64,000 nucleotides of DNA from Massilia putida (lineage in GTDB: Bacteria; Pseudomonadota; Gammaproteobacteria; Burkholderiales; Burkholderiaceae_D), in NCBI RefSeq assembly GCF_001941825.1, contig NZ_CP019038.1, positions 4,836,001 to 4,900,000 on the forward strand, given 5' to 3'. Made by a program: the position numbers and the translations under genes. The notes beneath the pieces are model-generated. The model saw only the letters and a list, made by a program, of their open reading frames with translations, was not told the origin of the DNA and ran no database searches. Positions 1-64,000 of this stretch are shown in pieces (position 1 is the stretch's first letter; every line of letters begins with the position of its first letter).

Positions 1-551
1 TCGAAGATGCGCGTCATCCAGGCGCGCTCCTCCGGCAGGAAGCCCGAATTCTTCTGGTTGCCCTTCCAGTTTTTCAGGTCGATTTCCTTGTGCGCGATGT
101 TCCAGTCGCCGCAGATGACGATCTCGCGGCCTTCCGCTTGCAATTCCTGCAGGTGGGGCAGGAACACTTCCATGAAGCGGAATTTGGCTTCCTGGCGCTC
201 CGGCGACGACGAGCCGGACGGGCAGTACACGGAAATGACGGTCAGGTTGCCCACGTCGGCGCGGGTGTAGCGGCCTTCGTTGTCGAATTCGACGCAGCCG
301 AAGCCCGTCCTGACGGCATCCGGCTTCGTGCGGCTGTAGACGCCCGTGCCCGAGTAACCCTTCTTCTCGGCATAGTGGAAGTGGCCGTGGTAGCCGTGCG
401 GCGCAAGGAATTCCTCGGTCATGTCCGCCTGCTGGGCCTTCAACTCCTGAACGCAGATGAAATCGGCGTTCTGGTTGGCCATCCAGCTAAAAAAACCTTT
501 TTTGTGGGCGGAACGGATGCCGTTCAAATTCGCGGAGATGATTCTTGGCAT
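1..551 (-). CDS. xthA: Exodeoxyribonuclease III, 5' part only (runs off left edge)
   Basis: AP endonuclease and 3'-5' exonuclease of base-excision repair, acting on abasic sites in the cytoplasm. About 183 N-terminal codons are present; the C-terminal part, with the final catalytic His, lies outside the window. The protein starts MPRIISANLNGIRSAHKKG. It has the metal-binding Glu in VQELK (about residue 36), the YCPSGSSSPERQEAKF stretch and the GDWNIAH motif, all typical of the Xth family. The gene is divergent from the sensor gene that starts at 708. In related bacteria I expect xthA to lie close to pyrE, so the two sensor genes between them look inserted. Confidence 0.95.
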   Translation of the reverse strand, partial: MPRIISANLNGIRSAHKKGFFSWMANQNADFICVQELKAQQADMTEEFLAPHGYHGHFHYAEKKGYSGTGVYSRTKPDAVRTGFGCVEFDNEGRYTRADVGNLTVISVYCPSGSSSPERQEAKFRFMEVFLPHLQELQAEGREIVICGDWNIAHKEIDLKNWKGNQKNSGFLPEERAWMTRIF

Positions 552-598
552 AATCGAAAGCGGTTGGGGATGGAACGAGGGCGATAGTGTAGCGTGTT

Positions 599-612
599 TT
601 GACTTGCGTCAA
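599..612. promoter_or_regulatory. FNR/FixK-type box upstream of first MEDS sensor
   Basis: The sequence TTGACTTGCGTCAA is a perfect inverted repeat of TTGAC with a 4-bp spacer. It fits the CRP/FNR-family consensus TTGAY-N4-RTCAA. It lies 96 bp upstream of the GTG at 708. The second sensor has a matching box 103 bp upstream of its start. Control by an FNR/ANR/Dnr-type regulator is inferred; no such regulator gene is in the window. Confidence 0.6.
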
Positions 613-707
613 CACATTCATAATTGTTAAGCGCTAACGCAGAACATGTTAAACTTTTAGGCTGTGCCCGATGTGCGGGCGCTTTCACTCATGCACAAGG
701 AGTCAGC

Positions 708-3116
708 GTGCTGATCAGATCCGATGACCTCCTGTCAGGTAAATACGGCAGGAGCGGGCATTTCGTAAGGTTTTACGACGACGGCGACGTCATGCTGGAC
801 GAAGTCGCGAGCTTTCTCGGCCAAGCCGTGCGGTCGGACGGTAAAGGTATCGTGATCGCCACGCAGGACCACGTCGACGTGCTGCGCCGGCGCCTCGGCC
901 GGGCGGCCGTGCGGGTCGCCTGGATGGATGCCGAGGCCGTGCTGGCGCAGTTCATGGTCGAGGGCTGGCCGGATCCGGCACGCTTCGAGGCCGCGGTCGG
1001 CACCGCGGTGGCCGCCGCCTGCGCCGGCGGCGCCACCCTGCACGCCTTCGGCGAAATGGTGGCGCTGTTGTGTGCGCGCGGCTGCCACGACGCCGCGCTC
1101 GAACTCGAGGCGCTGTGGAACGGACTGGCGGCGCGGTACGACTTCTCGCTGTTCTGTGCCTATCCCTGGGACGCGTTCCCGACGCCGGACCTCGCGCACG
1201 CCTTCCGCCACGTGTGCGCCCAACATGATCACGCCTGCGCCGACCAGGCACTGGACCTGCCGGCCGAAGGCGACGCCGACATCGGCCGCATCCGGCTCGA
1301 GCAGGAAGTGCGGGCGCTGCGCGCCGACGTGGCGCGGCACAAGGAGAACGAGCAGACACTGCGTCTCAGTGAACGGGAACTCGCGGACTTCGTCGAGAAC
1401 GCGGTCGAGGGCCTGCACCGCGTCGGCGCCGACGGCACCATCCTGTGGGCGAACCGCGCGGAACTGCAGATGCTCGGCTACACCTGGGAAGAATACGTCG
1501 GCCACAACATCGCCGAGTTCCACGCCGACACGCCGGTCATCGGCGACATCATCTCGCGGCTGGTGCGCGGCGAAACGCTGTACGACTATCCTGCGCGGCT
1601 GCGCTGCAAGGACGGTTCGATCCGCCACGTGCTGATCCACTCGAACGGCAGCTTCGAAGATGGCCAGCTGCGCTTCACCCGTTGCTTCACGCGCGACGCC
1701 ACCGAGCGGCGCGAGCGCGACATCGCGCTCCGGCAGCGCGACCGCATGCTGCTCGACGCCCCGGTGGCGGCGGCCCTGCTGACGGGGCCGGACTTCGTCT
1801 TCCGCCTGGCCAACCGCCGCTACTGCGAGCTGGTCGGCCGCGGCGGCATCGAAGGACAGCCCTTGCTGCAAGCCTTTCCGGAATTGCGCGGCAGCGAGAT
1901 CCACCATCTGCTGGAACAAGTCCACGCCACCGGCCAGGCGGCACGCGTGGAAGAGTTGCACGTGCACGAACGCTTCCTCAAGTTCAGCGTCGAGCCGCTG
2001 GCGGTGGAAGAGGGCGAGGAGCGCGGCATGATCGTCGTTGCCGTCGACGTCACCGAACAGGTACGCATCCGCCAGGAGATCGAGCATGCCCACGCCGAGC
2101 GCGAAGAACTGCTGGCCGAACTGACGACCGCCAACCGCGCCAAGGACGAATTCCTGGCCATGCTCGGCCACGAACTGCGCAACCCGCTGTCGCCGATCGT
2201 CAGCGCGCTGGAGCTGATCCGCATGCGCGGCGAGACCGGCTCGCTGCGCGAGCGCGAGGTCATCGAGCGCCAGGTGCAGCACCTGGTGCGGCTGGTGGAC
2301 GACCTGCTGGACGTGTCGCGCGTCACCCGCGGCAAGGTGGAGCTCAAGTGCGAGCGCGTCGAGATCGCCCAGCCCCTGGGCAAGGCCATCGAGATGGCCC
2401 GGCCGCTGCTGGAACAGCACCGTCACCGGCTCGACGTCGACATCGAACCGGCACTCGTCTGGGAAGGCGATCCGATGCGCCTGGCCCAGGTGGTGGCCAA
2501 CCTGTTGACCAACGCGGCGCGCTACACGCCGGCCGGCGGCCATGTCATGGTGCGCGCGCGCGGCGCGGACGGCGAACAGGTGCGCATCGACGTGACGGAC
2601 ACCGGCATCGGCATGACGCCCGAACTGCGCGCCCAGGTGTTCGACCTGTTCTTCCAGGGGAAGCGCAACATCGACCGCGCCGAGGGCGGCCTGGGCATCG
2701 GGCTGGCCCTCGTCAAGAACATCGTCGAACTGCACGGTGGCCGCGTGGAAGCGCACAGCGACGGGCCGGGCAAGGGCAGCGCGTTCGTCGTGCTGCTGCC
2801 CCGGCGCACGCCGGCCGCCGGCGCGGTGGAGGACGTGCCGCGCGTGCCGTCCGCCCCGGCGGCGGCACGGTGCCGCGTGATGCTGGTGGACGACAACGTC
2901 GACGGCGCCGACACGCTGGCGCGCCTGCTCGCCGCGCACGGCCACGAGGTACGCGTCTTCCACGAACCGGTGGCCGCGCTGGCCGCCGTGCCGGGCTTCC
3001 TGCCCGACCTGGCCGTGCTCGACATCGGCCTGCCCGTCCTCGACGGCTATGAAGTGGCGCGCCGCCTGCGCGTGCTGCTGGATGGCCATCCGTGCCGTCT
3101 CGTCTCGTCGCGTTGA
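708..3116 (+). CDS. MEDS-PAS-PAS hybrid histidine kinase, receiver domain truncated by frameshift
   Basis: Cytoplasmic sensor kinase of 802 residues with no transmembrane segment. The GTG start at 708 follows AAGGAG (697-702) and matches the start of the paralogue at 3357. In order it has a MEDS (DcmR-type sensory) domain (~1-190; [20 protein letters not shown]), a short coiled coil, two PAS domains (~215-340 and ~345-460), HisKA with the phospho-His in [12 protein letters not shown] (His488), a HATPase domain (~590-705), and the first half of a receiver domain with Asp772 in VLDIGLP. The frame then closes at TGA 3114. Past a 5-bp tandem duplication, another frame continues with the missing receiver end. 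As it stands, the conserved Thr and Lys of the receiver are lost, so phosphotransfer to Asp772 is doubtful while the kinase part is complete. Confidence 0.85.
3097..3106 (+). repeat. 5-bp tandem duplication (GTCTC x2) causing the receiver frameshift
   Basis: GTCTC occurs twice head to tail (3097-3101 and 3102-3106). Removing one copy restores an open frame that reads through ALTGYG and HLVKPVNPD, the usual Thr and Lys motifs of a receiver domain. This is either a genuine slippage mutation or a sequencing or assembly error. Confidence 0.75.
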
Positions 3117-3244
3117 CCGGCTATGGCCTGGACGCGGACCGCGAGCGCAGCGCCCGGGCTGGGTTCGACGCGCACCTCGTCAAACCGGTCAATCCCGATC
3201 TCGTCGTGCGGTTGGCAGCGGGTACCGAAAGCGGCGTGTGTTGA
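3110..3244 (+). pseudogene. Out-of-frame C-terminal end of the receiver domain
   Basis: From 3110 the frame reads [19 protein letters not shown] and then [10 protein letters not shown], ending at TGA 3242-3244. This is the classic alpha4-beta5 end of a receiver domain, including the conserved Thr (in ALTG) and Lys (in VKP). It belongs to the upstream kinase gene but is uncoupled from it by the 5-bp duplication. No start codon or ribosome binding site suggests separate translation. Confidence 0.75.
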
Positions 3245-3254
3245 TCTAAATCAA
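3241..3254. promoter_or_regulatory. Perfect FNR/ANR box upstream of second MEDS sensor
   Basis: TTGATCTAAATCAA matches the FNR consensus TTGAT-N4-ATCAA exactly. It overlaps the end of the old receiver frame. Its centre is about 49 bp from the centre of a good -10 (TAGAAT, 3294-3299), which would place it in a class I-like activator position. Together with the box at 599-612 it suggests oxygen- or redox-responsive transcription of both paralogues. Confidence 0.7.
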
Positions 3255-3293
3255 CGCGACGGCGACATGTCCGAATGTTGTGGTTTTCCTAGT

Positions 3294-3316
3294 TAGAATG
3301 ACATCTTTGAAGATGT
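3294..3316 (+). promoter_or_regulatory. -10 element plus palindrome before the second MEDS gene
   Basis: TAGAAT (3294-3299) is one base from the -10 consensus. Directly after it, ACATCTT-TG-AAGATGT (3301-3316) is a perfect 7-bp inverted repeat at the expected transcription start. The palindrome may be an operator or a weak hairpin in the leader. I see no good -35, which fits an activator-dependent promoter served by the box at 3241. Confidence 0.4.
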
Positions 3317-3356
3317 TTTCTGCGCGACATCAACGTTATTTCGGATAAGGACCCAT

Positions 3357-5279
3357 GTGCTGATCAAGACCGACGACCTGTTGTCCGGCAAACACGGCAA
3401 GACCGGGCATTTCGTCCGTTTCTACGATGACAGCGACACGCTGCTCGACGAGGTCGCATCCTTCCTCGAGCGGGCATTGCGGGCGCGGGGCCGGGGCGTC
3501 GTGATCGCCACTGGCGCGCACGTCGACGCGCTGCGGCGGCGCCTGGACGAGCTGGCGCGCCCCGAAGGGCGGGCGCCGCCGTCGTCGTGGGACGTCACGT
3601 GGCTCGACGCTGAAACGACGCTGGCGAGCTTCATGGTCGACGGCTGGCCCGACCGGACGCGCTTCGCGGCCGAGGTCGGCCGTGTTGTGGCCGCAGCCGG
3701 CGCCGGCGGCGCGACCGTGCATGCGTTCGGCGAGATGGTGGCGCTGCTGTGCGCGCGCGGCCGCTACGATGCGGCCCTGCATCTGGAGCGGCTGTGGAAC
3801 GACCTCGGGCGCAAGCACGATTTTTCGCTGTTCTGTGCCTATCCCTGGTCCCTGTTTCCGTCGGCCGACGTGGCGCACGTGTTCCGGCAGGTGTGCGGCG
3901 AACACGACCATGCCTGCGCGGACGCCGCCGCTTCTCTGCCGCCCGGACAGCCCGTCGACATCAACCTGGTCCGGCTGGAACAGAAGGTCCATGCGCTGCA
4001 GGCGGAGGCGGCGCGGCGGCGCCAGGCGGAAAAGGATTTGCTGCGGCGCGAGCGCGAGTTGGCCGATATCGCCGAGAATGCGGCGGAAGGCCTGCACCAG
4101 GTCGGCGCCGACGGCACCATCCTGTGGGCCAACAAGGCCGAGCTGCAGATGCTCGGCTACCGCTGGGAAGAATACGTCGGGCACCACGTCGCCCGCTTCC
4201 ACGCCGATGCGGACGTCATCGACGCGATGATGGCCAAGGTGGCGGCTGGGGAGACGGTGGTCGACCAGCCGGCGCGCCTGCGCTGCAAGGACGGCACGAT
4301 CCGGCACGTGATCATCCGCTCGAACGCCTGTTTCGAGGACGGCCGCCTGCGCTATACCCGCTGCTTCACGCGCGACACGACCGAGCATGTGCGCAACCTG
4401 GACGAGATCGCGCGCACCCACGCGCGCCACGCGGCGCTGGCCGCCGCGCTGGAGGACGCCCGCCGTGCCGAGGACGCGTTCCTCGCGATGCTCGGCCGCG
4501 CGCTGCGTGCCCCGCGCACCGAACGGCGGCTGCAGCGGCTTGCGCGGCTGGTGGAGAACCGGCTTCGCGGGCGCGCGCGGGGCGGATTACAATACCGGTT
4601 TTCACAGTTCGAGGGTCGTGTCGTGGACAATCTGCGCCAACAGTTCATTGCGTTTTCAGTCGAAGCCGAAGTCTTGAAGTTCGGCCAATTCATCACCAAG
4701 GCGGGCCGCCAGTCGCCGTACTTCTTCAACGCGGGCCTGTTCCACGACGGTGCCACGCTCGGCAAGCTGGCCGATTTCTACGCCCAGACGCTGCTCGATT
4801 CCGGCCTCGAATTCGACATGCTGTTCGGCCCCGCCTACAAGGGCATCACCCTGGCATCGAGCACCGCGGTGGCGCTGGCGGCGAAAGGCCGCAATACGTC
4901 GTTCGCCTACAACCGCAAGGAAGCCAAGGACCACGGCGAAGGCGGCACCATCGTCGGCGCCAAGCTGGCCGGCCGCGTCGTCATCATCGACGACGTGATC
5001 TCGGCGGGAACGTCCGTGCGCGAATCCGTCGCGATGATCCGTGCCGCCGGCGCCGAACCGGCCGCCGTGCTGATCGCGCTCGACCGCATGGAGCGCGGCG
5101 GCAAGGACGGCGTGCTGTCGCCGCTGTCGGCCGTGCAGGAAGTCAGCCAGAACTACGGCATCCCCGTCATCTCGATCGCCAGCCTGGCCGACCTGTTCGG
5201 CTACCTGGAAACCGATCCGTCGCTGGCGCAGCACAAGGACGCCGTCGCGGCGTACCGTCACCAATACGGCGTGGCCTGA
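3357..5279 (+). CDS. MEDS-PAS sensor with lost kinase core, in frame with pyrE
   Basis: One uninterrupted frame of 640 codons joins a sensor to orotate phosphoribosyltransferase. The GTG start follows AAGGA (3347-3351) and parallels the gene at 708. Residues ~1-200 are a MEDS domain and ~225-345 a PAS domain, both closely similar to the first paralogue. The next segment is a decayed HisKA: the H-box reads FLAMLGRALRAP, with the phospho-His replaced by Arg, and about 25 residues of the helix pair are missing. No ATPase domain remains. The frame then enters pyrE at codon 423 without a stop. Either this is a truncated sensor whose stop has been lost next to an independently started pyrE, or a MEDS-PAS-OPRT fusion protein is made. 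Independent pyrE translation from 4623 seems more likely. Confidence 0.7.
   Translation: MLIKTDDLLSGKHGKTGHFVRFYDDSDTLLDEVASFLERALRARGRGVVIATGAHVDALRRRLDELARPEGRAPPSSWDVTWLDAETTLASFMVDGWPDRTRFAAEVGRVVAAAGAGGATVHAFGEMVALLCARGRYDAALHLERLWNDLGRKHDFSLFCAYPWSLFPSADVAHVFRQVCGEHDHACADAAASLPPGQPVDINLVRLEQKVHALQAEAARRRQAEKDLLRRERELADIAENAAEGLHQVGADGTILWANKAELQMLGYRWEEYVGHHVARFHADADVIDAMMAKVAAGETVVDQPARLRCKDGTIRHVIIRSNACFEDGRLRYTRCFTRDTTEHVRNLDEIARTHARHAALAAALEDARRAEDAFLAMLGRALRAPRTERRLQRLARLVENRLRGRARGGLQYRFSQFEGRVVDNLRQQFIAFSVEAEVLKFGQFITKAGRQSPYFFNAGLFHDGATLGKLADFYAQTLLDSGLEFDMLFGPAYKGITLASSTAVALAAKGRNTSFAYNRKEAKDHGEGGTIVGAKLAGRVVIIDDVISAGTSVRESVAMIRAAGAEPAAVLIALDRMERGGKDGVLSPLSAVQEVSQNYGIPVISIASLADLFGYLETDPSLAQHKDAVAAYRHQYGVA
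4588..4615 (+). promoter_or_regulatory. Likely native pyrE -10 and ribosome binding site
   Basis: TACAAT at 4588-4593 is one base from the -10 consensus. GAGGG at 4611-4615 lies 7 nt before the GTG at 4623. Both are inside the fused reading frame, and sequence composition drops from the very GC-rich sensor tail just here. This supports separate expression of pyrE. No convincing -35 hexamer is visible. Confidence 0.4.
4623..5279 (+). CDS. pyrE: Orotate phosphoribosyltransferase
   Basis: Converts orotate and PRPP to orotidine 5'-monophosphate in de novo pyrimidine synthesis. The 218 residues from the GTG at 4623 match the family length (~213-220). The PRPP-binding loop VVIIDDVISAGTSVRES, the catalytic-loop segment FAYNRKEAKDHGEGG and the N-terminal LKFGQFITKAGRQSPYF are all intact. 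GAGGG precedes the start. The gene is in frame with the upstream sensor remnant, so an N-terminally extended form is possible, but the enzyme domain itself is complete and conventional. A small membrane-protein gene follows after 45 bp. Confidence 0.95.
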   Translation: MDNLRQQFIAFSVEAEVLKFGQFITKAGRQSPYFFNAGLFHDGATLGKLADFYAQTLLDSGLEFDMLFGPAYKGITLASSTAVALAAKGRNTSFAYNRKEAKDHGEGGTIVGAKLAGRVVIIDDVISAGTSVRESVAMIRAAGAEPAAVLIALDRMERGGKDGVLSPLSAVQEVSQNYGIPVISIASLADLFGYLETDPSLAQHKDAVAAYRHQYGVA

Positions 5280-5324
5280 GCCCCTGGATTGTGATGTAAT
5301 GGCGGCAACCATTCCGGAGCTGCC

Positions 5325-5564
5325 ATGAACAACATCGCCCGCGGCATCCTGACCGTCATCCTGTGCGTGGTGCTCGTGGGCTTTGGCGTCTGCGGCGCCA
5401 TGGGCGCGTTCGGCGGCCTGGCCGGCCTGGCCCGCGGTTCCGGCGACGGCAGGAGCTTCGCGCCCATGCTGATCGGCCTGGGCCTCGTCGGGCTCGGCAT
5501 CGCCTGGGTCTGCGGCATGGCGGTCGTACGCCTGTGGCGCAAGCGCCCGCCTGCCGGCGAATGA
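5325..5564 (+). CDS. Small two-TM membrane protein
   Basis: 79 residues with two hydrophobic segments (~8-33 and ~48-68). The first is Gly/Ala-rich with two Cys, and a basic C-terminus (WRKRP) should face the cytoplasm. GGAG lies 5 nt before the ATG. I do not recognise a family. It is 7 bp upstream of the Lgt-like gene, and the order small membrane protein - Lgt-like - radical SAM suggests one transcript. Its role is unknown; a partner or scaffold for the next two proteins is only a guess. Confidence 0.7.
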   Translation: MNNIARGILTVILCVVLVGFGVCGAMGAFGGLAGLARGSGDGRSFAPMLIGLGLVGLGIAWVCGMAVVRLWRKRPPAGE

Positions 5565-5571
5565 ATCGCAA

Positions 5572-6321
5572 ATGAGCGGCCCCGTGCTTCCCGCCGCGGC
5601 GGCGCAACCGGTTCACCTCGTGTTCGAATGGCTGGCGCTGGCCGGTGGCGTGCAGCTGTACCGCTGGCAGCGCCGGCGCGCGCATCAGCCCGCGCTGCTG
5701 CAGCCGGGCTCCTTCGCCATCGTCGTCGGCTGCATCCTCGGCGCCGCCATCGGCAACAAGCTCGTGTTCTGGATCGAGATGCCGCACCTGTGGCGCGGCG
5801 CCATGCCGGACTGGCGCCTGATCGCGTCGGGCCAGTCGATCGTCGGCGGACTGCTGGGCGGCCTGCTCGGCGTGGAGGTCGCCAAGAAGCTCACGGGCAT
5901 CCGCCGCTCGACGGGCGACCAGTTCATCCTGCCCCTGGTCGCCGGCACGGTCGTCGGCCGCATCGGTTGCTTCCTGGCCGGCCTGCACGACGGCACCTAT
6001 GGCGTGCCCACGCGCCTGCCGTGGGGCGTCGACTTCGGCGACGGCGTCCCGCGCCATCCGACCCAGGTCTACGACATGCTATTCGTGCTGGCCGTGGGCG
6101 CCTTGCTGTGGCGTTGGCATGCACCGCTCGCGCGCCGTCCGGGCCTCGCGTTCAAGCTGTACCTCGCGTCCTATCTCGCCTGGCGCCTGCTCGTGGACGG
6201 CATCAAGCCGGTGCCGTATGCCTATGCGTTCGGGCTGTCCGGCATCCAGTGGGTGTGCATGGTGGCGCTGGCGTGCTATCTGCCGCTCGTCATCGCACAA
6301 CTTCGCAGGGAGACCGCATGA
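5572..6321 (+). CDS. Divergent prolipoprotein diacylglyceryl transferase (Lgt) family protein
   Basis: Inner-membrane protein of 249 residues with several TM helices. It is clearly related to Lgt by SGQSIVGGLLGG (~87-97), VGRIGCFLAG (~129-137) and PRHPTQVYDM (~160-169). In E. coli Lgt, as I recall it, the first motif reads MSFHGGLIG and the second GRLGNFING. Here the His (H103) is Val91 and the Asn (N146) is Cys133, while the Arg (R143) is kept as Arg130. Both replaced positions matter for lipoprotein lipidation, so this is unlikely to be the cell's housekeeping Lgt. The stop overlaps the start of the radical SAM gene (ATGA), implying translational coupling. A lipid or diacylglyceryl substrate is plausible; the acceptor is unknown. 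Confidence 0.85.
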   Translation: MSGPVLPAAAAQPVHLVFEWLALAGGVQLYRWQRRRAHQPALLQPGSFAIVVGCILGAAIGNKLVFWIEMPHLWRGAMPDWRLIASGQSIVGGLLGGLLGVEVAKKLTGIRRSTGDQFILPLVAGTVVGRIGCFLAGLHDGTYGVPTRLPWGVDFGDGVPRHPTQVYDMLFVLAVGALLWRWHAPLARRPGLAFKLYLASYLAWRLLVDGIKPVPYAYAFGLSGIQWVCMVALACYLPLVIAQLRRETA

Positions 6322-7796
6322 CCCGCAAATCCCGCCCCTACCTGTTCTACGACACGACGACGTCCGTGTGCTCGCGCTGCCTGCATCCGGTCGAGGCGAA
6401 GATCGTGTTCAAGGACGACAAGGTCTACATGGACAAGTGGTGCGGCGCGCACGGCTTTGAACGCGTGCTCGTCAGCGACGACGTCGCGTACTACCGCCTG
6501 TGCCGCGAAGTCTTCGTCAAGCATCCGGAGATGCCGCGGCAGTTCAACACGACGATGGCATACGGCTGCCCGTACGACTGCGGCCTGTGCCCGGACCACA
6601 TGCAGCACTCGTGCCTGTCGGTCGTCGAGATCACGGACAACTGCAACCTGAACTGCCCCGTGTGCTATGCGGAGAGTGGCACGCACCGCGAACGCCACCG
6701 CCCGCTGGAGGACGTGATCCGCATGCTCGACGCCATCGTCGCCAACGAAGGCGAGGCCGACGTGATGCAGCTGTCCGGCGGCGAGCCGACCCTGCATCCG
6801 CAGTTCTGGGACATCCTCGACGCCGCGAAGGCGCGGCCCATCAGGCACGTGATGATCAACACGAACGGCATCGTGCTCGCGCAGGACAAGGATGTCGTAC
6901 GACGCCTGGCCGGCTACGCGCCCGGCGTCGAAGTCTACCTGCAGTTCGATTCGCTGCGTGCCGAGGTCCATCGCGCGTTGCGCGGCGCGGACCTCACGCG
7001 CATCCGCCGCCAGGCGCTCGACAACCTGAACGAGGCCGGCCTGTCGACGACGCTCGTCGTCACGCTCAAGAAAGGCTTGAACGACGGCGAGATCGGCGCC
7101 ATCATCGACTTCGCGCTGCAACAGCCCTGCGTGCGCGGCGTGACCGTGCAGCCGATCCAGGACGCCGGCCGCGTGGAAGACTACGACCCGCGCCTGCACC
7201 GCCTGACGGTATCCGAGATCCGCCGCCGCATCGCCGAACAAAGCCGCCTGTTCACGCTGGAAGACGTGGTGCCGGTGCCCTGCAACCCGGACACGCTGGC
7301 GATGGCGTACGCGATCAAGACGGAACAGGGCGCCGTGCCGCTGACGCGCTGGCTCGATCCGCAGACGCTCGTCGAAGGCGGCGGCAACACGATCGTGTTC
7401 GAACGCGACCCGAGCCTGCACGGCCTCGTGAAGGACCGGATCTTCGAACTGTTCGCGACGAACCACTCGCCGGAATCGCAGGCCAACTGCCTGTCGGAGC
7501 TGATGTGCTGCCTGCCGCTGGTCAGCGCGCCGTCCGCGCTCCGCTACGACAACGTGTTCCGCGTGCTGATCGTGCAGTTCATGGATGCGTATGCGCTCGA
7601 CGTGCGGGCGCTGAAGAAGTCGTGCATCCATTTCGCGCTGCCGGACGGCCGCCTGGTCCCGTTCGAAAGCTACAACCTGCTGTACCGCGACGGACGCCGG
7701 CTGGAACACATCCGCGCCGGCATCGCGAACGATTTCGCGCGCCGGCGCGAGCGGACTACGATACCGCTGGTGCCGGCGCCGCCATCTGCTGCTTGA
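6318..7796 (+). CDS. Radical SAM protein resembling tetraether lipid synthase (Tes/MJ0619 family)
   Basis: 492 residues; the ATG overlaps the Lgt-like stop. The N-terminus carries a rubredoxin- or zinc-type set Cys18-x2-Cys21 and Cys42-x2-His45 (CGAHG). A second cluster motif, YGCPYDCGLCPDHMQHSC (Cys84, 88, 91), follows, then the radical SAM motif CNLNCPVCYA (Cys109, 113, 116) and the GGEPTLHP loop. Further Cys lie near 320 and in the C-terminal third (NCLSELMCC, KSCIHF). This order of cysteine sets is what I know from archaeal MJ0619/Tes, which joins lipid chains by carbon-carbon bonds, and from its bacterial relatives. Coupling to an Lgt-family membrane protein supports a lipid role. The exact reaction is inference. 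The 3' end overlaps the convergent SPFH gene by 41 bp. Confidence 0.8.
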   Translation: MTRKSRPYLFYDTTTSVCSRCLHPVEAKIVFKDDKVYMDKWCGAHGFERVLVSDDVAYYRLCREVFVKHPEMPRQFNTTMAYGCPYDCGLCPDHMQHSCLSVVEITDNCNLNCPVCYAESGTHRERHRPLEDVIRMLDAIVANEGEADVMQLSGGEPTLHPQFWDILDAAKARPIRHVMINTNGIVLAQDKDVVRRLAGYAPGVEVYLQFDSLRAEVHRALRGADLTRIRRQALDNLNEAGLSTTLVVTLKKGLNDGEIGAIIDFALQQPCVRGVTVQPIQDAGRVEDYDPRLHRLTVSEIRRRIAEQSRLFTLEDVVPVPCNPDTLAMAYAIKTEQGAVPLTRWLDPQTLVEGGGNTIVFERDPSLHGLVKDRIFELFATNHSPESQANCLSELMCCLPLVSAPSALRYDNVFRVLIVQFMDAYALDVRALKKSCIHFALPDGRLVPFESYNLLYRDGRRLEHIRAGIANDFARRRERTTIPLVPAPPSAA

Positions 7797-9693
7797 CGGC
7801 CATCGCCAGGAACGCGTCCAGCGCGGTGCCGCGGCCGTCGCTTGATCCCACCTGGATCGACGGCACGAGCGCCACGTGGCCGCGCTCGATCGCCTCGGCG
7901 AAGCGCAGCAGGACGGTCTGCTGGAACTGCAGTTCCGGGCCGCCGTAGGCCGCCACGTTCAATTCCGTCGCCTTGGCCTGCGCCTGGCCGACCGCTTCCA
8001 GCTGGAAGGCTTCCGCCTCGGCCAGGCGGCGCTTGGCGTCGGCCGCGCCGGCCGCGTTCTGGCGCGCTTCCTCGGCCGCCTTGATCGCCTTCTGCACGGC
8101 GGCGCTGCCCTGGTTTTCGGCGATGCGCACGGCGAGTTCCGATTCCGTGATCGACGTCTGCTGCTTGGCGCGCGCCTCCGCCTCGCGCAGGATGCGTTCC
8201 TGCTGCGCGGCCGCTTCCTTGGTGCGGTAGGTCTCCAGCTGCTCGCGCGAGACCTGGCGTTCGCGCAGCTGGCGCAGGATCGTCTCGATCTGCGTGTCGC
8301 CTTCCTTCGCGCGCGGCGTGCCGATCAGGACTTCGTTCAGCGTGAGGTTATAGCCTTCGAAATTGCGGCGCATTTCCGCCATCGCCCGTTCCTGGATATC
8401 CGAGCGTTCCTGCAGCAGTTCGATGAGTGTCTTGCGCTGGCCGACGTTCTTGAAATACGCGGCCACCATCGGATCGAGCGTCTGCTCGACCAGCCTGCGG
8501 ATGTCGCCGAAGCGCTGGATCACGAGCGGCGCCATCTTGTAGTCGATGTTGACCACGACCGACAGCGGCAGGTCCGGCTCGAACGCGTCCTTCGTGATCA
8601 GCGACACTTCCGACAGATGCTTGTCCAGCTCATGCGAGCCGATCGCGCCCGCCTGCCATTTCAGGATGAAGTTCGTGGTCGGCACCTCGATCACGCGTTT
8701 CGCGTACGGATTCAGCGCATATTTCCCCGGCAGCAGGGGCGTCGCCTGCACGCCCTTTTCGTCGGTGCCGACCAGTTCCCCGTGGCGGTACGCGTCGCCC
8801 GTGATGTCCGTGCCGGCCTTGCCCGTGTACGACACGACCACGCCGACGAAGCCCACCGGCACCTCGGTCTTCGGCACGATTTCCCACGACGCGAAGCGCG
8901 CGTTCAGGTAGTACGTGCCTTCGACGAGCACCTGCAGCTGACGGCCCTTGTAGCCGCCGGCGTCGATGAACGTTTCCGGATTCTGGTAATCGTGGTGGTA
9001 GCGCGCCGCGTCGGCCGGGTCGGCGCCGACGATGGGCGCGACGATCGTCCCTTCCGGCAGCGACAGGCCTTCGTGCGTCGTGACGACGGCCAGCTTGTCG
9101 TCGCGGATCACGAGCGGACGGAAACCGCCGCGCGCGACGAGGTCGTCGTGGACGGCCGCGAGGATGCCGCCGATGCCGCCCTTCGCATCGACGTCGGCGT
9201 CGCCCGGCAGCGGCAGGGCGTACACGCGGTCTTCGGCCAGCACGACGAATTGCGCAAGGTTGATGGCGTAGGTGCCCTCGCGCAGGATCTTGCGCTGCAG
9301 GCCTTTCTGGCCGCCTTGCGCGAGGAACGCGGCGACGTCGGTGAAATCGTTGGCGACCTTGTTGCAACCGAGGTTCTGGCTCGGTGCCATCGGCAGGCCG
9401 TCGCGCGCGAACACGTAGGCGAGGGTGCCCTGCTGGATGGTCACGAGGTTCTCGCGGTGCACGCGGTACTGGAACGGCGGGAAGAAGTGAAAGCCGCCGC
9501 GCAGCACGGCCGGCTGGAACCCGGCCTCGCCCTGCAGCGCGATGAAGCCGGCGTGCACCGACCCGCGCCCCGACCATTTCTTTTCCACGATCCCGATCTT
9601 GTCGTTGGGGATGTAGACCACGCAGCTGCGCACGAAGACCAGGATGGCGGCGGCAAGCAGGCCTGCGGCCGCGACGGCGATAATCTCGAACAT
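7756..9693 (-). CDS. SPFH/flotillin-like membrane protein
   Basis: 645 residues. The start at 9693 gives an N-terminal TM anchor (FEIIAVAAAGLLAAAILVFV), then a long SPFH/Band 7 region and a coiled-coil, Ala/Glu/Gln-rich segment (~440-580) of the flotillin type (KEAAAQQERILREAEARAKQ). A Pro/Ala-rich tail ends the protein. Flotillin-like proteins oligomerise on the membrane and organise microdomains. The gene is larger than simple flotillins because of an insert in the N-terminal half (LREGTYAINLAQF, VEGTYYLNARF), which repeats an 'EGTYxxN' theme. It converges on the radical SAM gene with a 41-bp 3' overlap, so the two could influence each other's expression. Confidence 0.85.
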   Translation of the reverse strand: MFEIIAVAAAGLLAAAILVFVRSCVVYIPNDKIGIVEKKWSGRGSVHAGFIALQGEAGFQPAVLRGGFHFFPPFQYRVHRENLVTIQQGTLAYVFARDGLPMAPSQNLGCNKVANDFTDVAAFLAQGGQKGLQRKILREGTYAINLAQFVVLAEDRVYALPLPGDADVDAKGGIGGILAAVHDDLVARGGFRPLVIRDDKLAVVTTHEGLSLPEGTIVAPIVGADPADAARYHHDYQNPETFIDAGGYKGRQLQVLVEGTYYLNARFASWEIVPKTEVPVGFVGVVVSYTGKAGTDITGDAYRHGELVGTDEKGVQATPLLPGKYALNPYAKRVIEVPTTNFILKWQAGAIGSHELDKHLSEVSLITKDAFEPDLPLSVVVNIDYKMAPLVIQRFGDIRRLVEQTLDPMVAAYFKNVGQRKTLIELLQERSDIQERAMAEMRRNFEGYNLTLNEVLIGTPRAKEGDTQIETILRQLRERQVSREQLETYRTKEAAAQQERILREAEARAKQQTSITESELAVRIAENQGSAAVQKAIKAAEEARQNAAGAADAKRRLAEAEAFQLEAVGQAQAKATELNVAAYGGPELQFQQTVLLRFAEAIERGHVALVPSIQVGSSDGRGTALDAFLAMAVKQQMAAPAPAVS

Positions 9694-9742
9694 ACGGCGT
9701 CCTTTCGACGATGATGACGAGACCAGCGTAGCCGCGAAGCGC

Positions 9743-9790
9743 GTAAACGCGGTGTATAAAGATCGGGGCCGGTTGCAACGGCCCCGTAAA
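9743..9790. repeat. 48-bp hairpin repeat, copy A
   Basis: This copy and that at 11130-11177 agree at 41 of 48 positions without gaps. Copy A folds into a perfect 8-bp stem (CGGGGCCG / CGGCCCCG) around GTTGCAA, with a shared TGTATAAAG to its left. Three of the seven differences fall in one stem arm and two in the other. It lies between the GST stop and the SPFH start and could act as a weak terminator; T-runs are short. Confidence 0.65.
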
Positions 9791-9793
9791 AAC

Positions 9794-10444
9794 TCAAGCG
9801 GCGGCAACCTCCGCCGCGTACTGCGCCACCTGGGCCGCCAGCGCCTTGCGGTAGGCGGGGCGCGCCGTGCAGCGGTCGCGCCAGGCCGTCAGGCGCTCGA
9901 AGCGCTCGACATAGCCCATGCCGTCGAGCAGGCGCACGACGGTCGTCATGAGGATGTCGGCCGCGCTGAAATCGCCGGCCAGGTACTCCCGGCCTTCCAG
10001 CCAGTCGTCCACCTGGCCCAGGCGCTTGAGCGCGATCTGTTCCAGCACGGGGCGCTGCGCGGCGGCCCACGGTTCGTTCATCGAGAACGCGACGAGGTTG
10101 GCGAGGTTGCCGACATAGGGCTCGACCGAATTCAACGCGGCGAACATCCACATCGTGACGTGCGCACGGCCGTCCGGATCACGCGGCAGCAGGACGGGAT
10201 GACGCTCGCCCAGGTGCAGCAGGATCGCGCCGCTTTCGAACAGCGTCAGGTCGCCGTCCTGCAGTACGGGTACCTGGCTGAACGGCTGCTCGCGGCGGTA
10301 GGCGGCCGACTCTTTCTCCTCGAAGCCGATCAGGCGCAGGTCGTACGGTTGGCCGGCTTCCTCGAGGGCCCAGCGCACACGCAGGTCGCGCACGTGGCCG
10401 ACGGCAAACGAAGGAACGGAACGGAAGGTGGTCAGGGTAGGCAT
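9794..10444 (-). CDS. Glutathione S-transferase family protein
   Basis: 216 residues, cytoplasmic. An N-terminal thioredoxin-like domain (residues 1-80, with FSQVPVLQDG and LFESGAILLHL, the cis-Pro and Glu-Ser glutathione contacts) is followed by an all-helical C-terminal domain. The start at 10444 is preceded by AAGGAG, and an upstream in-frame ATG lacks such support. It is divergent from a TetR gene across a 16-bp palindrome, so it is probably repressed by TetR and induced by an electrophile or drug. The substrate is unknown. Confidence 0.9.
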   Translation of the reverse strand: MPTLTTFRSVPSFAVGHVRDLRVRWALEEAGQPYDLRLIGFEEKESAAYRREQPFSQVPVLQDGDLTLFESGAILLHLGERHPVLLPRDPDGRAHVTMWMFAALNSVEPYVGNLANLVAFSMNEPWAAAQRPVLEQIALKRLGQVDDWLEGREYLAGDFSAADILMTTVVRLLDGMGYVERFERLTAWRDRCTARPAYRKALAAQVAQYAAEVAAA

Positions 10445-10492
10445 CGGTCGTCTCCTTGGGGTGAATGTCGGGAAGCTTACGCCGGTCCAAAA

Positions 10493-10508
10493 TATGTTCA
10501 AGAACATA
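10493..10508. promoter_or_regulatory. Perfect palindrome between GST and TetR genes (likely TetR operator)
   Basis: TATGTTC-AA-GAACATA is a perfect 7-bp inverted repeat with a 2-bp centre. It sits 48 bp before the GST start and 43 bp before the TetR start, in the only gap between the divergent genes. Position, symmetry and neighbours point to the autoregulatory operator of the TetR protein encoded at 10552. Confidence 0.7.
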
Positions 10509-10551
10509 ATGTGGATACGCGCATAATGCCGCTCTCGAAAGGAGACCCGTG

Positions 10552-11133
10552 ATGCCCTACAGTAGCGAACACAAGGCCCAGACCCGCGAACGCATCGTCC
10601 ATGCGGCGCGCAGGCTGTTCAACCGCCATGGCTTCGAACAGGTGTCGATCGACCGCGTGATGTCCGAGGCCGGCCTGACCCGTGGCGGCTTTTATCACCA
10701 TTTCGACAGCAAGGACGACCTGTACGCGGCGGCCGTCGCCAGCTTCAGCACGTGCAATCCGTTCAAGCCCGATTTCAAGGACACGCCGCCGCCCGCGCCG
10801 CGCGAGCTGGCGCGCATGCTGGTCGATATCTACCTGAGCGACGAGGTGTTCGACAATATCGAGGCGCACTGTCCGCTGTACGCGCTGCCGGGCGACGTGG
10901 CGCGCGCGGGGCTGTCGCCGCAGAAGGCGTACACGCAGCTGATCCGCAATCTCGTGCACGTGTACGCGGGCGCGCTCGCGCACGAACCCGACGGCGAGCA
11001 GCGGGCGCAGGCCATCGTGGCGCTGTGCGTGGGCGGCATGGTGCTGGCGCGCACGACGGACGATGCGGCGCTGCGCGCATCGTTGCGGGCGGCCGCGCGC
11101 GAACAGGCATTGGCGTTGCTCGAGACGATGTAA
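10552..11133 (+). CDS. TetR/AcrR family repressor
   Basis: 193 residues from the ATG at 10552 (GGAGA at 10541-10545; a GTG one codon upstream is an alternative). The N-terminal helix-turn-helix is clear: IVHAARRLFNRHGFEQVSID followed by SEAGLTRGGFYHHFDSKDDL. The C-terminal ligand domain contains two Cys (NIEAHCPLYA and IVALCVGG) and a Pro-rich loop (DTPPPAPREL). It is divergent from the GST gene and probably controls GST and itself through the palindrome at 10493. The ligand is unknown. A hairpin repeat starts at its stop codon. Confidence 0.92.
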   Translation: MPYSSEHKAQTRERIVHAARRLFNRHGFEQVSIDRVMSEAGLTRGGFYHHFDSKDDLYAAAVASFSTCNPFKPDFKDTPPPAPRELARMLVDIYLSDEVFDNIEAHCPLYALPGDVARAGLSPQKAYTQLIRNLVHVYAGALAHEPDGEQRAQAIVALCVGGMVLARTTDDAALRASLRAAAREQALALLETM

Positions 11134-11177
11134 ACGCCGTGTATAAAGTTGGGCGCCGCTTGCAACGGCGGCGTAAA
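11130..11177. repeat. 48-bp hairpin repeat, copy B
   Basis: Second copy of the element at 9743-9790, in the same orientation. It begins within the stop codon region of the TetR gene. The stem is shorter here (CGCCG / CGGCG around CTTGCAA) because several stem bases differ from copy A. The flanking GTAAACGC, TGTATAAAG and CGTAAA blocks are unchanged. The two copies bracket the GST-TetR pair. Confidence 0.65.
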
Positions 11178-11275
11178 CAGAAAGCGCGGTTCCAGAGTGA
11201 AGACGCGGTTTACCAGGCGGCGCGTCATGACAATTGGTGAGTTTTTTCGTGGCATAAACATCTAGACTACCGGCT

Positions 11276-11302
11276 GTCGTGCAGCAGGTGCTGCCCTACG
11301 AC
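11276..11302 (+). promoter_or_regulatory. Leader hairpin before the YIP1-MacAB operon
   Basis: GTCGT-GCAGCA-GG-TGCTGC-CCT-ACGAC forms an 11-bp stem with a 3-nt bulge and a 2-nt centre (so effectively a tetraloop when folded). It ends 21 bp before the ATG at 11324. It could be an operator (palindrome) or an mRNA hairpin near the ribosome binding site GGGAG. No strong promoter hexamers were found upstream. Confidence 0.35.
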
Positions 11303-11323
11303 AAACACTAGGGAGTCAATCAC

Positions 11324-12019
11324 ATGGCCACGCAGGCACTTTTCGATATCGGTAACGTCATCCTGGAACCTTCGCCCACTTTTACGCGCCTGAAGGACAA
11401 GCCGCGCGCCTGGGTGCCGCTGCTGGTGCTCGTGCTGCTGACGCTGGGCGTCACCTTCTGGTATGTCTCGACGCTCGATTTCGCCTGGTTCCGCGAGCAC
11501 ATGCTGGCCACGCAAGGGCACGTCAAGCCGGAAGAGCGGGCCGCGCTGGAGCACTTCCTGACGCCGAAGACGATGATGTGGAGTTCCGGTGCGGGCGCCG
11601 TGCTGGGCACGCCGCTCGTGTGCGCGCTGGTGGCGCTGTACTACCTGTTGGCGGGGAAGGTGATGGGCACCGGCATCGGCTACGGCAAGTGGTTCGGCTT
11701 CGTCGTCTGGACCAGCATTCCGCGCCTGCTGGCGCTGCCGCTGTCGGCGCTGCAGATCGTGACGTCGGGCGGCCGCCTGGCGCCGGAAGACATGAACATG
11801 GTGTCGCTCAACTACCTGTTGCTGCACCTGCCCATGTCCAGCCCTTGGTTCGGCTTCGCCACCAACCTCGACCTGACGTCGCTGTGGGCCATCGCGCTGG
11901 CCGTGATTGGCCTGAAGGCCTGGACCGGACGCTCGACCGGCGCCTGCGTGACGGTCGCCGTCCTGCCGTATGCGCTCATCTACGGCATCTGGGCCGCGAA
12001 GATCGCCTTCCTCGGGTAA
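11324..12019 (+). CDS. YIP1 family inner-membrane protein
   Basis: 231 residues with about five TM segments: ~29-48, ~88-110, ~121-142, ~175-198 and ~205-228. The overall pattern is that of YIP1-family proteins, which often accompany efflux genes in proteobacteria. GGGAG precedes the ATG at 11324. It is 4 bp upstream of a MacA-like adaptor gene and is probably the first gene of a four-gene operon. The function of bacterial YIP1 proteins is poorly known; an accessory role in the transporter is inferred from position only. Confidence 0.8.
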   Translation: MATQALFDIGNVILEPSPTFTRLKDKPRAWVPLLVLVLLTLGVTFWYVSTLDFAWFREHMLATQGHVKPEERAALEHFLTPKTMMWSSGAGAVLGTPLVCALVALYYLLAGKVMGTGIGYGKWFGFVVWTSIPRLLALPLSALQIVTSGGRLAPEDMNMVSLNYLLLHLPMSSPWFGFATNLDLTSLWAIALAVIGLKAWTGRSTGACVTVAVLPYALIYGIWAAKIAFLG

Positions 12020-12023
12020 GCGC

Positions 12024-13247
12024 ATGAAAAAGAAAGCGATAGGCGCGGCCGTCGTCGCGGCGTTCCTGCTCGTCCCGGTGGCGATCAAGTTCGCGGGCAA
12101 GCCGACGCGCCGCGAAGCCGAGCTGGCGGCCGTGCAGAAGCTGGCGATCCACCCGTCCATCCTCGCCACCGGCAACCTCGTGTTCCGCCAGGAGGTGCAG
12201 TTGTCGGCGGAGGTGATCGGCAAGGTGGCCGGCGTGCTGGTCAAGGAGGGCGACCAGGTGACGCGCGGCCAGATCCTGCTGCGGCTCGATCCGACCGTGT
12301 ACCAGGCCGAGGTGGCGCAGCAGGAAGCCAGCCGGCGCAACGCCGCGATCGCCATCGAGCGCGCCCAGATCAATCTCGCTAACCAGCAGCGCAACCTGGA
12401 CCGCACGGGCCAGCTGTACAAGGCGAAGTACATCGACATCTCGAAGTACGACGATGCCGTGCACCAGGTGGACCTGGCGAAGGTCGAACTGCGCGCCAGC
12501 CGCGAGTCGCTCGAGCAGGCCAGCGCGCTGTTGTCGCAGTCGCGCGAGCACCTGGCCAAGACCGAGGTGCGCGCACCGATCGACGGCACCGTCACGGCCG
12601 TGCCGATCAAGATCGGCGAGACCGCCGTCGCCAGCGCGACCGGCATCGCGGGATCGTCCCTGATGACGATCGCCGACGTCGGTTCCATCATGGCCGAGGT
12701 GAACGTCGACGAAGCGGACATCGCGCGCGTGGCCGTCGGCCAGCAGGCCAAGGTCTTCCCCGCCGCGTTCCCCGACCAGCCGGTGACGGGCCGCGTGGAA
12801 AGCGTGGCGATGGCGCCGAAGACCACGCTCGGCGCGCAGGCGCAGGGCCGCAGCTACGTCGTCAAGCTGCGCCTCACGGATGCCAAGCTCGCGCTACGCT
12901 CCGGCATGACGTGCCGCGTCGAGATCGTCGTCGGCAACGGCGCGGCGCGGGCCGCGGTGCCGATCCAGGCCGTGCTGAGCGAGGAAATCCCGGGCGCGAA
13001 GGACAAGGTGAAAAACGCCAGCTATGTGTTCGTCGTGCAGGACGGGAAAGTCAAGAAGACCAGCGTGGAACTGGGCCTGTCCGACGACGCCAACCAGGAA
13101 GTGACGAAGGGCGTGACGGTCGGCCAGACCATCGCCGTGGGCCCGGCGCGCCTGCTGCGCGAACTGCACGATGGCGATGCCGTCACGGCGAAGAAGGCCG
13201 ACGTGAAGGTCGCCGACCTCAAGCCCGCTGACGGAGGGCGCCCGTGA
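12024..13247 (+). CDS. MacA-like periplasmic adaptor (HlyD/RND-adaptor family)
   Basis: 407 residues starting MKKKAIGAAVVAAFLLVPV, a signal anchor that places the rest in the periplasm. It contains a split lipoyl domain (VAGVLVKEGDQVTRGQILLRLD and VRAPIDGTVTAVPIKIGETV), an alpha-hairpin (~95-175; ASRRNAAIAIERAQINLANQ), a beta-barrel and a membrane-proximal domain. Adaptors of this type link an ABC exporter to an outer-membrane channel. Its stop overlaps the ATPase start (GTGA), so translation is coupled. No TolC-type channel is encoded nearby. Confidence 0.9.
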   Translation: MKKKAIGAAVVAAFLLVPVAIKFAGKPTRREAELAAVQKLAIHPSILATGNLVFRQEVQLSAEVIGKVAGVLVKEGDQVTRGQILLRLDPTVYQAEVAQQEASRRNAAIAIERAQINLANQQRNLDRTGQLYKAKYIDISKYDDAVHQVDLAKVELRASRESLEQASALLSQSREHLAKTEVRAPIDGTVTAVPIKIGETAVASATGIAGSSLMTIADVGSIMAEVNVDEADIARVAVGQQAKVFPAAFPDQPVTGRVESVAMAPKTTLGAQAQGRSYVVKLRLTDAKLALRSGMTCRVEIVVGNGAARAAVPIQAVLSEEIPGAKDKVKNASYVFVVQDGKVKKTSVELGLSDDANQEVTKGVTVGQTIAVGPARLLRELHDGDAVTAKKADVKVADLKPADGGRP

Positions 13248-13936
13248 TCCGGCTCGAAGGCGTGACGCGGCAGTACCAGATGGGCGACCAGACCGTGCAC
13301 GCGCTGCAGGGTGTCGATCTGCACATCCGCGCCAATGAATTTGTCGCGTTCATCGGCGCGTCCGGTTCGGGCAAGTCGACCATGATGAATATCGTCGGGT
13401 GCCTCGACCGGCCCAGCAGTGGCGCGTACTGGCTCAACGGACGCGAGGTCGCGACGATGTCCGGCGACGAACTGGCGCGCGTGCGCAACCAGGAGATCGG
13501 CTTCATCTTCCAGAGCTTTCACCTGCTGCCGCGCGCGAGCGCGCTCGACAACGTGGCGCAGCCGCTGATCTACCGCGGCATACCGCTGCGCGAGCGTCTC
13601 GCGCTGGCGGAACGGGCCTTGCAGCGCGTGGGCCTGGGCGGGCGCGTGCACCACCGGCCGAACGAGCTGTCGGGCGGCCAGCGCCAGCGGGTGGCGATCG
13701 CCCGCGCGCTCGTGGGCAAGCCGTCGATCCTGCTGGCCGACGAGCCGACGGGGAACCTCGATTCGGCCACCAGCCAGGAGATCCTGGAACTGATCCGCGA
13801 ACTGCACGCCGGCGGGCAGACGGTCGTCATGGTGACCCACGAACCCGAGATCGCCGAACAATGCCGCCGCATCGTGCGCCTGCGCGACGGGCGGATCGTG
13901 TCGGACACGAGGAACGATGCGGAGAACGCGGCATGA
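13244..13936 (+). CDS. MacB-type ABC transporter ATPase
   Basis: 230 residues with Walker A GASGSGKST, Q-loop FIFQSFHLLPR, signature LSGGQRQRVAIARAL, Walker B ILLADEPTGNLD and the switch His in VTHEPEIA. This is the LolD/MacB class (mechanotransmission exporters). GTG start, with GGAGGG 7 nt upstream, overlapping the adaptor stop. It overlaps the permease gene by 4 bp (ATGA). The two MacB halves are thus separate polypeptides here, unlike E. coli MacB. Substrate unknown; antibiotics, peptides or lipids are handled by relatives. Confidence 0.93.
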   Translation: MIRLEGVTRQYQMGDQTVHALQGVDLHIRANEFVAFIGASGSGKSTMMNIVGCLDRPSSGAYWLNGREVATMSGDELARVRNQEIGFIFQSFHLLPRASALDNVAQPLIYRGIPLRERLALAERALQRVGLGGRVHHRPNELSGGQRQRVAIARALVGKPSILLADEPTGNLDSATSQEILELIRELHAGGQTVVMVTHEPEIAEQCRRIVRLRDGRIVSDTRNDAENAA

Positions 13937-15153
13937 ACCTGTTCCTCGAAAGCCTGCGCTCGGCGCTGGCGTCGATCCGCGCGCACCGGCTGCGCAGCTT
14001 CCTCACGTCGCTGGGCATCGTCATCGGCGTGGCGTCCGTGATTACCGTGATCTCGCTGATCCAGGGCCTGTCCAAGAGCGTCAGCGACCAGTTCGAGGGC
14101 CTGGGCGGCAACGGCCTGACGATCCGGCCGCACAACGAATTCAAGGACGTCATGCGCGGCAAGGTGAACTACCTGAATTTCGAGGACGTGGCGCAGCTGC
14201 ACCTGCGCGTGGACGGCATCCGCAACCTGAGCCCGGTCTTCACGCCCGGCTTTTCCGAGGTGCGCTTCACGGGCATGTCCGCCACGGCCCAGGTATTCGC
14301 CACGTCGGCCAGCTACCAGGAGGTGAACGGACGCTATGCGCGCCTGGGCCGGTTCCTCAGCGATTCCGACGACGCCGGCGCGCGCCGCGTGGCCGTGATC
14401 GGCGAGAAGCTGATCGACGACCTGCACCTGCCGCCCAACCCGGTCGGGCAATTCGTCCTGTACGCGAACGAGTGGTTCAAGATCGTCGGCGTGATGGAAA
14501 AGCGCGGCGAGATCTTCGGCATGTCCCAGGATAACTACATGATCATCCCGTTCAAGACCGGGAGAAGCATCATCGGCAACAACACGCGACCGCAGCTGCA
14601 GATCACGGTCGCGGTGCGCGATCTGGGCCGGCTGGATGCGACGCGCAGCCACATTCGCATGGTCATGCGCCAGGCCCATCGCCTCAAGGCGGAGGACTCG
14701 GACGATTTCGAGATCGAATCGGCCGACCAGATCGCGAAGTCGTTCGACAAGTTGAGCAGCACCGTCACGCTCGTCATGAGCGGCGTGGTCGGCATCGCGC
14801 TGCTGGTGGGCGGGATCGGCATCATGAACATCATGCTGGTGTCGGTGAAGGAGCGTACCCGCGAGATCGGCATCTGCAAGGCGATTGGCGCGCGCAGCCG
14901 CGACATCCTGCTGCAATTCCTGATCGAAGCCGTCACGCTGTCGCTGCTGGGCGGCCTGCTGGGCCTCGCGATCGGCTACGCGCTGGGCGTGGCGATCGCC
15001 GCCATGATCCCCGACTTTCCGCCGGCCGTCGTGCCGTGGTGGGCGGTCGCGCTGTCCGTGCTGTTTTCGGGCTCGGTGGGCGTCGTGTTCGGCGTCGTGC
15101 CGGCCAGCCAGGCGGCGCGGCTCGATCCGATCGACGCGCTCCGCTATGAATGA
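13933..15153 (+). CDS. MacB-type ABC transporter permease
   Basis: 406 residues with the FtsX/MacB fold: TM1 near residues 20-45 (FLTSLGIVIGVASVITVISL), a large periplasmic MacB_PCD domain (~50-270), then three TM segments (VTLVMSGVVGIALLVGGIGI; LSLLGGLLGLAIGYALG; ALSVLFSGSVGVVFGVV). It carries the cytoplasmic KERTREIGICKAIGAR coupling helix and ends with the family signature PASQAARLDPIDALRYE. It forms a complex with the ATPase and adaptor encoded just upstream. The stop codon abuts a large inverted repeat. Confidence 0.93.
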   Translation: MNLFLESLRSALASIRAHRLRSFLTSLGIVIGVASVITVISLIQGLSKSVSDQFEGLGGNGLTIRPHNEFKDVMRGKVNYLNFEDVAQLHLRVDGIRNLSPVFTPGFSEVRFTGMSATAQVFATSASYQEVNGRYARLGRFLSDSDDAGARRVAVIGEKLIDDLHLPPNPVGQFVLYANEWFKIVGVMEKRGEIFGMSQDNYMIIPFKTGRSIIGNNTRPQLQITVAVRDLGRLDATRSHIRMVMRQAHRLKAEDSDDFEIESADQIAKSFDKLSSTVTLVMSGVVGIALLVGGIGIMNIMLVSVKERTREIGICKAIGARSRDILLQFLIEAVTLSLLGGLLGLAIGYALGVAIAAMIPDFPPAVVPWWAVALSVLFSGSVGVVFGVVPASQAARLDPIDALRYE

Positions 15154-15155
15154 CA

Positions 15156-15223
15156 CCGGGGTCAGAGCCCGTTTTTTGGCACGATCTCAGGGGTAATAGC
15201 TCAAAACCGGGCTCTGACCCCGG
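15156..15223. repeat. 16-bp perfect inverted repeat (GGGGTCAGAGCCC type)
   Basis: CCGGGGTCAGAGCCCG (15156-15171) and its exact reverse complement (15208-15223) are separated by 36 bp. T- and A-rich bases flank the inner sides. I have seen this motif often in Massilia-type genomes as a dispersed intergenic element, so a REP/MITE-like repeat is likely. It follows the permease stop directly and may help end that transcript. Confidence 0.6.
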
Positions 15224-15243
15224 TTTTGGGCAATTGGCGGGCG

Positions 15244-15272
15244 AAAAAAAACCGGAGCGCGCTCCGGTTTTT
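15244..15272. terminator. Bidirectional rho-independent terminator between macB-type permease and gatB
   Basis: A 20-bp palindrome AACCGGAGCGCGCTCCGGTT with eight A on the left and five T on the right. It can stop both the plus-strand transporter operon and the minus-strand gatCAB operon, whose last gene ends 17 bp away. Confidence 0.85.
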
Positions 15273-15288
15273 CGTGGGCGTGACCGGG

Positions 15289-16749
15289 TCAGGCCGCGAG
15301 CTTCTTCTTCAGCAGCTCCGTGACCTGCGCCGGATTCGCCTTGCCTTTCGACGCCTTCATGCACTGGCCGATCAGCGCATTGATGGCGGCTTCCTTGCCG
15401 GCGCGGTACTGCTCGACCGATTTCGCATTGCCCGCCAGGACCTCGTCGACGATCGCTTCCAGCGCGCCCGTGTCCGAGATCTGCTTGAGGCCTTCGCGCT
15501 CGATGATGGCGTCGGCCAGGTGCTCGTCTTCCGATTTCGCTTCCCACATCAGGCTGAAGACCTTCTTGCCGGCGTTGTTCGAGATCGTCCCGTCGGCGAT
15601 GCGCTTCAAGAGCAGCGCGAGTTGCGACGCTTCGACCGGTGAATCCTCGATGGCGACGTCGGCACGGTTCAGCGCGGACGACACGTCGCCCATCAGCCAG
15701 TTGGCGGCCGCCTTGGCGTTCTCCTTGCCGGCCTTGGCGACGACGGCTTCGTAATACGTGGCCATCGCCTGCGACGACGTCAGGATCAGGGAGTCGTACT
15801 CGGGCAGGCCGTAGTCGCGGATGAAGCGCTCGCGCATCGCGGCCGGCAGTTCCGGCATGTCGGCCTTCACGCGGTCGATCCAGTCCTGCGAGATCATGAG
15901 CGGCGGCAGGTCGGGGTCGGGGAAGTAGCGGTAGTCCTGCGCGTCTTCCTTGCTGCGCATCTGGCGCGTTTCCTTGCGGTCCGGGTCCCACAGGCGCGTG
16001 GCCTGCACGACCTTGCCGCCGTCCTCGATCAGCTCGATCTGGCGGCGCACCTCGTAATTGACCGCTTCTTCGATGAAGCGGAAGGAGTTCAGGTTCTTGA
16101 TCTCGCAGCGGGTGCCGAATTCCTTCTGGCCGACGGGGCGCACGGACACGTTGACGTCGCAGCGGAACGAGCCCTCCTGCATATTGCCGTCGCAGACCCC
16201 CAGCCACATCACGAGGCCGTGCAGCGCCTTGGCGTACGCGACGGCTTCGGCCGCGCTGCGGATTTCCGGTTCGGAGACGATCTCCAGCAGCGGCGTGCCG
16301 GCGCGGTTCAGGTCGATGCCGCTCATGCCGTGGTAGTCCTCGTGCAGCGACTTGCCGGCGTCTTCCTCGAGGTGGGCGCGGGTCAGGTTGACGGTCTTCG
16401 TTTCCAGCTTGCCGTCCTTCTCGAACGCGAACGTGAGGCTGCCGCCTTGCACGACCGGGTCTTCGAACTGGCTGATCTGGTAGCCCTTCGGCAGGTCGGG
16501 ATAAAAGTAGTTCTTGCGCGCGAAGACGGACTGCGGCGCGATCTTGGCGCCGACCGCGAGGCCGAAGCGGATGGCGCGTTCGACGGCGCCCTTGTTCATC
16601 ACGGGCAGCACGCCCGGCAGCGCCAGGTCGACGGGGCTGGCCTGCGTGTTCGGCTCGGCGCCGAACTTGATCGAGCTGCCGCTGAAGATTTTGGAGTTGG
16701 TCGTGAGCTGGACGTGGTTCTCAAGACCGATGACGACTTCCCATTGCAT
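15289..16749 (-). CDS. gatB: Aspartyl/glutamyl-tRNA(Asn/Gln) amidotransferase subunit B
   Basis: 486 residues. Subunit of the GatCAB complex that converts misacylated Glu-tRNA(Gln) or Asp-tRNA(Asn) to the amide form. It binds the tRNA and phosphorylates the side chain. Typical segments are [13 protein letters not shown] at the start, [45 protein letters not shown] and the C-terminal YqeY-like helical domain ending in [11 protein letters not shown]. The length matches the family. It is third in the operon gatC-gatA-gatB, 14 bp after gatA. Confidence 0.97.
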
Positions 16750-16763
16750 AGTGTTCTCTCTTA

Positions 16764-18242
16764 TCAAACGCCTTCGGGCGCGCGCGTATGCCAATCGGTG
16801 GCTTGCTGGTACTGGTGCGCGATGTTCAGCAGCTTCGCCTCGGCAAAGTAATTGCCGATGATTTGCAGGCCCACCGGACGGTTCGCATTTTTCTCGCCCT
16901 GGCCGAAGCCGACCGGGATCGACATGCCGGGCAGGCCCGCCAGGCTGGTCGACAGCGTGAAGATGTCGGCCAGGTAGTTCGCCACCGGGTCGTTCGCCTT
17001 CGAGCCCAGGTCCCATGCGACGCTCGGGGCCACCGGCCCCATGATCACGTCGCACTGGTCGCGGAACGCGGCCTGGAAGTCGTCGGCGATCAGGCGGCGG
17101 ATCTTCTGCGCCTGCACGTAATAGGCATCGTAGTAGCCGTGGCACAGCACGTAGGTGCCGACCATGATGCGGCGCTGGACTTCCTTGCCGAAGCCTTGCG
17201 CCCGCGTTTTCTTGTACATGTCCTGCAAGTCGGTGTACTCGGGGGCGCGGTAGCCGTAGCGCACGCCGTCGAAGCGCGACAGGTTCGACGAGGCTTCCGC
17301 CGGCGCGATGATGTAGTACACGGGAATCGACAGCGACGTCTTCGGCAGCGAGATCTCGACCAGGGTCGCGCCCAGCTTCACGAATTCGTCCAGCGCGGCG
17401 CGCACGGCCTGCTCGACGTCGCTTGCCAGGCCTTCGCCGAAGTATTCCTTCGGCACGCCGATGCGCAGGCCGGTCAAGGGCGCGTTCAGGTCGCGCGTGA
17501 AGTCCTCGCGGGCATTGCCCTGCTCCGGCGTGAGGCTCGTCGAGTCGCGCTCGTCGAAGCCGACCATCTCGTTCAGCAGCAAGGCGCAGTCCTCGGCCGT
17601 GCGGGCCATCGGGCCGCCCTGGTCGAGCGACGACGCGAACGCGATCATGCCGAAGCGCGACACGCGGCCGTACGTCGGCTTGATGCCGGTGATGCCGCAG
17701 AACGCGGCCGGCTGGCGGATCGAGCCGCCCGTGTCGGTGCCGGTCGCGGCCGGCGCCAGGCGTGCGGCGACCGCTGCGGCCGAGCCGCCCGACGAGCCGC
17801 CCGGCACGGCCAGCGCATCCCACGGATTCTTGACGGCGCCGAACGCCGAGTTCTCGTTCGACGAGCCCATCGCGAATTCGTCGCAGTTGAGCTTGCCCAG
17901 CGTGACCATGCCGGCGTCCGCGAACTTCGTCACGACGGTCGCGTCGAACGGGCTCACGTAATTGCCGAGCATCTTCGAGGCCGCGGTCGAGCGCCAGCCT
18001 TGCGTGACGAAAATGTCCTTGTGGGCGATGGGGATGCCCGTCAGCGGGCCGGCGTTGCCTTCCGCGATGCGCGCGTCGGCGGCCTTGGCTTGCGCCAGCG
18101 ACAGGTCCGGATTCACGTCCAGGAACGCGTTGTGCCGGCTCGCGGCGATGCGGTCGAGGTAGTGCTGCGTCAGCTCCGTCGCCGAGACTTGTTTCGAGTG
18201 CAGGAGCGCGGACAGCTCCTTGATGGTTTTTTGATGCATCAT
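16764..18242 (-). CDS. gatA: Aspartyl/glutamyl-tRNA(Asn/Gln) amidotransferase subunit A
   Basis: 492 residues. Amidase subunit that releases ammonia from glutamine for the GatCAB reaction. The Ser-cisSer-Lys triad is visible: Lys in IAHKDIF, and the Ser pair within [17 protein letters not shown] and [15 protein letters not shown]. The start is one of two adjacent ATG codons (18242 or 18239); the ribosome binding site is weak, so coupling to gatC, which ends 22 bp upstream, is likely. Confidence 0.97.
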
Positions 18243-18264
18243 GATGGTCGACGTTCGCTGCGGG

Positions 18265-18564
18265 TTATTCGATGACTTTCGGCACGAGGTACAGGCCGTC
18301 CTGGGTGATCGGGGCGGGGGCCTGGTAGTCGTCGCGGTGGTTTTCTTCCGTGACCACGTCCTCGCGCAGGCGCAGGGGGAGGGCGAGCACGGCTGCCAGG
18401 GGTTGCGACAACGGCGCAACACCCGTGGTGTCGACGGCTTGCATCTGCTCGGCCAGGGCGAAGATCCCGTTCAGCTCGTTCAAGGCGATCTCGGCGTGGG
18501 CTTCATCCATATCGAGCTGGGCCAGGTTGGCGATCCGTTTTACGTCTGAAAGTGTCAGGGACAT
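18265..18564 (-). CDS. gatC: Aspartyl/glutamyl-tRNA(Asn/Gln) amidotransferase subunit C
   Basis: 99 residues, the usual size. This small subunit clamps GatA to GatB. It has the N-terminal [14 protein letters not shown] helix and the C-terminal [15 protein letters not shown] / [16 protein letters not shown] that wraps the interface. First gene of the gatCAB operon and divergent from mreB. GGGA precedes the ATG at 18564. Confidence 0.96.
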
Positions 18565-18702
18565 GGCAAAAGGCGCGGTTCGGCACCGCGTTCAAAAGAT
18601 GAGTGTGTAGACAATGAAATTTGGACAACGGCGCGTTAAAGCGGATAAAAGCTTTCTAATACCGTCGATCTCGCAGGCTGATATGGGCATGAAACCACCC
18701 GT

Positions 18703-18731
18703 TTTTCAGCGTTTAATCGGCAAATTATAAG
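18703..18731 (+). promoter_or_regulatory. Candidate promoter of the mreB operon
   Basis: TTTTCA (18703-18708) and TATAAG (18726-18731) are 17 bp apart and resemble -35 and -10 hexamers; a second -10-like TAGAAT follows at 18733. The whole gatC-mreB gap (18565-18874) has no other gene. It is lower in GC than its flanks and would carry both divergent promoters and a leader of about 140 nt for mreB. Confidence 0.4.
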
Positions 18732-18748
18732 GTAGAATGGCGGGCTAA

Positions 18749-19918
<1,170 letters not shown>

Positions 19919-20084
19919 CCCGGCAGTGGCAACGCGGACATGGCGTGTGATGGTCCCGGCGATCCCGTGGCCCCACGCGCCGTTTGCGTTTTTTGCATTC
20001 AGCGCTGGCGACGCTCGGCGACCGCATCCCGGCACCAAGCGTCCACATTGACGCGGGCCCACTGCGCCCGCATTATTGGAAGTC

Positions 20085-21266
20085 ATGCAATACAGTCCTC
20101 CGCCGCTTTTCAAGCAGGGCGCCCCCGCAAGGGTCAAGGTGACCGTGTTCGCCCTGCTCTCGATCGCGCTGCTCGTGGTCGACGCCCGCCTGCATGCGCT
20201 CACCGCCGTGCGCCAGGTGGCGGCAACGGTCCTGTACCCGTTCCAGATGGCGGCCCTAATGCCGCGCGACGCGCTGGCCAATATGGGCACGTATTTTTCC
20301 TCGATCTCCGCGCTGCAGAAGGAAGTGCGCGACCTCAAGAGCCAGCAGGTCGCCATGGCCCAGGCCATGCAGCAGGCCCAGCTCCAGATGGCCGAGAACG
20401 CCCAGCTGCGCCGCCTGATGGACGCGCGCGAGCACCTGCCCGTGCGTTCGCAGATGAGCGAGATCTTGTATGACGCGCGCGACCCGTCCACGCGGCGCGT
20501 CGTGCTCGACCGCGGCACCCGCAACGGCGTCAAGCTCGGCCTGCCCGTGATCGACAACGCCGGCGTCGTCGGCCAGGTCACGCGCGTGTTCCCGTTCACG
20601 TCCGAAGTCACGCTGCTGACCGACAAGGAGCAGGCGATTCCCGTGCAGGTGCTGCGCAACGGTTTACGCAGCGTGGCGTACGGCCGCGGCCAGTCCGGCT
20701 TGCTGGACCTGCGCTTCGTCGCGCCGAACGCGGACATCCAGGTCGGCGACGTGCTCGTGACGTCGGGCCTGGACGGCATCTATCCGGCCGGGCTCGCGGT
20801 CGCGAAGGTGATCCAGGTCGAGAACGTGGCGCAGGGCGCCTTCGGCCGCGTCGTGTGCCAGCCGCTGGCCGGCATCGACCGCCACCGCCAGCTGTTGATC
20901 GTGATGTCCGACCAGCCGCTGCCGCCACGCCCGCCCGCGGAGCCGGCCAAGGCCGCCGCGACCATGGCGTCGAAGAAGAATCTGCCGCGCATGGAGCCGG
21001 TGCCGCCACCGCCGCTGCCGCCGCAGCCGCTGGCGCCCGCCGTCGCGCCGGCCGCGGGTGCCGCGGGTGCCGCGAACGGGGCCCGCGTGCCCGCGCGCGC
21101 GACCGCGGGCGTGGCGGCGGCGCAGGTGCCCGCCGCCGCTGCCGTCCACGCCCCGGCGGCCGGAGCGCCGGTCGCAACCACCGGCACCGCCGCGCGCCAG
21201 CCGGCCGCCGTCGCGCCGGCGCCCGCGGCTGCCAACGGCGCGCCCCGGCCGAAGGAGGGTAACTGA
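20085..21266 (+). CDS. mreC: Rod shape-determining protein MreC
   Basis: 393 residues. Bitopic inner-membrane protein with one TM (~18-40), a periplasmic coiled coil (~70-110; SALQKEVRDLKSQQ) and the double beta-barrel domain (~120-285; VVLDRGTRNGVKLGLPVID, VTSGLDGIYPAGLAVAKV). It binds PBP2 and MreD. The C-terminal ~100 residues form an unusual low-complexity tail of Pro and Ala that is absent from most MreC proteins. It overlaps mreD by one base (TGATG). The ATG at 20085 follows TTGGAAG. Confidence 0.94.
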   Translation: MQYSPPPLFKQGAPARVKVTVFALLSIALLVVDARLHALTAVRQVAATVLYPFQMAALMPRDALANMGTYFSSISALQKEVRDLKSQQVAMAQAMQQAQLQMAENAQLRRLMDAREHLPVRSQMSEILYDARDPSTRRVVLDRGTRNGVKLGLPVIDNAGVVGQVTRVFPFTSEVTLLTDKEQAIPVQVLRNGLRSVAYGRGQSGLLDLRFVAPNADIQVGDVLVTSGLDGIYPAGLAVAKVIQVENVAQGAFGRVVCQPLAGIDRHRQLLIVMSDQPLPPRPPAEPAKAAATMASKKNLPRMEPVPPPPLPPQPLAPAVAPAAGAAGAANGARVPARATAGVAAAQVPAAAAVHAPAAGAPVATTGTAARQPAAVAPAPAAANGAPRPKEGN

Positions 21267-21787
21267 TGCCGGCGACGAACCGTCCGCACTACATCCTGCT
21301 GCCGGTCAGCCCGCTGTTCATCGCCTTCAGCCTGGTCTGCGCCTTCATGCTCAACCTGCTGCCCTGGGGCCGCTGGGTGGGCGCGCCGGACTTCGTCGCA
21401 CTGGTCCTCGTGTTCTGGGGGATCCACCAGCCGCGCAAGGTCGGCATCGGCATCGCATTCTGCATGGGCCTGCTGATGGACGTGCACGACGCGACGCTGC
21501 TGGGCGAGAACGCCCTCGCATACACGCTGCTGTCGTACCTGGCGATCATGATCCACCGCCGCGTGCTATGGTTCCCGCTTGTCACGCAGGCGATGCACGT
21601 GTTTCCCCTGCTGCTGCTGACGCAGGCCATCCAGGTGATGGTGCGCTTCTTCGTCACGGGCCGCTTTCCCGGCGCGCTCGTGTTCATCGAAAGCGTCATC
21701 GCCGTCGCGCTGTGGCCCGTGATCACGTGGCTGCTGCTGGCGCCGCAGCGCCGCGCGGTCGACAAGGACCACACGCGTCCGATCTGA
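21266..21787 (+). CDS. mreD: Rod shape-determining protein MreD
   Basis: 173 residues, almost entirely hydrophobic, with five to six TM helices; no soluble domain. It holds the MreC-PBP2-RodA complex together in the membrane. The position directly after mreC, the one-base overlap and the PLFIAFSLVCAFMLNLLPWG opening are typical. 30 bp separate it from mrdA. Confidence 0.94.
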   Translation: MPATNRPHYILLPVSPLFIAFSLVCAFMLNLLPWGRWVGAPDFVALVLVFWGIHQPRKVGIGIAFCMGLLMDVHDATLLGENALAYTLLSYLAIMIHRRVLWFPLVTQAMHVFPLLLLTQAIQVMVRFFVTGRFPGALVFIESVIAVALWPVITWLLLAPQRRAVDKDHTRPI

Positions 21788-21817
21788 TCCGAAGAATACT
21801 CCCGTAACATAAGCCGA

Positions 21818-23797
21818 ATGACCGAGATTAAAGACAGCGATCGCGAGATCCACCTGTTCCGCATGCGCCTGACGGCGATCGCGCTGTTCGTGTTCATCTG
21901 CTTCGGCCTGCTCGTCGCGCGCTTCGTCTGGCTGCAGGTCGTCAAGCACAGCCAGTACATGGCGCAGGCCGAGGACAACCGCATCGCGCTCGTCCCCATC
22001 GTCCCGAACCGCGGCCTGATCGTGGACCGCAACGGCGTCGTCCTGGCCAGTAACTACTCGGCCTACACGCTCGAGATCACGCCGTCGAAGCTGGAAGCGA
22101 ACCTGGATTCCGTCATCGACGAGCTGGCGAAGCTCGTCACGATCGAACCGAAAGACAGGAAGCGCTTCAAGCGCCTGATGGAAGAGTCGAAGAATTTTTC
22201 CAGCGTCCCGATCCGCACCCGCCTGACGGACGACGAGGTCGCGCGCTTCACCGCGCAGCGTTTCCGCTTCCCCGGCGTGGAAGTGCAGGCGCGCCTGTTC
22301 CGCCAGTATCCGCTGGGCGAGGTGGCGTCGCACGTGCTGGGCTATATCGGCCGCATCAACCAGGCCGAGGCCAAGGTCATCGAGGCCGGCGACGATGCCG
22401 CCAACTACACGGGCACGGACCACATCGGCAAGGAAGGCCTGGAAAAGAGCTATGAACGGCAGCTGCACGGCCAGACAGGCTACGAGGAAGTGGAGCGCTC
22501 GGCCGGCGGCCGCGCGATCCGGACCTTGTCGCGCACGCCGCCGACGCCGGGCAACAACCTGATCCTGTCGATCGACATCGAGCTGCAGAAGGTCGTCGAG
22601 CAGGCGTTCGGCGATTACCGCGGCGCGCTGGTCGCCATCGAACCGTCGACGGGCGACGTGCTCGCCTACGTGTCGCGTCCCGGCTTCGACCCGAACCTGT
22701 TCGTCGACGGCATCGACTCGCAGAGCTGGACGGAGCTGAACACGTCGCTCGACAAGCCGCTGATGAACCGTCCGCTGTCCGGCACGTATCCGCCCGGCTC
22801 GACGTTCAAGCCCTACATGGCGCTGGCCGCGCTCGAGTACGGCCTGCGCCGTCCCGAGTACGGCATCAGCGACCCGGGCTTCTTCGTGCTGGGCGGGCAC
22901 CGCTTCAACGACGACAAGAAGGGCGGCCACGGCTACATGGACATGTACCGCTCGATCGTGATGTCGTGCGACACGTATTACTACCAGCTCGGCAACGAGA
23001 TGGGCATCGACCGCATCCACGATTTCATGCAGCCGTTCGGCTTCGGCGAAAAGACCGGCATCGACCTCGAACATGAGAAGACCGGCGTGCTGCCGTCGCA
23101 GGCGTGGAAACGCGAGCGCTTCAAGCGCAGCCGCGCGGCGCAGAAGTGGGTGGGCGGCGACACGATCTCGATCTCCATCGGCAACGGCTTCAACAGCTAC
23201 ACGCCGCTGCAGATGGCGCACGCGGTGGCCACGCTGGCCAACGACGGCGTCATCATGAAGCCGCACCTCGTCAAGCTGCTCGAGGACGGCGGCAATCACG
23301 CGCGCACGCCGACGGTGCCGAAGGAATCCGGCCGCATCCCGATCAAGCAGCAGAACATCGACGTCATCAAGCGCGCGATGGCCGGCGTGACGTCGGACCA
23401 GAGCGGCACGGCATTCATCCCGTTCCGCGGCGTACAATACACGGTGGCCGGCAAGACGGGTACGGCGCAGGTCGTGGGCCTCAAGGGCCAGAAATACAAT
23501 GCCGCCGCGACGCCGGAACGCCTGCGCGACAACGCGTTGTTCATCGCGTTCGCACCGGCCGACCATCCGCGCATCGCGCTCGCGCTCGTCGTGGAAAACG
23601 CCGGCTTCGGCGCGGCCGTGGCGGCGCCGATCGCGCGCAAGGCGCTCGATTACTACCTGCTCGGCAAGCGCCCGGGCGACGCCGACAAGCCGGCGCCGAA
23701 GGCCGTCGATCCGGTGCCGGCGGACGAAGACCAGGTGGCGCCCACGGCCGGCGCCGACTTCAGGCCGGGCGGCGAGACCCCCGGCAACAAGGACTGA
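21818..23797 (+). CDS. mrdA: Penicillin-binding protein 2 (elongation transpeptidase)
   Basis: 659 residues. Cross-links peptidoglycan during lateral growth. One N-terminal TM (~22-45), a pedestal/dimerisation domain (~60-240) and the transpeptidase domain with catalytic Ser in PPGSTFKPYMAL, the SxN-type motif within SCDTYYYQLG, and AGKTGTAQ. The C-terminal ~40 residues are Pro/Asp-rich. The start at 21818 matches the usual short cytoplasmic tail. 3 bp upstream of rodA, its glycosyltransferase partner. Confidence 0.97.
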   Translation: MTEIKDSDREIHLFRMRLTAIALFVFICFGLLVARFVWLQVVKHSQYMAQAEDNRIALVPIVPNRGLIVDRNGVVLASNYSAYTLEITPSKLEANLDSVIDELAKLVTIEPKDRKRFKRLMEESKNFSSVPIRTRLTDDEVARFTAQRFRFPGVEVQARLFRQYPLGEVASHVLGYIGRINQAEAKVIEAGDDAANYTGTDHIGKEGLEKSYERQLHGQTGYEEVERSAGGRAIRTLSRTPPTPGNNLILSIDIELQKVVEQAFGDYRGALVAIEPSTGDVLAYVSRPGFDPNLFVDGIDSQSWTELNTSLDKPLMNRPLSGTYPPGSTFKPYMALAALEYGLRRPEYGISDPGFFVLGGHRFNDDKKGGHGYMDMYRSIVMSCDTYYYQLGNEMGIDRIHDFMQPFGFGEKTGIDLEHEKTGVLPSQAWKRERFKRSRAAQKWVGGDTISISIGNGFNSYTPLQMAHAVATLANDGVIMKPHLVKLLEDGGNHARTPTVPKESGRIPIKQQNIDVIKRAMAGVTSDQSGTAFIPFRGVQYTVAGKTGTAQVVGLKGQKYNAAATPERLRDNALFIAFAPADHPRIALALVVENAGFGAAVAAPIARKALDYYLLGKRPGDADKPAPKAVDPVPADEDQVAPTAGADFRPGGETPGNKD

Positions 23798-23800
23798 ACC

Positions 23801-24916
23801 ATGGCGCATTTTCCCGAACGCCGCTCGCTCAGCCGGCGCCTCAAACCGTATTTCACCGTCTTCGACCCGGCGCTGTCGCTGATCCTGTTCCTGCTGCTGT
23901 GCGTGGGACTGGTCACGCTGTCCTCGGCCGGCCACGACTTCCCGGGCCGCCTGGAAGGCCAGATGCGCAACATCCTCGCGGCCTTCGTGTTCATGTGGCT
24001 TGCTGCCATCGTGCCGCCGCAGACGCTGCTGCGGCTGGCGGTGCCCGTGTACACGTTCGGCGTCGCGCTGCTGCTGGCCGTGGCGGTCGCCGGCACCATC
24101 AAGAAGGGCGCGCGGCGCTGGCTGCACGTGGGCGTCGACATCCAGCCGTCCGAGATCATGAAGATCGCCACGCCGCTGATGCTGGCCTGGTATTTCCAGA
24201 CGCGTGCCGGCGCCCTCAAGTGGAAGTCGTTCGTGGTGGCGGCACTGTTGCTCGGGGTGCCGTTCGGCCTCATCGCCAAGCAGCCCGACCTGGGCACGGC
24301 GCTGCTGGTGGGCGGATCGGGCTTCTACGTGATCTTCCTGGCCGGCTTGTCGTGGAAGGCGCTGGCCGCGTTGTTCGTGGCCGGCTGCGGCGCATTGCCC
24401 GTGGCCTGGTCGATGATGCACGACTACCAGCGCGAGCGGGTGATGACCCTCATCGATCCGACGTCCGACCCGCTCGGCAAGGGTTTTCACATCATCCAGT
24501 CGACCATCGCGATCGGCTCGGGCGGCGTGTCCGGCAAGGGGTATATGAAGGGCACACAGGCGTATCTCGAGTTCATTCCCGAGCGCACCACCGACTTCAT
24601 CTTTTCGGTATATTCCGAGGAATTCGGTCTGATCGGTAACCTGGTGCTGCTGTTCCTGTACCTGCTGCTGATCGGACGCGCGATGATGATCGCGGCCAAT
24701 GCGCCGAACCTGTTCACGCGCCTGCTGGCGGGCGCGGTCGCGATGATGTTTTTTACGTATGCTTTCGTCAACATGGGCATGGTCAGCGGCATCCTGCCCG
24801 TGGTCGGAGTTCCGCTTCCTTTCATGAGCTATGGCGGTACCGCGTTGATTACTTTGGGCCTCTGCAGTGGTATATTGATGAGTATTCAACGACACCGCAA
24901 ACTGGTGCAGACCTGA
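23801..24916 (+). CDS. rodA: Peptidoglycan glycosyltransferase RodA (SEDS family)
   Basis: 371 residues with ten TM helices. Polymerises lipid II during elongation, paired with PBP2. SEDS hallmarks are GARRWLHVGVDIQPSEIMKI, KQPDLGTALLVGGSG with the catalytic Asp region, ERTTDFIFSVYSEEFGLIG and VGVPLPFMSYGGTA. The gene runs 3 bp after mrdA, and rlpA starts one base after its stop. Confidence 0.97.
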   Translation: MAHFPERRSLSRRLKPYFTVFDPALSLILFLLLCVGLVTLSSAGHDFPGRLEGQMRNILAAFVFMWLAAIVPPQTLLRLAVPVYTFGVALLLAVAVAGTIKKGARRWLHVGVDIQPSEIMKIATPLMLAWYFQTRAGALKWKSFVVAALLLGVPFGLIAKQPDLGTALLVGGSGFYVIFLAGLSWKALAALFVAGCGALPVAWSMMHDYQRERVMTLIDPTSDPLGKGFHIIQSTIAIGSGGVSGKGYMKGTQAYLEFIPERTTDFIFSVYSEEFGLIGNLVLLFLYLLLIGRAMMIAANAPNLFTRLLAGAVAMMFFTYAFVNMGMVSGILPVVGVPLPFMSYGGTALITLGLCSGILMSIQRHRKLVQT

Positions 24917-24917
24917 T

Positions 24918-25943
24918 ATGCAAGAGAACGCGATGGCCGTTCCGAGGTTACTCCCAGCGGTCATTGCGTTGTTGGCAATGATGGCGGGCTGCAGTACCAC
25001 GGACCAGAACGGCGAACACAAAAGCCTGATTCCCCTGCCTTGGAAGCACAAGGTGACCCGCGTGGACCCGACGCTTCCCAACCTCCCGGCGGCCGGCTCC
25101 GGCCGCGGCGGCTACTACCAGGACGATGGCCCCGGCGCGAACCCGCCGCCCGGCCTGCTCGACACGCCCGATGCCGTCGTCAAGTACGAACCCTACGCCA
25201 AGTTCGCCAACAAGCCGTACGCCGTGTTCGGCCAGACGTACACCCCGCTCATCAACGACGAACCGTTCACCCAGCGCGGCGTCGCCAGCTGGTATGGCGT
25301 GAAGTTCCACGGCCAGCGCACGTCGTCGGGCGAGGCCTACGACATGTACAAGATGACGGCCGCGCATCCGACTCTGCCCATTCCCTCGTATGCGCGCATC
25401 ACGAGCCTGGAAAGCGGCAAGTCGGTCGTCGTGCGCATCAACGACCGCGGCCCGTTCCACTCCGACCGCATCGTCGACGTCTCGTACACGGCGGCCCTCA
25501 AGCTCGGCCTGCTGGGGAAGGGCAGCCACGAAGTGCAGATCGAGCGCCTGTTCCCGGGCGACGTGGTGCAGCTCGCGTCCGCGCGCCGCGCCGCCGCATC
25601 CGAGGCACAGGCGATGTCGGCGCCGCCCGCCATCGCCGCGCTGATGCTGGAAGACCGCGTCGACATGGACAGCGCCGCCGTCGCGCGCGCACAGACCGCC
25701 CCCGCCGCCGCGTTGACGCCGGGCTTCTATCTGCAGCTGGGTGCCTACGGGCGCGCAGGCAAGGCCGAGGAAATGGGCGAAAAGCTCAGGCAGGCCGGCA
25801 TCGACCTGGATGTCGCGGTCGTGCGCTCCGGCAGCGTCAACCGCCTGTACGGCGGCCCGTTCGAAACCCGTGCGCTGGCGCAGGAAGCGGCGCGCACGCT
25901 GCCGGCAGGGCTTGGCCTGAAACCCATCGTCGTACGGCGCTGA
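24918..25943 (+). CDS. rlpA: Septal-ring lytic transglycosylase RlpA, lipoprotein with SPOR domain
   Basis: 341 residues. A signal peptide ends in a lipobox (LAMMAGC), so the protein is an outer- or inner-leaflet lipoprotein. The double-psi beta-barrel RlpA domain (~118-215) carries GVASWYGVKFHGQRTSSGE and VVVRINDRGPF, including the catalytic Asp. A Pro/Ala linker and a C-terminal SPOR domain (~262-341; GFYLQLGAYGRAGKAEEMG), which binds denuded glycan strands, follow. It starts 2 bp after the rodA stop; an internal ATG (24933) is an alternative start. Last gene of the elongation operon. Confidence 0.93.
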   Translation: MQENAMAVPRLLPAVIALLAMMAGCSTTDQNGEHKSLIPLPWKHKVTRVDPTLPNLPAAGSGRGGYYQDDGPGANPPPGLLDTPDAVVKYEPYAKFANKPYAVFGQTYTPLINDEPFTQRGVASWYGVKFHGQRTSSGEAYDMYKMTAAHPTLPIPSYARITSLESGKSVVVRINDRGPFHSDRIVDVSYTAALKLGLLGKGSHEVQIERLFPGDVVQLASARRAAASEAQAMSAPPAIAALMLEDRVDMDSAAVARAQTAPAAALTPGFYLQLGAYGRAGKAEEMGEKLRQAGIDLDVAVVRSGSVNRLYGGPFETRALAQEAARTLPAGLGLKPIVVRR

Positions 25944-25969
25944 GCCGTTTGCTGCGCTTCAGCTCGCAT

Positions 25970-25984
25970 AGACATCTGATGTCT
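25970..25984. promoter_or_regulatory. Palindrome AGACATC-T-GATGTCT upstream of the TonB receptor
   Basis: A perfect 7-bp inverted repeat around one T. It is built from the same half-sites (GATGTC/GACATC) as the palindrome at 26094, but in the opposite order. The half-site GATGTC is followed by TGATC, giving a partial second copy of the GATGTC-N-GACATC arrangement. It lies 367 bp before the receptor start. The regulator is not identifiable here. Confidence 0.45.
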
Positions 25985-26093
25985 GATCAATATTCCGCCG
26001 AATTGCGCCCGATAGTTGCCGATTTCCCACAATGGATGCCGATTTTGACCGGCCGCGTGTCCTAAAAGTAGGTTTCCTTAGGGTTCATCATCG

Positions 26094-26106
26094 GATGTCA
26101 GACATC
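26094..26106. promoter_or_regulatory. Palindrome GATGTC-A-GACATC upstream of the TonB receptor
   Basis: A perfect 6-bp inverted repeat with a one-base centre, 123 bp from the centre of the palindrome at 25970. Odd-centred sites of this form are common operators for GntR/FCD-type repressors. Spacing close to 12 helical turns would allow looping. Likely control of the TonB-dependent receptor, of the small ORF at 26133, or of both. Confidence 0.5.
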
Positions 26107-26132
26107 TGCAACGATTTTTTCTTTGCTACACG

Positions 26133-26270
26133 CTACCATTTTTTTGCCAGGAAAATGGCCAGTATTCCGAATATTAAAAGGGTCACTGCGTTAAAAACCA
26201 GAATAAACACATAGGCTGAATCGATGTTTGCGCATAACATTCTTGTTTGCGCGTTTGACACCATTAACAT
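26133..26270 (-). CDS. 45-residue putative single-TM membrane protein
   Basis: The minus-strand frame begins ATG TTA ATG GTG at 26270 and is preceded by a strong ribosome binding site (AGGAG, 4 nt before the ATG). Residues ~20-42 are one hydrophobic helix (YVFILVFNAVTLLIFGILAI), followed by a basic end (AKKW) and a stop. The stretch is far less GC-rich than its neighbours, and codon use is unlike the surrounding genes. No family is recognised. It lies antisense to the leader region of the TonB receptor and divergent from it. Could be a small regulatory membrane protein or chance; the strong RBS favours real. Confidence 0.5.
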   Translation of the reverse strand: MLMVSNAQTRMLCANIDSAYVFILVFNAVTLLIFGILAIFLAKKW

Positions 26271-26350
26271 TGTGCTCCTAAACTGGTTTTGCCAACGATA
26301 AAGACGGCCCATCGTCACATCCTTGGCACAGAAAAACACAGGAGACAGCA

Positions 26351-29300
26351 ATGATCGAGAAGTCCGTACAGCGGCGCCGCCAGCGCCGGCAAGTCGTGCT
26401 TGGCCTGAGCGTACTCGCCGGCCTCATCCAGCAAGCCTATGCGCAGGAAACCGCGGCCCCGGCCCAGGACGCACCAGCCCAGGTCGCGCCGGCCGTGCAG
26501 GCCGATACCGCCGTCGTCAAAGTGACCGGCTACCGCGCCAGTCTGCTGTCGTCGGCCAAGGACAAGAAGGAAGCCGTCGGCTTCCAGGACACCATCAGCG
26601 CCGAAGACATCGGTAAATTCCCCGACAAGAACATCGCCGAATCGCTGAGCCGCGTGCCGGGCGTGCAGATCGCCCGCGACGTGACGGGCGAGGGCATGAA
26701 CATCCAGATCCGCGGCCTCGGTTCGAGCTTCACCAAGATCCTGCTGAACAATGCGCAAATCGCCGTGGCGTCGTCCGGGCCGATCGACGGCGCGAGCACC
26801 AACCGCGAAGTCGACCTCGACCTGCTGCCGACCGACCTGTTCACCAAACTGACGGTCAGCAAGAGCCCGACGGCCGACCTCATCGAAGGGGGCGCCGCCG
26901 GCGTCGTCAATATGCGCAGCGCGCGCCCGTTCGACAATCCGGGCACGCACGTCTCGTACAGCGGCACCGCGCAGAAGCAGCAGATCGCCGACGGCGTCGG
27001 CGGCCGCGGTTCCCTCGTCGCCAGCAAGACCTGGGGCGACACGTTCGGCATCCTGGCCGGCATCGCCGTCAACCGCCAGAAGCTGCGCACGACCGGTTAT
27101 GAGACCGTGGGCCTGACGAACCCGAACCTGACGGCCGCCCAGAGCTCGTCGCCGACCCGCAACAGCACCGGTGGCGGCAACTGGACGATCCCGGCCACCG
27201 TCCCGGCCGGGGCCGGCGCGGGCCTCGTGGCGGGCACGCCGATCAATCAGGCCTTCCTGCTGGCGAACAACCCGGGGCTGACGATCGACCAGATCGACAA
27301 CGCCCTCGTGCCGCGCTTGGGCCGCTTCATGGATTACTTCGGTACCCGCGACAAGAGTTCGGCCATCCTCAGCGCCGAATGGCGTCCGCTGGAGAACCTA
27401 CACTTCTACGTCGACACGCTGTACAGCAAGAAGGACGACGACATGCAGCGCATCGCCTACACCTGGGCGGTCCGCAACAACGCGGCGATTCCGCTGAACA
27501 TGCAGGTCGACAAGAGCGACTGCAGCAAGGGCTGCACGGTCACCTCGGGCACGTATGCCAATTCGACGTATTTCATCGAATTCGGCCCGCGCCGCGACCG
27601 CACCGACCTCAAGGGCATCAATCCGGGCATGGAGTGGAAGATCACCCCGACCCTGAAACTGGAGGCCCAGGCCAACGCCACCAAGTCGACGTTCTCGCAC
27701 GAGGCGCCGACCGTCATGCCGATCACGGCGGCCGGCAGCGGCCTCGTCACCACCTTCCAGAACAACGGCGGCGTGCCGAGCATCACGTTCAACAAGGACG
27801 TCAACGATCCGGCCAACTTCGTCTGGGCCGGCGGCCGCGTCAACATCCAGAACGAGCTGCGCGAGACGAGCACGAAGGGCTTCCACACCGACCTGACCTG
27901 GGGCGATTCCAAGCTGAGCCTGAAAGCCGGTCTCGCCTACGACGACATCGACCGCCGCATCCGCGGCCAGGACAACTCGGCCGCATGGCAGGCCGCCGTG
28001 TGCGGCAACAATCCGAGCGTCTTCCTGCAGGGCCCGAACGGCGCCCCGCCGTGCGACGGCGCCAGCACGCCGGGCGCCAGCGCGGCCGCCCTGTACCCGG
28101 GCTACGGTACCGGCTACACGGCCGGCCAGACGACGCCGCTCACGTACCAGGGGTCGCTGATCCCGCTGAACAAGCTGTCCAGCTACCTGGTGCAGGGCCC
28201 GTACGGCCGCCTGGTCGTCGACTGGGACCGCTTCCGCAAGGATTCGAACTACGACGCCTACAATTCGAGCGCGCCGGATTCCACGAGCTCGTCGACGGGC
28301 GCCAGCTCGGGCTATGTGCGTGAAAAGGCCACCGGCTTCTATACCGAGATCAACGGCGAGACGGCGCTGGCCGGCTTCCCGGTCCGCTACAACGCCGGCG
28401 TGCGCTATGTCCGCACCAAGCAGGAAGTCGGTTCCCTGAACTCGTTCAGCGATCCGCGCAACGCCAGCCTGACGTTGAACGGCTCGAAGTATCCGAACCG
28501 GACCGAGTGGGTCTACCAGGACACCACCTACAACAACACGCTGCCGTCGGCCACCGCGGCCATCACGCTGCGCCAGGACATCGTGGCCCGCATCGCGGCG
28601 TCGAAGACGATGACCCGTGCGAATCCGAACTCGCTGCGTCCGGGCATCAACTTCAGCGGCACGTCGGCGGACGTAGGCACCATCGGCAGCCCGGAACTCA
28701 AGCCCTACCTGTCGAACAACATCGACCTGGGTATCGACTGGTACACCGGGCGTGAGGGCTACGTGAGCCTGACCGTGTTCCAGAAGAAGGTGAAGGGCTT
28801 CACCGTCATCGACAACCTGACGATGCCGTTCAGCGCCCTGGCCGCCTACGGCATCACCTACAACAACCTGATCCCGACCCAGCAGGTGGCGATCAACTCG
28901 CGCGGCGGTCCGGACGTGGCCATCGTGGTGATGAGCCAGGAACGCAACGCCGGCGGCATCCTGACCGTGCGCGGCCTGGAGATCGGCTGGGTCCAGCCGC
29001 TCGACAAGCTGCTGCCGGTCAAGGGCTTCGGCTTCAGCGAGACGGCCACGCTGATCAACCAGAGCGCCAGCGGCGAGGGCACCAACGGCTTCGTCGCCCT
29101 GAACGTGCCGAAGAAGAGCAACAACTTCGGCTTCTACTACGAGAACCACGGCTACATGGCGCGCATCTCGCACCAGTACCAGCAGGGCAGCCAGAGCGCC
29201 AACGCGAACCAGAGCGGCGTGACGCTGGCGGCGCTGTACGGCCGCTCGTACAAGCAGGCCGACTTCTCGTCCAGCGTGGACCTGGAAGAAGTGCTGGGCC

Positions 29301-29443
29301 GCGACAAATGGCCGACGCTCACGTTCGACATCGTCAACCTGAACAAGGCCCGCCGCGAAGGCTACTTCCAGTTCCCGAACGCGCAGTTCACGTCGTACGA
29401 TCCGGGCCGCACCTTCCAGCTGGGCGTCCGCGGCAAGTTCTGA
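26351..29443 (+). CDS. TonB-dependent outer-membrane receptor (Xanthomonas-Caulobacter type)
   Basis: 1030 residues, outer membrane. A signal peptide (cleavage near AYA-QE), an Ala/Pro-rich stretch, then the plug domain (~55-185; DTISAEDIGKFPDKNIAESL, VPGVQIARDVTGEGMNIQIR) and a long beta-barrel ending in the required aromatic residue (FQLGVRGKF). The plug sequence is characteristic of the TIGR01782-type receptors, which tend to import carbohydrates or other organic substrates. AGGAG precedes the ATG at 26351. No sugar genes lie beside it. Two palindromes upstream suggest repression by a dedicated regulator encoded elsewhere. Confidence 0.93.
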   Translation: MIEKSVQRRRQRRQVVLGLSVLAGLIQQAYAQETAAPAQDAPAQVAPAVQADTAVVKVTGYRASLLSSAKDKKEAVGFQDTISAEDIGKFPDKNIAESLSRVPGVQIARDVTGEGMNIQIRGLGSSFTKILLNNAQIAVASSGPIDGASTNREVDLDLLPTDLFTKLTVSKSPTADLIEGGAAGVVNMRSARPFDNPGTHVSYSGTAQKQQIADGVGGRGSLVASKTWGDTFGILAGIAVNRQKLRTTGYETVGLTNPNLTAAQSSSPTRNSTGGGNWTIPATVPAGAGAGLVAGTPINQAFLLANNPGLTIDQIDNALVPRLGRFMDYFGTRDKSSAILSAEWRPLENLHFYVDTLYSKKDDDMQRIAYTWAVRNNAAIPLNMQVDKSDCSKGCTVTSGTYANSTYFIEFGPRRDRTDLKGINPGMEWKITPTLKLEAQANATKSTFSHEAPTVMPITAAGSGLVTTFQNNGGVPSITFNKDVNDPANFVWAGGRVNIQNELRETSTKGFHTDLTWGDSKLSLKAGLAYDDIDRRIRGQDNSAAWQAAVCGNNPSVFLQGPNGAPPCDGASTPGASAAALYPGYGTGYTAGQTTPLTYQGSLIPLNKLSSYLVQGPYGRLVVDWDRFRKDSNYDAYNSSAPDSTSSSTGASSGYVREKATGFYTEINGETALAGFPVRYNAGVRYVRTKQEVGSLNSFSDPRNASLTLNGSKYPNRTEWVYQDTTYNNTLPSATAAITLRQDIVARIAASKTMTRANPNSLRPGINFSGTSADVGTIGSPELKPYLSNNIDLGIDWYTGREGYVSLTVFQKKVKGFTVIDNLTMPFSALAAYGITYNNLIPTQQVAINSRGGPDVAIVVMSQERNAGGILTVRGLEIGWVQPLDKLLPVKGFGFSETATLINQSASGEGTNGFVALNVPKKSNNFGFYYENHGYMARISHQYQQGSQSANANQSGVTLAALYGRSYKQADFSSSVDLEEVLGRDKWPTLTFDIVNLNKARREGYFQFPNAQFTSYDPGRTFQLGVRGKF

Positions 29444-29472
29444 TCGCATCGTCCTCCCTTTACGTCCCCTGT

Positions 29473-29526
29473 CCCCGCTTTCGACCGGCATGCGTCGCGC
29501 CGGTTGCGAGCGGGGCTTTTTCTTTT
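29473..29526 (+). terminator. Terminator of the TonB receptor gene
   Basis: Nested stem CCCCGCT / AGCGGGG with an inner CCGG / CCGG pairing, followed by a T-rich run (CTTTTTCTTTT). It starts 30 bp after the receptor stop. Confidence 0.75.
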
Positions 29527-29630
29527 GCGGTAGCTCACACCGCTTCCATTTCCCCTTCGAGATCCGGAACTGCCGACCTGGCGCCCTGTCGAACCGCATA
29601 CCAACGTAACGACGGGACAGGAGGCGAGGC

Positions 29631-30707
29631 ATGGGCATACGACTCGCGGAGCTGGTCGAACGCTTCGGCGGCAGGCTGCAAGGCGATCCGGACATCGAAG
29701 TCACGCGCGTCGCCCCGCTCGACCGCGCGGGCGCCACGGACATCAGCTTCCTCAGCAGCAGCCGGTTGCGGGCCGCGGCCTCGCACAGCCGGGCGGCAGC
29801 GCTGATCCTGTCGCCGCTCGACGAACCGCACGTCGCCGCCGCATACGACGGCGCGCGCATCGTCACGGACAATCCGTACGCCTATTACGCGCGCACCGCG
29901 CAATACCTGTGTGCGCCCGCCGACGCGCCGGCGCCAGGCATCCATCCATCGGCCGTCGTGCACGCGCGCGCGCGCGTGGACCCGACCGCCAGCATCGGCC
30001 CGCATGTCACGGTGGGGGCGGGCGCGATCATCGGGCCCGGTGCCGTGATCGATGCCGGCTGCTACATCGGTCCGGAAGCCTCGGTGGGGGAGGGCACGCA
30101 CTTCTTGCCCAACGTGACCTTCCACGCCCGCTGCGTCATCGGCGCGCGCGGCATCGTCCACTCCGGCGCCGTGATCGGCGGCGACGGCTTCGGCTTCGCG
30201 GTGGATGGCGGCGTCTACATCAAGATCCCGCAGACGGGACGCGTGGTGATCGGGGACGACGTCGACATCGGCACGAACACGGCGATCGACCGCGGCGCGC
30301 TGGACGACACCGTCATCGAGGACGGCGTGAAACTCGACAACCTGATCCAGATCGGCCACAACTGCCGTATCGGCGCACACACGGCGATGGCCGGCTGCGT
30401 GGGCGTGGCGGGCAGCGCCAACATCGGCCGACACTGCACGTTCGGCGGCGCCGCGATGATCAACGGCCACATCGACATCGCCGACAACGTCCACGTCACG
30501 GCCGGCACGCTGGTGCCGAATTCGATCACGGAACCGGGCCGCTACACGGGCTTTTATCCGATCGCGCCGAACGCGGAATGGGAGCGCAACGCGGCGCTGC
30601 TGCGTAACCTGTCGGGGATGCGGGAAAAGATCAAGGCGCTCGAGCGGGCGGTCAGAGTGCTGGGTGGCGAGCAGGCGGCACGGGCGGGGGCGCAGTCGGT
30701 GAAGTAG
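29631..30707 (+). CDS. lpxD: UDP-3-O-(3-hydroxyacyl)glucosamine N-acyltransferase (LpxD), stand-alone copy
   Basis: 358 residues. Third step of lipid A synthesis: adds an acyl chain to the 2-amine of UDP-3-O-acyl-glucosamine. An N-terminal uridine-binding domain (~1-100; DISFLSSSRLR) is followed by a left-handed beta-helix of hexapeptide repeats (~105-320) and a helical C-terminus. The catalytic His lies in DNLIQIGHNCRIG. In most betaproteobacteria lpxD sits in the bamA-ompH-lpxD-fabZ-lpxA cluster. Here it is alone between the receptor terminator and a convergent SPOR gene, so it is probably a second copy. GGAGG precedes the ATG. Confidence 0.9.
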   Translation: MGIRLAELVERFGGRLQGDPDIEVTRVAPLDRAGATDISFLSSSRLRAAASHSRAAALILSPLDEPHVAAAYDGARIVTDNPYAYYARTAQYLCAPADAPAPGIHPSAVVHARARVDPTASIGPHVTVGAGAIIGPGAVIDAGCYIGPEASVGEGTHFLPNVTFHARCVIGARGIVHSGAVIGGDGFGFAVDGGVYIKIPQTGRVVIGDDVDIGTNTAIDRGALDDTVIEDGVKLDNLIQIGHNCRIGAHTAMAGCVGVAGSANIGRHCTFGGAAMINGHIDIADNVHVTAGTLVPNSITEPGRYTGFYPIAPNAEWERNAALLRNLSGMREKIKALERAVRVLGGEQAARAGAQSVK

Positions 30708-30738
30708 TTTTGCGGTCAGTTTTTGCGTTCGCTCGCGC

Positions 30739-31605
30739 TCAGCCGCAAGCCTTGACCTCGGCCCCATCGTAGCGCTCGGCAAACCCTGCAATGCGCTTGC
30801 GCGTCGCGGCGTCGAGGTTGCGCACGCGGTAGACGTAGTGCGTCGTCTGCGGTCCACGCGGCGCGATGCGCGCCGTGTGCACGCCTTGCTTGACCAGTTG
30901 GGCGAGCATGGCCTGGGCGCCGCTCTCGGTCTTGAACACGCCCAGCGAGATCCCGTACTTGAGCGGGGAATCGCCCTGCATGATGTAGAAATTCGTCAAG
31001 CCCAGGTTGCGCAGTTCCGCGGCCTTCTTGTCGGCGGCTTCCTTGCTGCCTTGCGGCGGGATGTGCACGAGCCAGCTGGTCACGTCCTGGGCCTGGACGC
31101 TCTGGCGCGACTGGCGGTCGCCGAGGTCGAGCGTGGCCAGCCGCGCCTCGAAGCGGCGGGCGTCGCCTGCATCGAATGGGCCGATCTCCGTGCACGCGAA
31201 GGCGGGCGCGGGCGCCGGCGCTGCCGCTGCCGCGCCGGTATTGTTCGCCGGCGCAGGGGCCGGTGCGGCAACGGATGCGGGCGCGCTTGCCGCAGCACTT
31301 GGCGATGCTGCGCCGCCAGCCGGAGCGCCGGCCGCCGGAACGCTGGCCGCTGGAGCGCCGGCCGCCGCAGCGCCGGCCGCCGGAACGGCCGCCTCATCGC
31401 CACCGGCCGGGGGCGTAGCCGCCTTCGCGGCGGCCTCGGCCTGGTCGCGCGTCAGCAGCGTCATCTTGGCCGTATTGAACTGGCGCTTGAGACGCGCCGG
31501 TTCGTGTTCATTGCTCTTGCCCGTGCCCAACAGGCCCTGGGCATAGGCGAACAGGGCGGCGTTCAGGAACAGCAGGGACCAGAAGGCGAGTCGTAGCACG
31601 AGCAT
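30739..31605 (-). CDS. SPOR-domain membrane protein with Ala/Pro-rich linker
   Basis: 288 residues. An N-terminal TM (~4-24; LAFWSLLFLNAALFAYAQG), then a long Ala/Pro/Gly low-complexity linker (~60-140) built from short imperfect repeats such as AGAPA and AAPA, then a SPOR-like C-terminal domain (~180-270; SWLVHIPPQGSKEAADKKA, YGISLGVFKTESGAQAML). Probably anchored in the inner membrane with a periplasmic glycan-binding domain. The start at 31605 is 4 bp after the coaX stop. Last gene of the argS operon, convergent with lpxD. Confidence 0.85.
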   Translation of the reverse strand: MLVLRLAFWSLLFLNAALFAYAQGLLGTGKSNEHEPARLKRQFNTAKMTLLTRDQAEAAAKAATPPAGGDEAAVPAAGAAAAGAPAASVPAAGAPAGGAASPSAAASAPASVAAPAPAPANNTGAAAAAPAPAPAFACTEIGPFDAGDARRFEARLATLDLGDRQSRQSVQAQDVTSWLVHIPPQGSKEAADKKAAELRNLGLTNFYIMQGDSPLKYGISLGVFKTESGAQAMLAQLVKQGVHTARIAPRGPQTTHYVYRVRNLDAATRKRIAGFAERYDGAEVKACG

Positions 31606-31609
31606 GTCC

Positions 31610-32377
31610 TCAAGCGGATGCGGAGTCGGGATCGGAAGCGAGCAGCGGTGCGGCCGCATGCAGGCCCACCAGCACGATATTATCCAGCATCCAGTGCGGA
31701 ACGGACAGCAGCGGCGCCACGCTGGCCGCCGCGCCGCCGGAGACGATGCACAGGTCGGCCGGCAGGGCGGCGCAGGCGCGTTCGATGGCGCCCGCCTGCG
31801 CGGCCAGGCAGCCGGACAGGATGGCGTCGCTCGTGTGGTCGGCGAACACGGGCGGCGCGGCGTAGCGCTCGCCCGGCGCCACCTGCGGCAGCTGGGCCGT
31901 GCCGCGCGCCAGCGCGCCCAGCATCAGGCCCAGGCCCGGCAGGATCATCCCGCCGAGGAATTCGCCGGCGGCCGTCACCGCGTCGACCGTCGTCGCGGTG
32001 CCGCATGTCGCCACGACGAGGGCTTTGCCCGGTGCGAGGCAGCGTGCGCCGAGCGCGGCGGCGAAGCGGTCGCTGCCCAGTTGCGCGGGATGGCGGTAGC
32101 GGTTGCGCAGGCCGCCCAATTCGGCGCGCGACACGAACCAGTGCGGCGCGGCCGGCAGCAGCGGGGCGAGCAGGGCCGTCAGCGCCGCCTGCATCGCGTG
32201 GCCGGCCACGTTCGAGACGATCGCGCGCGTGAGTCCTTGGCCGGCCCAGGCGGCCTGCAGGCGGTCCAGTTCCGCGTGCGGCACGGCGCCGTGCGCGGTC
32301 CAGTCGCCGGGTGCCGCGTCGGGTGCCGCGATCGCCCATTTGATTCTCGTGTTTCCTGCATCGACGAGTAGCACCAT
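31610..32377 (-). CDS. coaX: Type III pantothenate kinase
   Basis: 255 residues. First step of coenzyme A synthesis: ATP-dependent phosphorylation of pantothenate. ASKHA-fold motifs are LLVDAGNTRIKWAI (phosphate loop) and VVATCGTATTVDAVT with the catalytic Asp. LGSDRFAAALGA is also typical. 16 bp after birA and 4 bp before the SPOR gene. The birA-coaX order is common in this class. Confidence 0.95.
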   Translation of the reverse strand: MVLLVDAGNTRIKWAIAAPDAAPGDWTAHGAVPHAELDRLQAAWAGQGLTRAIVSNVAGHAMQAALTALLAPLLPAAPHWFVSRAELGGLRNRYRHPAQLGSDRFAAALGARCLAPGKALVVATCGTATTVDAVTAAGEFLGGMILPGLGLMLGALARGTAQLPQVAPGERYAAPPVFADHTSDAILSGCLAAQAGAIERACAALPADLCIVSGGAAASVAPLLSVPHWMLDNIVLVGLHAAAPLLASDPDSASA

Positions 32378-32393
32378 GGTGTCTCCCTCCAGG

Positions 32394-33158
32394 TCAATCG
32401 CGCGTGCGCAGCGACACGTCGCCGGCGACGATCGTGATGCGGCCGGCCGCCGTGTCGAGCAGCATGCGGCCCGTGTCGTCCACGCCGGCGGCCAGGCCCT
32501 CGTGCCGGATCTCGCCGCGGTCGAGCAGGACGACGGGCCGGCCGGCCCAGGCGTGCAGCATGTTCCAGCGCGCCGCGAACGCGGTAAAGCCCTGCTGCTC
32601 GAACAGGGACAGCGCGTCGGCCAGGCCGTCGAGCAGCGCGGCCATCAGCTCGTCGCGGTCCATGCGCGCGAGCCACGGCATCGCGGCGGCGCTGCGCCCG
32701 ATCTTTTCTTCGAGTGCGTCCGGCATCACGAGGTTCAAGCCGATGCCGACGATGGTCCAGGCCGCGCCGGAAGGCAACACCTGCGTTTCGACGAGGATGC
32801 CGGCCAGCTTGTCGCCATCCTTGAGCACGTCGTTCGGCCATTTCAGTTGCACGGGCTGGCCGAGCTTGCCGAGCGTCTCCGCCAGCGCGACGCCGATCGC
32901 GAGCGGCAGGCCGGCCAGGGCGCGCAGGCCGTCGGCGAAGCGCCAGGCCAGCGAGAACGTCAGCGAGTTGCCCGGCTCGGACAGCCAGCTGCGGCCCGCG
33001 CGTCCGCGCCCGGCCGTCTGGTGTTCCGCGACCAGCAGCACCGGCGCCGTCAGCCCCGGTGCACGCGCCAGCAGGTCGGCGTTCGTCGAGCCGGTCCGTG
33101 CGACCACCTCGACGGCGACGCCGGCCCGGGACAGGCTCAGAATGCGCTCGGCGTTCAT
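32394..33158 (-). CDS. birA: Biotin-[acetyl-CoA-carboxylase] ligase, no DNA-binding domain
   Basis: 254 residues. Attaches biotin to carrier lysines through biotinyl-AMP. The biotin-binding loop TAGRGRAGRSW and LKWPNDVLKDGDKLAGILVE are clear, with a C-terminal SH3-like cap. The protein begins directly with the catalytic domain; the N-terminal helix-turn-helix of E. coli BirA is missing, so it is a group I ligase that does not repress bio genes. The start at 33158 overlaps the SDR stop (ATGA). Confidence 0.93.
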   Translation of the reverse strand: MNAERILSLSRAGVAVEVVARTGSTNADLLARAPGLTAPVLLVAEHQTAGRGRAGRSWLSEPGNSLTFSLAWRFADGLRALAGLPLAIGVALAETLGKLGQPVQLKWPNDVLKDGDKLAGILVETQVLPSGAAWTIVGIGLNLVMPDALEEKIGRSAAAMPWLARMDRDELMAALLDGLADALSLFEQQGFTAFAARWNMLHAWAGRPVVLLDRGEIRHEGLAAGVDDTGRMLLDTAAGRITIVAGDVSLRTRD

Positions 33159-33949
33159 GGCGCCGCCTTTCCCGCCTTCGTCGGCGCGTGCACGAACAGC
33201 GCGTCGAACAGGACGTTGGGCAGCAGGCGCAGGAGCTTGGCGACGATGCCCATCGGCCAAGGGATCACGCGGTAGCTTCGGCCGGCGTCGATGGCGCGCG
33301 CGGCGGCCGCCGCGAAGCGGTCGGCGGGCATCAGGAAGGGCATGGGAAAGCGGTTGTGACGGGTCATCGGAGTGTCGATGTAGCCGGGCGCGATGGTCAC
33401 GACCCGGATACCGTGGGGTTGCAATTCGAGGCGGAGCGATTCCGCATAGGTGTGCACGGCCGACTTCGACGCGCAATAGGCGCCGGCGCCCTTCATGCCG
33501 CGGATGCCGGCGACGCTGCCGATCGCGACCAGGCGGCGCGGGCCGGTGCCGTGCTTCATCGTTTCGATAAACGGTGCGAAGGTGGCCACGAGGGCCGTGA
33601 CGTTGACGGCGAGGATCTCGGCGAACCGGGACAGGTCGCCCGGCCGTTCCGTCAGCGTGCCGGCCGAGACGCCGGCGCTGGCGATGACGATGTCGGCGCC
33701 GCCTTCGCGCGCGATGAAGTCGGCCGCGGCCGCGGCCAGCGCGGCGTGGTCCGTCACGTCGACGGCGTAGATGTGGTGGTCGCTGGAGGCCGGCAGGGAG
33801 GCGGCCAGCGAGTGCAAGGCGTCCGCGCGGCGGCCGAGCAGGCCGAGGACGGCGCCGCGCGCGGCGTATTCCCGAGCCAGGGAGGCGCCGATGCCGCTGG
33901 ATGCGCCGGTGACGAACACGCGCAGCCGACGGCCCTGCGCCGCGGTCAT
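33155..33949 (-). CDS. Short-chain dehydrogenase/reductase
   Basis: 264 residues, classical SDR. Cofactor loop TGASSGIGASLA, the NAG-like SAGVS, active-site Ser in AIGSVAGIRG and YCASK with catalytic Tyr and Lys. APGYIDTPMTRHN follows. A hydrophobic C-terminal stretch (LLRLLPNVLFDALF) may touch the membrane. It overlaps dsbA by 4 bp on one side and birA on the other. Substrate unknown; NADP preference not determined. Confidence 0.92.
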   Translation of the reverse strand: MTAAQGRRLRVFVTGASSGIGASLAREYAARGAVLGLLGRRADALHSLAASLPASSDHHIYAVDVTDHAALAAAAADFIAREGGADIVIASAGVSAGTLTERPGDLSRFAEILAVNVTALVATFAPFIETMKHGTGPRRLVAIGSVAGIRGMKGAGAYCASKSAVHTYAESLRLELQPHGIRVVTIAPGYIDTPMTRHNRFPMPFLMPADRFAAAAARAIDAGRSYRVIPWPMGIVAKLLRLLPNVLFDALFVHAPTKAGKAAP

Positions 33950-34623
33950 CGCTTGTCCGCTTTCGCTTTCGTGACGAGGAAGTCCATCGCCTGCAAGGCC
34001 GTCTGCTGTTGCTGGGCTTCGGTCGTGCCCTCGGGCGCGCCCGCGCCCGCGTGCGACGGCGACGTGATGAAGCGGCCGTCGATCACGACGAGCGGCCAGC
34101 GGTCCACGCCGTACGCCTCCATCATCGCGCTTGCTCTGCGCAGCTTCGCCTGGATGCCGAACGAGCGGTAGGTGTCGATGAATTTCGCGCGGTCGATGCC
34201 GTTTTGCGCCACCCAGTCGAACACCTGCTCGTCGCTGGACAGGCGCAGGTGCTGCTGGTGCATCGCGTCGAACACCTTCTGGTGGTACTGGCTCAACAGG
34301 CCCATCGCGTCCAGCGTGTAGAACAGGCGCTGCTGCGGCAGCACGCTGGCGTCGCGCGGGACGTGCACGCGCTTGAACACGATGTTGTCGCCTTGCTTCT
34401 TGACCCAGGCCTCAAGCGCCGGTTCGAAGGCGTAGCAGTGCGGGCAGTAATAGGCGAAGAATTCGATGACTTCGACTTTTTTGCCGGTGTCGGTCGGCTG
34501 CGGCACGGGCAGGACGACGTATTGCGCGCCCGCTTGCGGATCGGCCGCCAGCGCCGACGCGGCGTTGAAGCCGGCCGCGAGGCCGAGGAGGGCGGTGCAG
34601 AACAGGCGGCGCGGCAGGCGCAT
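33946..34623 (-). CDS. dsbA: Periplasmic thiol:disulfide interchange protein DsbA
   Basis: 225 residues. A signal peptide (cut near ALA-ADP) exports the protein. The thioredoxin fold with inserted helical domain has the active site FFAYYCPHCYAFEP (CPHC, as in E. coli DsbA) and the cis-Pro loop in RWPLVVIDG. It introduces disulfides into exported proteins. Located between an FtsN-like SPOR gene (9 bp upstream) and an SDR gene (4-bp overlap). The partner DsbB is not in the window. Confidence 0.95.
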   Translation of the reverse strand: MRLPRRLFCTALLGLAAGFNAASALAADPQAGAQYVVLPVPQPTDTGKKVEVIEFFAYYCPHCYAFEPALEAWVKKQGDNIVFKRVHVPRDASVLPQQRLFYTLDAMGLLSQYHQKVFDAMHQQHLRLSSDEQVFDWVAQNGIDRAKFIDTYRSFGIQAKLRRASAMMEAYGVDRWPLVVIDGRFITSPSHAGAGAPEGTTEAQQQQTALQAMDFLVTKAKADKR

Positions 34624-34632
34624 GCGGATTCC

Positions 34633-35346
34633 TTAACGTTGGTTGCGTACGATGGCGACGTCGACGCCGCTGTCGAGCAGTTTCGCGCGCGCCTTGTTCA
34701 TGGCTTCGACCTGGTTGTACGGACCGAGGCGCACGCGGTGCAGCACGCCGCTGTCGCTCGTGCGGTCGCTGATCGCCGCCTCGAAGCCGAGCAGCGCGAG
34801 CTTGGCGCGCGTGGCTTCGGCATCGGACAGGTCGCGGAACGCGCCGGCCTGCAGGTAATAAATGTAGTCGCCGGCGGCGCTTGCCGCGGCCGGCGCCGCC
34901 GGTGCGGGTGCCGGTGCGGGCGCCGCGGACGCGACGCGCGTCTCCGGCTTCGGTTCGGCCTTGGCCGGCGCCGTGTCCTTCATCGCGGCGATCGCCTGGC
35001 CCAGCGGATCGGCATCGGCGGGCTTGGCGGCGGCGGGAACGTCGGTGCCGGCGCCATTGGTGCGCGCGGCCGCCTTTTCCGCGATCTCCTTGTTCGCTTC
35101 GCGCGCGGCGTCGCGGTTGGGGTACATCGGCTTGTTCGGATCCTGGGCCTGGCCCGGCGCCGGATCGGCCGGGCGACCGGCCTTGACCGTCTTGTCGGTG
35201 AACGGCGAGGCGCCCTTGGTGATCGTCAGCGCCACCGCGACCGCGATACCCAGGCCGACGATCAGGCCGATGATGAGGCCAGTGAGCGTACTGCCCCGCT
35301 GGCGCGAGAAGGAACGAAGCTTATGGTGACGGGAAACGGCGATCAT
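34633..35346 (-). CDS. FtsN-like SPOR-domain protein
   Basis: 237 residues. A short basic cytoplasmic N-terminus, one TM (~20-42; GLIIGLIVGLGIAVAVALTI), a charged then Ala/Pro-rich linker (~45-155) and a C-terminal SPOR domain (~160-235; YYLQAGAFRDLSDAEATRAK, VHRVRLGPYN-like). The layout is that of FtsN-type septal proteins that bind denuded peptidoglycan. The ATG at 35346 is preferred over a TTG three codons upstream. 28 bp after argS, 9 bp before dsbA; an argS-ftsN-like order is seen in other proteobacteria. Confidence 0.88.
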   Translation of the reverse strand: MIAVSRHHKLRSFSRQRGSTLTGLIIGLIVGLGIAVAVALTITKGASPFTDKTVKAGRPADPAPGQAQDPNKPMYPNRDAAREANKEIAEKAAARTNGAGTDVPAAAKPADADPLGQAIAAMKDTAPAKAEPKPETRVASAAPAPAPAPAAPAAASAAGDYIYYLQAGAFRDLSDAEATRAKLALLGFEAAISDRTSDSGVLHRVRLGPYNQVEAMNKARAKLLDSGVDVAIVRNQR

Positions 35347-35374
35347 GTAGTACAAGGGGTTGTCGTTGGAACGC

Positions 35375-37102
35375 TTACATCTTCTCCGGCGCCGAGACGC
35401 CGATCAGGGCCAGGCCGTTGCGCAGCACCTGGCGGATGGCGGCCGCCAGCGCGAGGCGCGCGAGCTTGGTCGGCTCGTCGTCGTCGAGCAGCCATTTGTG
35501 CGCGAAGTAGTAGCTGTGCAGTTCGCCGGCCAGTTCGCGCAGGTAGAACGCGACCTGGTGCGGGCCCAGCTCGACGAGCGCGCGCTGCAGCATCTCCGGG
35601 TACGTCGACAGCTTCGCCAGCAGACCGGATTCGTGCGAGTTGGTCAGCGGCGACAGGTCGACGTTCGCCAGCTGGGCGACGTCGCCGCCCCAGTTCGCGA
35701 GGGCCGAGCAGATGCGCGCGTGGGCGTACTGGACGTAGTACACGGGGTTCTCGTCGTTGGTCGCGAGGGCGACGTCGACGTCGAACACGAACTCCGTGTC
35801 GGCCTTGCGCGAGATGAGGAAGAAGCGCACGGCGTCGCGGCCGCGGGTCACGTCGCCGTTGCCCGACCATTCGATCAGGTCGCGCACCGTCACGTAGGAA
35901 CCGGCGCGCTTGGAGATCTTGACCTCTTCGCCGTTCTTCATGACGGTGACCATCTTGTGCAGCACGTAGTCGGGATAGCCCTGCGGGATGCCGATGTTCA
36001 CGGCCTGCAGGCCGGCGCGCACGCGGGCGATGGTGCCGTGGTGGTCGCTGCCCTGGATATTGATGGCCTGGTCGAAGCCGCGCTTGAATTTCTGGATGTG
36101 GTAGGCGACGTCCGGCACGAAATAGGTGTAGGTGCCGTCGGACTTGCGCATCACGCGGTCCTTGTCGTCGCCGTATTCCGTCGTCCTGAGCCACAGCGCG
36201 CCGTCCTGCTCGTAGGTCTTGCCGGCGTCGATGAGGGCCTGCACGGCCGCGTCGACCTTGCCGTCCGTGTACAGCGAGGACTCGAGATAGTAATTGTCGA
36301 ACTTGACGCCGAACGCCTGCAGGTCCTGGTCCTGCTCGTTGCGCAGGTACGTCACGGCGAAGCGGCGGATCGATTCGATGTCGTCGACGTCGCCGCTGGC
36401 GGTGGCCGGCTGGCCGTCGCTGGCCGACACGGTTTTCTTCGCTAGGAAGTCGGCGGCGATGTCGGCGATGTAGTCGCCGTTGTATGCCGATTCCGGCCAC
36501 TCGGCGTCGCCCGGCTTGAAGCCGCGCGCGCGCGCCTGGACGGACGTGGCCAGGGTGGCGATCTGCACGCCGGCGTCGTTGTAATAGAACTCGCGGGTGA
36601 CCTGGTGGCCCTGCGATTCGAACAGCGACGACAGCGCGTCGCCCAGCGCCGCCTGGCGGCCGTGGCCCACGTGCAGGGGGCCGGTCGGGTTGGCCGACAC
36701 GAATTCGATGATCACGTGGTGGTCATGCCCCGACTCGCCGCGGCCGAAGGCGTCGCCCTGCTGCAGGACGGTTTTCACGACGGACTGCTTGGCGCTGGCC
36801 GCCACGCGCAGGTTGATGAAGCCGGGGCCGGCCACGTCGGCCGATTCGACGAGGCCCGCTGCCAGCGGGTCGGCCAGCAGCGCGGCGACGAGGCGGGTGG
36901 CCAGTTCGCGCGGGTTGGTCTTCAGCGGCTTGGCCAGCTGCATGGCGATGTTGCAGGCGATGTCGCCGTGGCTGGGATCGCGTGGGCGTTCAAGGACAAC
37001 TTTCGGATTAACGTCAGTGGGCGCGAGATCGCTGCCCGCGACAATGGGGGCCAGCGCGGCCTGGAACAGGGCAACGATCTCTTGTTTTTGTTGGGCGAGC
37101 AT
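35375..37102 (-). CDS. argS: Arginyl-tRNA synthetase
   Basis: 575 residues. Class I synthetase charging tRNA(Arg). The N-terminal tRNA-binding domain is followed by the HIGH signature as [20 protein letters not shown], the degenerate KMSKS region ([18 protein letters not shown]), and the DALR anticodon-binding domain ([12 protein letters not shown]). ATG at 37102. First gene of a seven-gene minus-strand operon ending at 30739; all gaps are at most 28 bp. Confidence 0.97.
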
Positions 37103-37284
37103 GAGCTGTGGTCGAAAATATAATGGTCGGTGCGGCGCGGTGGCAGGGCCACGGGCAGGCTAAGCAATCATTATACTGGTTTGACGCAACGCGCCACCAT
37201 CCCGGGACGGCGGAACAAGTCTCGCTTAAGCCTGCGCAACGCGTAACCGTTACAATGTGCGTCTTTATGCATTGATCGATTGCC

Positions 37285-38865
37285 ATGACCGAAAAGCGTC
37301 CGACGCTCACCCTCAAACCCAAGGCCGGCGGCCGCAACGGCGGCAAAAAGGCCGGCCCGGCCCGGCCGGGTGGCGCGCCCGGCAAGGGGCAGACCGCCCC
37401 GCGCGGCCCCGGCGGCACGCCGCCGCGCGGCAAGGAGAGCAGCACGCAGCGTATCGAGCCGGCCCAGCGCGACGCCGGCCATGCGCCGTCCCGTCCGAAG
37501 GAAGAGGGCCCGCGCCTGCGTCAAAGCTACGAGGTCAAGGCCCACGTCCAGCTCGATTACAGTCCCGACCTGCGCACCGATTCCCTCGCGTTCGCCCTGC
37601 TGGGCGCGGCGAGCAGCCTCGCGCGCGTGCGCGCCGGCATGGCGCTGCCCCAGGCGCTGGCCGAGGTGTTCCAGGCCTATGATGCGCCGCCGCACGCGCG
37701 CGGCGCGATGCAGGACATCGCCTACCGCACCATGCGCCAGCTGGGGCGCAGCGGGGTGTTGTTGGGCCTGATGACGAGCAAGGCGCCCGAGCCCGCCATG
37801 CTGGCCGGCCTGCTGGAATGCGCGCTGGCGCTGCTCGACCCGCCCGAGGGCCTCGATCCGCCCTACGACGCCTTCACGGTCGTCGACCAGGCCGTCTTTG
37901 CTGCCGGCGCCCACCCGGATTTCGCCCATGCGAAGGCGATGGTGAACGCCGTGCTGCGCCGCTTCCTGCGCGAGCGCGAGCAACTGGTGGCGACCGCCGT
38001 GCGCGACTCTGTCGCCCAGTGGAATTATCCGCAATGGTGGATCGATGCCGTGCGCGCCGCGTACCCGGCCGACTGGCAGGGCATCCTCCTGGCCGGCAAC
38101 CGCCAGCCGCCGCTGACCCTGCGCGTGAACCGCCGCAAGACCGATGTCGACACCTACCTGAAAACGCTGGCGGCCGCCGGCATGCAGGCGGAACAGGTGG
38201 GCCCGAGCGCCGTGCGCCTGGCACAGGCCGTGGGCGTGACGCAGATCCCGGGCTTTGCCGACGGCCTCGTCTCCGTGCAGGATGCGGGCGCCCAGCTGGC
38301 CGCGCCGCTGCTCGACCTCCGTGACGGCATGCGCGTGCTGGATGCCTGCGCGGCCCCGGGCGGCAAAAGCGGCCACATCCTGGAAACGGCGGACGTCGAC
38401 CTGACGGCGCTGGACGCGGACGCGCGCCGCCTCGTCCGCGTCGACCAGAATCTGCAGCGCCTGGGCCTGGCCGCGACCGTCAAGGCGGGCGCGGCCGAAG
38501 CCACGGATTGGTGGGATGGTCGTCAATACGATCGTATCCTCGCCGACGTGCCGTGCACGGCGTCCGGCATCGTGCGCCGCCACCCGGACATCCGCTGGTT
38601 GCGCCGCAAGAGTGACGCCCACCAACTTGCAACACTTTCCAGCAAAATACTCGACAACCTTTGGCAGATGCTCCGGCCCGATGGTAAATTGCTGTTCGTG
38701 ACATGTTCGCTCTGGCCGCAGGAATCGGAAGCGCAGGCCGCCGCCTTCGCGGCGCGCCACGGTGCGGTCCGTCTCGATGCGCCGGGCCAACTGCTTCCTC
38801 GAAGTGGCGCCGGGCAGGATCATGACGGTCTGTTCTACGCCCTGTTCCACAAGGCCCGAGCGTGA
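37285..38865 (+). CDS. rsmB: 16S rRNA (cytosine-5-)-methyltransferase, RsmB family
   Basis: 526 residues. Methylates C967 of 16S rRNA (E. coli numbering) with SAM. A basic, Gly/Pro/Lys-rich disordered leader (~1-75) precedes a NusB-like domain (~95-240) and the Rossmann methyltransferase domain. SAM loop VLDACAAPGGKSGH, first catalytic Cys in ADVPCTASGIVRRHPD, second in FVTCSLWPQE. The N-terminal extension is longer than in E. coli RsmB (429 aa) and may bind RNA. Opens an operon with DUF4390 and ntrYX. A -10-like TACAAT lies at 37251. Confidence 0.92.
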   Translation: MTEKRPTLTLKPKAGGRNGGKKAGPARPGGAPGKGQTAPRGPGGTPPRGKESSTQRIEPAQRDAGHAPSRPKEEGPRLRQSYEVKAHVQLDYSPDLRTDSLAFALLGAASSLARVRAGMALPQALAEVFQAYDAPPHARGAMQDIAYRTMRQLGRSGVLLGLMTSKAPEPAMLAGLLECALALLDPPEGLDPPYDAFTVVDQAVFAAGAHPDFAHAKAMVNAVLRRFLREREQLVATAVRDSVAQWNYPQWWIDAVRAAYPADWQGILLAGNRQPPLTLRVNRRKTDVDTYLKTLAAAGMQAEQVGPSAVRLAQAVGVTQIPGFADGLVSVQDAGAQLAAPLLDLRDGMRVLDACAAPGGKSGHILETADVDLTALDADARRLVRVDQNLQRLGLAATVKAGAAEATDWWDGRQYDRILADVPCTASGIVRRHPDIRWLRRKSDAHQLATLSSKILDNLWQMLRPDGKLLFVTCSLWPQESEAQAAAFAARHGAVRLDAPGQLLPRSGAGQDHDGLFYALFHKARA

Positions 38866-38901
38866 GACACCCCGACAACGCTTTTTAAGGCTCTGGCCCT
38901 A

Positions 38902-39465
38902 GTGACTGTACGATTTTTCCTCCTCCTCGCCTGCCAGCTGCTGCTGGCATTGACATGCGCCACGGCGCAGGCGGCCGAAGGGATCGAAATCACCCGCGCC
39001 AGCATCGAATCCTCCGACGACGGCTATCGTCTGTCGGCCGCTTATGCGTTCGACCTGACGCCCGGCCTCGAGCAGGCCATCCAGCACGGGGTGCCGCTGT
39101 CGTTCACCACCGAGATCGATCTGACCCGGCCGCGCTGGTGGTGGACCGACGACCACGCCGTGACCTCGCGCCGCACGCTCAAGCTGAACTACGATGTGCT
39201 GTTCCGCGTCTATCACGTTTCCGCCCCCGGCAGCATCCAGCAGAATTTCGACACGCTCGATGAAGCGCTGCTGGCGATCCGGCGCCCGGCGCGCTGGCTG
39301 ATCGCCCACAAGGGGGACCTCAAACCGGGTGAGACGTACAACGTCACCGTGCGCATGTTCATGGACCGCGAATACCTGTTGAAGCCGCTTCAGGTCGATG
39401 CCTTCAATAATTCCGACTGGCGATTGGCCTCGCACAAAAAGACCTTCACCTACCGTGCGGAGTAA
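38902..39465 (+). CDS. DUF4390 exported protein
   Basis: 187 residues starting at GTG 38902. The N-terminal signal peptide ends in AQA-AE. The rest is a compact beta-rich domain with the motif TRPRWWWTDDHAV and LKLNYDVLFRVYHVS, typical of DUF4390, whose function is unknown. Conserved position between rsmB (37 bp upstream) and the NtrY-like kinase (4 bp downstream) suggests a periplasmic partner of the kinase; that is inference. Confidence 0.9.
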   Translation: MTVRFFLLLACQLLLALTCATAQAAEGIEITRASIESSDDGYRLSAAYAFDLTPGLEQAIQHGVPLSFTTEIDLTRPRWWWTDDHAVTSRRTLKLNYDVLFRVYHVSAPGSIQQNFDTLDEALLAIRRPARWLIAHKGDLKPGETYNVTVRMFMDREYLLKPLQVDAFNNSDWRLASHKKTFTYRAE

Positions 39466-39468
39466 GCC

Positions 39469-41757
39469 GTGATCAAGGCCTTGCGCTACGCCCTGGTGAT
39501 CGGCAGCGCGATCGCGTCGATCCTGCTGTTCCTGCTCGCGTCCGCGTCCAGCAACACGGGTTTCTTCGCCCACGACTTCACCTGGCTGCTGGGCCTGATC
39601 CTCGGCGTGGCCGGGGCCTTGTTCATCCTGGTGCTGGTCGCGTTCTGGCGCCTGTATTCGCGCTACAAGGCGGGCAAGTTCGGCTCGCGCCTGATGGTCC
39701 GGCTGATGATGCTGTTCGGCGGTATCGGCATTCTTCCCGGGCTCGTCGTCTTCATGGTCTCCGTGCAGTTCGTCTCGCACTCGATCGAATCGTGGTTCGA
39801 CGTCAAGATCGAAGCCGCGCTCGATTCCGGCCTGAACCTGTCGCGCGCCGCGCTCGACGAAGCCGTGGCCGACCTGAACGCCAACGCGGGCACGGTCGCC
39901 GCCACGCTGGCGGGGCAGGGCGAACGGGATGCCCAGACCATCCTCGCGCGCGCGCTCGACGACGGCAACGGCATGCAGAGCGCGCTGCTGCTGGACGCCA
40001 CCGGCAAGCTGGTGGCGAGCGCCACCGAGGACCGCCACGCCGTCCTGGCCGCCGACCTGCCCACGCCGCAGATGCTCAAGCAGGCCGCGATGCCGGGCGG
40101 TTACGCGCGTCCGGAAGGCGGCATCGACGACGATTTCCGCGAGGCGCGCGGCGACCAGCCCACCGCCCTCGACGCCGCCACCGGCCTGCGCCTGCGCGTG
40201 GTGGTGGCCGTGCCGGAGCCGCCCGGCATGGCGCCGCGCTACCTGCAGCTGACGCAGGCCGTGCCCGTCAACCTGGCGTCGAACGCCGCCGTGCTGAGTA
40301 CCGCCTACCGCGAATACCAGGAGCGCTTCGCCGCGCGCACGGGCCTGCGCAAGATGTACATCGGCACGCTCACGCTGACGCTGCTGCTGGCGATCTTTTC
40401 CGCCATCGGCGCCGCATTCCTCATCGCCGGCAACCTGGCCCAGCCCCTGCTCGTGCTGGCCGAGGGCACGCGCGCCGTGGCCGAGGGCGACCTGTCGCCG
40501 CGTCCGATCGTCGAGACCAACGACGAACTGGGCACGCTCACCCAATCGTTCAACGCGATGACGGGCCAGCTGTTCGAGGCCCGCTCCGCCGTCGAACGCA
40601 ACCGCGCCGCGCTGGAAAGCGCCAAGGCCCACCTGGAATCGGTGCTCGCGAATATGTCGGCCGGCGTGATCGTGATGGATGCCGACGGCGTCGTCGTCAA
40701 CGCCAACGATGCCGTGCACCGCATCCTGCAGGTCGACGTGGCGTCGCTGGCCGGCCGTCCGCTCGACGAGATCGAGGGGCTGGAAGTCTTCGCCGGCGCC
40801 GTCACGCGCGCCTTTTCCGCCCAGAGCGCGCAGTCGGCCGCGGGCCGCGGCCGCGGGCGCTCGCACTGGCAGCAGCAGATCGAAATCCCGCGCCGTCCCG
40901 GCACCGGCGACGACCACGACATCACCCTGCTCGCGCGCGGCTCGCGCCTGCCGGTGGGGGCGGGCAGCGGTTTCATCGTCGTGTTCGACGATATCTCCGA
41001 CGTGATCTCGGCCCAGCGTTCCGTGGCCTGGGGCGAGGTCGCGCGCCGCCTCGCGCACGAGATCAAGAACCCGCTCACGCCGATCCAGCTGTCGGCCGAG
41101 CGCCTGCAAATGAAACTGGCCGACCGCGTCGACCCGGACGCCGCCGCGCTCCTCAACAAGGCCACCGACACCATCGTCAGCCAGGTGGCCGCGATGAAGC
41201 GCATGGTCGACGACTTCCGCGACTACGCGCGCACGCCCCCGGCCGTGCTGTCGCCCCTGGACCTGAACGATTTGATTGACGAGATCCTGCACCTGTATTT
41301 ATCCGAGGACGGTTCGGACGTGATCCATCCGTCCCTGCAGCCGGGCCTGCCGCGCGTGATGGGCGACACGACCCAGCTGCGCCAGGTGATCCACAACCTG
41401 CTGCAGAACGCGCAGGACGCGCTGGCCGACCGCACGAACCACGACGAGCCGCCGCGTATCGACGTCATTACGGAGACCATCCACTACGTCGGCGCGGACG
41501 GCTGCACGGGCACCGCGGTGCGCCTGGCGATCGTCGACAACGGACCCGGTTTCGCGCCCAAGATCCTGTCGCGCGCATTCGAACCGTACGTGACGTCGAA
41601 GGCGCGCGGTACGGGCCTGGGCCTGCCGATGGTCAAGAAGATCATCGACGAACATGGCGGCCGGATCGACGTTGCCAACCGCGCCGACGGAACTGGCGCT
41701 TCGGTATCGATTTTGCTGTTAAAGTTAGCGCCAGAGGCGAACTTGGCCGAAGCGTGA
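39469..41757 (+). CDS. ntrY: NtrY-like transmembrane histidine kinase
   Basis: 762 residues. Three N-terminal TM helices (~8-30, ~42-65, ~78-102), a periplasmic region (~105-295), a fourth TM (~303-325), then HAMP (~328-380), PAS (~390-500), HisKA with phospho-His in RRLAHEIKNPLTPIQ and a HATPase domain with N box NLLQNAQDAL and G boxes DNGPGF / GTGLGLPMVKK. It probably phosphorylates the receiver encoded next. GTG start 4 bp after DUF4390. Named after the nitrogen-linked NtrY/NtrX system, but the signal here is not known. Confidence 0.9.
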   Translation: MIKALRYALVIGSAIASILLFLLASASSNTGFFAHDFTWLLGLILGVAGALFILVLVAFWRLYSRYKAGKFGSRLMVRLMMLFGGIGILPGLVVFMVSVQFVSHSIESWFDVKIEAALDSGLNLSRAALDEAVADLNANAGTVAATLAGQGERDAQTILARALDDGNGMQSALLLDATGKLVASATEDRHAVLAADLPTPQMLKQAAMPGGYARPEGGIDDDFREARGDQPTALDAATGLRLRVVVAVPEPPGMAPRYLQLTQAVPVNLASNAAVLSTAYREYQERFAARTGLRKMYIGTLTLTLLLAIFSAIGAAFLIAGNLAQPLLVLAEGTRAVAEGDLSPRPIVETNDELGTLTQSFNAMTGQLFEARSAVERNRAALESAKAHLESVLANMSAGVIVMDADGVVVNANDAVHRILQVDVASLAGRPLDEIEGLEVFAGAVTRAFSAQSAQSAAGRGRGRSHWQQQIEIPRRPGTGDDHDITLLARGSRLPVGAGSGFIVVFDDISDVISAQRSVAWGEVARRLAHEIKNPLTPIQLSAERLQMKLADRVDPDAAALLNKATDTIVSQVAAMKRMVDDFRDYARTPPAVLSPLDLNDLIDEILHLYLSEDGSDVIHPSLQPGLPRVMGDTTQLRQVIHNLLQNAQDALADRTNHDEPPRIDVITETIHYVGADGCTGTAVRLAIVDNGPGFAPKILSRAFEPYVTSKARGTGLGLPMVKKIIDEHGGRIDVANRADGTGASVSILLLKLAPEANLAEA

Positions 41758-41850
41758 ATCGCGCATAGAATCTTGGCTGTATAAGAGGCCTCCCGGAGAG
41801 ATAGGCCGGCGCCTCCAAAGAGAGAGTCAGATCAAAAAAGGCATAACAAG

Positions 41851-42603
41851 ATGGCGAACATACTCGTAGTTGACGATGAAATGGGCATCCGCGAGCTGCT
41901 CTCGGAAATCCTTGGCGACGAGGGACATGCGGTCCAGCTGGCGGAAAACGCGCAGCAGGCCCGCCAGGCGCGCCAGCAGGGCGCCCCCGACCTGGTGCTG
42001 CTCGACATCTGGATGCCCGATACCGACGGCGTCACGCTGCTGAAGGAATGGCAGCGCGACGGTCTGTTGACGATGCCGGTCATCATGATGTCGGGCCACG
42101 CCACCATCGACACCGCCGTGGAAGCGACCCGCATCGGCGCCCTGAACTTCCTGGAAAAACCGATCGCCCTGCAAAAGCTGCTGAAAGCCGTGCAACAAGG
42201 CCTGCAGCGTGGCCAGGAAGTGGCGCGCGCGCCTGCCATCGCGCCGCGTCCGATGGCCACCGCGGCGTCCGTCGCGGCCCCCGTGCCGGAACCCAGCGCC
42301 GCCGTGCAACCCATGTACGCGCCGCAGCCGCAGGGCGGGTCAATGGGCGCGTCGATGGGCATGGCCCGTCCCGTCAGCAATGGCGAGGCGCACGCGCACG
42401 GCTACACGCTGTCGTTCGACCTGCCGCTGCGCGAGGCGCGCGACGCGTTCGAACGCATGTACTTCGAGCACCACCTCGGCCGCGAAGGCGGTTCGATGAC
42501 GCGCGTGGCCGAAAAGACGGGCCTGGAACGTACCCACCTGTACCGCAAGCTCAAGCAGCTCGGCGTCGAGCCGGGCAAGCTGGGCAAGAAGAGTGCACAG
42601 TAA
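41851..42603 (+). CDS. NtrX-like response regulator: receiver plus Fis-type HTH, no AAA+ domain
   Basis: 250 residues. Receiver domain (~1-118) with Asp in LVLLDIWMPDTDG, Thr/Ser position in IMMSGHA and Lys in FLEKPI. A ~60-residue linker rich in Ala, Pro and Met follows (QPQGGSMGASMGMARPVS), then a Fis-type helix-turn-helix (~205-245; TRVAEKTGLERTHLYRKLK). The AAA+ sigma-54-activating domain of true NtrX is absent, so it cannot activate sigma-54 RNA polymerase directly. The layout resembles RegA/PrrA. A possible promoter (TAGAAT, TATAAG) lies in the 93-bp gap after ntrY. The stop overlaps the next gene. Confidence 0.88.
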   Translation: MANILVVDDEMGIRELLSEILGDEGHAVQLAENAQQARQARQQGAPDLVLLDIWMPDTDGVTLLKEWQRDGLLTMPVIMMSGHATIDTAVEATRIGALNFLEKPIALQKLLKAVQQGLQRGQEVARAPAIAPRPMATAASVAAPVPEPSAAVQPMYAPQPQGGSMGASMGMARPVSNGEAHAHGYTLSFDLPLREARDAFERMYFEHHLGREGGSMTRVAEKTGLERTHLYRKLKQLGVEPGKLGKKSAQ

Positions 42604-42991
42604 TCCCGACGGTGCGGCAAACGATGCGCGTACCGTCCTGACCCTCGTTACCGGCGCGGCTGCCTCCACGCGCGAAGCGGCGATCGCCGCTCAGCTTTCC
42701 GATCTGCATGAAGACGACACGCAGGCCATCATCCTCGAAGGCCTAGCGTCCGGAAATTCCCCCCTCGATGACCTGCCGCCGACACAAACCGTTGCGCGGA
42801 TCGCGCCCGGTTGCCTGTGCTGCACCGGCAATCTGGTTTTGCGTGTAACATTGAATCGCCTGCTGCGCCGACGTCCCCGCCGAATCTTCATCGGGGTCGC
42901 CGACAGCGAGCATCTTGATCAGTTGCGATCGTGGTTGCAGTCCGAGCCATACGATCAGCTGTTACGGCTGACTTCCGACCTGAATGCGTGA
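42593..42991 (+). CDS. CobW/COG0523-like fragment without P-loop
   Basis: 132 residues starting at GTG 42593, 11 bp inside the NtrX-like gene, so probably translationally coupled. The middle segment IAPGCLCCTGNLVLRVTLNR matches the metal-binding GCxCC motif and following helix of G3E GTPases, and RRIFIGVADSEHLDQLRSWL fits the next strand and helix. The N-terminal strand VLTLVTGAAAST lacks the GxxGxGKT P-loop, and everything after the first ~120 residues is missing. A metal-binding remnant or small repurposed protein; GTPase activity is not expected. Confidence 0.6.
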   Translation: MHSNPDGAANDARTVLTLVTGAAASTREAAIAAQLSDLHEDDTQAIILEGLASGNSPLDDLPPTQTVARIAPGCLCCTGNLVLRVTLNRLLRRRPRRIFIGVADSEHLDQLRSWLQSEPYDQLLRLTSDLNA

Positions 42992-43155
42992 GTCCCTGCA
43001 GCGTGTTGATGGTGCATTCGTAACAAGTTGTAGAGATTTCTTGAATTCGGTTCCAGTGGCCCCACTTCATAGTTGAAGTGGAAAGAACGAGGAAAGTAAG
43101 CCGTCCGCCGCCGGGCGGCAGCCTTGCACCCATCTGATCGAGTGAAGGAGTCATC

Positions 43156-43413
43156 ATGAACATGATCTATAACAGCGAGCAGTACAGCGTTGTCGAATTT
43201 GGCGTCGATCACAACCTCGAAGCCCTGCGCTTCGGCGGTTACGAGATCGTCGACAAGTCCGGTCGGCGCGAAGCTTTCATCGGCGGCAAACTGGCGCAAG
43301 CGTTCCGGCGTGATGTCAACAACCTGATCGCGAGCGAACCGACCATGGAGGAAATCGACGATTTCCTGGGTTCGTACGACACCCTCATGAGCCAGCCGGT
43401 CGTGCTGCACTGA
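43156..43413 (+). CDS. DUF3567 family protein
   Basis: 85 residues, soluble, acidic. MNMIYNSEQYSVVEFGVDHN and the central GGYEIVDKSGRREAFIGG are typical of DUF3567, a small family I know from Burkholderiales, of unknown function. GAAGGAG lies 8 nt before the ATG. It stands alone: a hairpin (CCACTTC / GAAGTGG, 43063-43081) lies in its leader and a stem follows its stop. Confidence 0.88.
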   Translation: MNMIYNSEQYSVVEFGVDHNLEALRFGGYEIVDKSGRREAFIGGKLAQAFRRDVNNLIASEPTMEEIDDFLGSYDTLMSQPVVLH

Positions 43414-43421
43414 AGTCTTCC

Positions 43422-43443
43422 GGCCGGAGATCGCACTCCGGCC
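43422..43443 (+). terminator. GC-rich stem after the DUF3567 gene
   Basis: GGCCGGAG-ATCGCA-CTCCGGCC, a perfect 8-bp stem 8 bp after the stop. There is no T-run, so it may be an mRNA-stabilising hairpin or a rho-dependent end rather than an intrinsic terminator. Confidence 0.45.
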
Positions 43444-43562
43444 ACCCGCGCCTGCGTGACGCAGCTCTGTTTGGGCCGGCGACGCAGGAGCCATCGTCTC
43501 CCGCATTTTCAAGCAGTTTTTCTCCATATCGGCTTTGCGTCCGCGCATGGTAAGCTTGACCC

Positions 43563-44330
43563 ATGTGTCAACTTCTTGCCATGAATTGCAATGTCCCTAC
43601 CGACATTGTTTTCAGTTTCACCGGCTTCGCCCATCGGGGCGGACGCACGGACACGCATCATGACGGCTGGGGCATCGCTTTTTTCGAAGGCGCCGGTGTG
43701 CGCCATTTCGTCGATCACCAGGCCGCCATCGAGTCGCCCATCGCCGAACTGATCAAGCATTACCCGATCAAGTCGCTGAACGTCATCGCCCACATCCGCA
43801 AGGCCACGCAAGGCCAGGTGGCGCTGGAAAACTGTCATCCGTTCGTGCGCGAGATGTGGGGCCGCTACTGGGTGTTCGCCCACAACGGCGACCTCAAGGG
43901 CTTCGACCCGATCCTCGACGGGCCCTACCGTCCAGTCGGCAATACCGACAGCGAACGCGCCTTCTGCTTCCTGCTGCAGCAATTGCGCGACCGCTTCGGC
44001 GACACGCCGCCCGCGCTGCCCGTGCTGCGCGCGGCCATCGCCGACCTCGTCGCCGTCATCGCGCGCCACGGCACGTTCAACATGATGCTGTCCGACGGCA
44101 CGGCGCTGTTCGCGCACTGCTCGACGAAGCTGTGCTACGTCGTGCGCCAATATCCGTTCGCGGCCGCTTGCCTGGCCGACGAAGACCTGTCCGTCGACTT
44201 TTCCCAGGTGACGACCCCGAACGACCGCGTCGCCATCATCGTCACCACGCCATTGACGACCAACGAGACATGGGCGGACTTCGCGCCCGGCGAACTGAAG
44301 GTGTTCGTGGACGGCCTGCCGCAACCGTGA
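43563..44330 (+). CDS. Class II glutamine amidotransferase (YafJ-like)
   Basis: 255 residues. Ntn-type glutaminase fold with catalytic Cys2 directly after the initiator Met (MCQLLAMNCNVPTD), GGRTDTHHDGWGIAFFEG, IAHIRKATQG and the NGDLKGF loop (FAHNGDLKGFD). It is close to E. coli YafJ and related stand-alone amidotransferases; no synthase domain is fused. The acceptor of the ammonia is not known. It is followed by the EAL-HDOD gene 98 bp later, with a TTGACA in the gap. Confidence 0.9.
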   Translation: MCQLLAMNCNVPTDIVFSFTGFAHRGGRTDTHHDGWGIAFFEGAGVRHFVDHQAAIESPIAELIKHYPIKSLNVIAHIRKATQGQVALENCHPFVREMWGRYWVFAHNGDLKGFDPILDGPYRPVGNTDSERAFCFLLQQLRDRFGDTPPALPVLRAAIADLVAVIARHGTFNMMLSDGTALFAHCSTKLCYVVRQYPFAAACLADEDLSVDFSQVTTPNDRVAIIVTTPLTTNETWADFAPGELKVFVDGLPQP

Positions 44331-44428
44331 TCGTATTGACAAAATTTTTACAGGAAATCATTTTCGAATAGTCACCACGTGGCGGAATGCGTTAAAGTAA
44401 GCGTGTTCCATTGCTACAAGAGTCCGTG

Positions 44429-45709
44429 ATGACCGATACCGCCGCGAGCCTGGACCACGCCAACTACCCCTTGCGCGTGCGTGACTTCTACCTGGGGCGC
44501 CAGCCTGTGCTCGACCGCAACCAGGCCCTGTTCGGCTACGAGCTCCTGTTCCGCAGCGCGCGCCAGGGCGAGGCCGACGAGACCGGCCTGTCCGCGACGG
44601 CCGCCGTGATCGCCCACGCGGCCCAGCTGGGACTTACGCGCGCGATCGGCGACGCAGCCTGCTTCCTGAACGTGGATGCCGAAGTCCTCGCGAGCGACAT
44701 CTTCGCCTTCCTGCCGCGCGAGCGCACGGTGCTCGAGATCGTGTCGTCCGTCGTGCCGGACGACGCCCTGCTGGCGCGCATGCGCGAACTCGCGGGCCAC
44801 GGTTTCCGCTTCGCGCTGGACGGCATCGAGGGCGACAGCCTGCGCCTGCAACGCCTGCTGCCGCTGGCCGGCTTCGTCAAGCTGGACCTGCGCAGCGTGC
44901 CCCCGAACGCCTTGCCGAACCTCGTGCGCCGCCTGCACGGCATGGAAAAAACCGTGGTCGCGGAAAAGGTCGAGACGGAGGACGCCTACCGCGCCGCCAT
45001 GGACCTCGGCTTCGATTACTTCCAGGGTTTTTATTTCGCGCACCCGTCCGTGCTGGGCGGCCGCAAGCTGTCGCCGTCGCAGCTCGCGGTGGTCGAGCTC
45101 ATGAACCTCGTGATGTCAGACGCGGACAATGCGGTCATCGAAAAGACCGTCAAGCGCGACGTGACGCTCGCCCTGAACCTGCTGCGCCTCGTGAACACGC
45201 CGGCCGTGGGCGCAGCGCAGCGCATCGATTCCGTCAGCCAGGCATTGCTCGTGCTGGGCCGGCGCCAGCTGCAGCGCTGGCTGCAGATCATGCTGTATGC
45301 CGAACCGGCCACGCGCGGCCACAACCAGACGCCGTTGCTGATGCTGGCCACGACGCGCGGCCGCCTGATGGAGCTGCTGGCCCAGCGCCTGCGCCCCGGC
45401 CAGCGCTTTGTTGCGGACGTCGCTTTCACGGTCGGCATCATGTCGCTGATGGATGCCCTGTTCGGCATTCCGATGGCCGACATCGTCGAGCAGATCCCCG
45501 TCAGCGACGACGTGCGCCAGGCCCTCATCGGCCGTGCAGGCTTCTTCGGCGAGCTGCTCAAGCTGTCCGAGAGCATCGAGCAGGCCGATGACAACACGGA
45601 GCTCGTGCTGCCCACGCTGAAGGAGTTGCAGATCTCCGGCGACGACATGATCGAGCTCGAGATGTCCGCGTTCCAGTGGTCCGACTCCGTCGTCCGCTAC
45701 GCCATCTGA
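44429..45709 (+). CDS. EAL-HDOD protein with degenerate phosphodiesterase site
   Basis: 426 residues, cytoplasmic, YuxH type. The N-terminal EAL domain (~12-205) keeps Glu in GYELLFR, Asn in FLNVDAE, Lys in VKLDLRS, Glu in VAEKVET and Gln in YFQGFYF. It has lost the second Asp of DDFG (ALDGIEGD) and the Glu of the LExxE motif (LEIVSS), so c-di-GMP hydrolysis is unlikely. The C-terminal HDOD domain (~205-400; VTLALNLLRLVNTPAVG) is a signalling module without HD metal ligands. Likely a c-di-GMP effector or scaffold. ATG at 44429 chosen; a GTG one codon upstream is possible. Confidence 0.9.
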   Translation: MTDTAASLDHANYPLRVRDFYLGRQPVLDRNQALFGYELLFRSARQGEADETGLSATAAVIAHAAQLGLTRAIGDAACFLNVDAEVLASDIFAFLPRERTVLEIVSSVVPDDALLARMRELAGHGFRFALDGIEGDSLRLQRLLPLAGFVKLDLRSVPPNALPNLVRRLHGMEKTVVAEKVETEDAYRAAMDLGFDYFQGFYFAHPSVLGGRKLSPSQLAVVELMNLVMSDADNAVIEKTVKRDVTLALNLLRLVNTPAVGAAQRIDSVSQALLVLGRRQLQRWLQIMLYAEPATRGHNQTPLLMLATTRGRLMELLAQRLRPGQRFVADVAFTVGIMSLMDALFGIPMADIVEQIPVSDDVRQALIGRAGFFGELLKLSESIEQADDNTELVLPTLKELQISGDDMIELEMSAFQWSDSVVRYAI

Positions 45710-45880
45710 AGGGGGCTCGCCTGACCAGCTGCGCGTTGCAGCTTGCGCCTGCGATGCTCCGCTACGGCGGACCGGCCGTGCCGTAAGTACGGCTGCGCTT
45801 CTCGACCGCATCTGCCGCCGCTCGCTACGGTCATGCGATGCCCCCGATACGTTCCATGTCTTCAAGGATTAGGAGGTGTC

Positions 45881-46819
45881 ATGTCGGTGTTATTGCGTGT
45901 TGAAGGTCTCGTGAAATCATACGGTACCCGCCGCGCCGTGGACGGCGTGTCGTTCCAGGTGCTGGCGGGCCAGACCGTCGGCCTGCTGGGGCCGAACGGG
46001 GCGGGCAAGTCGACCACCGTCTCCATGCTGTGCGGGCTGCTCAAGCCCGATGCCGGCCAGGTGCTGCTGGACGGCCAGTCCGTCACGACGGGCGCAGCAA
46101 GCATCAAGCGCCGCATCGGCCTCGTGCCGCAAGACCTCGCGCTGTACGAGGACCTGTCGGCGCACGAGAACCTGCGCCTGTTCGGCGCCTTGTACGGCTT
46201 GAGGAGCAAGCCTCTGGACGAGCGCATCGCGCGCGTGCTGGGTCTCGTGAACCTGCTTGAGCGCGCGCACGACAAGCCGGCCACGTTCTCCGGCGGGATG
46301 AAGCGCCGGCTGAACATCGCGGCCGCGCTGCTGCACGATCCCGACTTGCTGATCCTCGACGAGCCCACGGTCGGCGTCGACCCGCAGAGCCGCAACGCCA
46401 TCTTCGACACGCTGGAAGCGCTGCAGTCGCAGGGCCGCGCGCTGATCTACACGAGCCACTACATGGAGGAGGTGGAGCGGCTGGCCGACCACATCGTCAT
46501 CATCGACCACGGTAAAGTCCTGGCCGACGACAGCCCGGCCGCGCTGCACCGCAAGCTCGCGTCGAAGGCGCTGCTGCGCGTGGAACTGGCGGAACCGGTG
46601 GGCCCAAGCCTGCTCGATGCGCTGCGGTCCCAGGCCGGCGTGACCACATTGGCGAGCGAGGGCGCGGCCCTCGACATCGGCCTCACGGACAACGCCGACG
46701 CCGTGCCGCTGCTCGGCTGGCTGCAAGGACAGGGCCAGCGTCCGGTGCACTTCGCCACCGCGCGCGCGAGCCTCGAAGACATCTTCCTCGACCTGACCGG
46801 ACGCACGCTGCGCGACTGA
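45881..46819 (+). CDS. ABC-2 type transporter ATPase
   Basis: 312 residues. Walker A GLLGPNGAGKSTT, Q-loop GLVPQDLALYEDL, signature FSGGMKRRLNIAAAL, Walker B LLILDEPTVGVDP, switch His in YTSHYMEEVERL. The C-terminal ~80 residues form the regulatory tail common in ABC-2 ATPases (DrrA/NatA class). AGGAGG lies 4 nt before the ATG at 45881. The 170-bp gap after the EAL-HDOD gene holds only short GC-rich imperfect repeats. The permease gene starts 1 bp after its stop. Confidence 0.93.
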   Translation: MSVLLRVEGLVKSYGTRRAVDGVSFQVLAGQTVGLLGPNGAGKSTTVSMLCGLLKPDAGQVLLDGQSVTTGAASIKRRIGLVPQDLALYEDLSAHENLRLFGALYGLRSKPLDERIARVLGLVNLLERAHDKPATFSGGMKRRLNIAAALLHDPDLLILDEPTVGVDPQSRNAIFDTLEALQSQGRALIYTSHYMEEVERLADHIVIIDHGKVLADDSPAALHRKLASKALLRVELAEPVGPSLLDALRSQAGVTTLASEGAALDIGLTDNADAVPLLGWLQGQGQRPVHFATARASLEDIFLDLTGRTLRD

Positions 46820-46820
46820 C

Positions 46821-48095
46821 ATGACAGCCTTTTTCGCCCTGGTCCGCAAGGACCTCATCCTCTACGTCTCCGACAAGCGCGCGCTGCTGATGCACCTCGT
46901 GCTGCCCATCGTGATCGCGGCGTTCTTCGGTTCCGTGTTCGGCGGCGGCAGCGCAAAGGGCGGCGGCATCGACGTGGTCCTCGTCCAGCAGGACACGAGC
47001 GACGCCGGCAACCGCATCGCGGCGGGCCTCAAGGCCGATCCGAACCTGCACGTCACACCCATGGACCTGGCGCACGCCCGGGATGCCGTGCGCAAGGGCG
47101 CCCAGGCCGTCGCCATCGTGCTGCCGGCCGGCTTTGCGGAAGCGGCCGGCACCGCCATGTTCTCGAACCAGGCCAAGCCGGCCATCGGCCTGCTGTACGA
47201 CCCGTCGCAGCCGGCCGTGCTGGCGATGGTGAAGGGCATGCTGACGCAGCAGGTGATGCAGGTCGTGAGCGCCGAGATGTTCGGCGGACCGCTGGGCAAA
47301 AAGCTCACGGCGCGCAGCCTGCAGCAGCTCGACGAGAACAAGGTGCAGGACGCCGCGCTGCGCGACATGCTCGTCGCCGTGCGCAAGTTCGAGGACCGGC
47401 CGCGCGAGGAGGGCGCCGGCGACGGCGCGCCGCGCGGCCTGGCCATGCCGTTCACGACGCACGACGAGGGCCTCACGAGCGGCCCCGTCGCGCAGGGCTA
47501 CAACCCGTACGCGCACTCGTTCTCGGGGATGGGCGTGCAATTCATCCTGTTCATGGGCGTGAACATGGGGATCGGCATGCTGCTGACGCGCCGCAGCGGC
47601 GTGTGGGACCGCCTGCTCGCCGCGCCCGTCACGCTGACCCAGGTGGTGCTGGCGCGCGGCGTCTCGGCCGCCATCATCGCGTCCTGCCTGCTGTGCACGA
47701 TCTTCATCGTGGCGGCGCTGGCGTTCCACGTGCAGGTGAGCAGCGTGCCCGGCTTCCTCGCCGTGGCGATCGGGTTCGGCGCGCTCACGGCCGGTTTCGG
47801 CCTGCTCATCGCGGCGTTCGGCAAGACCCCGGAAGCGGCGCGCGGCATCGCGATGTTCGCGACGCTGATCCTCGTGATGCTGGGCGGCGCGTGGGTGCCG
47901 TCGTTCATGTTCCCCGCGTGGGTCCAGCAGCTGACGCTCGTCGTGCCCACGCGCTGGGCCATCGCCGGCCTGGATGCCGTCACGTGGCGCGGCCTCGGCG
48001 CGCCGGCCGCCGCGCCGGCCGTGGCCGTGCTGTTCGGGTTTGCGCTGCTGTTCACGGTCGCCGCCGTGTGGCGCTTTCGGAGAGAGCAGGCGTAG
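46821..48095 (+). CDS. ABC-2 type transporter permease
   Basis: 424 residues. One N-terminal TM (~24-42), a large extracytoplasmic domain (~45-225), then five TM helices in the second half: LFMGVNMGIGMLLTRRSGVW, AAIIASCLLCTIFIVAALAF, GFGALTAGFGLLIAAF, MFATLILVMLGGAWV and PAVAVLFGFALLFTVAAVW. This is the YhhJ/DrrB-type layout used for drug or lipid-linked export. Partner of the ATPase immediately upstream. Its stop codon TAG lies inside a 124-bp palindromic repeat. Substrate unknown. Confidence 0.92.
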   Translation: MTAFFALVRKDLILYVSDKRALLMHLVLPIVIAAFFGSVFGGGSAKGGGIDVVLVQQDTSDAGNRIAAGLKADPNLHVTPMDLAHARDAVRKGAQAVAIVLPAGFAEAAGTAMFSNQAKPAIGLLYDPSQPAVLAMVKGMLTQQVMQVVSAEMFGGPLGKKLTARSLQQLDENKVQDAALRDMLVAVRKFEDRPREEGAGDGAPRGLAMPFTTHDEGLTSGPVAQGYNPYAHSFSGMGVQFILFMGVNMGIGMLLTRRSGVWDRLLAAPVTLTQVVLARGVSAAIIASCLLCTIFIVAALAFHVQVSSVPGFLAVAIGFGALTAGFGLLIAAFGKTPEAARGIAMFATLILVMLGGAWVPSFMFPAWVQQLTLVVPTRWAIAGLDAVTWRGLGAPAAAPAVAVLFGFALLFTVAAVWRFRREQA

Positions 48096-48214
48096 GGTGG
48101 ACGGCTTCGCCGTCCACGAGTCCAACGGGAACAAGCGTTCCGGCGGTGCTACCGATTGTTGAACGCGTGGCGTCATTGAGTCCGGGGGACTCAATGACGA
48201 GCTGTCCACCTACG
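48091..48214. repeat. Composite palindromic repeat (REP/MITE-like) between ABC-2 permease and metH
   Basis: Near-matching ends CGTAGGGTGGAC and GTCCACCTACG (reverse complement CGTAGGTGGAC) bound the element. Inside are GTGGACGGC-TTC-GCCGTCCAC (48097-48117, 9-bp stem) and GTCATTGAGTCC-GGG-GGACTCAATGAC (48172-48198, 12-bp stem). It begins over the permease stop codon and ends 14 bp before the metH stop. From memory, sequences starting this way are frequent in Massilia-type genomes. It may also terminate the two convergent transcripts. Confidence 0.65.
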
Positions 48215-48227
48215 GCTAGACGTTCGA

Positions 48228-52004
<3,777 letters not shown>

Positions 52005-52053
52005 CGTTGGCTTTCCTGAGGTCTGCTGGAGATAAATATGAGGCGGGTCTGTG

Positions 52054-52059
52054 ATTATA
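52054..52059 (-). promoter_or_regulatory. -10 element of the metH promoter
   Basis: On the minus strand the hexamer is a perfect TATAAT, 49 bp before the metH start. No good -35 is seen, and no cobalamin, SAM or SAH riboswitch pattern is apparent in the short leader. Confidence 0.5.
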
Positions 52060-52137
52060 CCGTTACTGGCCGAGTTTGTTCCCGGTGCGGCCGGGGGCTT
52101 ACGGTTCGCTCAAAAAAGGACGCCGCTGTAAAGACGC

Positions 52138-52204
52138 TTGTAACATAATGTATCAAATCGCGGATTGTTACATTGGGATACAAATTGCAGCTTATTAGCA
52201 ATTT
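52138..52204. promoter_or_regulatory. Direct repeats and inverted repeat in the metH / brnA-like gap
   Basis: TTGTAACATAATGTATCAAAT (52138-52158) is partly repeated as TTGTTACATTGGGATACAAAT (52165-52185), 27 bp apart, with conserved outer blocks TTGT-ACAT and CAAAT. AAATTGC (52182-52188) and GCAATTT (52198-52204) form an inverted repeat right after. The segment is AT-rich against a GC-rich background. The 326-bp gap 52005-52330 holds no other gene. These are operator candidates for autoregulation by the BrnA-like protein. Confidence 0.45.
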
Positions 52205-52330
52205 CCCGGATACATACAGAGGTGACAATTAACTTCATGGAACCGCCGCTGGCGCGGTTTCAGGATCAGGTCTAGTCCAATCAACGGAACGTGCGGACCG
52301 TCGCTCCGCCGCCAAATGGGAAGAATTGCA

Positions 52331-52570
52331 ATGAACAAAGAATACGTACATGAGTGGGATCAGCCGGCTACTCGCAACGACGAGAGCGACACCGCCCCGG
52401 TCAAGACCCACGCTGTCGCCGGCGTCAAACAAATCGTCACGATCCGCTTGGATGTGGACATGCTGGAATGGTTCAAGTCGGCTGGTCCGGGCTACCAGAC
52501 CCGCATCAACCAGGTGCTGCGTGAATACATGGAAGCGAATCGCGTGCGTGCTCAAGGCGAGCAGCACTAA
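52331..52570 (+). CDS. Orphan BrnA-like antitoxin / ribbon-helix-helix protein
   Basis: 79 residues. The C-terminal half (KQIVTIRLDVDMLEWFKSAG followed by PGYQTRINQVLREYM) matches the ribbon-helix-helix DNA-binding part of BrnA antitoxins. The N-terminal half (HEWDQPATRNDESDTAPVK) is acidic and probably disordered; this part normally blocks the toxin. No BrnT toxin gene lies on either side: metH is upstream and the fmt terminator downstream. GGAAG precedes the ATG. Either a stand-alone regulator derived from an antitoxin or a degraded toxin-antitoxin pair. Confidence 0.75.
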   Translation: MNKEYVHEWDQPATRNDESDTAPVKTHAVAGVKQIVTIRLDVDMLEWFKSAGPGYQTRINQVLREYMEANRVRAQGEQH

Positions 52571-52660
52571 TTCCTTGCAAATAATGGATGGTCGGGGCAC
52601 AGCGCTCCGCGGGCCTGGTGGTCAGGCCTGATGCCCGGAACGGGATGCCATCGGGAGTAT

Positions 52661-52678
52661 GTGAGGCCGGGGCCTCAC
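52661..52678 (+). terminator. Hairpin downstream of the BrnA-like gene
   Basis: GTGAGGCC-GG-GGCCTCAC, a perfect 8-bp stem 90 bp after the stop and without a T-run. Weak terminator or palindromic repeat. Confidence 0.35.
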
Positions 52679-52711
52679 TACGAAGTCCCAATGAATAGAT
52701 GTACAGAAAAC

Positions 52712-52751
52712 AGAAGGGCATCACCCGGCGCGAACCGGCTGATGCCCTTCT
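52712..52751. terminator. Bidirectional terminator after fmt
   Basis: A perfect 12-bp stem AGAAGGGCATCA / TGATGCCCTTCT with a 16-nt loop that itself contains CCGG pairs. T-rich bases follow on both strands (TTTATT on plus; GTTTTCTG on minus). It ends the minus-strand def-fmt transcript 17 bp after the fmt stop, and any read-through from the BrnA-like gene. Confidence 0.85.
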
Positions 52752-52768
52752 TTATTGCGGCCCGTCTT

Positions 52769-53731
52769 TTAGGCGAACGCGAGGCCGTCGAACGAAAAAC
52801 CTTTCAGGAATTCGGCCGCCGCCAGGCGCTTGCCTCCCGGCTTTTGCAATTCCGTCAAGCGCAGCGCACCCGTGCCGCAGGCCACGACGATGCCCTGGGC
52901 ATCGGCCTGCAACACCTGGCCCGGTTGGCCGCGGCCATCGGCCGGTTGCGCGTTCCAGATCTTGACCGTTGTCGCGCCCGCCTGGCCATGCGCGCCCGGG
53001 AACGGGTTGAAGGCGCGCACCTTGCGCGCCAGCAGGGTGGCCGGCAGCGACCAGTCCAGCTTCGCCTCTTCCTTGCCGATCTTGGCGGCATACGTGACGC
53101 CGTCCTCCGGCTGGGGCACGGCTTCCAATTGGCCGTGCTCCATCTTGCGCAGAGCGTCGACGATCATGCGGCCGCCCAGGGCCGCCAGCTTGTCGTGCAG
53201 GCTGCCGGTCGTGTCCGTGTCCTCGATGGCGATGCGCTCGATCAGCAGCATCGGGCCCGTGTCCAGGCCTTCTTCCATCTCCATGATCGTGACGCCCGTT
53301 TCCGCATCGCCCGCTTCGATCGCGCGGTGGATGGGCGCGGCGCCACGCCAGCGGGGCAGGATGGAGCCGTGGATATTGATGCAAGGCTTGATGTCGAGCG
53401 TGGAGCGGGGGAGGATCAGGCCGTAGGCGGCCACGACCATCACATCGTAGTCCGTCGCGAGCAGGCGCGCGTGCGCGGCCTGCGCTTCGCTCGCACGCTG
53501 AGGATCTTTCGCGTCCATGCGCAGCGACAGCGGCTGCAACACCTCGATACCGTGCGCGACGGCAACCTGTTTCACGCTTGAGGCCTGCAGCTGCATGCCG
53601 CGGCCGGCCGGACGGTCCGGCTGGGTCAGCACGAGCGGCACCTCGAAACCGGCGTCCAGCAGGGCGCGCAGCGCGACGGCGGCGAATTCCGGCGTGCCGG
53701 CGAAGACGACCCTCATTTTCTCCTTGCTCAT
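52769..53731 (-). CDS. fmt: Methionyl-tRNA formyltransferase
   Basis: 320 residues. Formylates initiator Met-tRNA with 10-formyltetrahydrofolate. N-terminal catalytic domain: [20 protein letters not shown], the [14 protein letters not shown] loop that grips the tRNA, and [18 protein letters not shown] with the catalytic Asn and His; the Asp is in LDTGPML. A C-terminal OB-fold domain follows. The start at 53731 overlaps def (ATGA); a second ATG at 53716 is the alternative. Confidence 0.97.
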
Positions 53732-54255
53732 GCGCGGCGGGCGGCCGAGCGCTGCATGTCGCGCTCTTCCTTCTGCAGTTTCGTCTTGATACGGTTGCGC
53801 TTCAGCGGCGACAGGTATTCCACGAAGACCTTGCCCATCAAATGGTCCATCTCGTGCTGGATGCAGACGGCCAGCAGACCGTCGGCTTCGAGCTCGAACG
53901 GCTTGTTGTGCTGGTCGACGGCGCGCACCTTGACGCGCGCCGGGCGCTCGACGCCGTCATAAATGCCCGGCACCGACAGGCAGCCTTCGTCGTAGACTTG
54001 CTTTTCCGGGCTGGCCCAGACGATTTCCGGGTTGATGAAGACCAGCAGATTGTCCTTGGTCTCGGTCACGTCGATGACGACGACGCGCTCGTGCACGTCG
54101 ACCTGCGTGGCGGCCAGGCCCACACCCGGGGCGTCGTACATGGTTTCGGCCATGTCCGCCACCAGCTTGTGGAGGCGGTCGCCGAATTCGGTGACCGGCT
54201 TGGCGACCTTGTGCAGGCGCGGGTCGGGGTAGCGGAGGATGTTCAGTAAGGCCAT
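53728..54255 (-). CDS. def: Peptide deformylase
   Basis: 175 residues. Removes the formyl group from nascent proteins. The three metal motifs are present: [21 protein letters not shown] (Cys ligand) and [20 protein letters not shown] (two His ligands). The start at 54255 gives the conserved [14 protein letters not shown]; longer in-frame starts have no support. First gene of the def-fmt operon, divergent from the LysM gene. AATATACC with TTGCGT 17 bp upstream may be its promoter. Confidence 0.97.
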
Positions 54256-54507
54256 GGCTGTGTATTCGAAGTCAATCGGTAATCGGTATATTGGGCTGCG
54301 CAGGCATAAACGCAACACGCCGCCCCCGCTCCCGGGTGCGGTTTATCTTGCTAGTTCAGGGATTTCTCGGCAGAATTTGATTCAGTAAGGCAACTATTGC
54401 GACCCTTCATGATCCGCTGCGCGGTCGAAGAGCCGTCTGGTTCCTGCGTTGTTGCCGGCCGAGGTGGCGTAGCACCCGTGTCGATACGGCACTTTACGGA
54501 CTCTCCA

Positions 54508-55623
54508 ATGAAAAATTTTAGCACAGGCGCAGCCCGGTCGCTCGCGATCCGCGCCGCCGCCACGGCCGCGTTCGCCCTCCTCGCGACCATTCCGGCCCAG
54601 GCCGCCATTACCTGTTCGTTCCGCCCGAACGCGCCCGACCAGCACGTCGTCGTCAAGGGCGATACCCTATGGGATATTTCCGGCGCCTTCCTCGAGCACC
54701 CGTGGTGCTGGCCCCAGGTCTGGGGCATGAACCGCGACGAGATCCGCAATCCGCACTGGATCTATCCGGGCCAGATCGTCTATTTCGACCGGGCCCATGG
54801 CCGTCTCACGCTGAACAAGCCGGGCACCGGATCGGCCGCCGGGGAGCCGCCCGTCGTGCGTCTGTCCCCGCAGCTGCGTACGGAAAGCATGGACGAGACC
54901 AATGCCGTGCCCGCCATCCCCGCCGGCGCGATCGAACCGTTCCTGACCCAGCCGCTCGTCGTCGAGGCCAAAGCGCTGGCCGGCGCGGCCCGCATCGTCG
55001 CGGCGCAGGAAGACCGGCTGTACCTCGGTGAAGGCGACCGCATCTATGTGCGCGGTGCGCTCGACGGGGCGGCCAGCTTCCAGGTCTTCCGTCCGGGCAA
55101 GGAACTGGTCGATCCGGAGTCGAACAAGGTCATCGCCCACGAGGCGGCCTATATCGGCACGGCACGCCTCGTGAAGGAAGCGGGGCCGGGCACGGACGTC
55201 CACACCTTCGTCGTCACCCGTTCCGTGAAGGAAATGGGCATCGGCGACCGCCTGTTGCCGACGCCGCCCACGCCGCTGCGCAACTACGTGCCGCACGTGC
55301 CGGCGAAGCCGGTGGCGGCGCGCGTGATGGCGCTCGCGTCCGAATCGAATTACGCGTCGCAGAACCAGGTCGTGACTGTCAATCGGGGCACGCTTGACGG
55401 ACTCGATGTCGGCGCCGTGCTGCAGCTTTATCATCTCGGGCAGACCATGACGGACCCGGAAAGCAAAGGCTTCCTCGGGTTCGGCAAGGCCAAACTGAGG
55501 CTCCCGGACGAGCAATACGGCGAACTGTTCATCTTCCGGGTTTTCGGCCACGTCGCGTACGGCCTGGTCATGGAGGTGACGGCACCGGTGCAGATCGGCG
55601 ACGTCGCGAAATCACCGGAGTAA
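54508..55623 (+). CDS. Exported LysM-domain protein
   Basis: 371 residues from the ATG at 54508, which directly precedes a clear signal peptide (cut near AQA-AI). A LysM domain follows (~45-95; HVVVKGDTLWDISGAFLEHP, WIYPGQIVYFD), binding peptidoglycan, then a long C-terminal region without a recognised domain (GEGDRIYVRGALDGAASFQV). It is in the conserved betaproteobacterial position just before dprA, divergent from def. Probably a periplasmic or cell-wall-associated protein; exact role unknown. Confidence 0.88.
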   Translation: MKNFSTGAARSLAIRAAATAAFALLATIPAQAAITCSFRPNAPDQHVVVKGDTLWDISGAFLEHPWCWPQVWGMNRDEIRNPHWIYPGQIVYFDRAHGRLTLNKPGTGSAAGEPPVVRLSPQLRTESMDETNAVPAIPAGAIEPFLTQPLVVEAKALAGAARIVAAQEDRLYLGEGDRIYVRGALDGAASFQVFRPGKELVDPESNKVIAHEAAYIGTARLVKEAGPGTDVHTFVVTRSVKEMGIGDRLLPTPPTPLRNYVPHVPAKPVAARVMALASESNYASQNQVVTVNRGTLDGLDVGAVLQLYHLGQTMTDPESKGFLGFGKAKLRLPDEQYGELFIFRVFGHVAYGLVMEVTAPVQIGDVAKSPE

Positions 55624-55630
55624 TTCCACC

Positions 55631-56812
55631 GTGCAGGACACGGACCTCACCGCAGTGCCTGCACGATCCTCCTCCCTGGCAGCCTGGCTCCGCCTGGAGC
55701 GTGCCGCCGGCATCGGTCCGCGCACGGCCGTCACGCTGCTGGACGCCTTCGGCAGCCCGGACGCCGTGTTCGGCGCCGACTTCCCCGCGCTCGCTGCCCA
55801 CGTGAGCCCGGCCCAGGCGCACGCGCTGCTGCAACCGCCTCCCGAGGCCACGCGCCGCCTGCTCGACGCCACGCTCGACTGGCTCGACCAGCCCGGCCAC
55901 CACGTCCTCGCGCTGGGCGAGCCCGGCTATCCCGAACTGCTGGCCCGGATCCCCGACCCGCCGTTGCTTCTTTATATTAGAGGGCATGCGCAGCTGCTGG
56001 CCGGACCGTGTCTCGCCATCGTCGGCAGCCGCAATGCCAGCGTGCAGGGCAGGGCGAACGCGCAGGCGTTCGCGGAGGCGTTGTCCGGAGCCGGGCTGTG
56101 CATCGTGTCCGGCCTCGCGCTCGGCATCGACGCCGCCGCGCACGAGGGCGCGCTGCGCCGCTGCGGCGGGACCGTCGCCGTCGTCGGCACCGGCCCCGAC
56201 CTGGTCTATCCCGCCCGCAACCGCGCCCTGTGCGAACGCATCGCCCATGCGGGCTGCGTCGTCAGCGAATACCCCGTCGGCACGCCGCCCGTTCCCGGCA
56301 ATTTTCCCAAGCGCAACCGGATCATCAGCGGTCTGTCGGCCGGCGTGCTCGTCGTCGAGGCGGCCGCGCAGTCGGGCTCGCTGATCACGGCGCGCCAGGC
56401 GGCCGAGCAGGGACGTGACGTGTTCGCGATTCCGGGCTCGATCCATGCGGCGCTGGCCAAGGGCTGCCACATGCTGATCCGCGAGGGCGCCAAGCTCGTC
56501 GACACGGCGCGCGACGTGCTGGAAGCGCTCGCGCTGTCGCCGTTGCTGGCGCTGCAGGCGGCCCGGTTATCCACGCCAGATATTTCGTTAACAGATATCA
56601 AGATCGATAACAGCGCGGAAAGCGGTTCCGGCATGCAGGCCGAATCGGCGCTGCTGGACGCCCTCGGCCACGACCCCGTCGAACCGGATGCGCTGCTCGC
56701 CCGGCTCGGCTGGTCCATAGGAGAAATGTCTGCATGCCTGCTCGTGTTGGAAATGGCGGGACGTGTCGAACGGCTGCCGGGCGGCCTCGTGCAGCGCGTA
56801 TTTAAGCGATAA
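55631..56812 (+). CDS. dprA: DNA-processing protein DprA
   Basis: 393 residues, GTG start 7 bp after the LysM stop. Loads RecA on incoming single-stranded DNA in natural transformation. N-terminal SAM-like domain (~15-75; AAGIGPRTAVTLLDAFG), the Rossmann domain (~100-300; LAIVGSRNASVQGRANAQAF, GLALGIDAAAHEGAL, GNFPKRNRIISGLSAGVLVV) and a C-terminal winged-helix/DML1-like domain (~325-390). Complete length suggests an active recombination function. Confidence 0.95.
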   Translation: MQDTDLTAVPARSSSLAAWLRLERAAGIGPRTAVTLLDAFGSPDAVFGADFPALAAHVSPAQAHALLQPPPEATRRLLDATLDWLDQPGHHVLALGEPGYPELLARIPDPPLLLYIRGHAQLLAGPCLAIVGSRNASVQGRANAQAFAEALSGAGLCIVSGLALGIDAAAHEGALRRCGGTVAVVGTGPDLVYPARNRALCERIAHAGCVVSEYPVGTPPVPGNFPKRNRIISGLSAGVLVVEAAAQSGSLITARQAAEQGRDVFAIPGSIHAALAKGCHMLIREGAKLVDTARDVLEALALSPLLALQAARLSTPDISLTDIKIDNSAESGSGMQAESALLDALGHDPVEPDALLARLGWSIGEMSACLLVLEMAGRVERLPGGLVQRVFKR

Positions 56813-56934
56813 TGGGCGGAAATTAAGCTGAAGAATCCGATAAGGCCGATAAACAACGCTGATGTTTCCGGACGGCAGTGGCGCACGTGACGCACTTGTG
56901 CCGCCGGGAGTTTAGCTGCTACAGTAGCGTCACC

Positions 56935-57399
56935 ATGTTCGACATCCTAGTCTACCTCTACGAGACGTACTACCGTCCCGATGCCTGCCCCGAGCCGGAG
57001 GCCCTGGCACGTAAACTGTCCGCCGTCGGCTTCGACGATATCGAAATTTCCGAGGCGCTGGACTGGCTGAACGGTTTGAGGGAAATGGCCGGGACCACCA
57101 ATCCAGCCCTCGAATCGAGCGGCACGCGCTTCTACATCGCCCAGGAAACCGACACGCTCGGCAGCGCCGCCGTCGGCTTCATCCAGTTCCTCGAACTGGC
57201 CGGTCTGTTGACGGCGTCGCAACGCGAGATCGTCATCGAACGCGCGCTGGCGCTGGACGAGTCGCCCGTCACCCTGGGCAAGCTCAAGATCATCGTCCTG
57301 ATGCTCCTGTGGAGCCAGGGCAAGGAGCCGGATGCGCTGATGTTCGACGACCTGTTCGGGTCGGACGAGGAAGACGCGGCGCCGCGCCTCCTGCATTGA
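56935..57399 (+). CDS. smg: Smg/DUF494 family protein
   Basis: 154 residues from the ATG at 56935 ([20 protein letters not shown]). Typical Smg sequence: [20 protein letters not shown] and [20 protein letters not shown]. The protein is soluble, helical and acidic; its function is unknown. It follows dprA (122-bp gap), as in E. coli and many relatives, and is closed by a strong terminator. Confidence 0.94.
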
Positions 57400-57421
57400 C
57401 TGCAGTGCAATCTTGAATACG

Positions 57422-57447
57422 AAAACGGGGCTTCGGCCCCGTTTTTT
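57422..57447 (+). terminator. Rho-independent terminator after smg
   Basis: AAAACGGGGC-TTCG-GCCCCGTTTT, a 10-bp stem with a UUCG tetraloop and a T-run, 22 bp after the smg stop. It ends the LysM-dprA-smg unit. Confidence 0.92.
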
Positions 57448-57493
57448 CTTGCGGTAAAGCAAGATCCAGCGTATTTTTCGGAGCAGCCTGGCC

Positions 57494-57548
57494 GGGTTGC
57501 CGCAAGACGCACACAGGCACAGTCTACTTGCGGATTGCGCGGCAACCC
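57494..57548 (+). promoter_or_regulatory. Overlapping alternative hairpins upstream of topB
   Basis: GGGTTGCCGC (57494-57503) can pair with GCGGCAACCC (57539-57548). A different pairing, CCGCAAG (57500-57506) with CTTGCGG (57528-57534), shares the bases CCGC, so the two structures exclude each other. They lie 131 bp before topB. A -10-like TATCAT follows at about 57552, so this may be an operator region rather than a leader. Confidence 0.35.
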
Positions 57549-57678
57549 GCTTATCATTGGCCGCTACCTGCCAGTTGTTACCAAGAAGCTATCAAATGGC
57601 CGGCTTACCGAGCCGACCGCGTCCAAGGCTCATGTATGATGCGCGAGCCAAGCCAAGAACAAGTACGAGAAATCATAT

Positions 57679-60360
57679 ATGACCAAAGCCCTCATCATTG
57701 CCGAAAAACCCTCCGTGGCGAACGACATCGCCAAGGCGCTCGGCGGCTTTACGAAGCACGATGAGTATTTCGAATCCGACGAATACGTCCTGTCGTCCGC
57801 CGTCGGCCACCTGCTCGAGATCGCGGTGCCCGAGGAGTACGACGTCAAGCGCGGCAAATGGAGTTTCACGCACCTGCCGATGATTCCACCGTACTTCGCG
57901 CTGAACCCCATCGCGAAGACCGAGTCGCGCCTCAAAGTGCTGAACAAGCTGATCAAGCGCAAGGATGTCGACACCCTGATCAACGCATGCGACGCGGGCC
58001 GCGAAGGTGAACTGATCTTCCGCCTGATCGCCCAGAACGCCAAGGCCAAGCAGACCGTCAAGCGCCTGTGGCTGCAGTCGATGACGCCGAACGCCATCCG
58101 CGACGGCTTCGCCCACCTGCGCAGCGACAAGGAAATGCTGCCGCTGGCCGACGCCGCGCGCTGCCGCTCGGAAGCGGACTGGCTGATCGGCATCAACGGC
58201 ACCCGCGCGATGACCGCCTTCAACTCGAAGGAAGGCGGCTTTTATCTGACGACCGTCGGCCGCGTGCAGACGCCGACCCTGTCGATCGTCGTCGAGCGCG
58301 AAGAGAAGATCAAGAAATTCGTGCCACGCGACTACTGGGAAGTGCGCGCGGAATTCCGCTGCGCCGCCGGCATGTACGAAGGCCGCTGGCTCGACACGAA
58401 TTTCAAGAAGGACGAGAACGATCCCGAGAAGCGCGCCGAGCGGCTGTGGTCGAAGGCCGCCGCCGAGGCCATCGTCGCCGCGTGCACGGGTAAGCAGGGC
58501 AAGGTCACTGAGGAATCGAAACCGACGACGTCGATGGCGCCCGCGCTGTTTGACCTGACGTCGCTGCAACGCGAAGCCAACGGCCGCTTCGGCTTCTCGG
58601 CCAAGAACACGCTGGGCCTGGCCCAGGCGCTGTACGAAAAGCACAAGGTGCTGACCTATCCCCGTACGGATTCGCGCGCGCTGCCGGAAGACTACCTGAG
58701 CACGGTCAAGTCCACGCTGGAAGTGTTGAAGGGCAATTCGAACTATCTGCCGTTCGCCAAGCAGATCCTGGACAAGGGCTGGGTCAAGCCGAACAAGCGC
58801 ATCTTCGACAACAGCAAGATCTCGGACCACTTCGCGATCATCCCGACGGGCGTCGTGCCGAAGAACCTGTCCGAGCCGGAACAGAAGCTGTACGACCTCG
58901 TCACGCGCCGCTTCATGGCCGTCTTCTTCCCGGCCGCGGAATTCCTCGTCACCACGCGCTTCACGGAAGTGCAGGGTCACCAGTTCAAGACCGAGGGCAA
59001 GGTGATGACCAACCCCGGCTGGCTGGCCGTGTACGGCAAGGACACGACGGGCGACGACAAGGATGGCGCCAGCCTGGTGCCGGTGGCGAAGGGCGAGCAG
59101 GTGCTGGCCGAGAAGGTCAATGCCAACGGCCTCGTCACCAAGCCGCCCGCACGCTACAACGAAGCGACCCTGCTGTCGGCGATGGAAGGCGCGGGCAAGC
59201 TGGTCGATTCCGACGAGCTGCGCGACGCCATGGCCGGCAAGGGCCTCGGCACGCCGGCAACGCGCGCCGCGATCATCGAAGGTCTGCTGACGGAAAAATA
59301 CCTGCTGCGCGAAGGGCGCGAGCTGATCCCGACCGCCAAGGCGTTCCAGCTGATGACGCTGCTGCGCGGCCTGGGGGTGAACGAATTGACGGCGCCGGAG
59401 CTGACGGGCGAGTGGGAATACAAGCTGTCGCAGATGGAAAAAGGCCAGATTTCGCGCGAAGAGTTCATGCGCGAGATCGCCCAGATGACCGAGATCATCG
59501 TCAAGCGCGCCAAGGAATACAACAACGACACGATCCCGGGCGAGTACGCCACGTTGCGCACGCCGTGCCCGAACTGCGGCGGCGTCGTCAAGGAAAACTA
59601 CCGCCGCTTCGCTTGCACCAAGTGCGATTTCTCGATGAGCAAGGTGCCGGGCGGGCGCCAGTTCGAGATCGAGGAAGTCGAGGAGTTGCTGGAGAAACGC
59701 ACGATCGGCCCGCTCCAGGGCTTCCGCTCGAAGATGGGCCGGCCGTTCGCCGCGATCCTGCGCATCGTGCGCGACGAGGACATCCACAACTACAAGCTGG
59801 AATTCGACTTCGGCCAGGACCAGGACGAGGGCGAAGACGGCGAGGGCGTCGACTTCACCGGCCAGACGCCGCTCGGCCCTTGCCCGAAATGCAACGGCAA
59901 CGTCTACGAGATGGGCCTCGCCTATGTCTGCGAACATACCGTGGCCAAGCCCAAGACCTGCGATTTCCGCAGCAGCCGCATCATTCTGCAGCAGGAAATC
60001 CTGCCCGAGCAGATGGCCAAGCTGCTGAACGAAGGCAAGACCGATCTGTTGCCGGGCTTCGTGTCGCAGCGCACGCGCCGGTCGTTCAAGGCCTTCCTCG
60101 TGCGCGGCAAGGACGGCAAGATCAGCTTCGAGTTCGAGGAGCGCAAGGCCAAGCCGGGCGCCGCCAAGGGCAAGGATGCGGCCGACGAGGCCGACAGCGG
60201 CGCGGAAGCGGCGGCCGCCGTCAAGCCGGCCGCGCGCAAGGCCGCGGCGACGAAGACCGCCGCGAAACCTGCGGCGAAGGCGGCAACCAAGACGGCCGCG
60301 GCCAAAAAAGCGCCGGCCAAGCGCGCCACGGCGACCAAGAAGGCGGTCGCCGGCGAATAA
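57679..60360 (+). CDS. topB: DNA topoisomerase III with zinc ribbons and H1-like tail
   Basis: 893 residues. Type IA topoisomerase that decatenates DNA. Toprim domain (~1-150; ALIIAEKPSVANDIAKAL, DAGREGELIF), catalytic core with active-site Tyr in VLTYPRTDSRALP, and GKGLGTPATRAAIIEGL. Two zinc-ribbon-like Cys sets follow (CPNCGG...CTKC and CPKCNG...CEHTVAKPKTC). The last ~70 residues are almost only Lys, Ala, Thr and Pro (AKPAAKAATKTAAAKKAPAK), like a histone H1 tail. E. coli TopB is 653 residues, so the zinc region and tail are extra. ATG at 57679; terminator 18 bp after the stop. Confidence 0.94.
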   Translation: MTKALIIAEKPSVANDIAKALGGFTKHDEYFESDEYVLSSAVGHLLEIAVPEEYDVKRGKWSFTHLPMIPPYFALNPIAKTESRLKVLNKLIKRKDVDTLINACDAGREGELIFRLIAQNAKAKQTVKRLWLQSMTPNAIRDGFAHLRSDKEMLPLADAARCRSEADWLIGINGTRAMTAFNSKEGGFYLTTVGRVQTPTLSIVVEREEKIKKFVPRDYWEVRAEFRCAAGMYEGRWLDTNFKKDENDPEKRAERLWSKAAAEAIVAACTGKQGKVTEESKPTTSMAPALFDLTSLQREANGRFGFSAKNTLGLAQALYEKHKVLTYPRTDSRALPEDYLSTVKSTLEVLKGNSNYLPFAKQILDKGWVKPNKRIFDNSKISDHFAIIPTGVVPKNLSEPEQKLYDLVTRRFMAVFFPAAEFLVTTRFTEVQGHQFKTEGKVMTNPGWLAVYGKDTTGDDKDGASLVPVAKGEQVLAEKVNANGLVTKPPARYNEATLLSAMEGAGKLVDSDELRDAMAGKGLGTPATRAAIIEGLLTEKYLLREGRELIPTAKAFQLMTLLRGLGVNELTAPELTGEWEYKLSQMEKGQISREEFMREIAQMTEIIVKRAKEYNNDTIPGEYATLRTPCPNCGGVVKENYRRFACTKCDFSMSKVPGGRQFEIEEVEELLEKRTIGPLQGFRSKMGRPFAAILRIVRDEDIHNYKLEFDFGQDQDEGEDGEGVDFTGQTPLGPCPKCNGNVYEMGLAYVCEHTVAKPKTCDFRSSRIILQQEILPEQMAKLLNEGKTDLLPGFVSQRTRRSFKAFLVRGKDGKISFEFEERKAKPGAAKGKDAADEADSGAEAAAAVKPAARKAAATKTAAKPAAKAATKTAAAKKAPAKRATATKKAVAGE

Positions 60361-60377
60361 ACATTGCCGGTCGTATC

Positions 60378-60406
60378 AAAGCCGCGGCGCGTCCGCGGCT
60401 TTTTTT
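60378..60406 (+). terminator. Terminator of topB
   Basis: AAAGCCGCGG-CGCGT-CCGCGGCTTT, a perfect 10-bp stem followed by TTTT, 18 bp after the stop codon. Confidence 0.93.
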
Positions 60407-60429
60407 CGCCCGTATGCGGCGGAAAACAT

Positions 60430-60915
60430 GTCGGCAAGGGCAAGCAGTCGATGGACGCGATGCGCAAGCTCGTGGCCGACATCAAGGCCGAGGAAGCGGG
60501 CCTGATGAGCGAACGCGCCAGGACGACGGCCGAGCTGGCGTCAACCATGTCGATGACGCTGAGCGGCGGCGGCATCGTGGCCGTCGTGCTGGCGGCCGTG
60601 CTGGTGCTGTGGCTGGCCCGGAACATCACGGCGCCGCTGGCCTATGCCGTGCACGTCGCCAAGCGGGTGGCCAGGGGCGACCTGACGGCGCGCGTCGAGG
60701 TGCGTTCGAAGGACGGGACCGGAGAGCTGATCGGCGCGCTCAAGGACATGAACGACTCGCTGCTGGACATCGTGACGCGCGTGCGCGCCGGCACCGACGC
60801 CATCGCCATCGTGTCCGGCGAAATCAATTCCGGCAACCAGGGCCTGTCCGCGCGCACCGAGCAGCAGGCCGGCTCGCTGGAAGAGACGGCGTCGTCGATG
60901 GAAGAACTGACCAGC
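60430..60915 (+). pseudogene. Methyl-accepting chemotaxis protein relic, truncated at both ends
   Basis: The frame shows the end of a four-helix-bundle sensor (AMRKLVADIKAEEAGLMSER), a TM helix (GGGIVAVVLAAVLVLWLA), HAMP (RNITAPLAYAVHVAKRVARG) and the first helix of the MCP signalling domain (TEQQAGSLEETASSMEELTS). It then stops matching and ends after 18 unrelated residues (TGA at 60972). The N-terminal TM, most of the ligand domain, the methylation helices and the CheA-binding hairpin are missing. There is no start codon with a ribosome binding site. It abuts the topB terminator and is probably left from a deletion or recombination. Confidence 0.85.
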
Positions 60916-61022
60916 CCACCGGGTGTTCCCCCATGCTGCAGCAACGAATTCGAAGAGGGCGCTTTATTGTGAATTTACCGGGTTCCGGGACTCGGTATGG
61001 AGGAATGGTGCCGGGAACACTC

Positions 61023-61045
61023 TTCCCGCTTACGCGGGAATGACG
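61023..61045. repeat. Short REP-like hairpin (TTCCCGC-TTAC-GCGGGAA TGACG)
   Basis: A 7-bp stem with a TTAC loop followed by TGACG, the form of very common dispersed repeats in Burkholderiales genomes. It lies between the MCP relic and a terminator, in a gene-free stretch from 60973 to 61109. Confidence 0.6.
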
Positions 61046-61054
61046 CGTATATAT

Positions 61055-61091
61055 AAAAAAAACCGCGACCCTTTGGCATCGCGGTTTTTTT
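61055..61091. terminator. Bidirectional terminator before the orphan antitoxin gene end
   Basis: A-run plus AACCGCGA pairs with TCGCGGTT plus T-run around a 10-nt loop, so it works on both strands. On the minus strand it ends the antitoxin transcript 19 bp after its stop. Confidence 0.88.
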
Positions 61092-61109
61092 ATATGTTCG
61101 CCAACTGCA

Positions 61110-61322
61110 CTATTCGCGCCAATCCTCCTGCAGCGCGCGGATGGCCGCTTCGCCGTTGCGGATCGCCTTCACACGGCGCACGATTTCGTTGCGCCAGGCT
61201 TCGTCGGCATCCTGGTCGCCGTCGTCACTGTCCACCATGAGCAGTCGTAGCAGTTCATGCCTGTCTTCGGGAGACAGTTGCTGGATCTGGGCGGCCAATT
61301 CGGCGACCTGGGCGTTGGACAT
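61110..61322 (-). CDS. Orphan addiction-module antitoxin (TIGR02574/PF09720-like)
   Basis: 70 residues. LAAQIQQLSPEDRHELLRLL is followed by an acidic loop (DSDDGDQDADE) and AWRNEIVRRVKAIRNGEA, the pattern of the small RelE-partner antitoxin family (AW-x2-EI-x2-R-x-xAI-x2-GEA). AGGAGA lies 5 nt before the ATG. No RelE/ParE-type toxin is encoded next to it: a terminator follows and a large membrane peptidase gene lies upstream. Probably a leftover or a trans-acting antitoxin. Confidence 0.75.
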   Translation of the reverse strand: MSNAQVAELAAQIQQLSPEDRHELLRLLMVDSDDGDQDADEAWRNEIVRRVKAIRNGEAAIRALQEDWRE

Positions 61323-61367
61323 GGGGTTCTCCTAGCAGAGTATTGTGACCAGATCATAACGTGAAGT

Positions 61368-64000
61368 TCAGTGCATGTCGACAGGCTGCATATTGTCTGT
61401 CGGCTTCCTGTCAATAAGCTTGTTGTCGGGGTCGATGCCGGCCCGCGCCGGACGGCCGTCGACCACCAGCACGACGCGCTGGTCGGCCTGCGTCACGAGC
61501 CGGCGCTCGCGCGCGAGCGGATTGCCGTCCTGGTCGTCGACGCCGAATTCGATGTAGTCGTGCAGGGGCTGGGCCTTTTCCTCGCCCTGGTCGCCGGCGC
61601 GCACCTTGCCGGCCGTGGCGCGGATCTCGACCTCGTATTTGCCGTCCGGCCGGCGGTGCGCCGTCGCGCTGTCGGCGTGGTTCTCGTACAGGACGATGGA
61701 CTCGAACAGGTCGTCGATCAGGTAGGCCTTGTCCGGCGGCGTGATGCCCCGCAGGCGCTCGACCAGCGTCGACACGGTCGGATACGGCGGCCCCTTGAAC
61801 GCGTACTCAAGCAGCAGGCCGTGCAGCACGCCGTTGACGGCATCCTCTCCCACCATGTCCTGCAGCAGATACATCGCGAGGCTGCCCTTGTGGTAGTGGA
61901 TGTAGCTCTGGTTCTCGTTCTGCGCGAGCGGCAGCTCCTTCTTGTTCTCGCGCGCGCGGCCCATCAGGTATTCCTCGAGGTCGTAGCGCAGGAAGCGCCG
62001 CATCTTGCCGGAGCCGAGCGTGTTCTTCATCGTCATCAGCGCCGTGTATTCGGCCAGGCTTTCCGACAGCACGGTCGCGCCGCGCACGTCGGCGCCGACG
62101 ATCTGGTGCGCCCACCACTGGTGGCCCACCTCGTGCGCGCTGACGTAGTACGGATAATCGATGTCCTTGCGCGAGTCCGGATCGACCTTGGCGATGAAGC
62201 CGACGCTTTCCGAGAACGGAATCGTGCCCGGCGCCGCCTGCGCGTACGACGCGTAGCGGGGGAACTCCGCGATGCGCAGCTCGCGGTTCTGGTAGGGGCT
62301 GAAGTGCTTGGTGCCGTATTCGAGGGCCGCCTTGGCGCCGCGGATCATGCGGTCGACATTGAACTCGTGGCCCGGATGGTAATACACGTCGATCGTCACG
62401 TCCTGCCAGCGGTCGTGGCGCACTTCGTAGCGGGCCGACTGGAACGTGTACATATTCAGCACGGGCTTGTCGGCCTTGTAATGGAACCAGCGCCGGCCGC
62501 CGCTCATCCACTCCTGTTCCAGCGTGCCCGGCGCGACGACCGTCTGGTCCGGGCTCGTGCTGACGACGGCGTCGAAGCGGACCCAGTCGGCGTCGTTGGC
62601 GATGTAGTTGTTCGCGCGCGCCGCCTCGTCCTCGCGCGCGGCCATGCGTTCGCGCGGCGCGAGGCCGTGGCGCTTGCGGTCGCGGTCGTCCTCCAGCTCG
62701 TACGTGGGCTGGTAGCCGACGTGCGGCAGGATCTCATTGGTGAAAAAGGTGCCGTTGCCGACGACGGCCGTGTCGCGGCCCAGCCCCAGCACGCCGCCGG
62801 GGGCGTCCAGCAGGTCGAATTCCAGCGCCACGCGCGCGCCCGGCTGCAGCGGGGACGCCAGCAGGTAGTGATAAAAGCCGTGCTGCGGATCGGCGCGCAG
62901 TAGCCGCGCCGCCTGCGAGAAGCGGGGACGCAGTGCCGGTCCGGGCTTCTGGAACAGGACGACGTCGCGGATCGGGGCGCCCGTGCGGTTTTCCAGCTGG
63001 TAGAAGCCGTGCACCTTGAGCGTGCGGGCGGCGGGATGGATATCGACCTGCAGGCCGACGTCCGTGACGCGCGGCTGCGGCAGTTTGGCGTAGCGCTTGT
63101 AGCGCAATTCGTAGTCGGCGCGCACCTGTTCCTTGTGCCAGGCCGTCTGGTAGGCGCCCAGGTGCACGAGGTTGTACCACAGCAGGCCGCCGCTGGCGGC
63201 GAAGATCAGGATGCCGGCCGCGAACCCGCTTAGCACGCCGGGCGTCAGGCGGCGGCGCGCCAGTTGCAGGCGTTCGGCGAAGGTGTCGCTCACGCCGCGC
63301 GGCCACAGCACGAGCGCCAGGGTGAACAGGACGATGGCGGCGCCGCCCCAGTAGACTTGCAGCGCGCGCTGCAGCGACAGGTAGTGGCCGAAGCCGTTCA
63401 TGGCCGAATAGGTCACGTCCGGCAGCGCGCCGTACACGAGCATCGGGTGGTCGAGGCCGAAACCGCCGAGGAACAGCGTGATGACGTAATACGTCACCAG
63501 CGCGAAGTAGGCGAGGTATTTGTGGTTCAGGATGGCCTGGGCGGCGATCGCCAGCACGGCCAGCAGCACGTAGCGGGGCAGCAGGATGCCGAACAGCGTG
63601 GTGAGATACAGGCCGGGCTCCAGCGTCAGGTAGCCGCGCGCCAGCTGGATGCCCATCCCGCATACCATCGCAGCCAGCAGCAGCAGCGCCTGCAGGCCGA
63701 CGAGGGCGATGGTCTTGGCCGCCAGCGGCAGCCAGCTGGGCACCGGCAGCGCGTCCAGCATCTGCGCCATGCGCGCCTCGCGCTCGCGCCACACCATTTC
63801 GCCCGCATAGAACGTCGTGACGACCAGCAGGAACAGCGCGAACACGTCGCGGATCAGTTCCAGCACCAAGTACGTCACGGGGTACGTCTTCGTGCCGTAG
63901 ATCGCGCCCAGGTCGAGCGAGCTGACGACGAGGGTCAGCATGCCGGCCAGGACGATCACGGCGAAGTAGACGTTCTTGACGGATTCCCGGAACGCGAGCC
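61368..64000 (-). CDS. ABC-2 permease-like / M1 aminopeptidase membrane protein, 5' end outside window
   Basis: At least 877 codons; the frame stays open through the right edge (reading ESVKNVYFAVIVLAGMLTL), so the start is missing. The first part has six or more TM helices of the ABC-2 permease type (LVTYYVITLFLGGFGLDHP; TPGVLSGFAAGILIFAASGG). The C-terminal ~500 residues are an M1-family metallopeptidase domain with the zinc motif YVSAHEVGHQWWAHQ and the downstream Glu in VLSESLAEYTAL. Such fusions usually lie beside an ABC ATPase gene, expected just beyond the edge. The peptidase side is probably extracytoplasmic. The stop is at 61368, 46 bp from the antitoxin start. Confidence 0.9.
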   Translation of the reverse strand, partial: LAFRESVKNVYFAVIVLAGMLTLVVSSLDLGAIYGTKTYPVTYLVLELIRDVFALFLLVVTTFYAGEMVWREREARMAQMLDALPVPSWLPLAAKTIALVGLQALLLLAAMVCGMGIQLARGYLTLEPGLYLTTLFGILLPRYVLLAVLAIAAQAILNHKYLAYFALVTYYVITLFLGGFGLDHPMLVYGALPDVTYSAMNGFGHYLSLQRALQVYWGGAAIVLFTLALVLWPRGVSDTFAERLQLARRRLTPGVLSGFAAGILIFAASGGLLWYNLVHLGAYQTAWHKEQVRADYELRYKRYAKLPQPRVTDVGLQVDIHPAARTLKVHGFYQLENRTGAPIRDVVLFQKPGPALRPRFSQAARLLRADPQHGFYHYLLASPLQPGARVALEFDLLDAPGGVLGLGRDTAVVGNGTFFTNEILPHVGYQPTYELEDDRDRKRHGLAPRERMAAREDEAARANNYIANDADWVRFDAVVSTSPDQTVVAPGTLEQEWMSGGRRWFHYKADKPVLNMYTFQSARYEVRHDRWQDVTIDVYYHPGHEFNVDRMIRGAKAALEYGTKHFSPYQNRELRIAEFPRYASYAQAAPGTIPFSESVGFIAKVDPDSRKDIDYPYYVSAHEVGHQWWAHQIVGADVRGATVLSESLAEYTALMTMKNTLGSGKMRRFLRYDLEEYLMGRARENKKELPLAQNENQSYIHYHKGSLAMYLLQDMVGEDAVNGVLHGLLLEYAFKGPPYPTVSTLVERLRGITPPDKAYLIDDLFESIVLYENHADSATAHRRPDGKYEVEIRATAGKVRAGDQGEEKAQPLHDYIEFGVDDQDGNPLARERRLVTQADQRVVLVVDGRPARAGIDPDNKLIDRKPTDNMQPVDMH

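Follow-up and report, generated by a model that had tools for sequence, protein, structure and literature searches.

A conserved three-gene module of a small membrane cysteine protein, an Lgt-like protein and a Tes/TrsS-like radical SAM protein in Massilia putida and its relatives

Organization of the locus

The window analyzed here is a stretch of 64,000 nucleotides of the Massilia putida genome (contig NZ_CP019038.1, positions 4,836,001 to 4,900,000), and all coordinates below refer to it. Three genes follow each other on its forward strand (Table 1). The first two are separated by a gap of 7 bp (5565-5571), and the last two overlap by the ATGA at 6318-6321. This confirms, by coordinates, the row of genes described in an earlier, sequence-only reading of the same DNA. 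A scan for promoters and terminators returned 0 and 0, respectively.

Table 1. Features of the three-gene locus in window coordinates
Feature	Position	Strand	Description
Small membrane protein gene	5325..5564	+	79 aa, two hydrophobic stretches
Codon of conserved membrane Cys C23	5391..5393	+	candidate lipid acceptor, from the sequence and alignment A1
Lgt-like membrane protein gene	5572..6321	+	249 aa, PF01790 E 1e-21
Tes/TrsS-like radical SAM gene	6318..7796	+	492 aa, PF04055 E 3.3e-28 and PF23545 E 2e-18

The N-terminal part of the radical SAM protein carries a rubredoxin-type set, C18-x2-C21 / C42-x2-H45, and an auxiliary cluster site, G-C84-P-Y-D-C88-G-L-C91. These are followed by the radical SAM cluster, C109-x3-C113-x2-C116, and by the C-terminal cysteines C322, C397, C398 and C436. 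All of these motifs, which had been listed in the sequence-only reading, are indeed present and are invariant or at least 90% conserved among 38 aligned sequences, the window protein being one of them. The predicted structure has a full-length GDGT-MAS fold. However, the pLDDT is under 50 in the stretch 355-404, which contains C397 and C398, and hence we claim no cluster geometry there.

Two neighboring genes flank the module. A single ORF at 3357-5279 encodes MEDS and PAS domains and, without a break in the reading frame, a phosphoribosyltransferase domain that resembles PyrE by eye. Either a fusion or two genes read together, it seems to be a truncated version of the MEDS-PAS-histidine kinase found at 624-3116. 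A Band 7/SPFH gene on the opposite strand (7756-9807) is convergent with the radical SAM gene, sharing 41 bp with its 3' end.

Co-occurrence of the two enzyme genes

The genes for the Lgt-family and radical SAM proteins are strictly paired. In the window's family, a radical SAM match at E <= 1e-30 was found in 24 of 245 genomes. The protein is of the close type (at least 57% identity) in 22 of the 24, with a fragment only in G693; G523 and G623 gave distant matches only (27-42% identity, one partial). The Lgt-like protein is also found in 22 of the 245 genomes, and these are the identical 22. In every one of them the two genes are adjacent by coordinates, on one contig and less than 1 kb apart. 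As the same 22 of 245 genomes hold both genes, the arrangement is far beyond chance. Both genes are missing from all 17 other genomes sampled in the genus of the window, and the module is therefore patchy.

The class sample contained the radical SAM protein at E <= 1e-30 in 8 of 229 genomes. Besides the window these are L004-L010, and the Lgt-like gene adjoins in all but L007. The phylum sample, searched with the TrsS model, gave 9 of 299 genomes at E <= 1e-40, and the Lgt-like gene is present in all eight matches other than the window (L091, L093-L099). Among the named genomes, 78 of the best 80 of 322 loci have the Lgt-like gene, and the relatives in this set include named isolates of Massilia, Collimonas and Undibacterium. 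In the two misses (L057 and L087), which were kept as such in the locus counts, the contigs begin 327 and 922 bases before the match. The coupling claimed in the sequence-only reading thus holds well beyond the genus.

One search listed 120 of 7999 scored candidates, and another 120 of 6300. In a set of 94 loci, from which L091, L092, L100-L102 and L104-L106 are excluded as repeats of counted genomes or as loci cut close to the match, the Lgt-like gene lies upstream on the same strand in 88, on the opposite strand in three (L051, L066, L076) and is missing from three. The spacing in the 88 same-strand loci is an overlap or at most 50 bp in 52, 51-400 bp in 14 and further in 22. The sole miss with no contig start close to the gene is L007. 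Its radical SAM protein has 51% identity and, in the 38-sequence alignment, is devoid of the CC motif. The L007 genome is 72% complete and gave a canonical Lgt only, and the locus has a DUF547 gene followed by a methyltransferase gene near the DVU_1556 model (152.8 bits, cut-off 155).

Several loci carry a Myxococcota label in the tree (L051, L055, L066, L076). In L055, the arrangement is the ordinary one and a small protein is present. The three loci with the inverted gene, labelled Myxococcaceae/Archangiaceae, combine a closely related radical SAM protein with a much diverged Lgt-like gene, and in L051 a fatty acid hydroxylase gene lies between the two.

We also considered whether LplT-PlsC fusion genes, found upstream in 31 of 80 loci by clustering (domains checked in one representative), could provide lysophospholipid support. 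This was rejected, as the gene is present in 225 of 245 family genomes and the link is positional only. Aas-like ORFs occur in 10 loci, with one representative examined for domains.

A search of plasmid proteins gave nine records, of which eight loci were examined and one (H9) was left out. An Lgt-like ORF lies upstream on the same strand in three of the eight. It overlaps the radical SAM ORF in Persicobacter psychrovividus (Bacteroidota, L114) and in Nonomuraea gerenzanensis (Actinomycetota, L117), and two small membrane genes lie between the two ORFs in Mycobacterium branderi (Actinomycetota, L118). The radical SAM proteins of M. branderi and Nonomuraea match the query at 37% over 63% and at 33% over 83% of its length, respectively, and the GCPYDCGLC motif is absent from both translations. 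In the other five loci, from Mycolicibacterium vanbaalenii and four haloarchaea, a methyltransferase gene directly follows the radical SAM gene, and no match to the Lgt-like profile appeared at E <= 0.01 in their 9-kb stretches. The plasmid loci differ in their partner, Lgt-like or methyltransferase, and hence there are at least two kinds of loci.

The second kind comprises L115, L116, L119, L120 and L121, and also L113, where a DUF547 gene lies between the radical SAM and methyltransferase genes. Redoxin, DUF547 or CcdA genes are near in L115, L119, L120 and L121. Two methyltransferases from such loci are nearest to the DVU_1556 family at 152.8 and 136.3 bits, both under its cut-off of 155.

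The small membrane cysteine protein

The sequence-only reading was correct in its observation but says less than the locus holds, and it mentions the small protein in passing. This protein is an integral third component of the module. In the window it consists of R6, a hydrophobic helix, a GFGVCG motif with C23, a second hydrophobic helix and a basic tail. A profile built from this protein and nine seeds was iterated over the 4900 ORFs of 94 loci (2236 on the radical SAM strand, 2664 opposite) and collected 93 members at E < 1e-3 in 69 of the 94 loci. All members are on the radical SAM strand, a result that is partly built in for close relatives as the seeds were picked on that strand. Two or three diverged copies per locus are seen in L027, L028, L030, L037, L060, L062, L072 and L073, among others.

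The sequences are 15-68% identical to that of the window in alignment A1, where the cysteine and one nearby glycine are the best conserved positions. The cysteine occupies its column in 87 of the 93 members, and in four of the remaining six a GLCG or GGC motif places it a few residues off. It follows the last basic residue by a median of 17 residues (quartiles 17-20, n = 86), which by the positive-inside rule would place it on the outer face of the membrane, where Lgt acts. A canonical lipobox, [LVI][ASTVI][GAS]C, is found at the conserved cysteine in none of the 87 proteins.

The diversity of these proteins, and the fact that 22 of the 69 loci have two or three of them, would also suit a peptide-modification module. 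In it, the radical SAM enzyme would act on the small proteins as on RiPP precursors, and lipidation or anchoring by the Lgt-like protein would follow. A precedent is DybA, a natural peptide reported in a preprint to be modified first and then lipidated via the lipoprotein pathway (PMC12636315). Nevertheless, we consider this explanation improbable.

As queries against the 245 family genomes, 30 of the small proteins, including that of the window, gave matches at E <= 0.01 in 72 genomes and strong ones (E < 1e-10) in only 19. Eighteen of these 19 belong to the 22 genomes with the pair, the other being G619; in G515, one more copy is encoded at a distance from the pair. All other matches are weak (E >= 6e-5) and mostly fall within long ORFs.

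A pattern of the cysteine site (a basic residue, at least 13 uncharged residues, G-x(0-3)-C and then G/T/A/S/V/I, in any ORF of 45-320 aa) gave 89 matches among 1430 same-strand ORFs of the 95 Lgt-type loci and one among 1821 opposite ORFs. A same-strand match is present in 64 of these loci and missing from 31; there are none in the five methyltransferase-type loci and none in three loci that have no Lgt-like gene. The opposite strand is a weak control since most of its ORFs need not be real genes, and for this reason a control with the ordinary genes of the flanks was added. In 78 of these loci, the 2739 ORFs near the pair (450 kb) yielded 79 matches in 56 loci, versus 8 matches in 8 loci from the 4612 ORFs of the flanks (790 kb). 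The pattern was drawn up after the family had been seen, and its matches include Sel1-type proteins and a DUF3558 protein. Hence, these numbers stand for a local enrichment and not for an independent discovery.

Similar cysteines are found in other proteins of the loci. In Persicobacter, a 59-aa protein that ends in IGTGICGSLLS is encoded in overlap with the end of the radical SAM gene; in M. branderi, GGLCTG and VGVCTG stand near the ends of the two small proteins. In much of Oxalobacteraceae, a larger protein similar to Sel1 is encoded between the two enzymes (PF08238 above the cut-off in L081 and below it in L012). Here, G[GS][TM]GC closes the first hydrophobic stretch in 18 of 23 rows of ORFs in this slot, a set that includes L091, L101 and L104, the last two being one genome. 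The small protein is absent from L083-L086, L089 and L090 (Oleiagrimonas, Dyella, Frateuria, Pseudoxanthomonas). One protein cluster precedes the Lgt-like gene in L083, L084, L085 and L090, and the member tested, from L085, is a TPR protein that has a cysteine and whose N-terminal helices are hydrophobic.

The Lgt-like protein

Lgt, the prolipoprotein diacylglyceryl transferase, is known for a single job, the first step of lipoprotein making. The genome of the window encodes a canonical Lgt elsewhere (246 bits) besides the Lgt-like protein (77 bits), so that the gene in the window does not encode the housekeeping enzyme but a paralogue. The Lgt-like protein shares with Lgt (PDB 5AZB) the fold and a PF01790 match above the gathering score. 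With its predicted structure, Foldseek alone gave no Lgt match and VIA recovered Lgt. However, its scores are below the NCBIfam Lgt cut-offs (54.7 vs 334 bits for NF000778 and 34.6 vs 118.9 bits for TIGR00544), and in the tree the Lgt-like proteins form a clade separate from canonical Lgt.

R143, Y235 and R239 of E. coli Lgt, of which R143 and R239 belong to the phosphatidylglycerol (PG) site, correspond to R130, Y201 and R205 in the window protein and are invariant in 88 of 88 Lgt-like proteins, a count that includes the window. In contrast, the essential H103 is kept in none of the 88, being V in the window and V, L, I, A or E overall; Lgt of Firmicutes and Actinobacteria has Y or W at this position. 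The essential N146 is a cysteine in all 88 (C133 in the window), and E151 is also replaced. Of the likewise essential Y26 and G154, the column of Y26 is a gap in all 88, in a region where the N-terminal alignment is unsure, and that of G154 is G in 43. Invariant in the 88 proteins and new relative to Lgt are E102, K105, T114 and C133. We infer that the PG side is retained in the Lgt-like protein and the acceptor side altered; C133 may have a covalent role.

A possible route of lipid modification

A lipid function of the three-gene module is likely. Going further, we tentatively propose, at less than even confidence, a membrane lipid module of three parts in which the Lgt-like enzyme uses a non-canonical membrane cysteine as the acceptor. 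What is observed of this model is the gene coupling, the folds, the retained and lost residues and the cysteine signature.

The use of PG, the acceptor, the membrane side, the radical chemistry and the order of steps, as we infer them, would be as follows. The Lgt-like protein would bind PG through its retained pocket and transfer the diacylglyceryl moiety, or a related lipid, to an acceptor thiol outside a normal lipobox. This acceptor may be the conserved cysteine at the outer helix end of the small protein, and the cysteine of the anchored Sel1-type protein may be a second one in part of Oxalobacteraceae. The lipidated small protein would stay uncleaved, because its cysteine is mostly preceded by Leu, Ala, Val or Ile. 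The Tes/TrsS-like radical SAM enzyme would work from the cytoplasmic side and make a radical on an acyl chain, either of the lipid used or of the lipidated product, leading to C-C joining or to another C-H functionalization.

The sequence-only reading suggested that an unusual acceptor may be lipidated by the pair. This agrees with the residue changes in the Lgt-like protein and with the conserved membrane cysteine of the small protein, and that reading of the locus is partly supported. A more ambitious version, a dedicated non-canonical protein lipidation system of several bacterial phyla, is in our view unlikely. There, a second Lgt would attach a PG-derived lipid to an uncleaved cysteine at the outer end of the helix, within the signature of a basic residue, about 17-20 residues and G-x-C-G/T. 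A Tes-like enzyme would join or alter the chains of this lipid, and the product, bound to the protein and perhaps spanning the membrane, would be of a kind unseen so far.

No description of the pair or of the trio was found in the open-access literature, subscription journals being mostly outside the scope of the search. The module is real, conserved and, as far as the searches reach, undescribed, and its proteins are new branches of known families. The recurrence of the enzyme pair in several bacterial phyla points to a hitherto undescribed lipid modification of a membrane protein or of a lipid. A conserved Lgt paralogue with its PG site kept and its acceptor site changed, combined with a Tes-fold enzyme and small cysteine proteins, would show a second lipidation route, and the three adjacent genes are a genetic handle on what bacterial Tes homologues do.

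Comparison with Tes, TrsS and Mss

The radical SAM protein had been called Tes-like in the sequence-only reading, and this holds for its architecture but not for its membership in the family. It shares with Tes, the archaeal tetraether synthase or GDGT-MAS (MJ0619; PDB 7TOL, 7TOM), the fold and the ligands of the rubredoxin site, the N-cluster and the radical SAM cluster. However, it scores 268.8 bits with the Tes model NF045702, whose cut-off is 450, and Met439 and Tyr459 of MJ0619 are V419 and F439 in the window protein (by alignment; chain numbering minus 20). The two residues are said to be conserved in 1000 archaeal Tes homologues, although the M439A variant of MJ0619 remains active.

These features bear on a lipid-only module. 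There, the radical SAM enzyme would join or alter the acyl chains of PG-type phospholipids in the manner of Tes, and transfer or presentation of the altered lipid would fall to the Lgt-like protein; the small protein would serve as a scaffold or anchor, and its cysteine would have a structural or redox role. The full-length GDGT-MAS fold and the kept cluster ligands agree with it. Bacterial Tes homologues are known from genome surveys and have been proposed to make membrane-spanning lipids, the activity being unconfirmed there (PMC8941075, PMC11868695). Distant paralogues in one relative are, furthermore, near FabA-like, ketosynthase and reductase genes. On the other hand, the Tes cut-off and the substitutions at Met439 and Tyr459, tempered by the active M439A variant, weigh against it, and it leaves the top conservation of the small-protein cysteine and nearby glycine unexplained. 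We regard it as somewhat doubtful.

The relative in question (G715) has distant radical SAM proteins with an HMPTM zinc ribbon at L108:7201-9024 and L109:5657-7180, about 17 kb apart. The region also contains SPASM genes besides those named above and is possibly a fatty-acid-type gene cluster.

The best NCBIfam match of the window protein is not Tes but the radical SAM (seleno)protein TrsS (NF045646, 317.5 bits, aligned over 13-462), a model whose text names no lipid function and whose cut-off of 490 is above this score. TrsS is likewise the best model for the radical SAM proteins of all eight plasmid loci, none of which reaches the cut-off, so the name is not decisive. A methyltransferase gene beside the radical SAM gene is a defining trait of TrsS. 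None was found among the searched neighbors in the window, where the partners are instead the Lgt-like and small membrane genes.

The TrsS match could mean that the module serves thiol or redox chemistry with no lipid involved, the Lgt-like protein being a dead membrane anchor and the radical SAM protein acting in the manner of TrsS on a small molecule or thiol. The haloarchaeal and Mycolicibacterium relatives would suit this, with a methyltransferase gene, no detected Lgt-like gene and redoxin, DUF547 or CcdA near in four of five, as would L007/L113 with its methyltransferase-type context. However, the Lgt-type loci do not have this methyltransferase/redox context, and a dead anchor would hardly need seven residues (those aligned with R143, Y235 and R239, plus E102, K105, T114 and C133) invariant in 88 of 88 proteins. 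We judge this explanation to be improbable.

Mss, the bacterial synthase of membrane-spanning lipids, is described as having the catalytic architecture of Tes (PMC13274423). In summary, the radical SAM protein has the fold and cluster ligands of Tes, but it differs from Tes in being bacterial, in having its own set of C-terminal cysteines (C322, C397, C398 and C436) and in having an Lgt-like gene as its partner.
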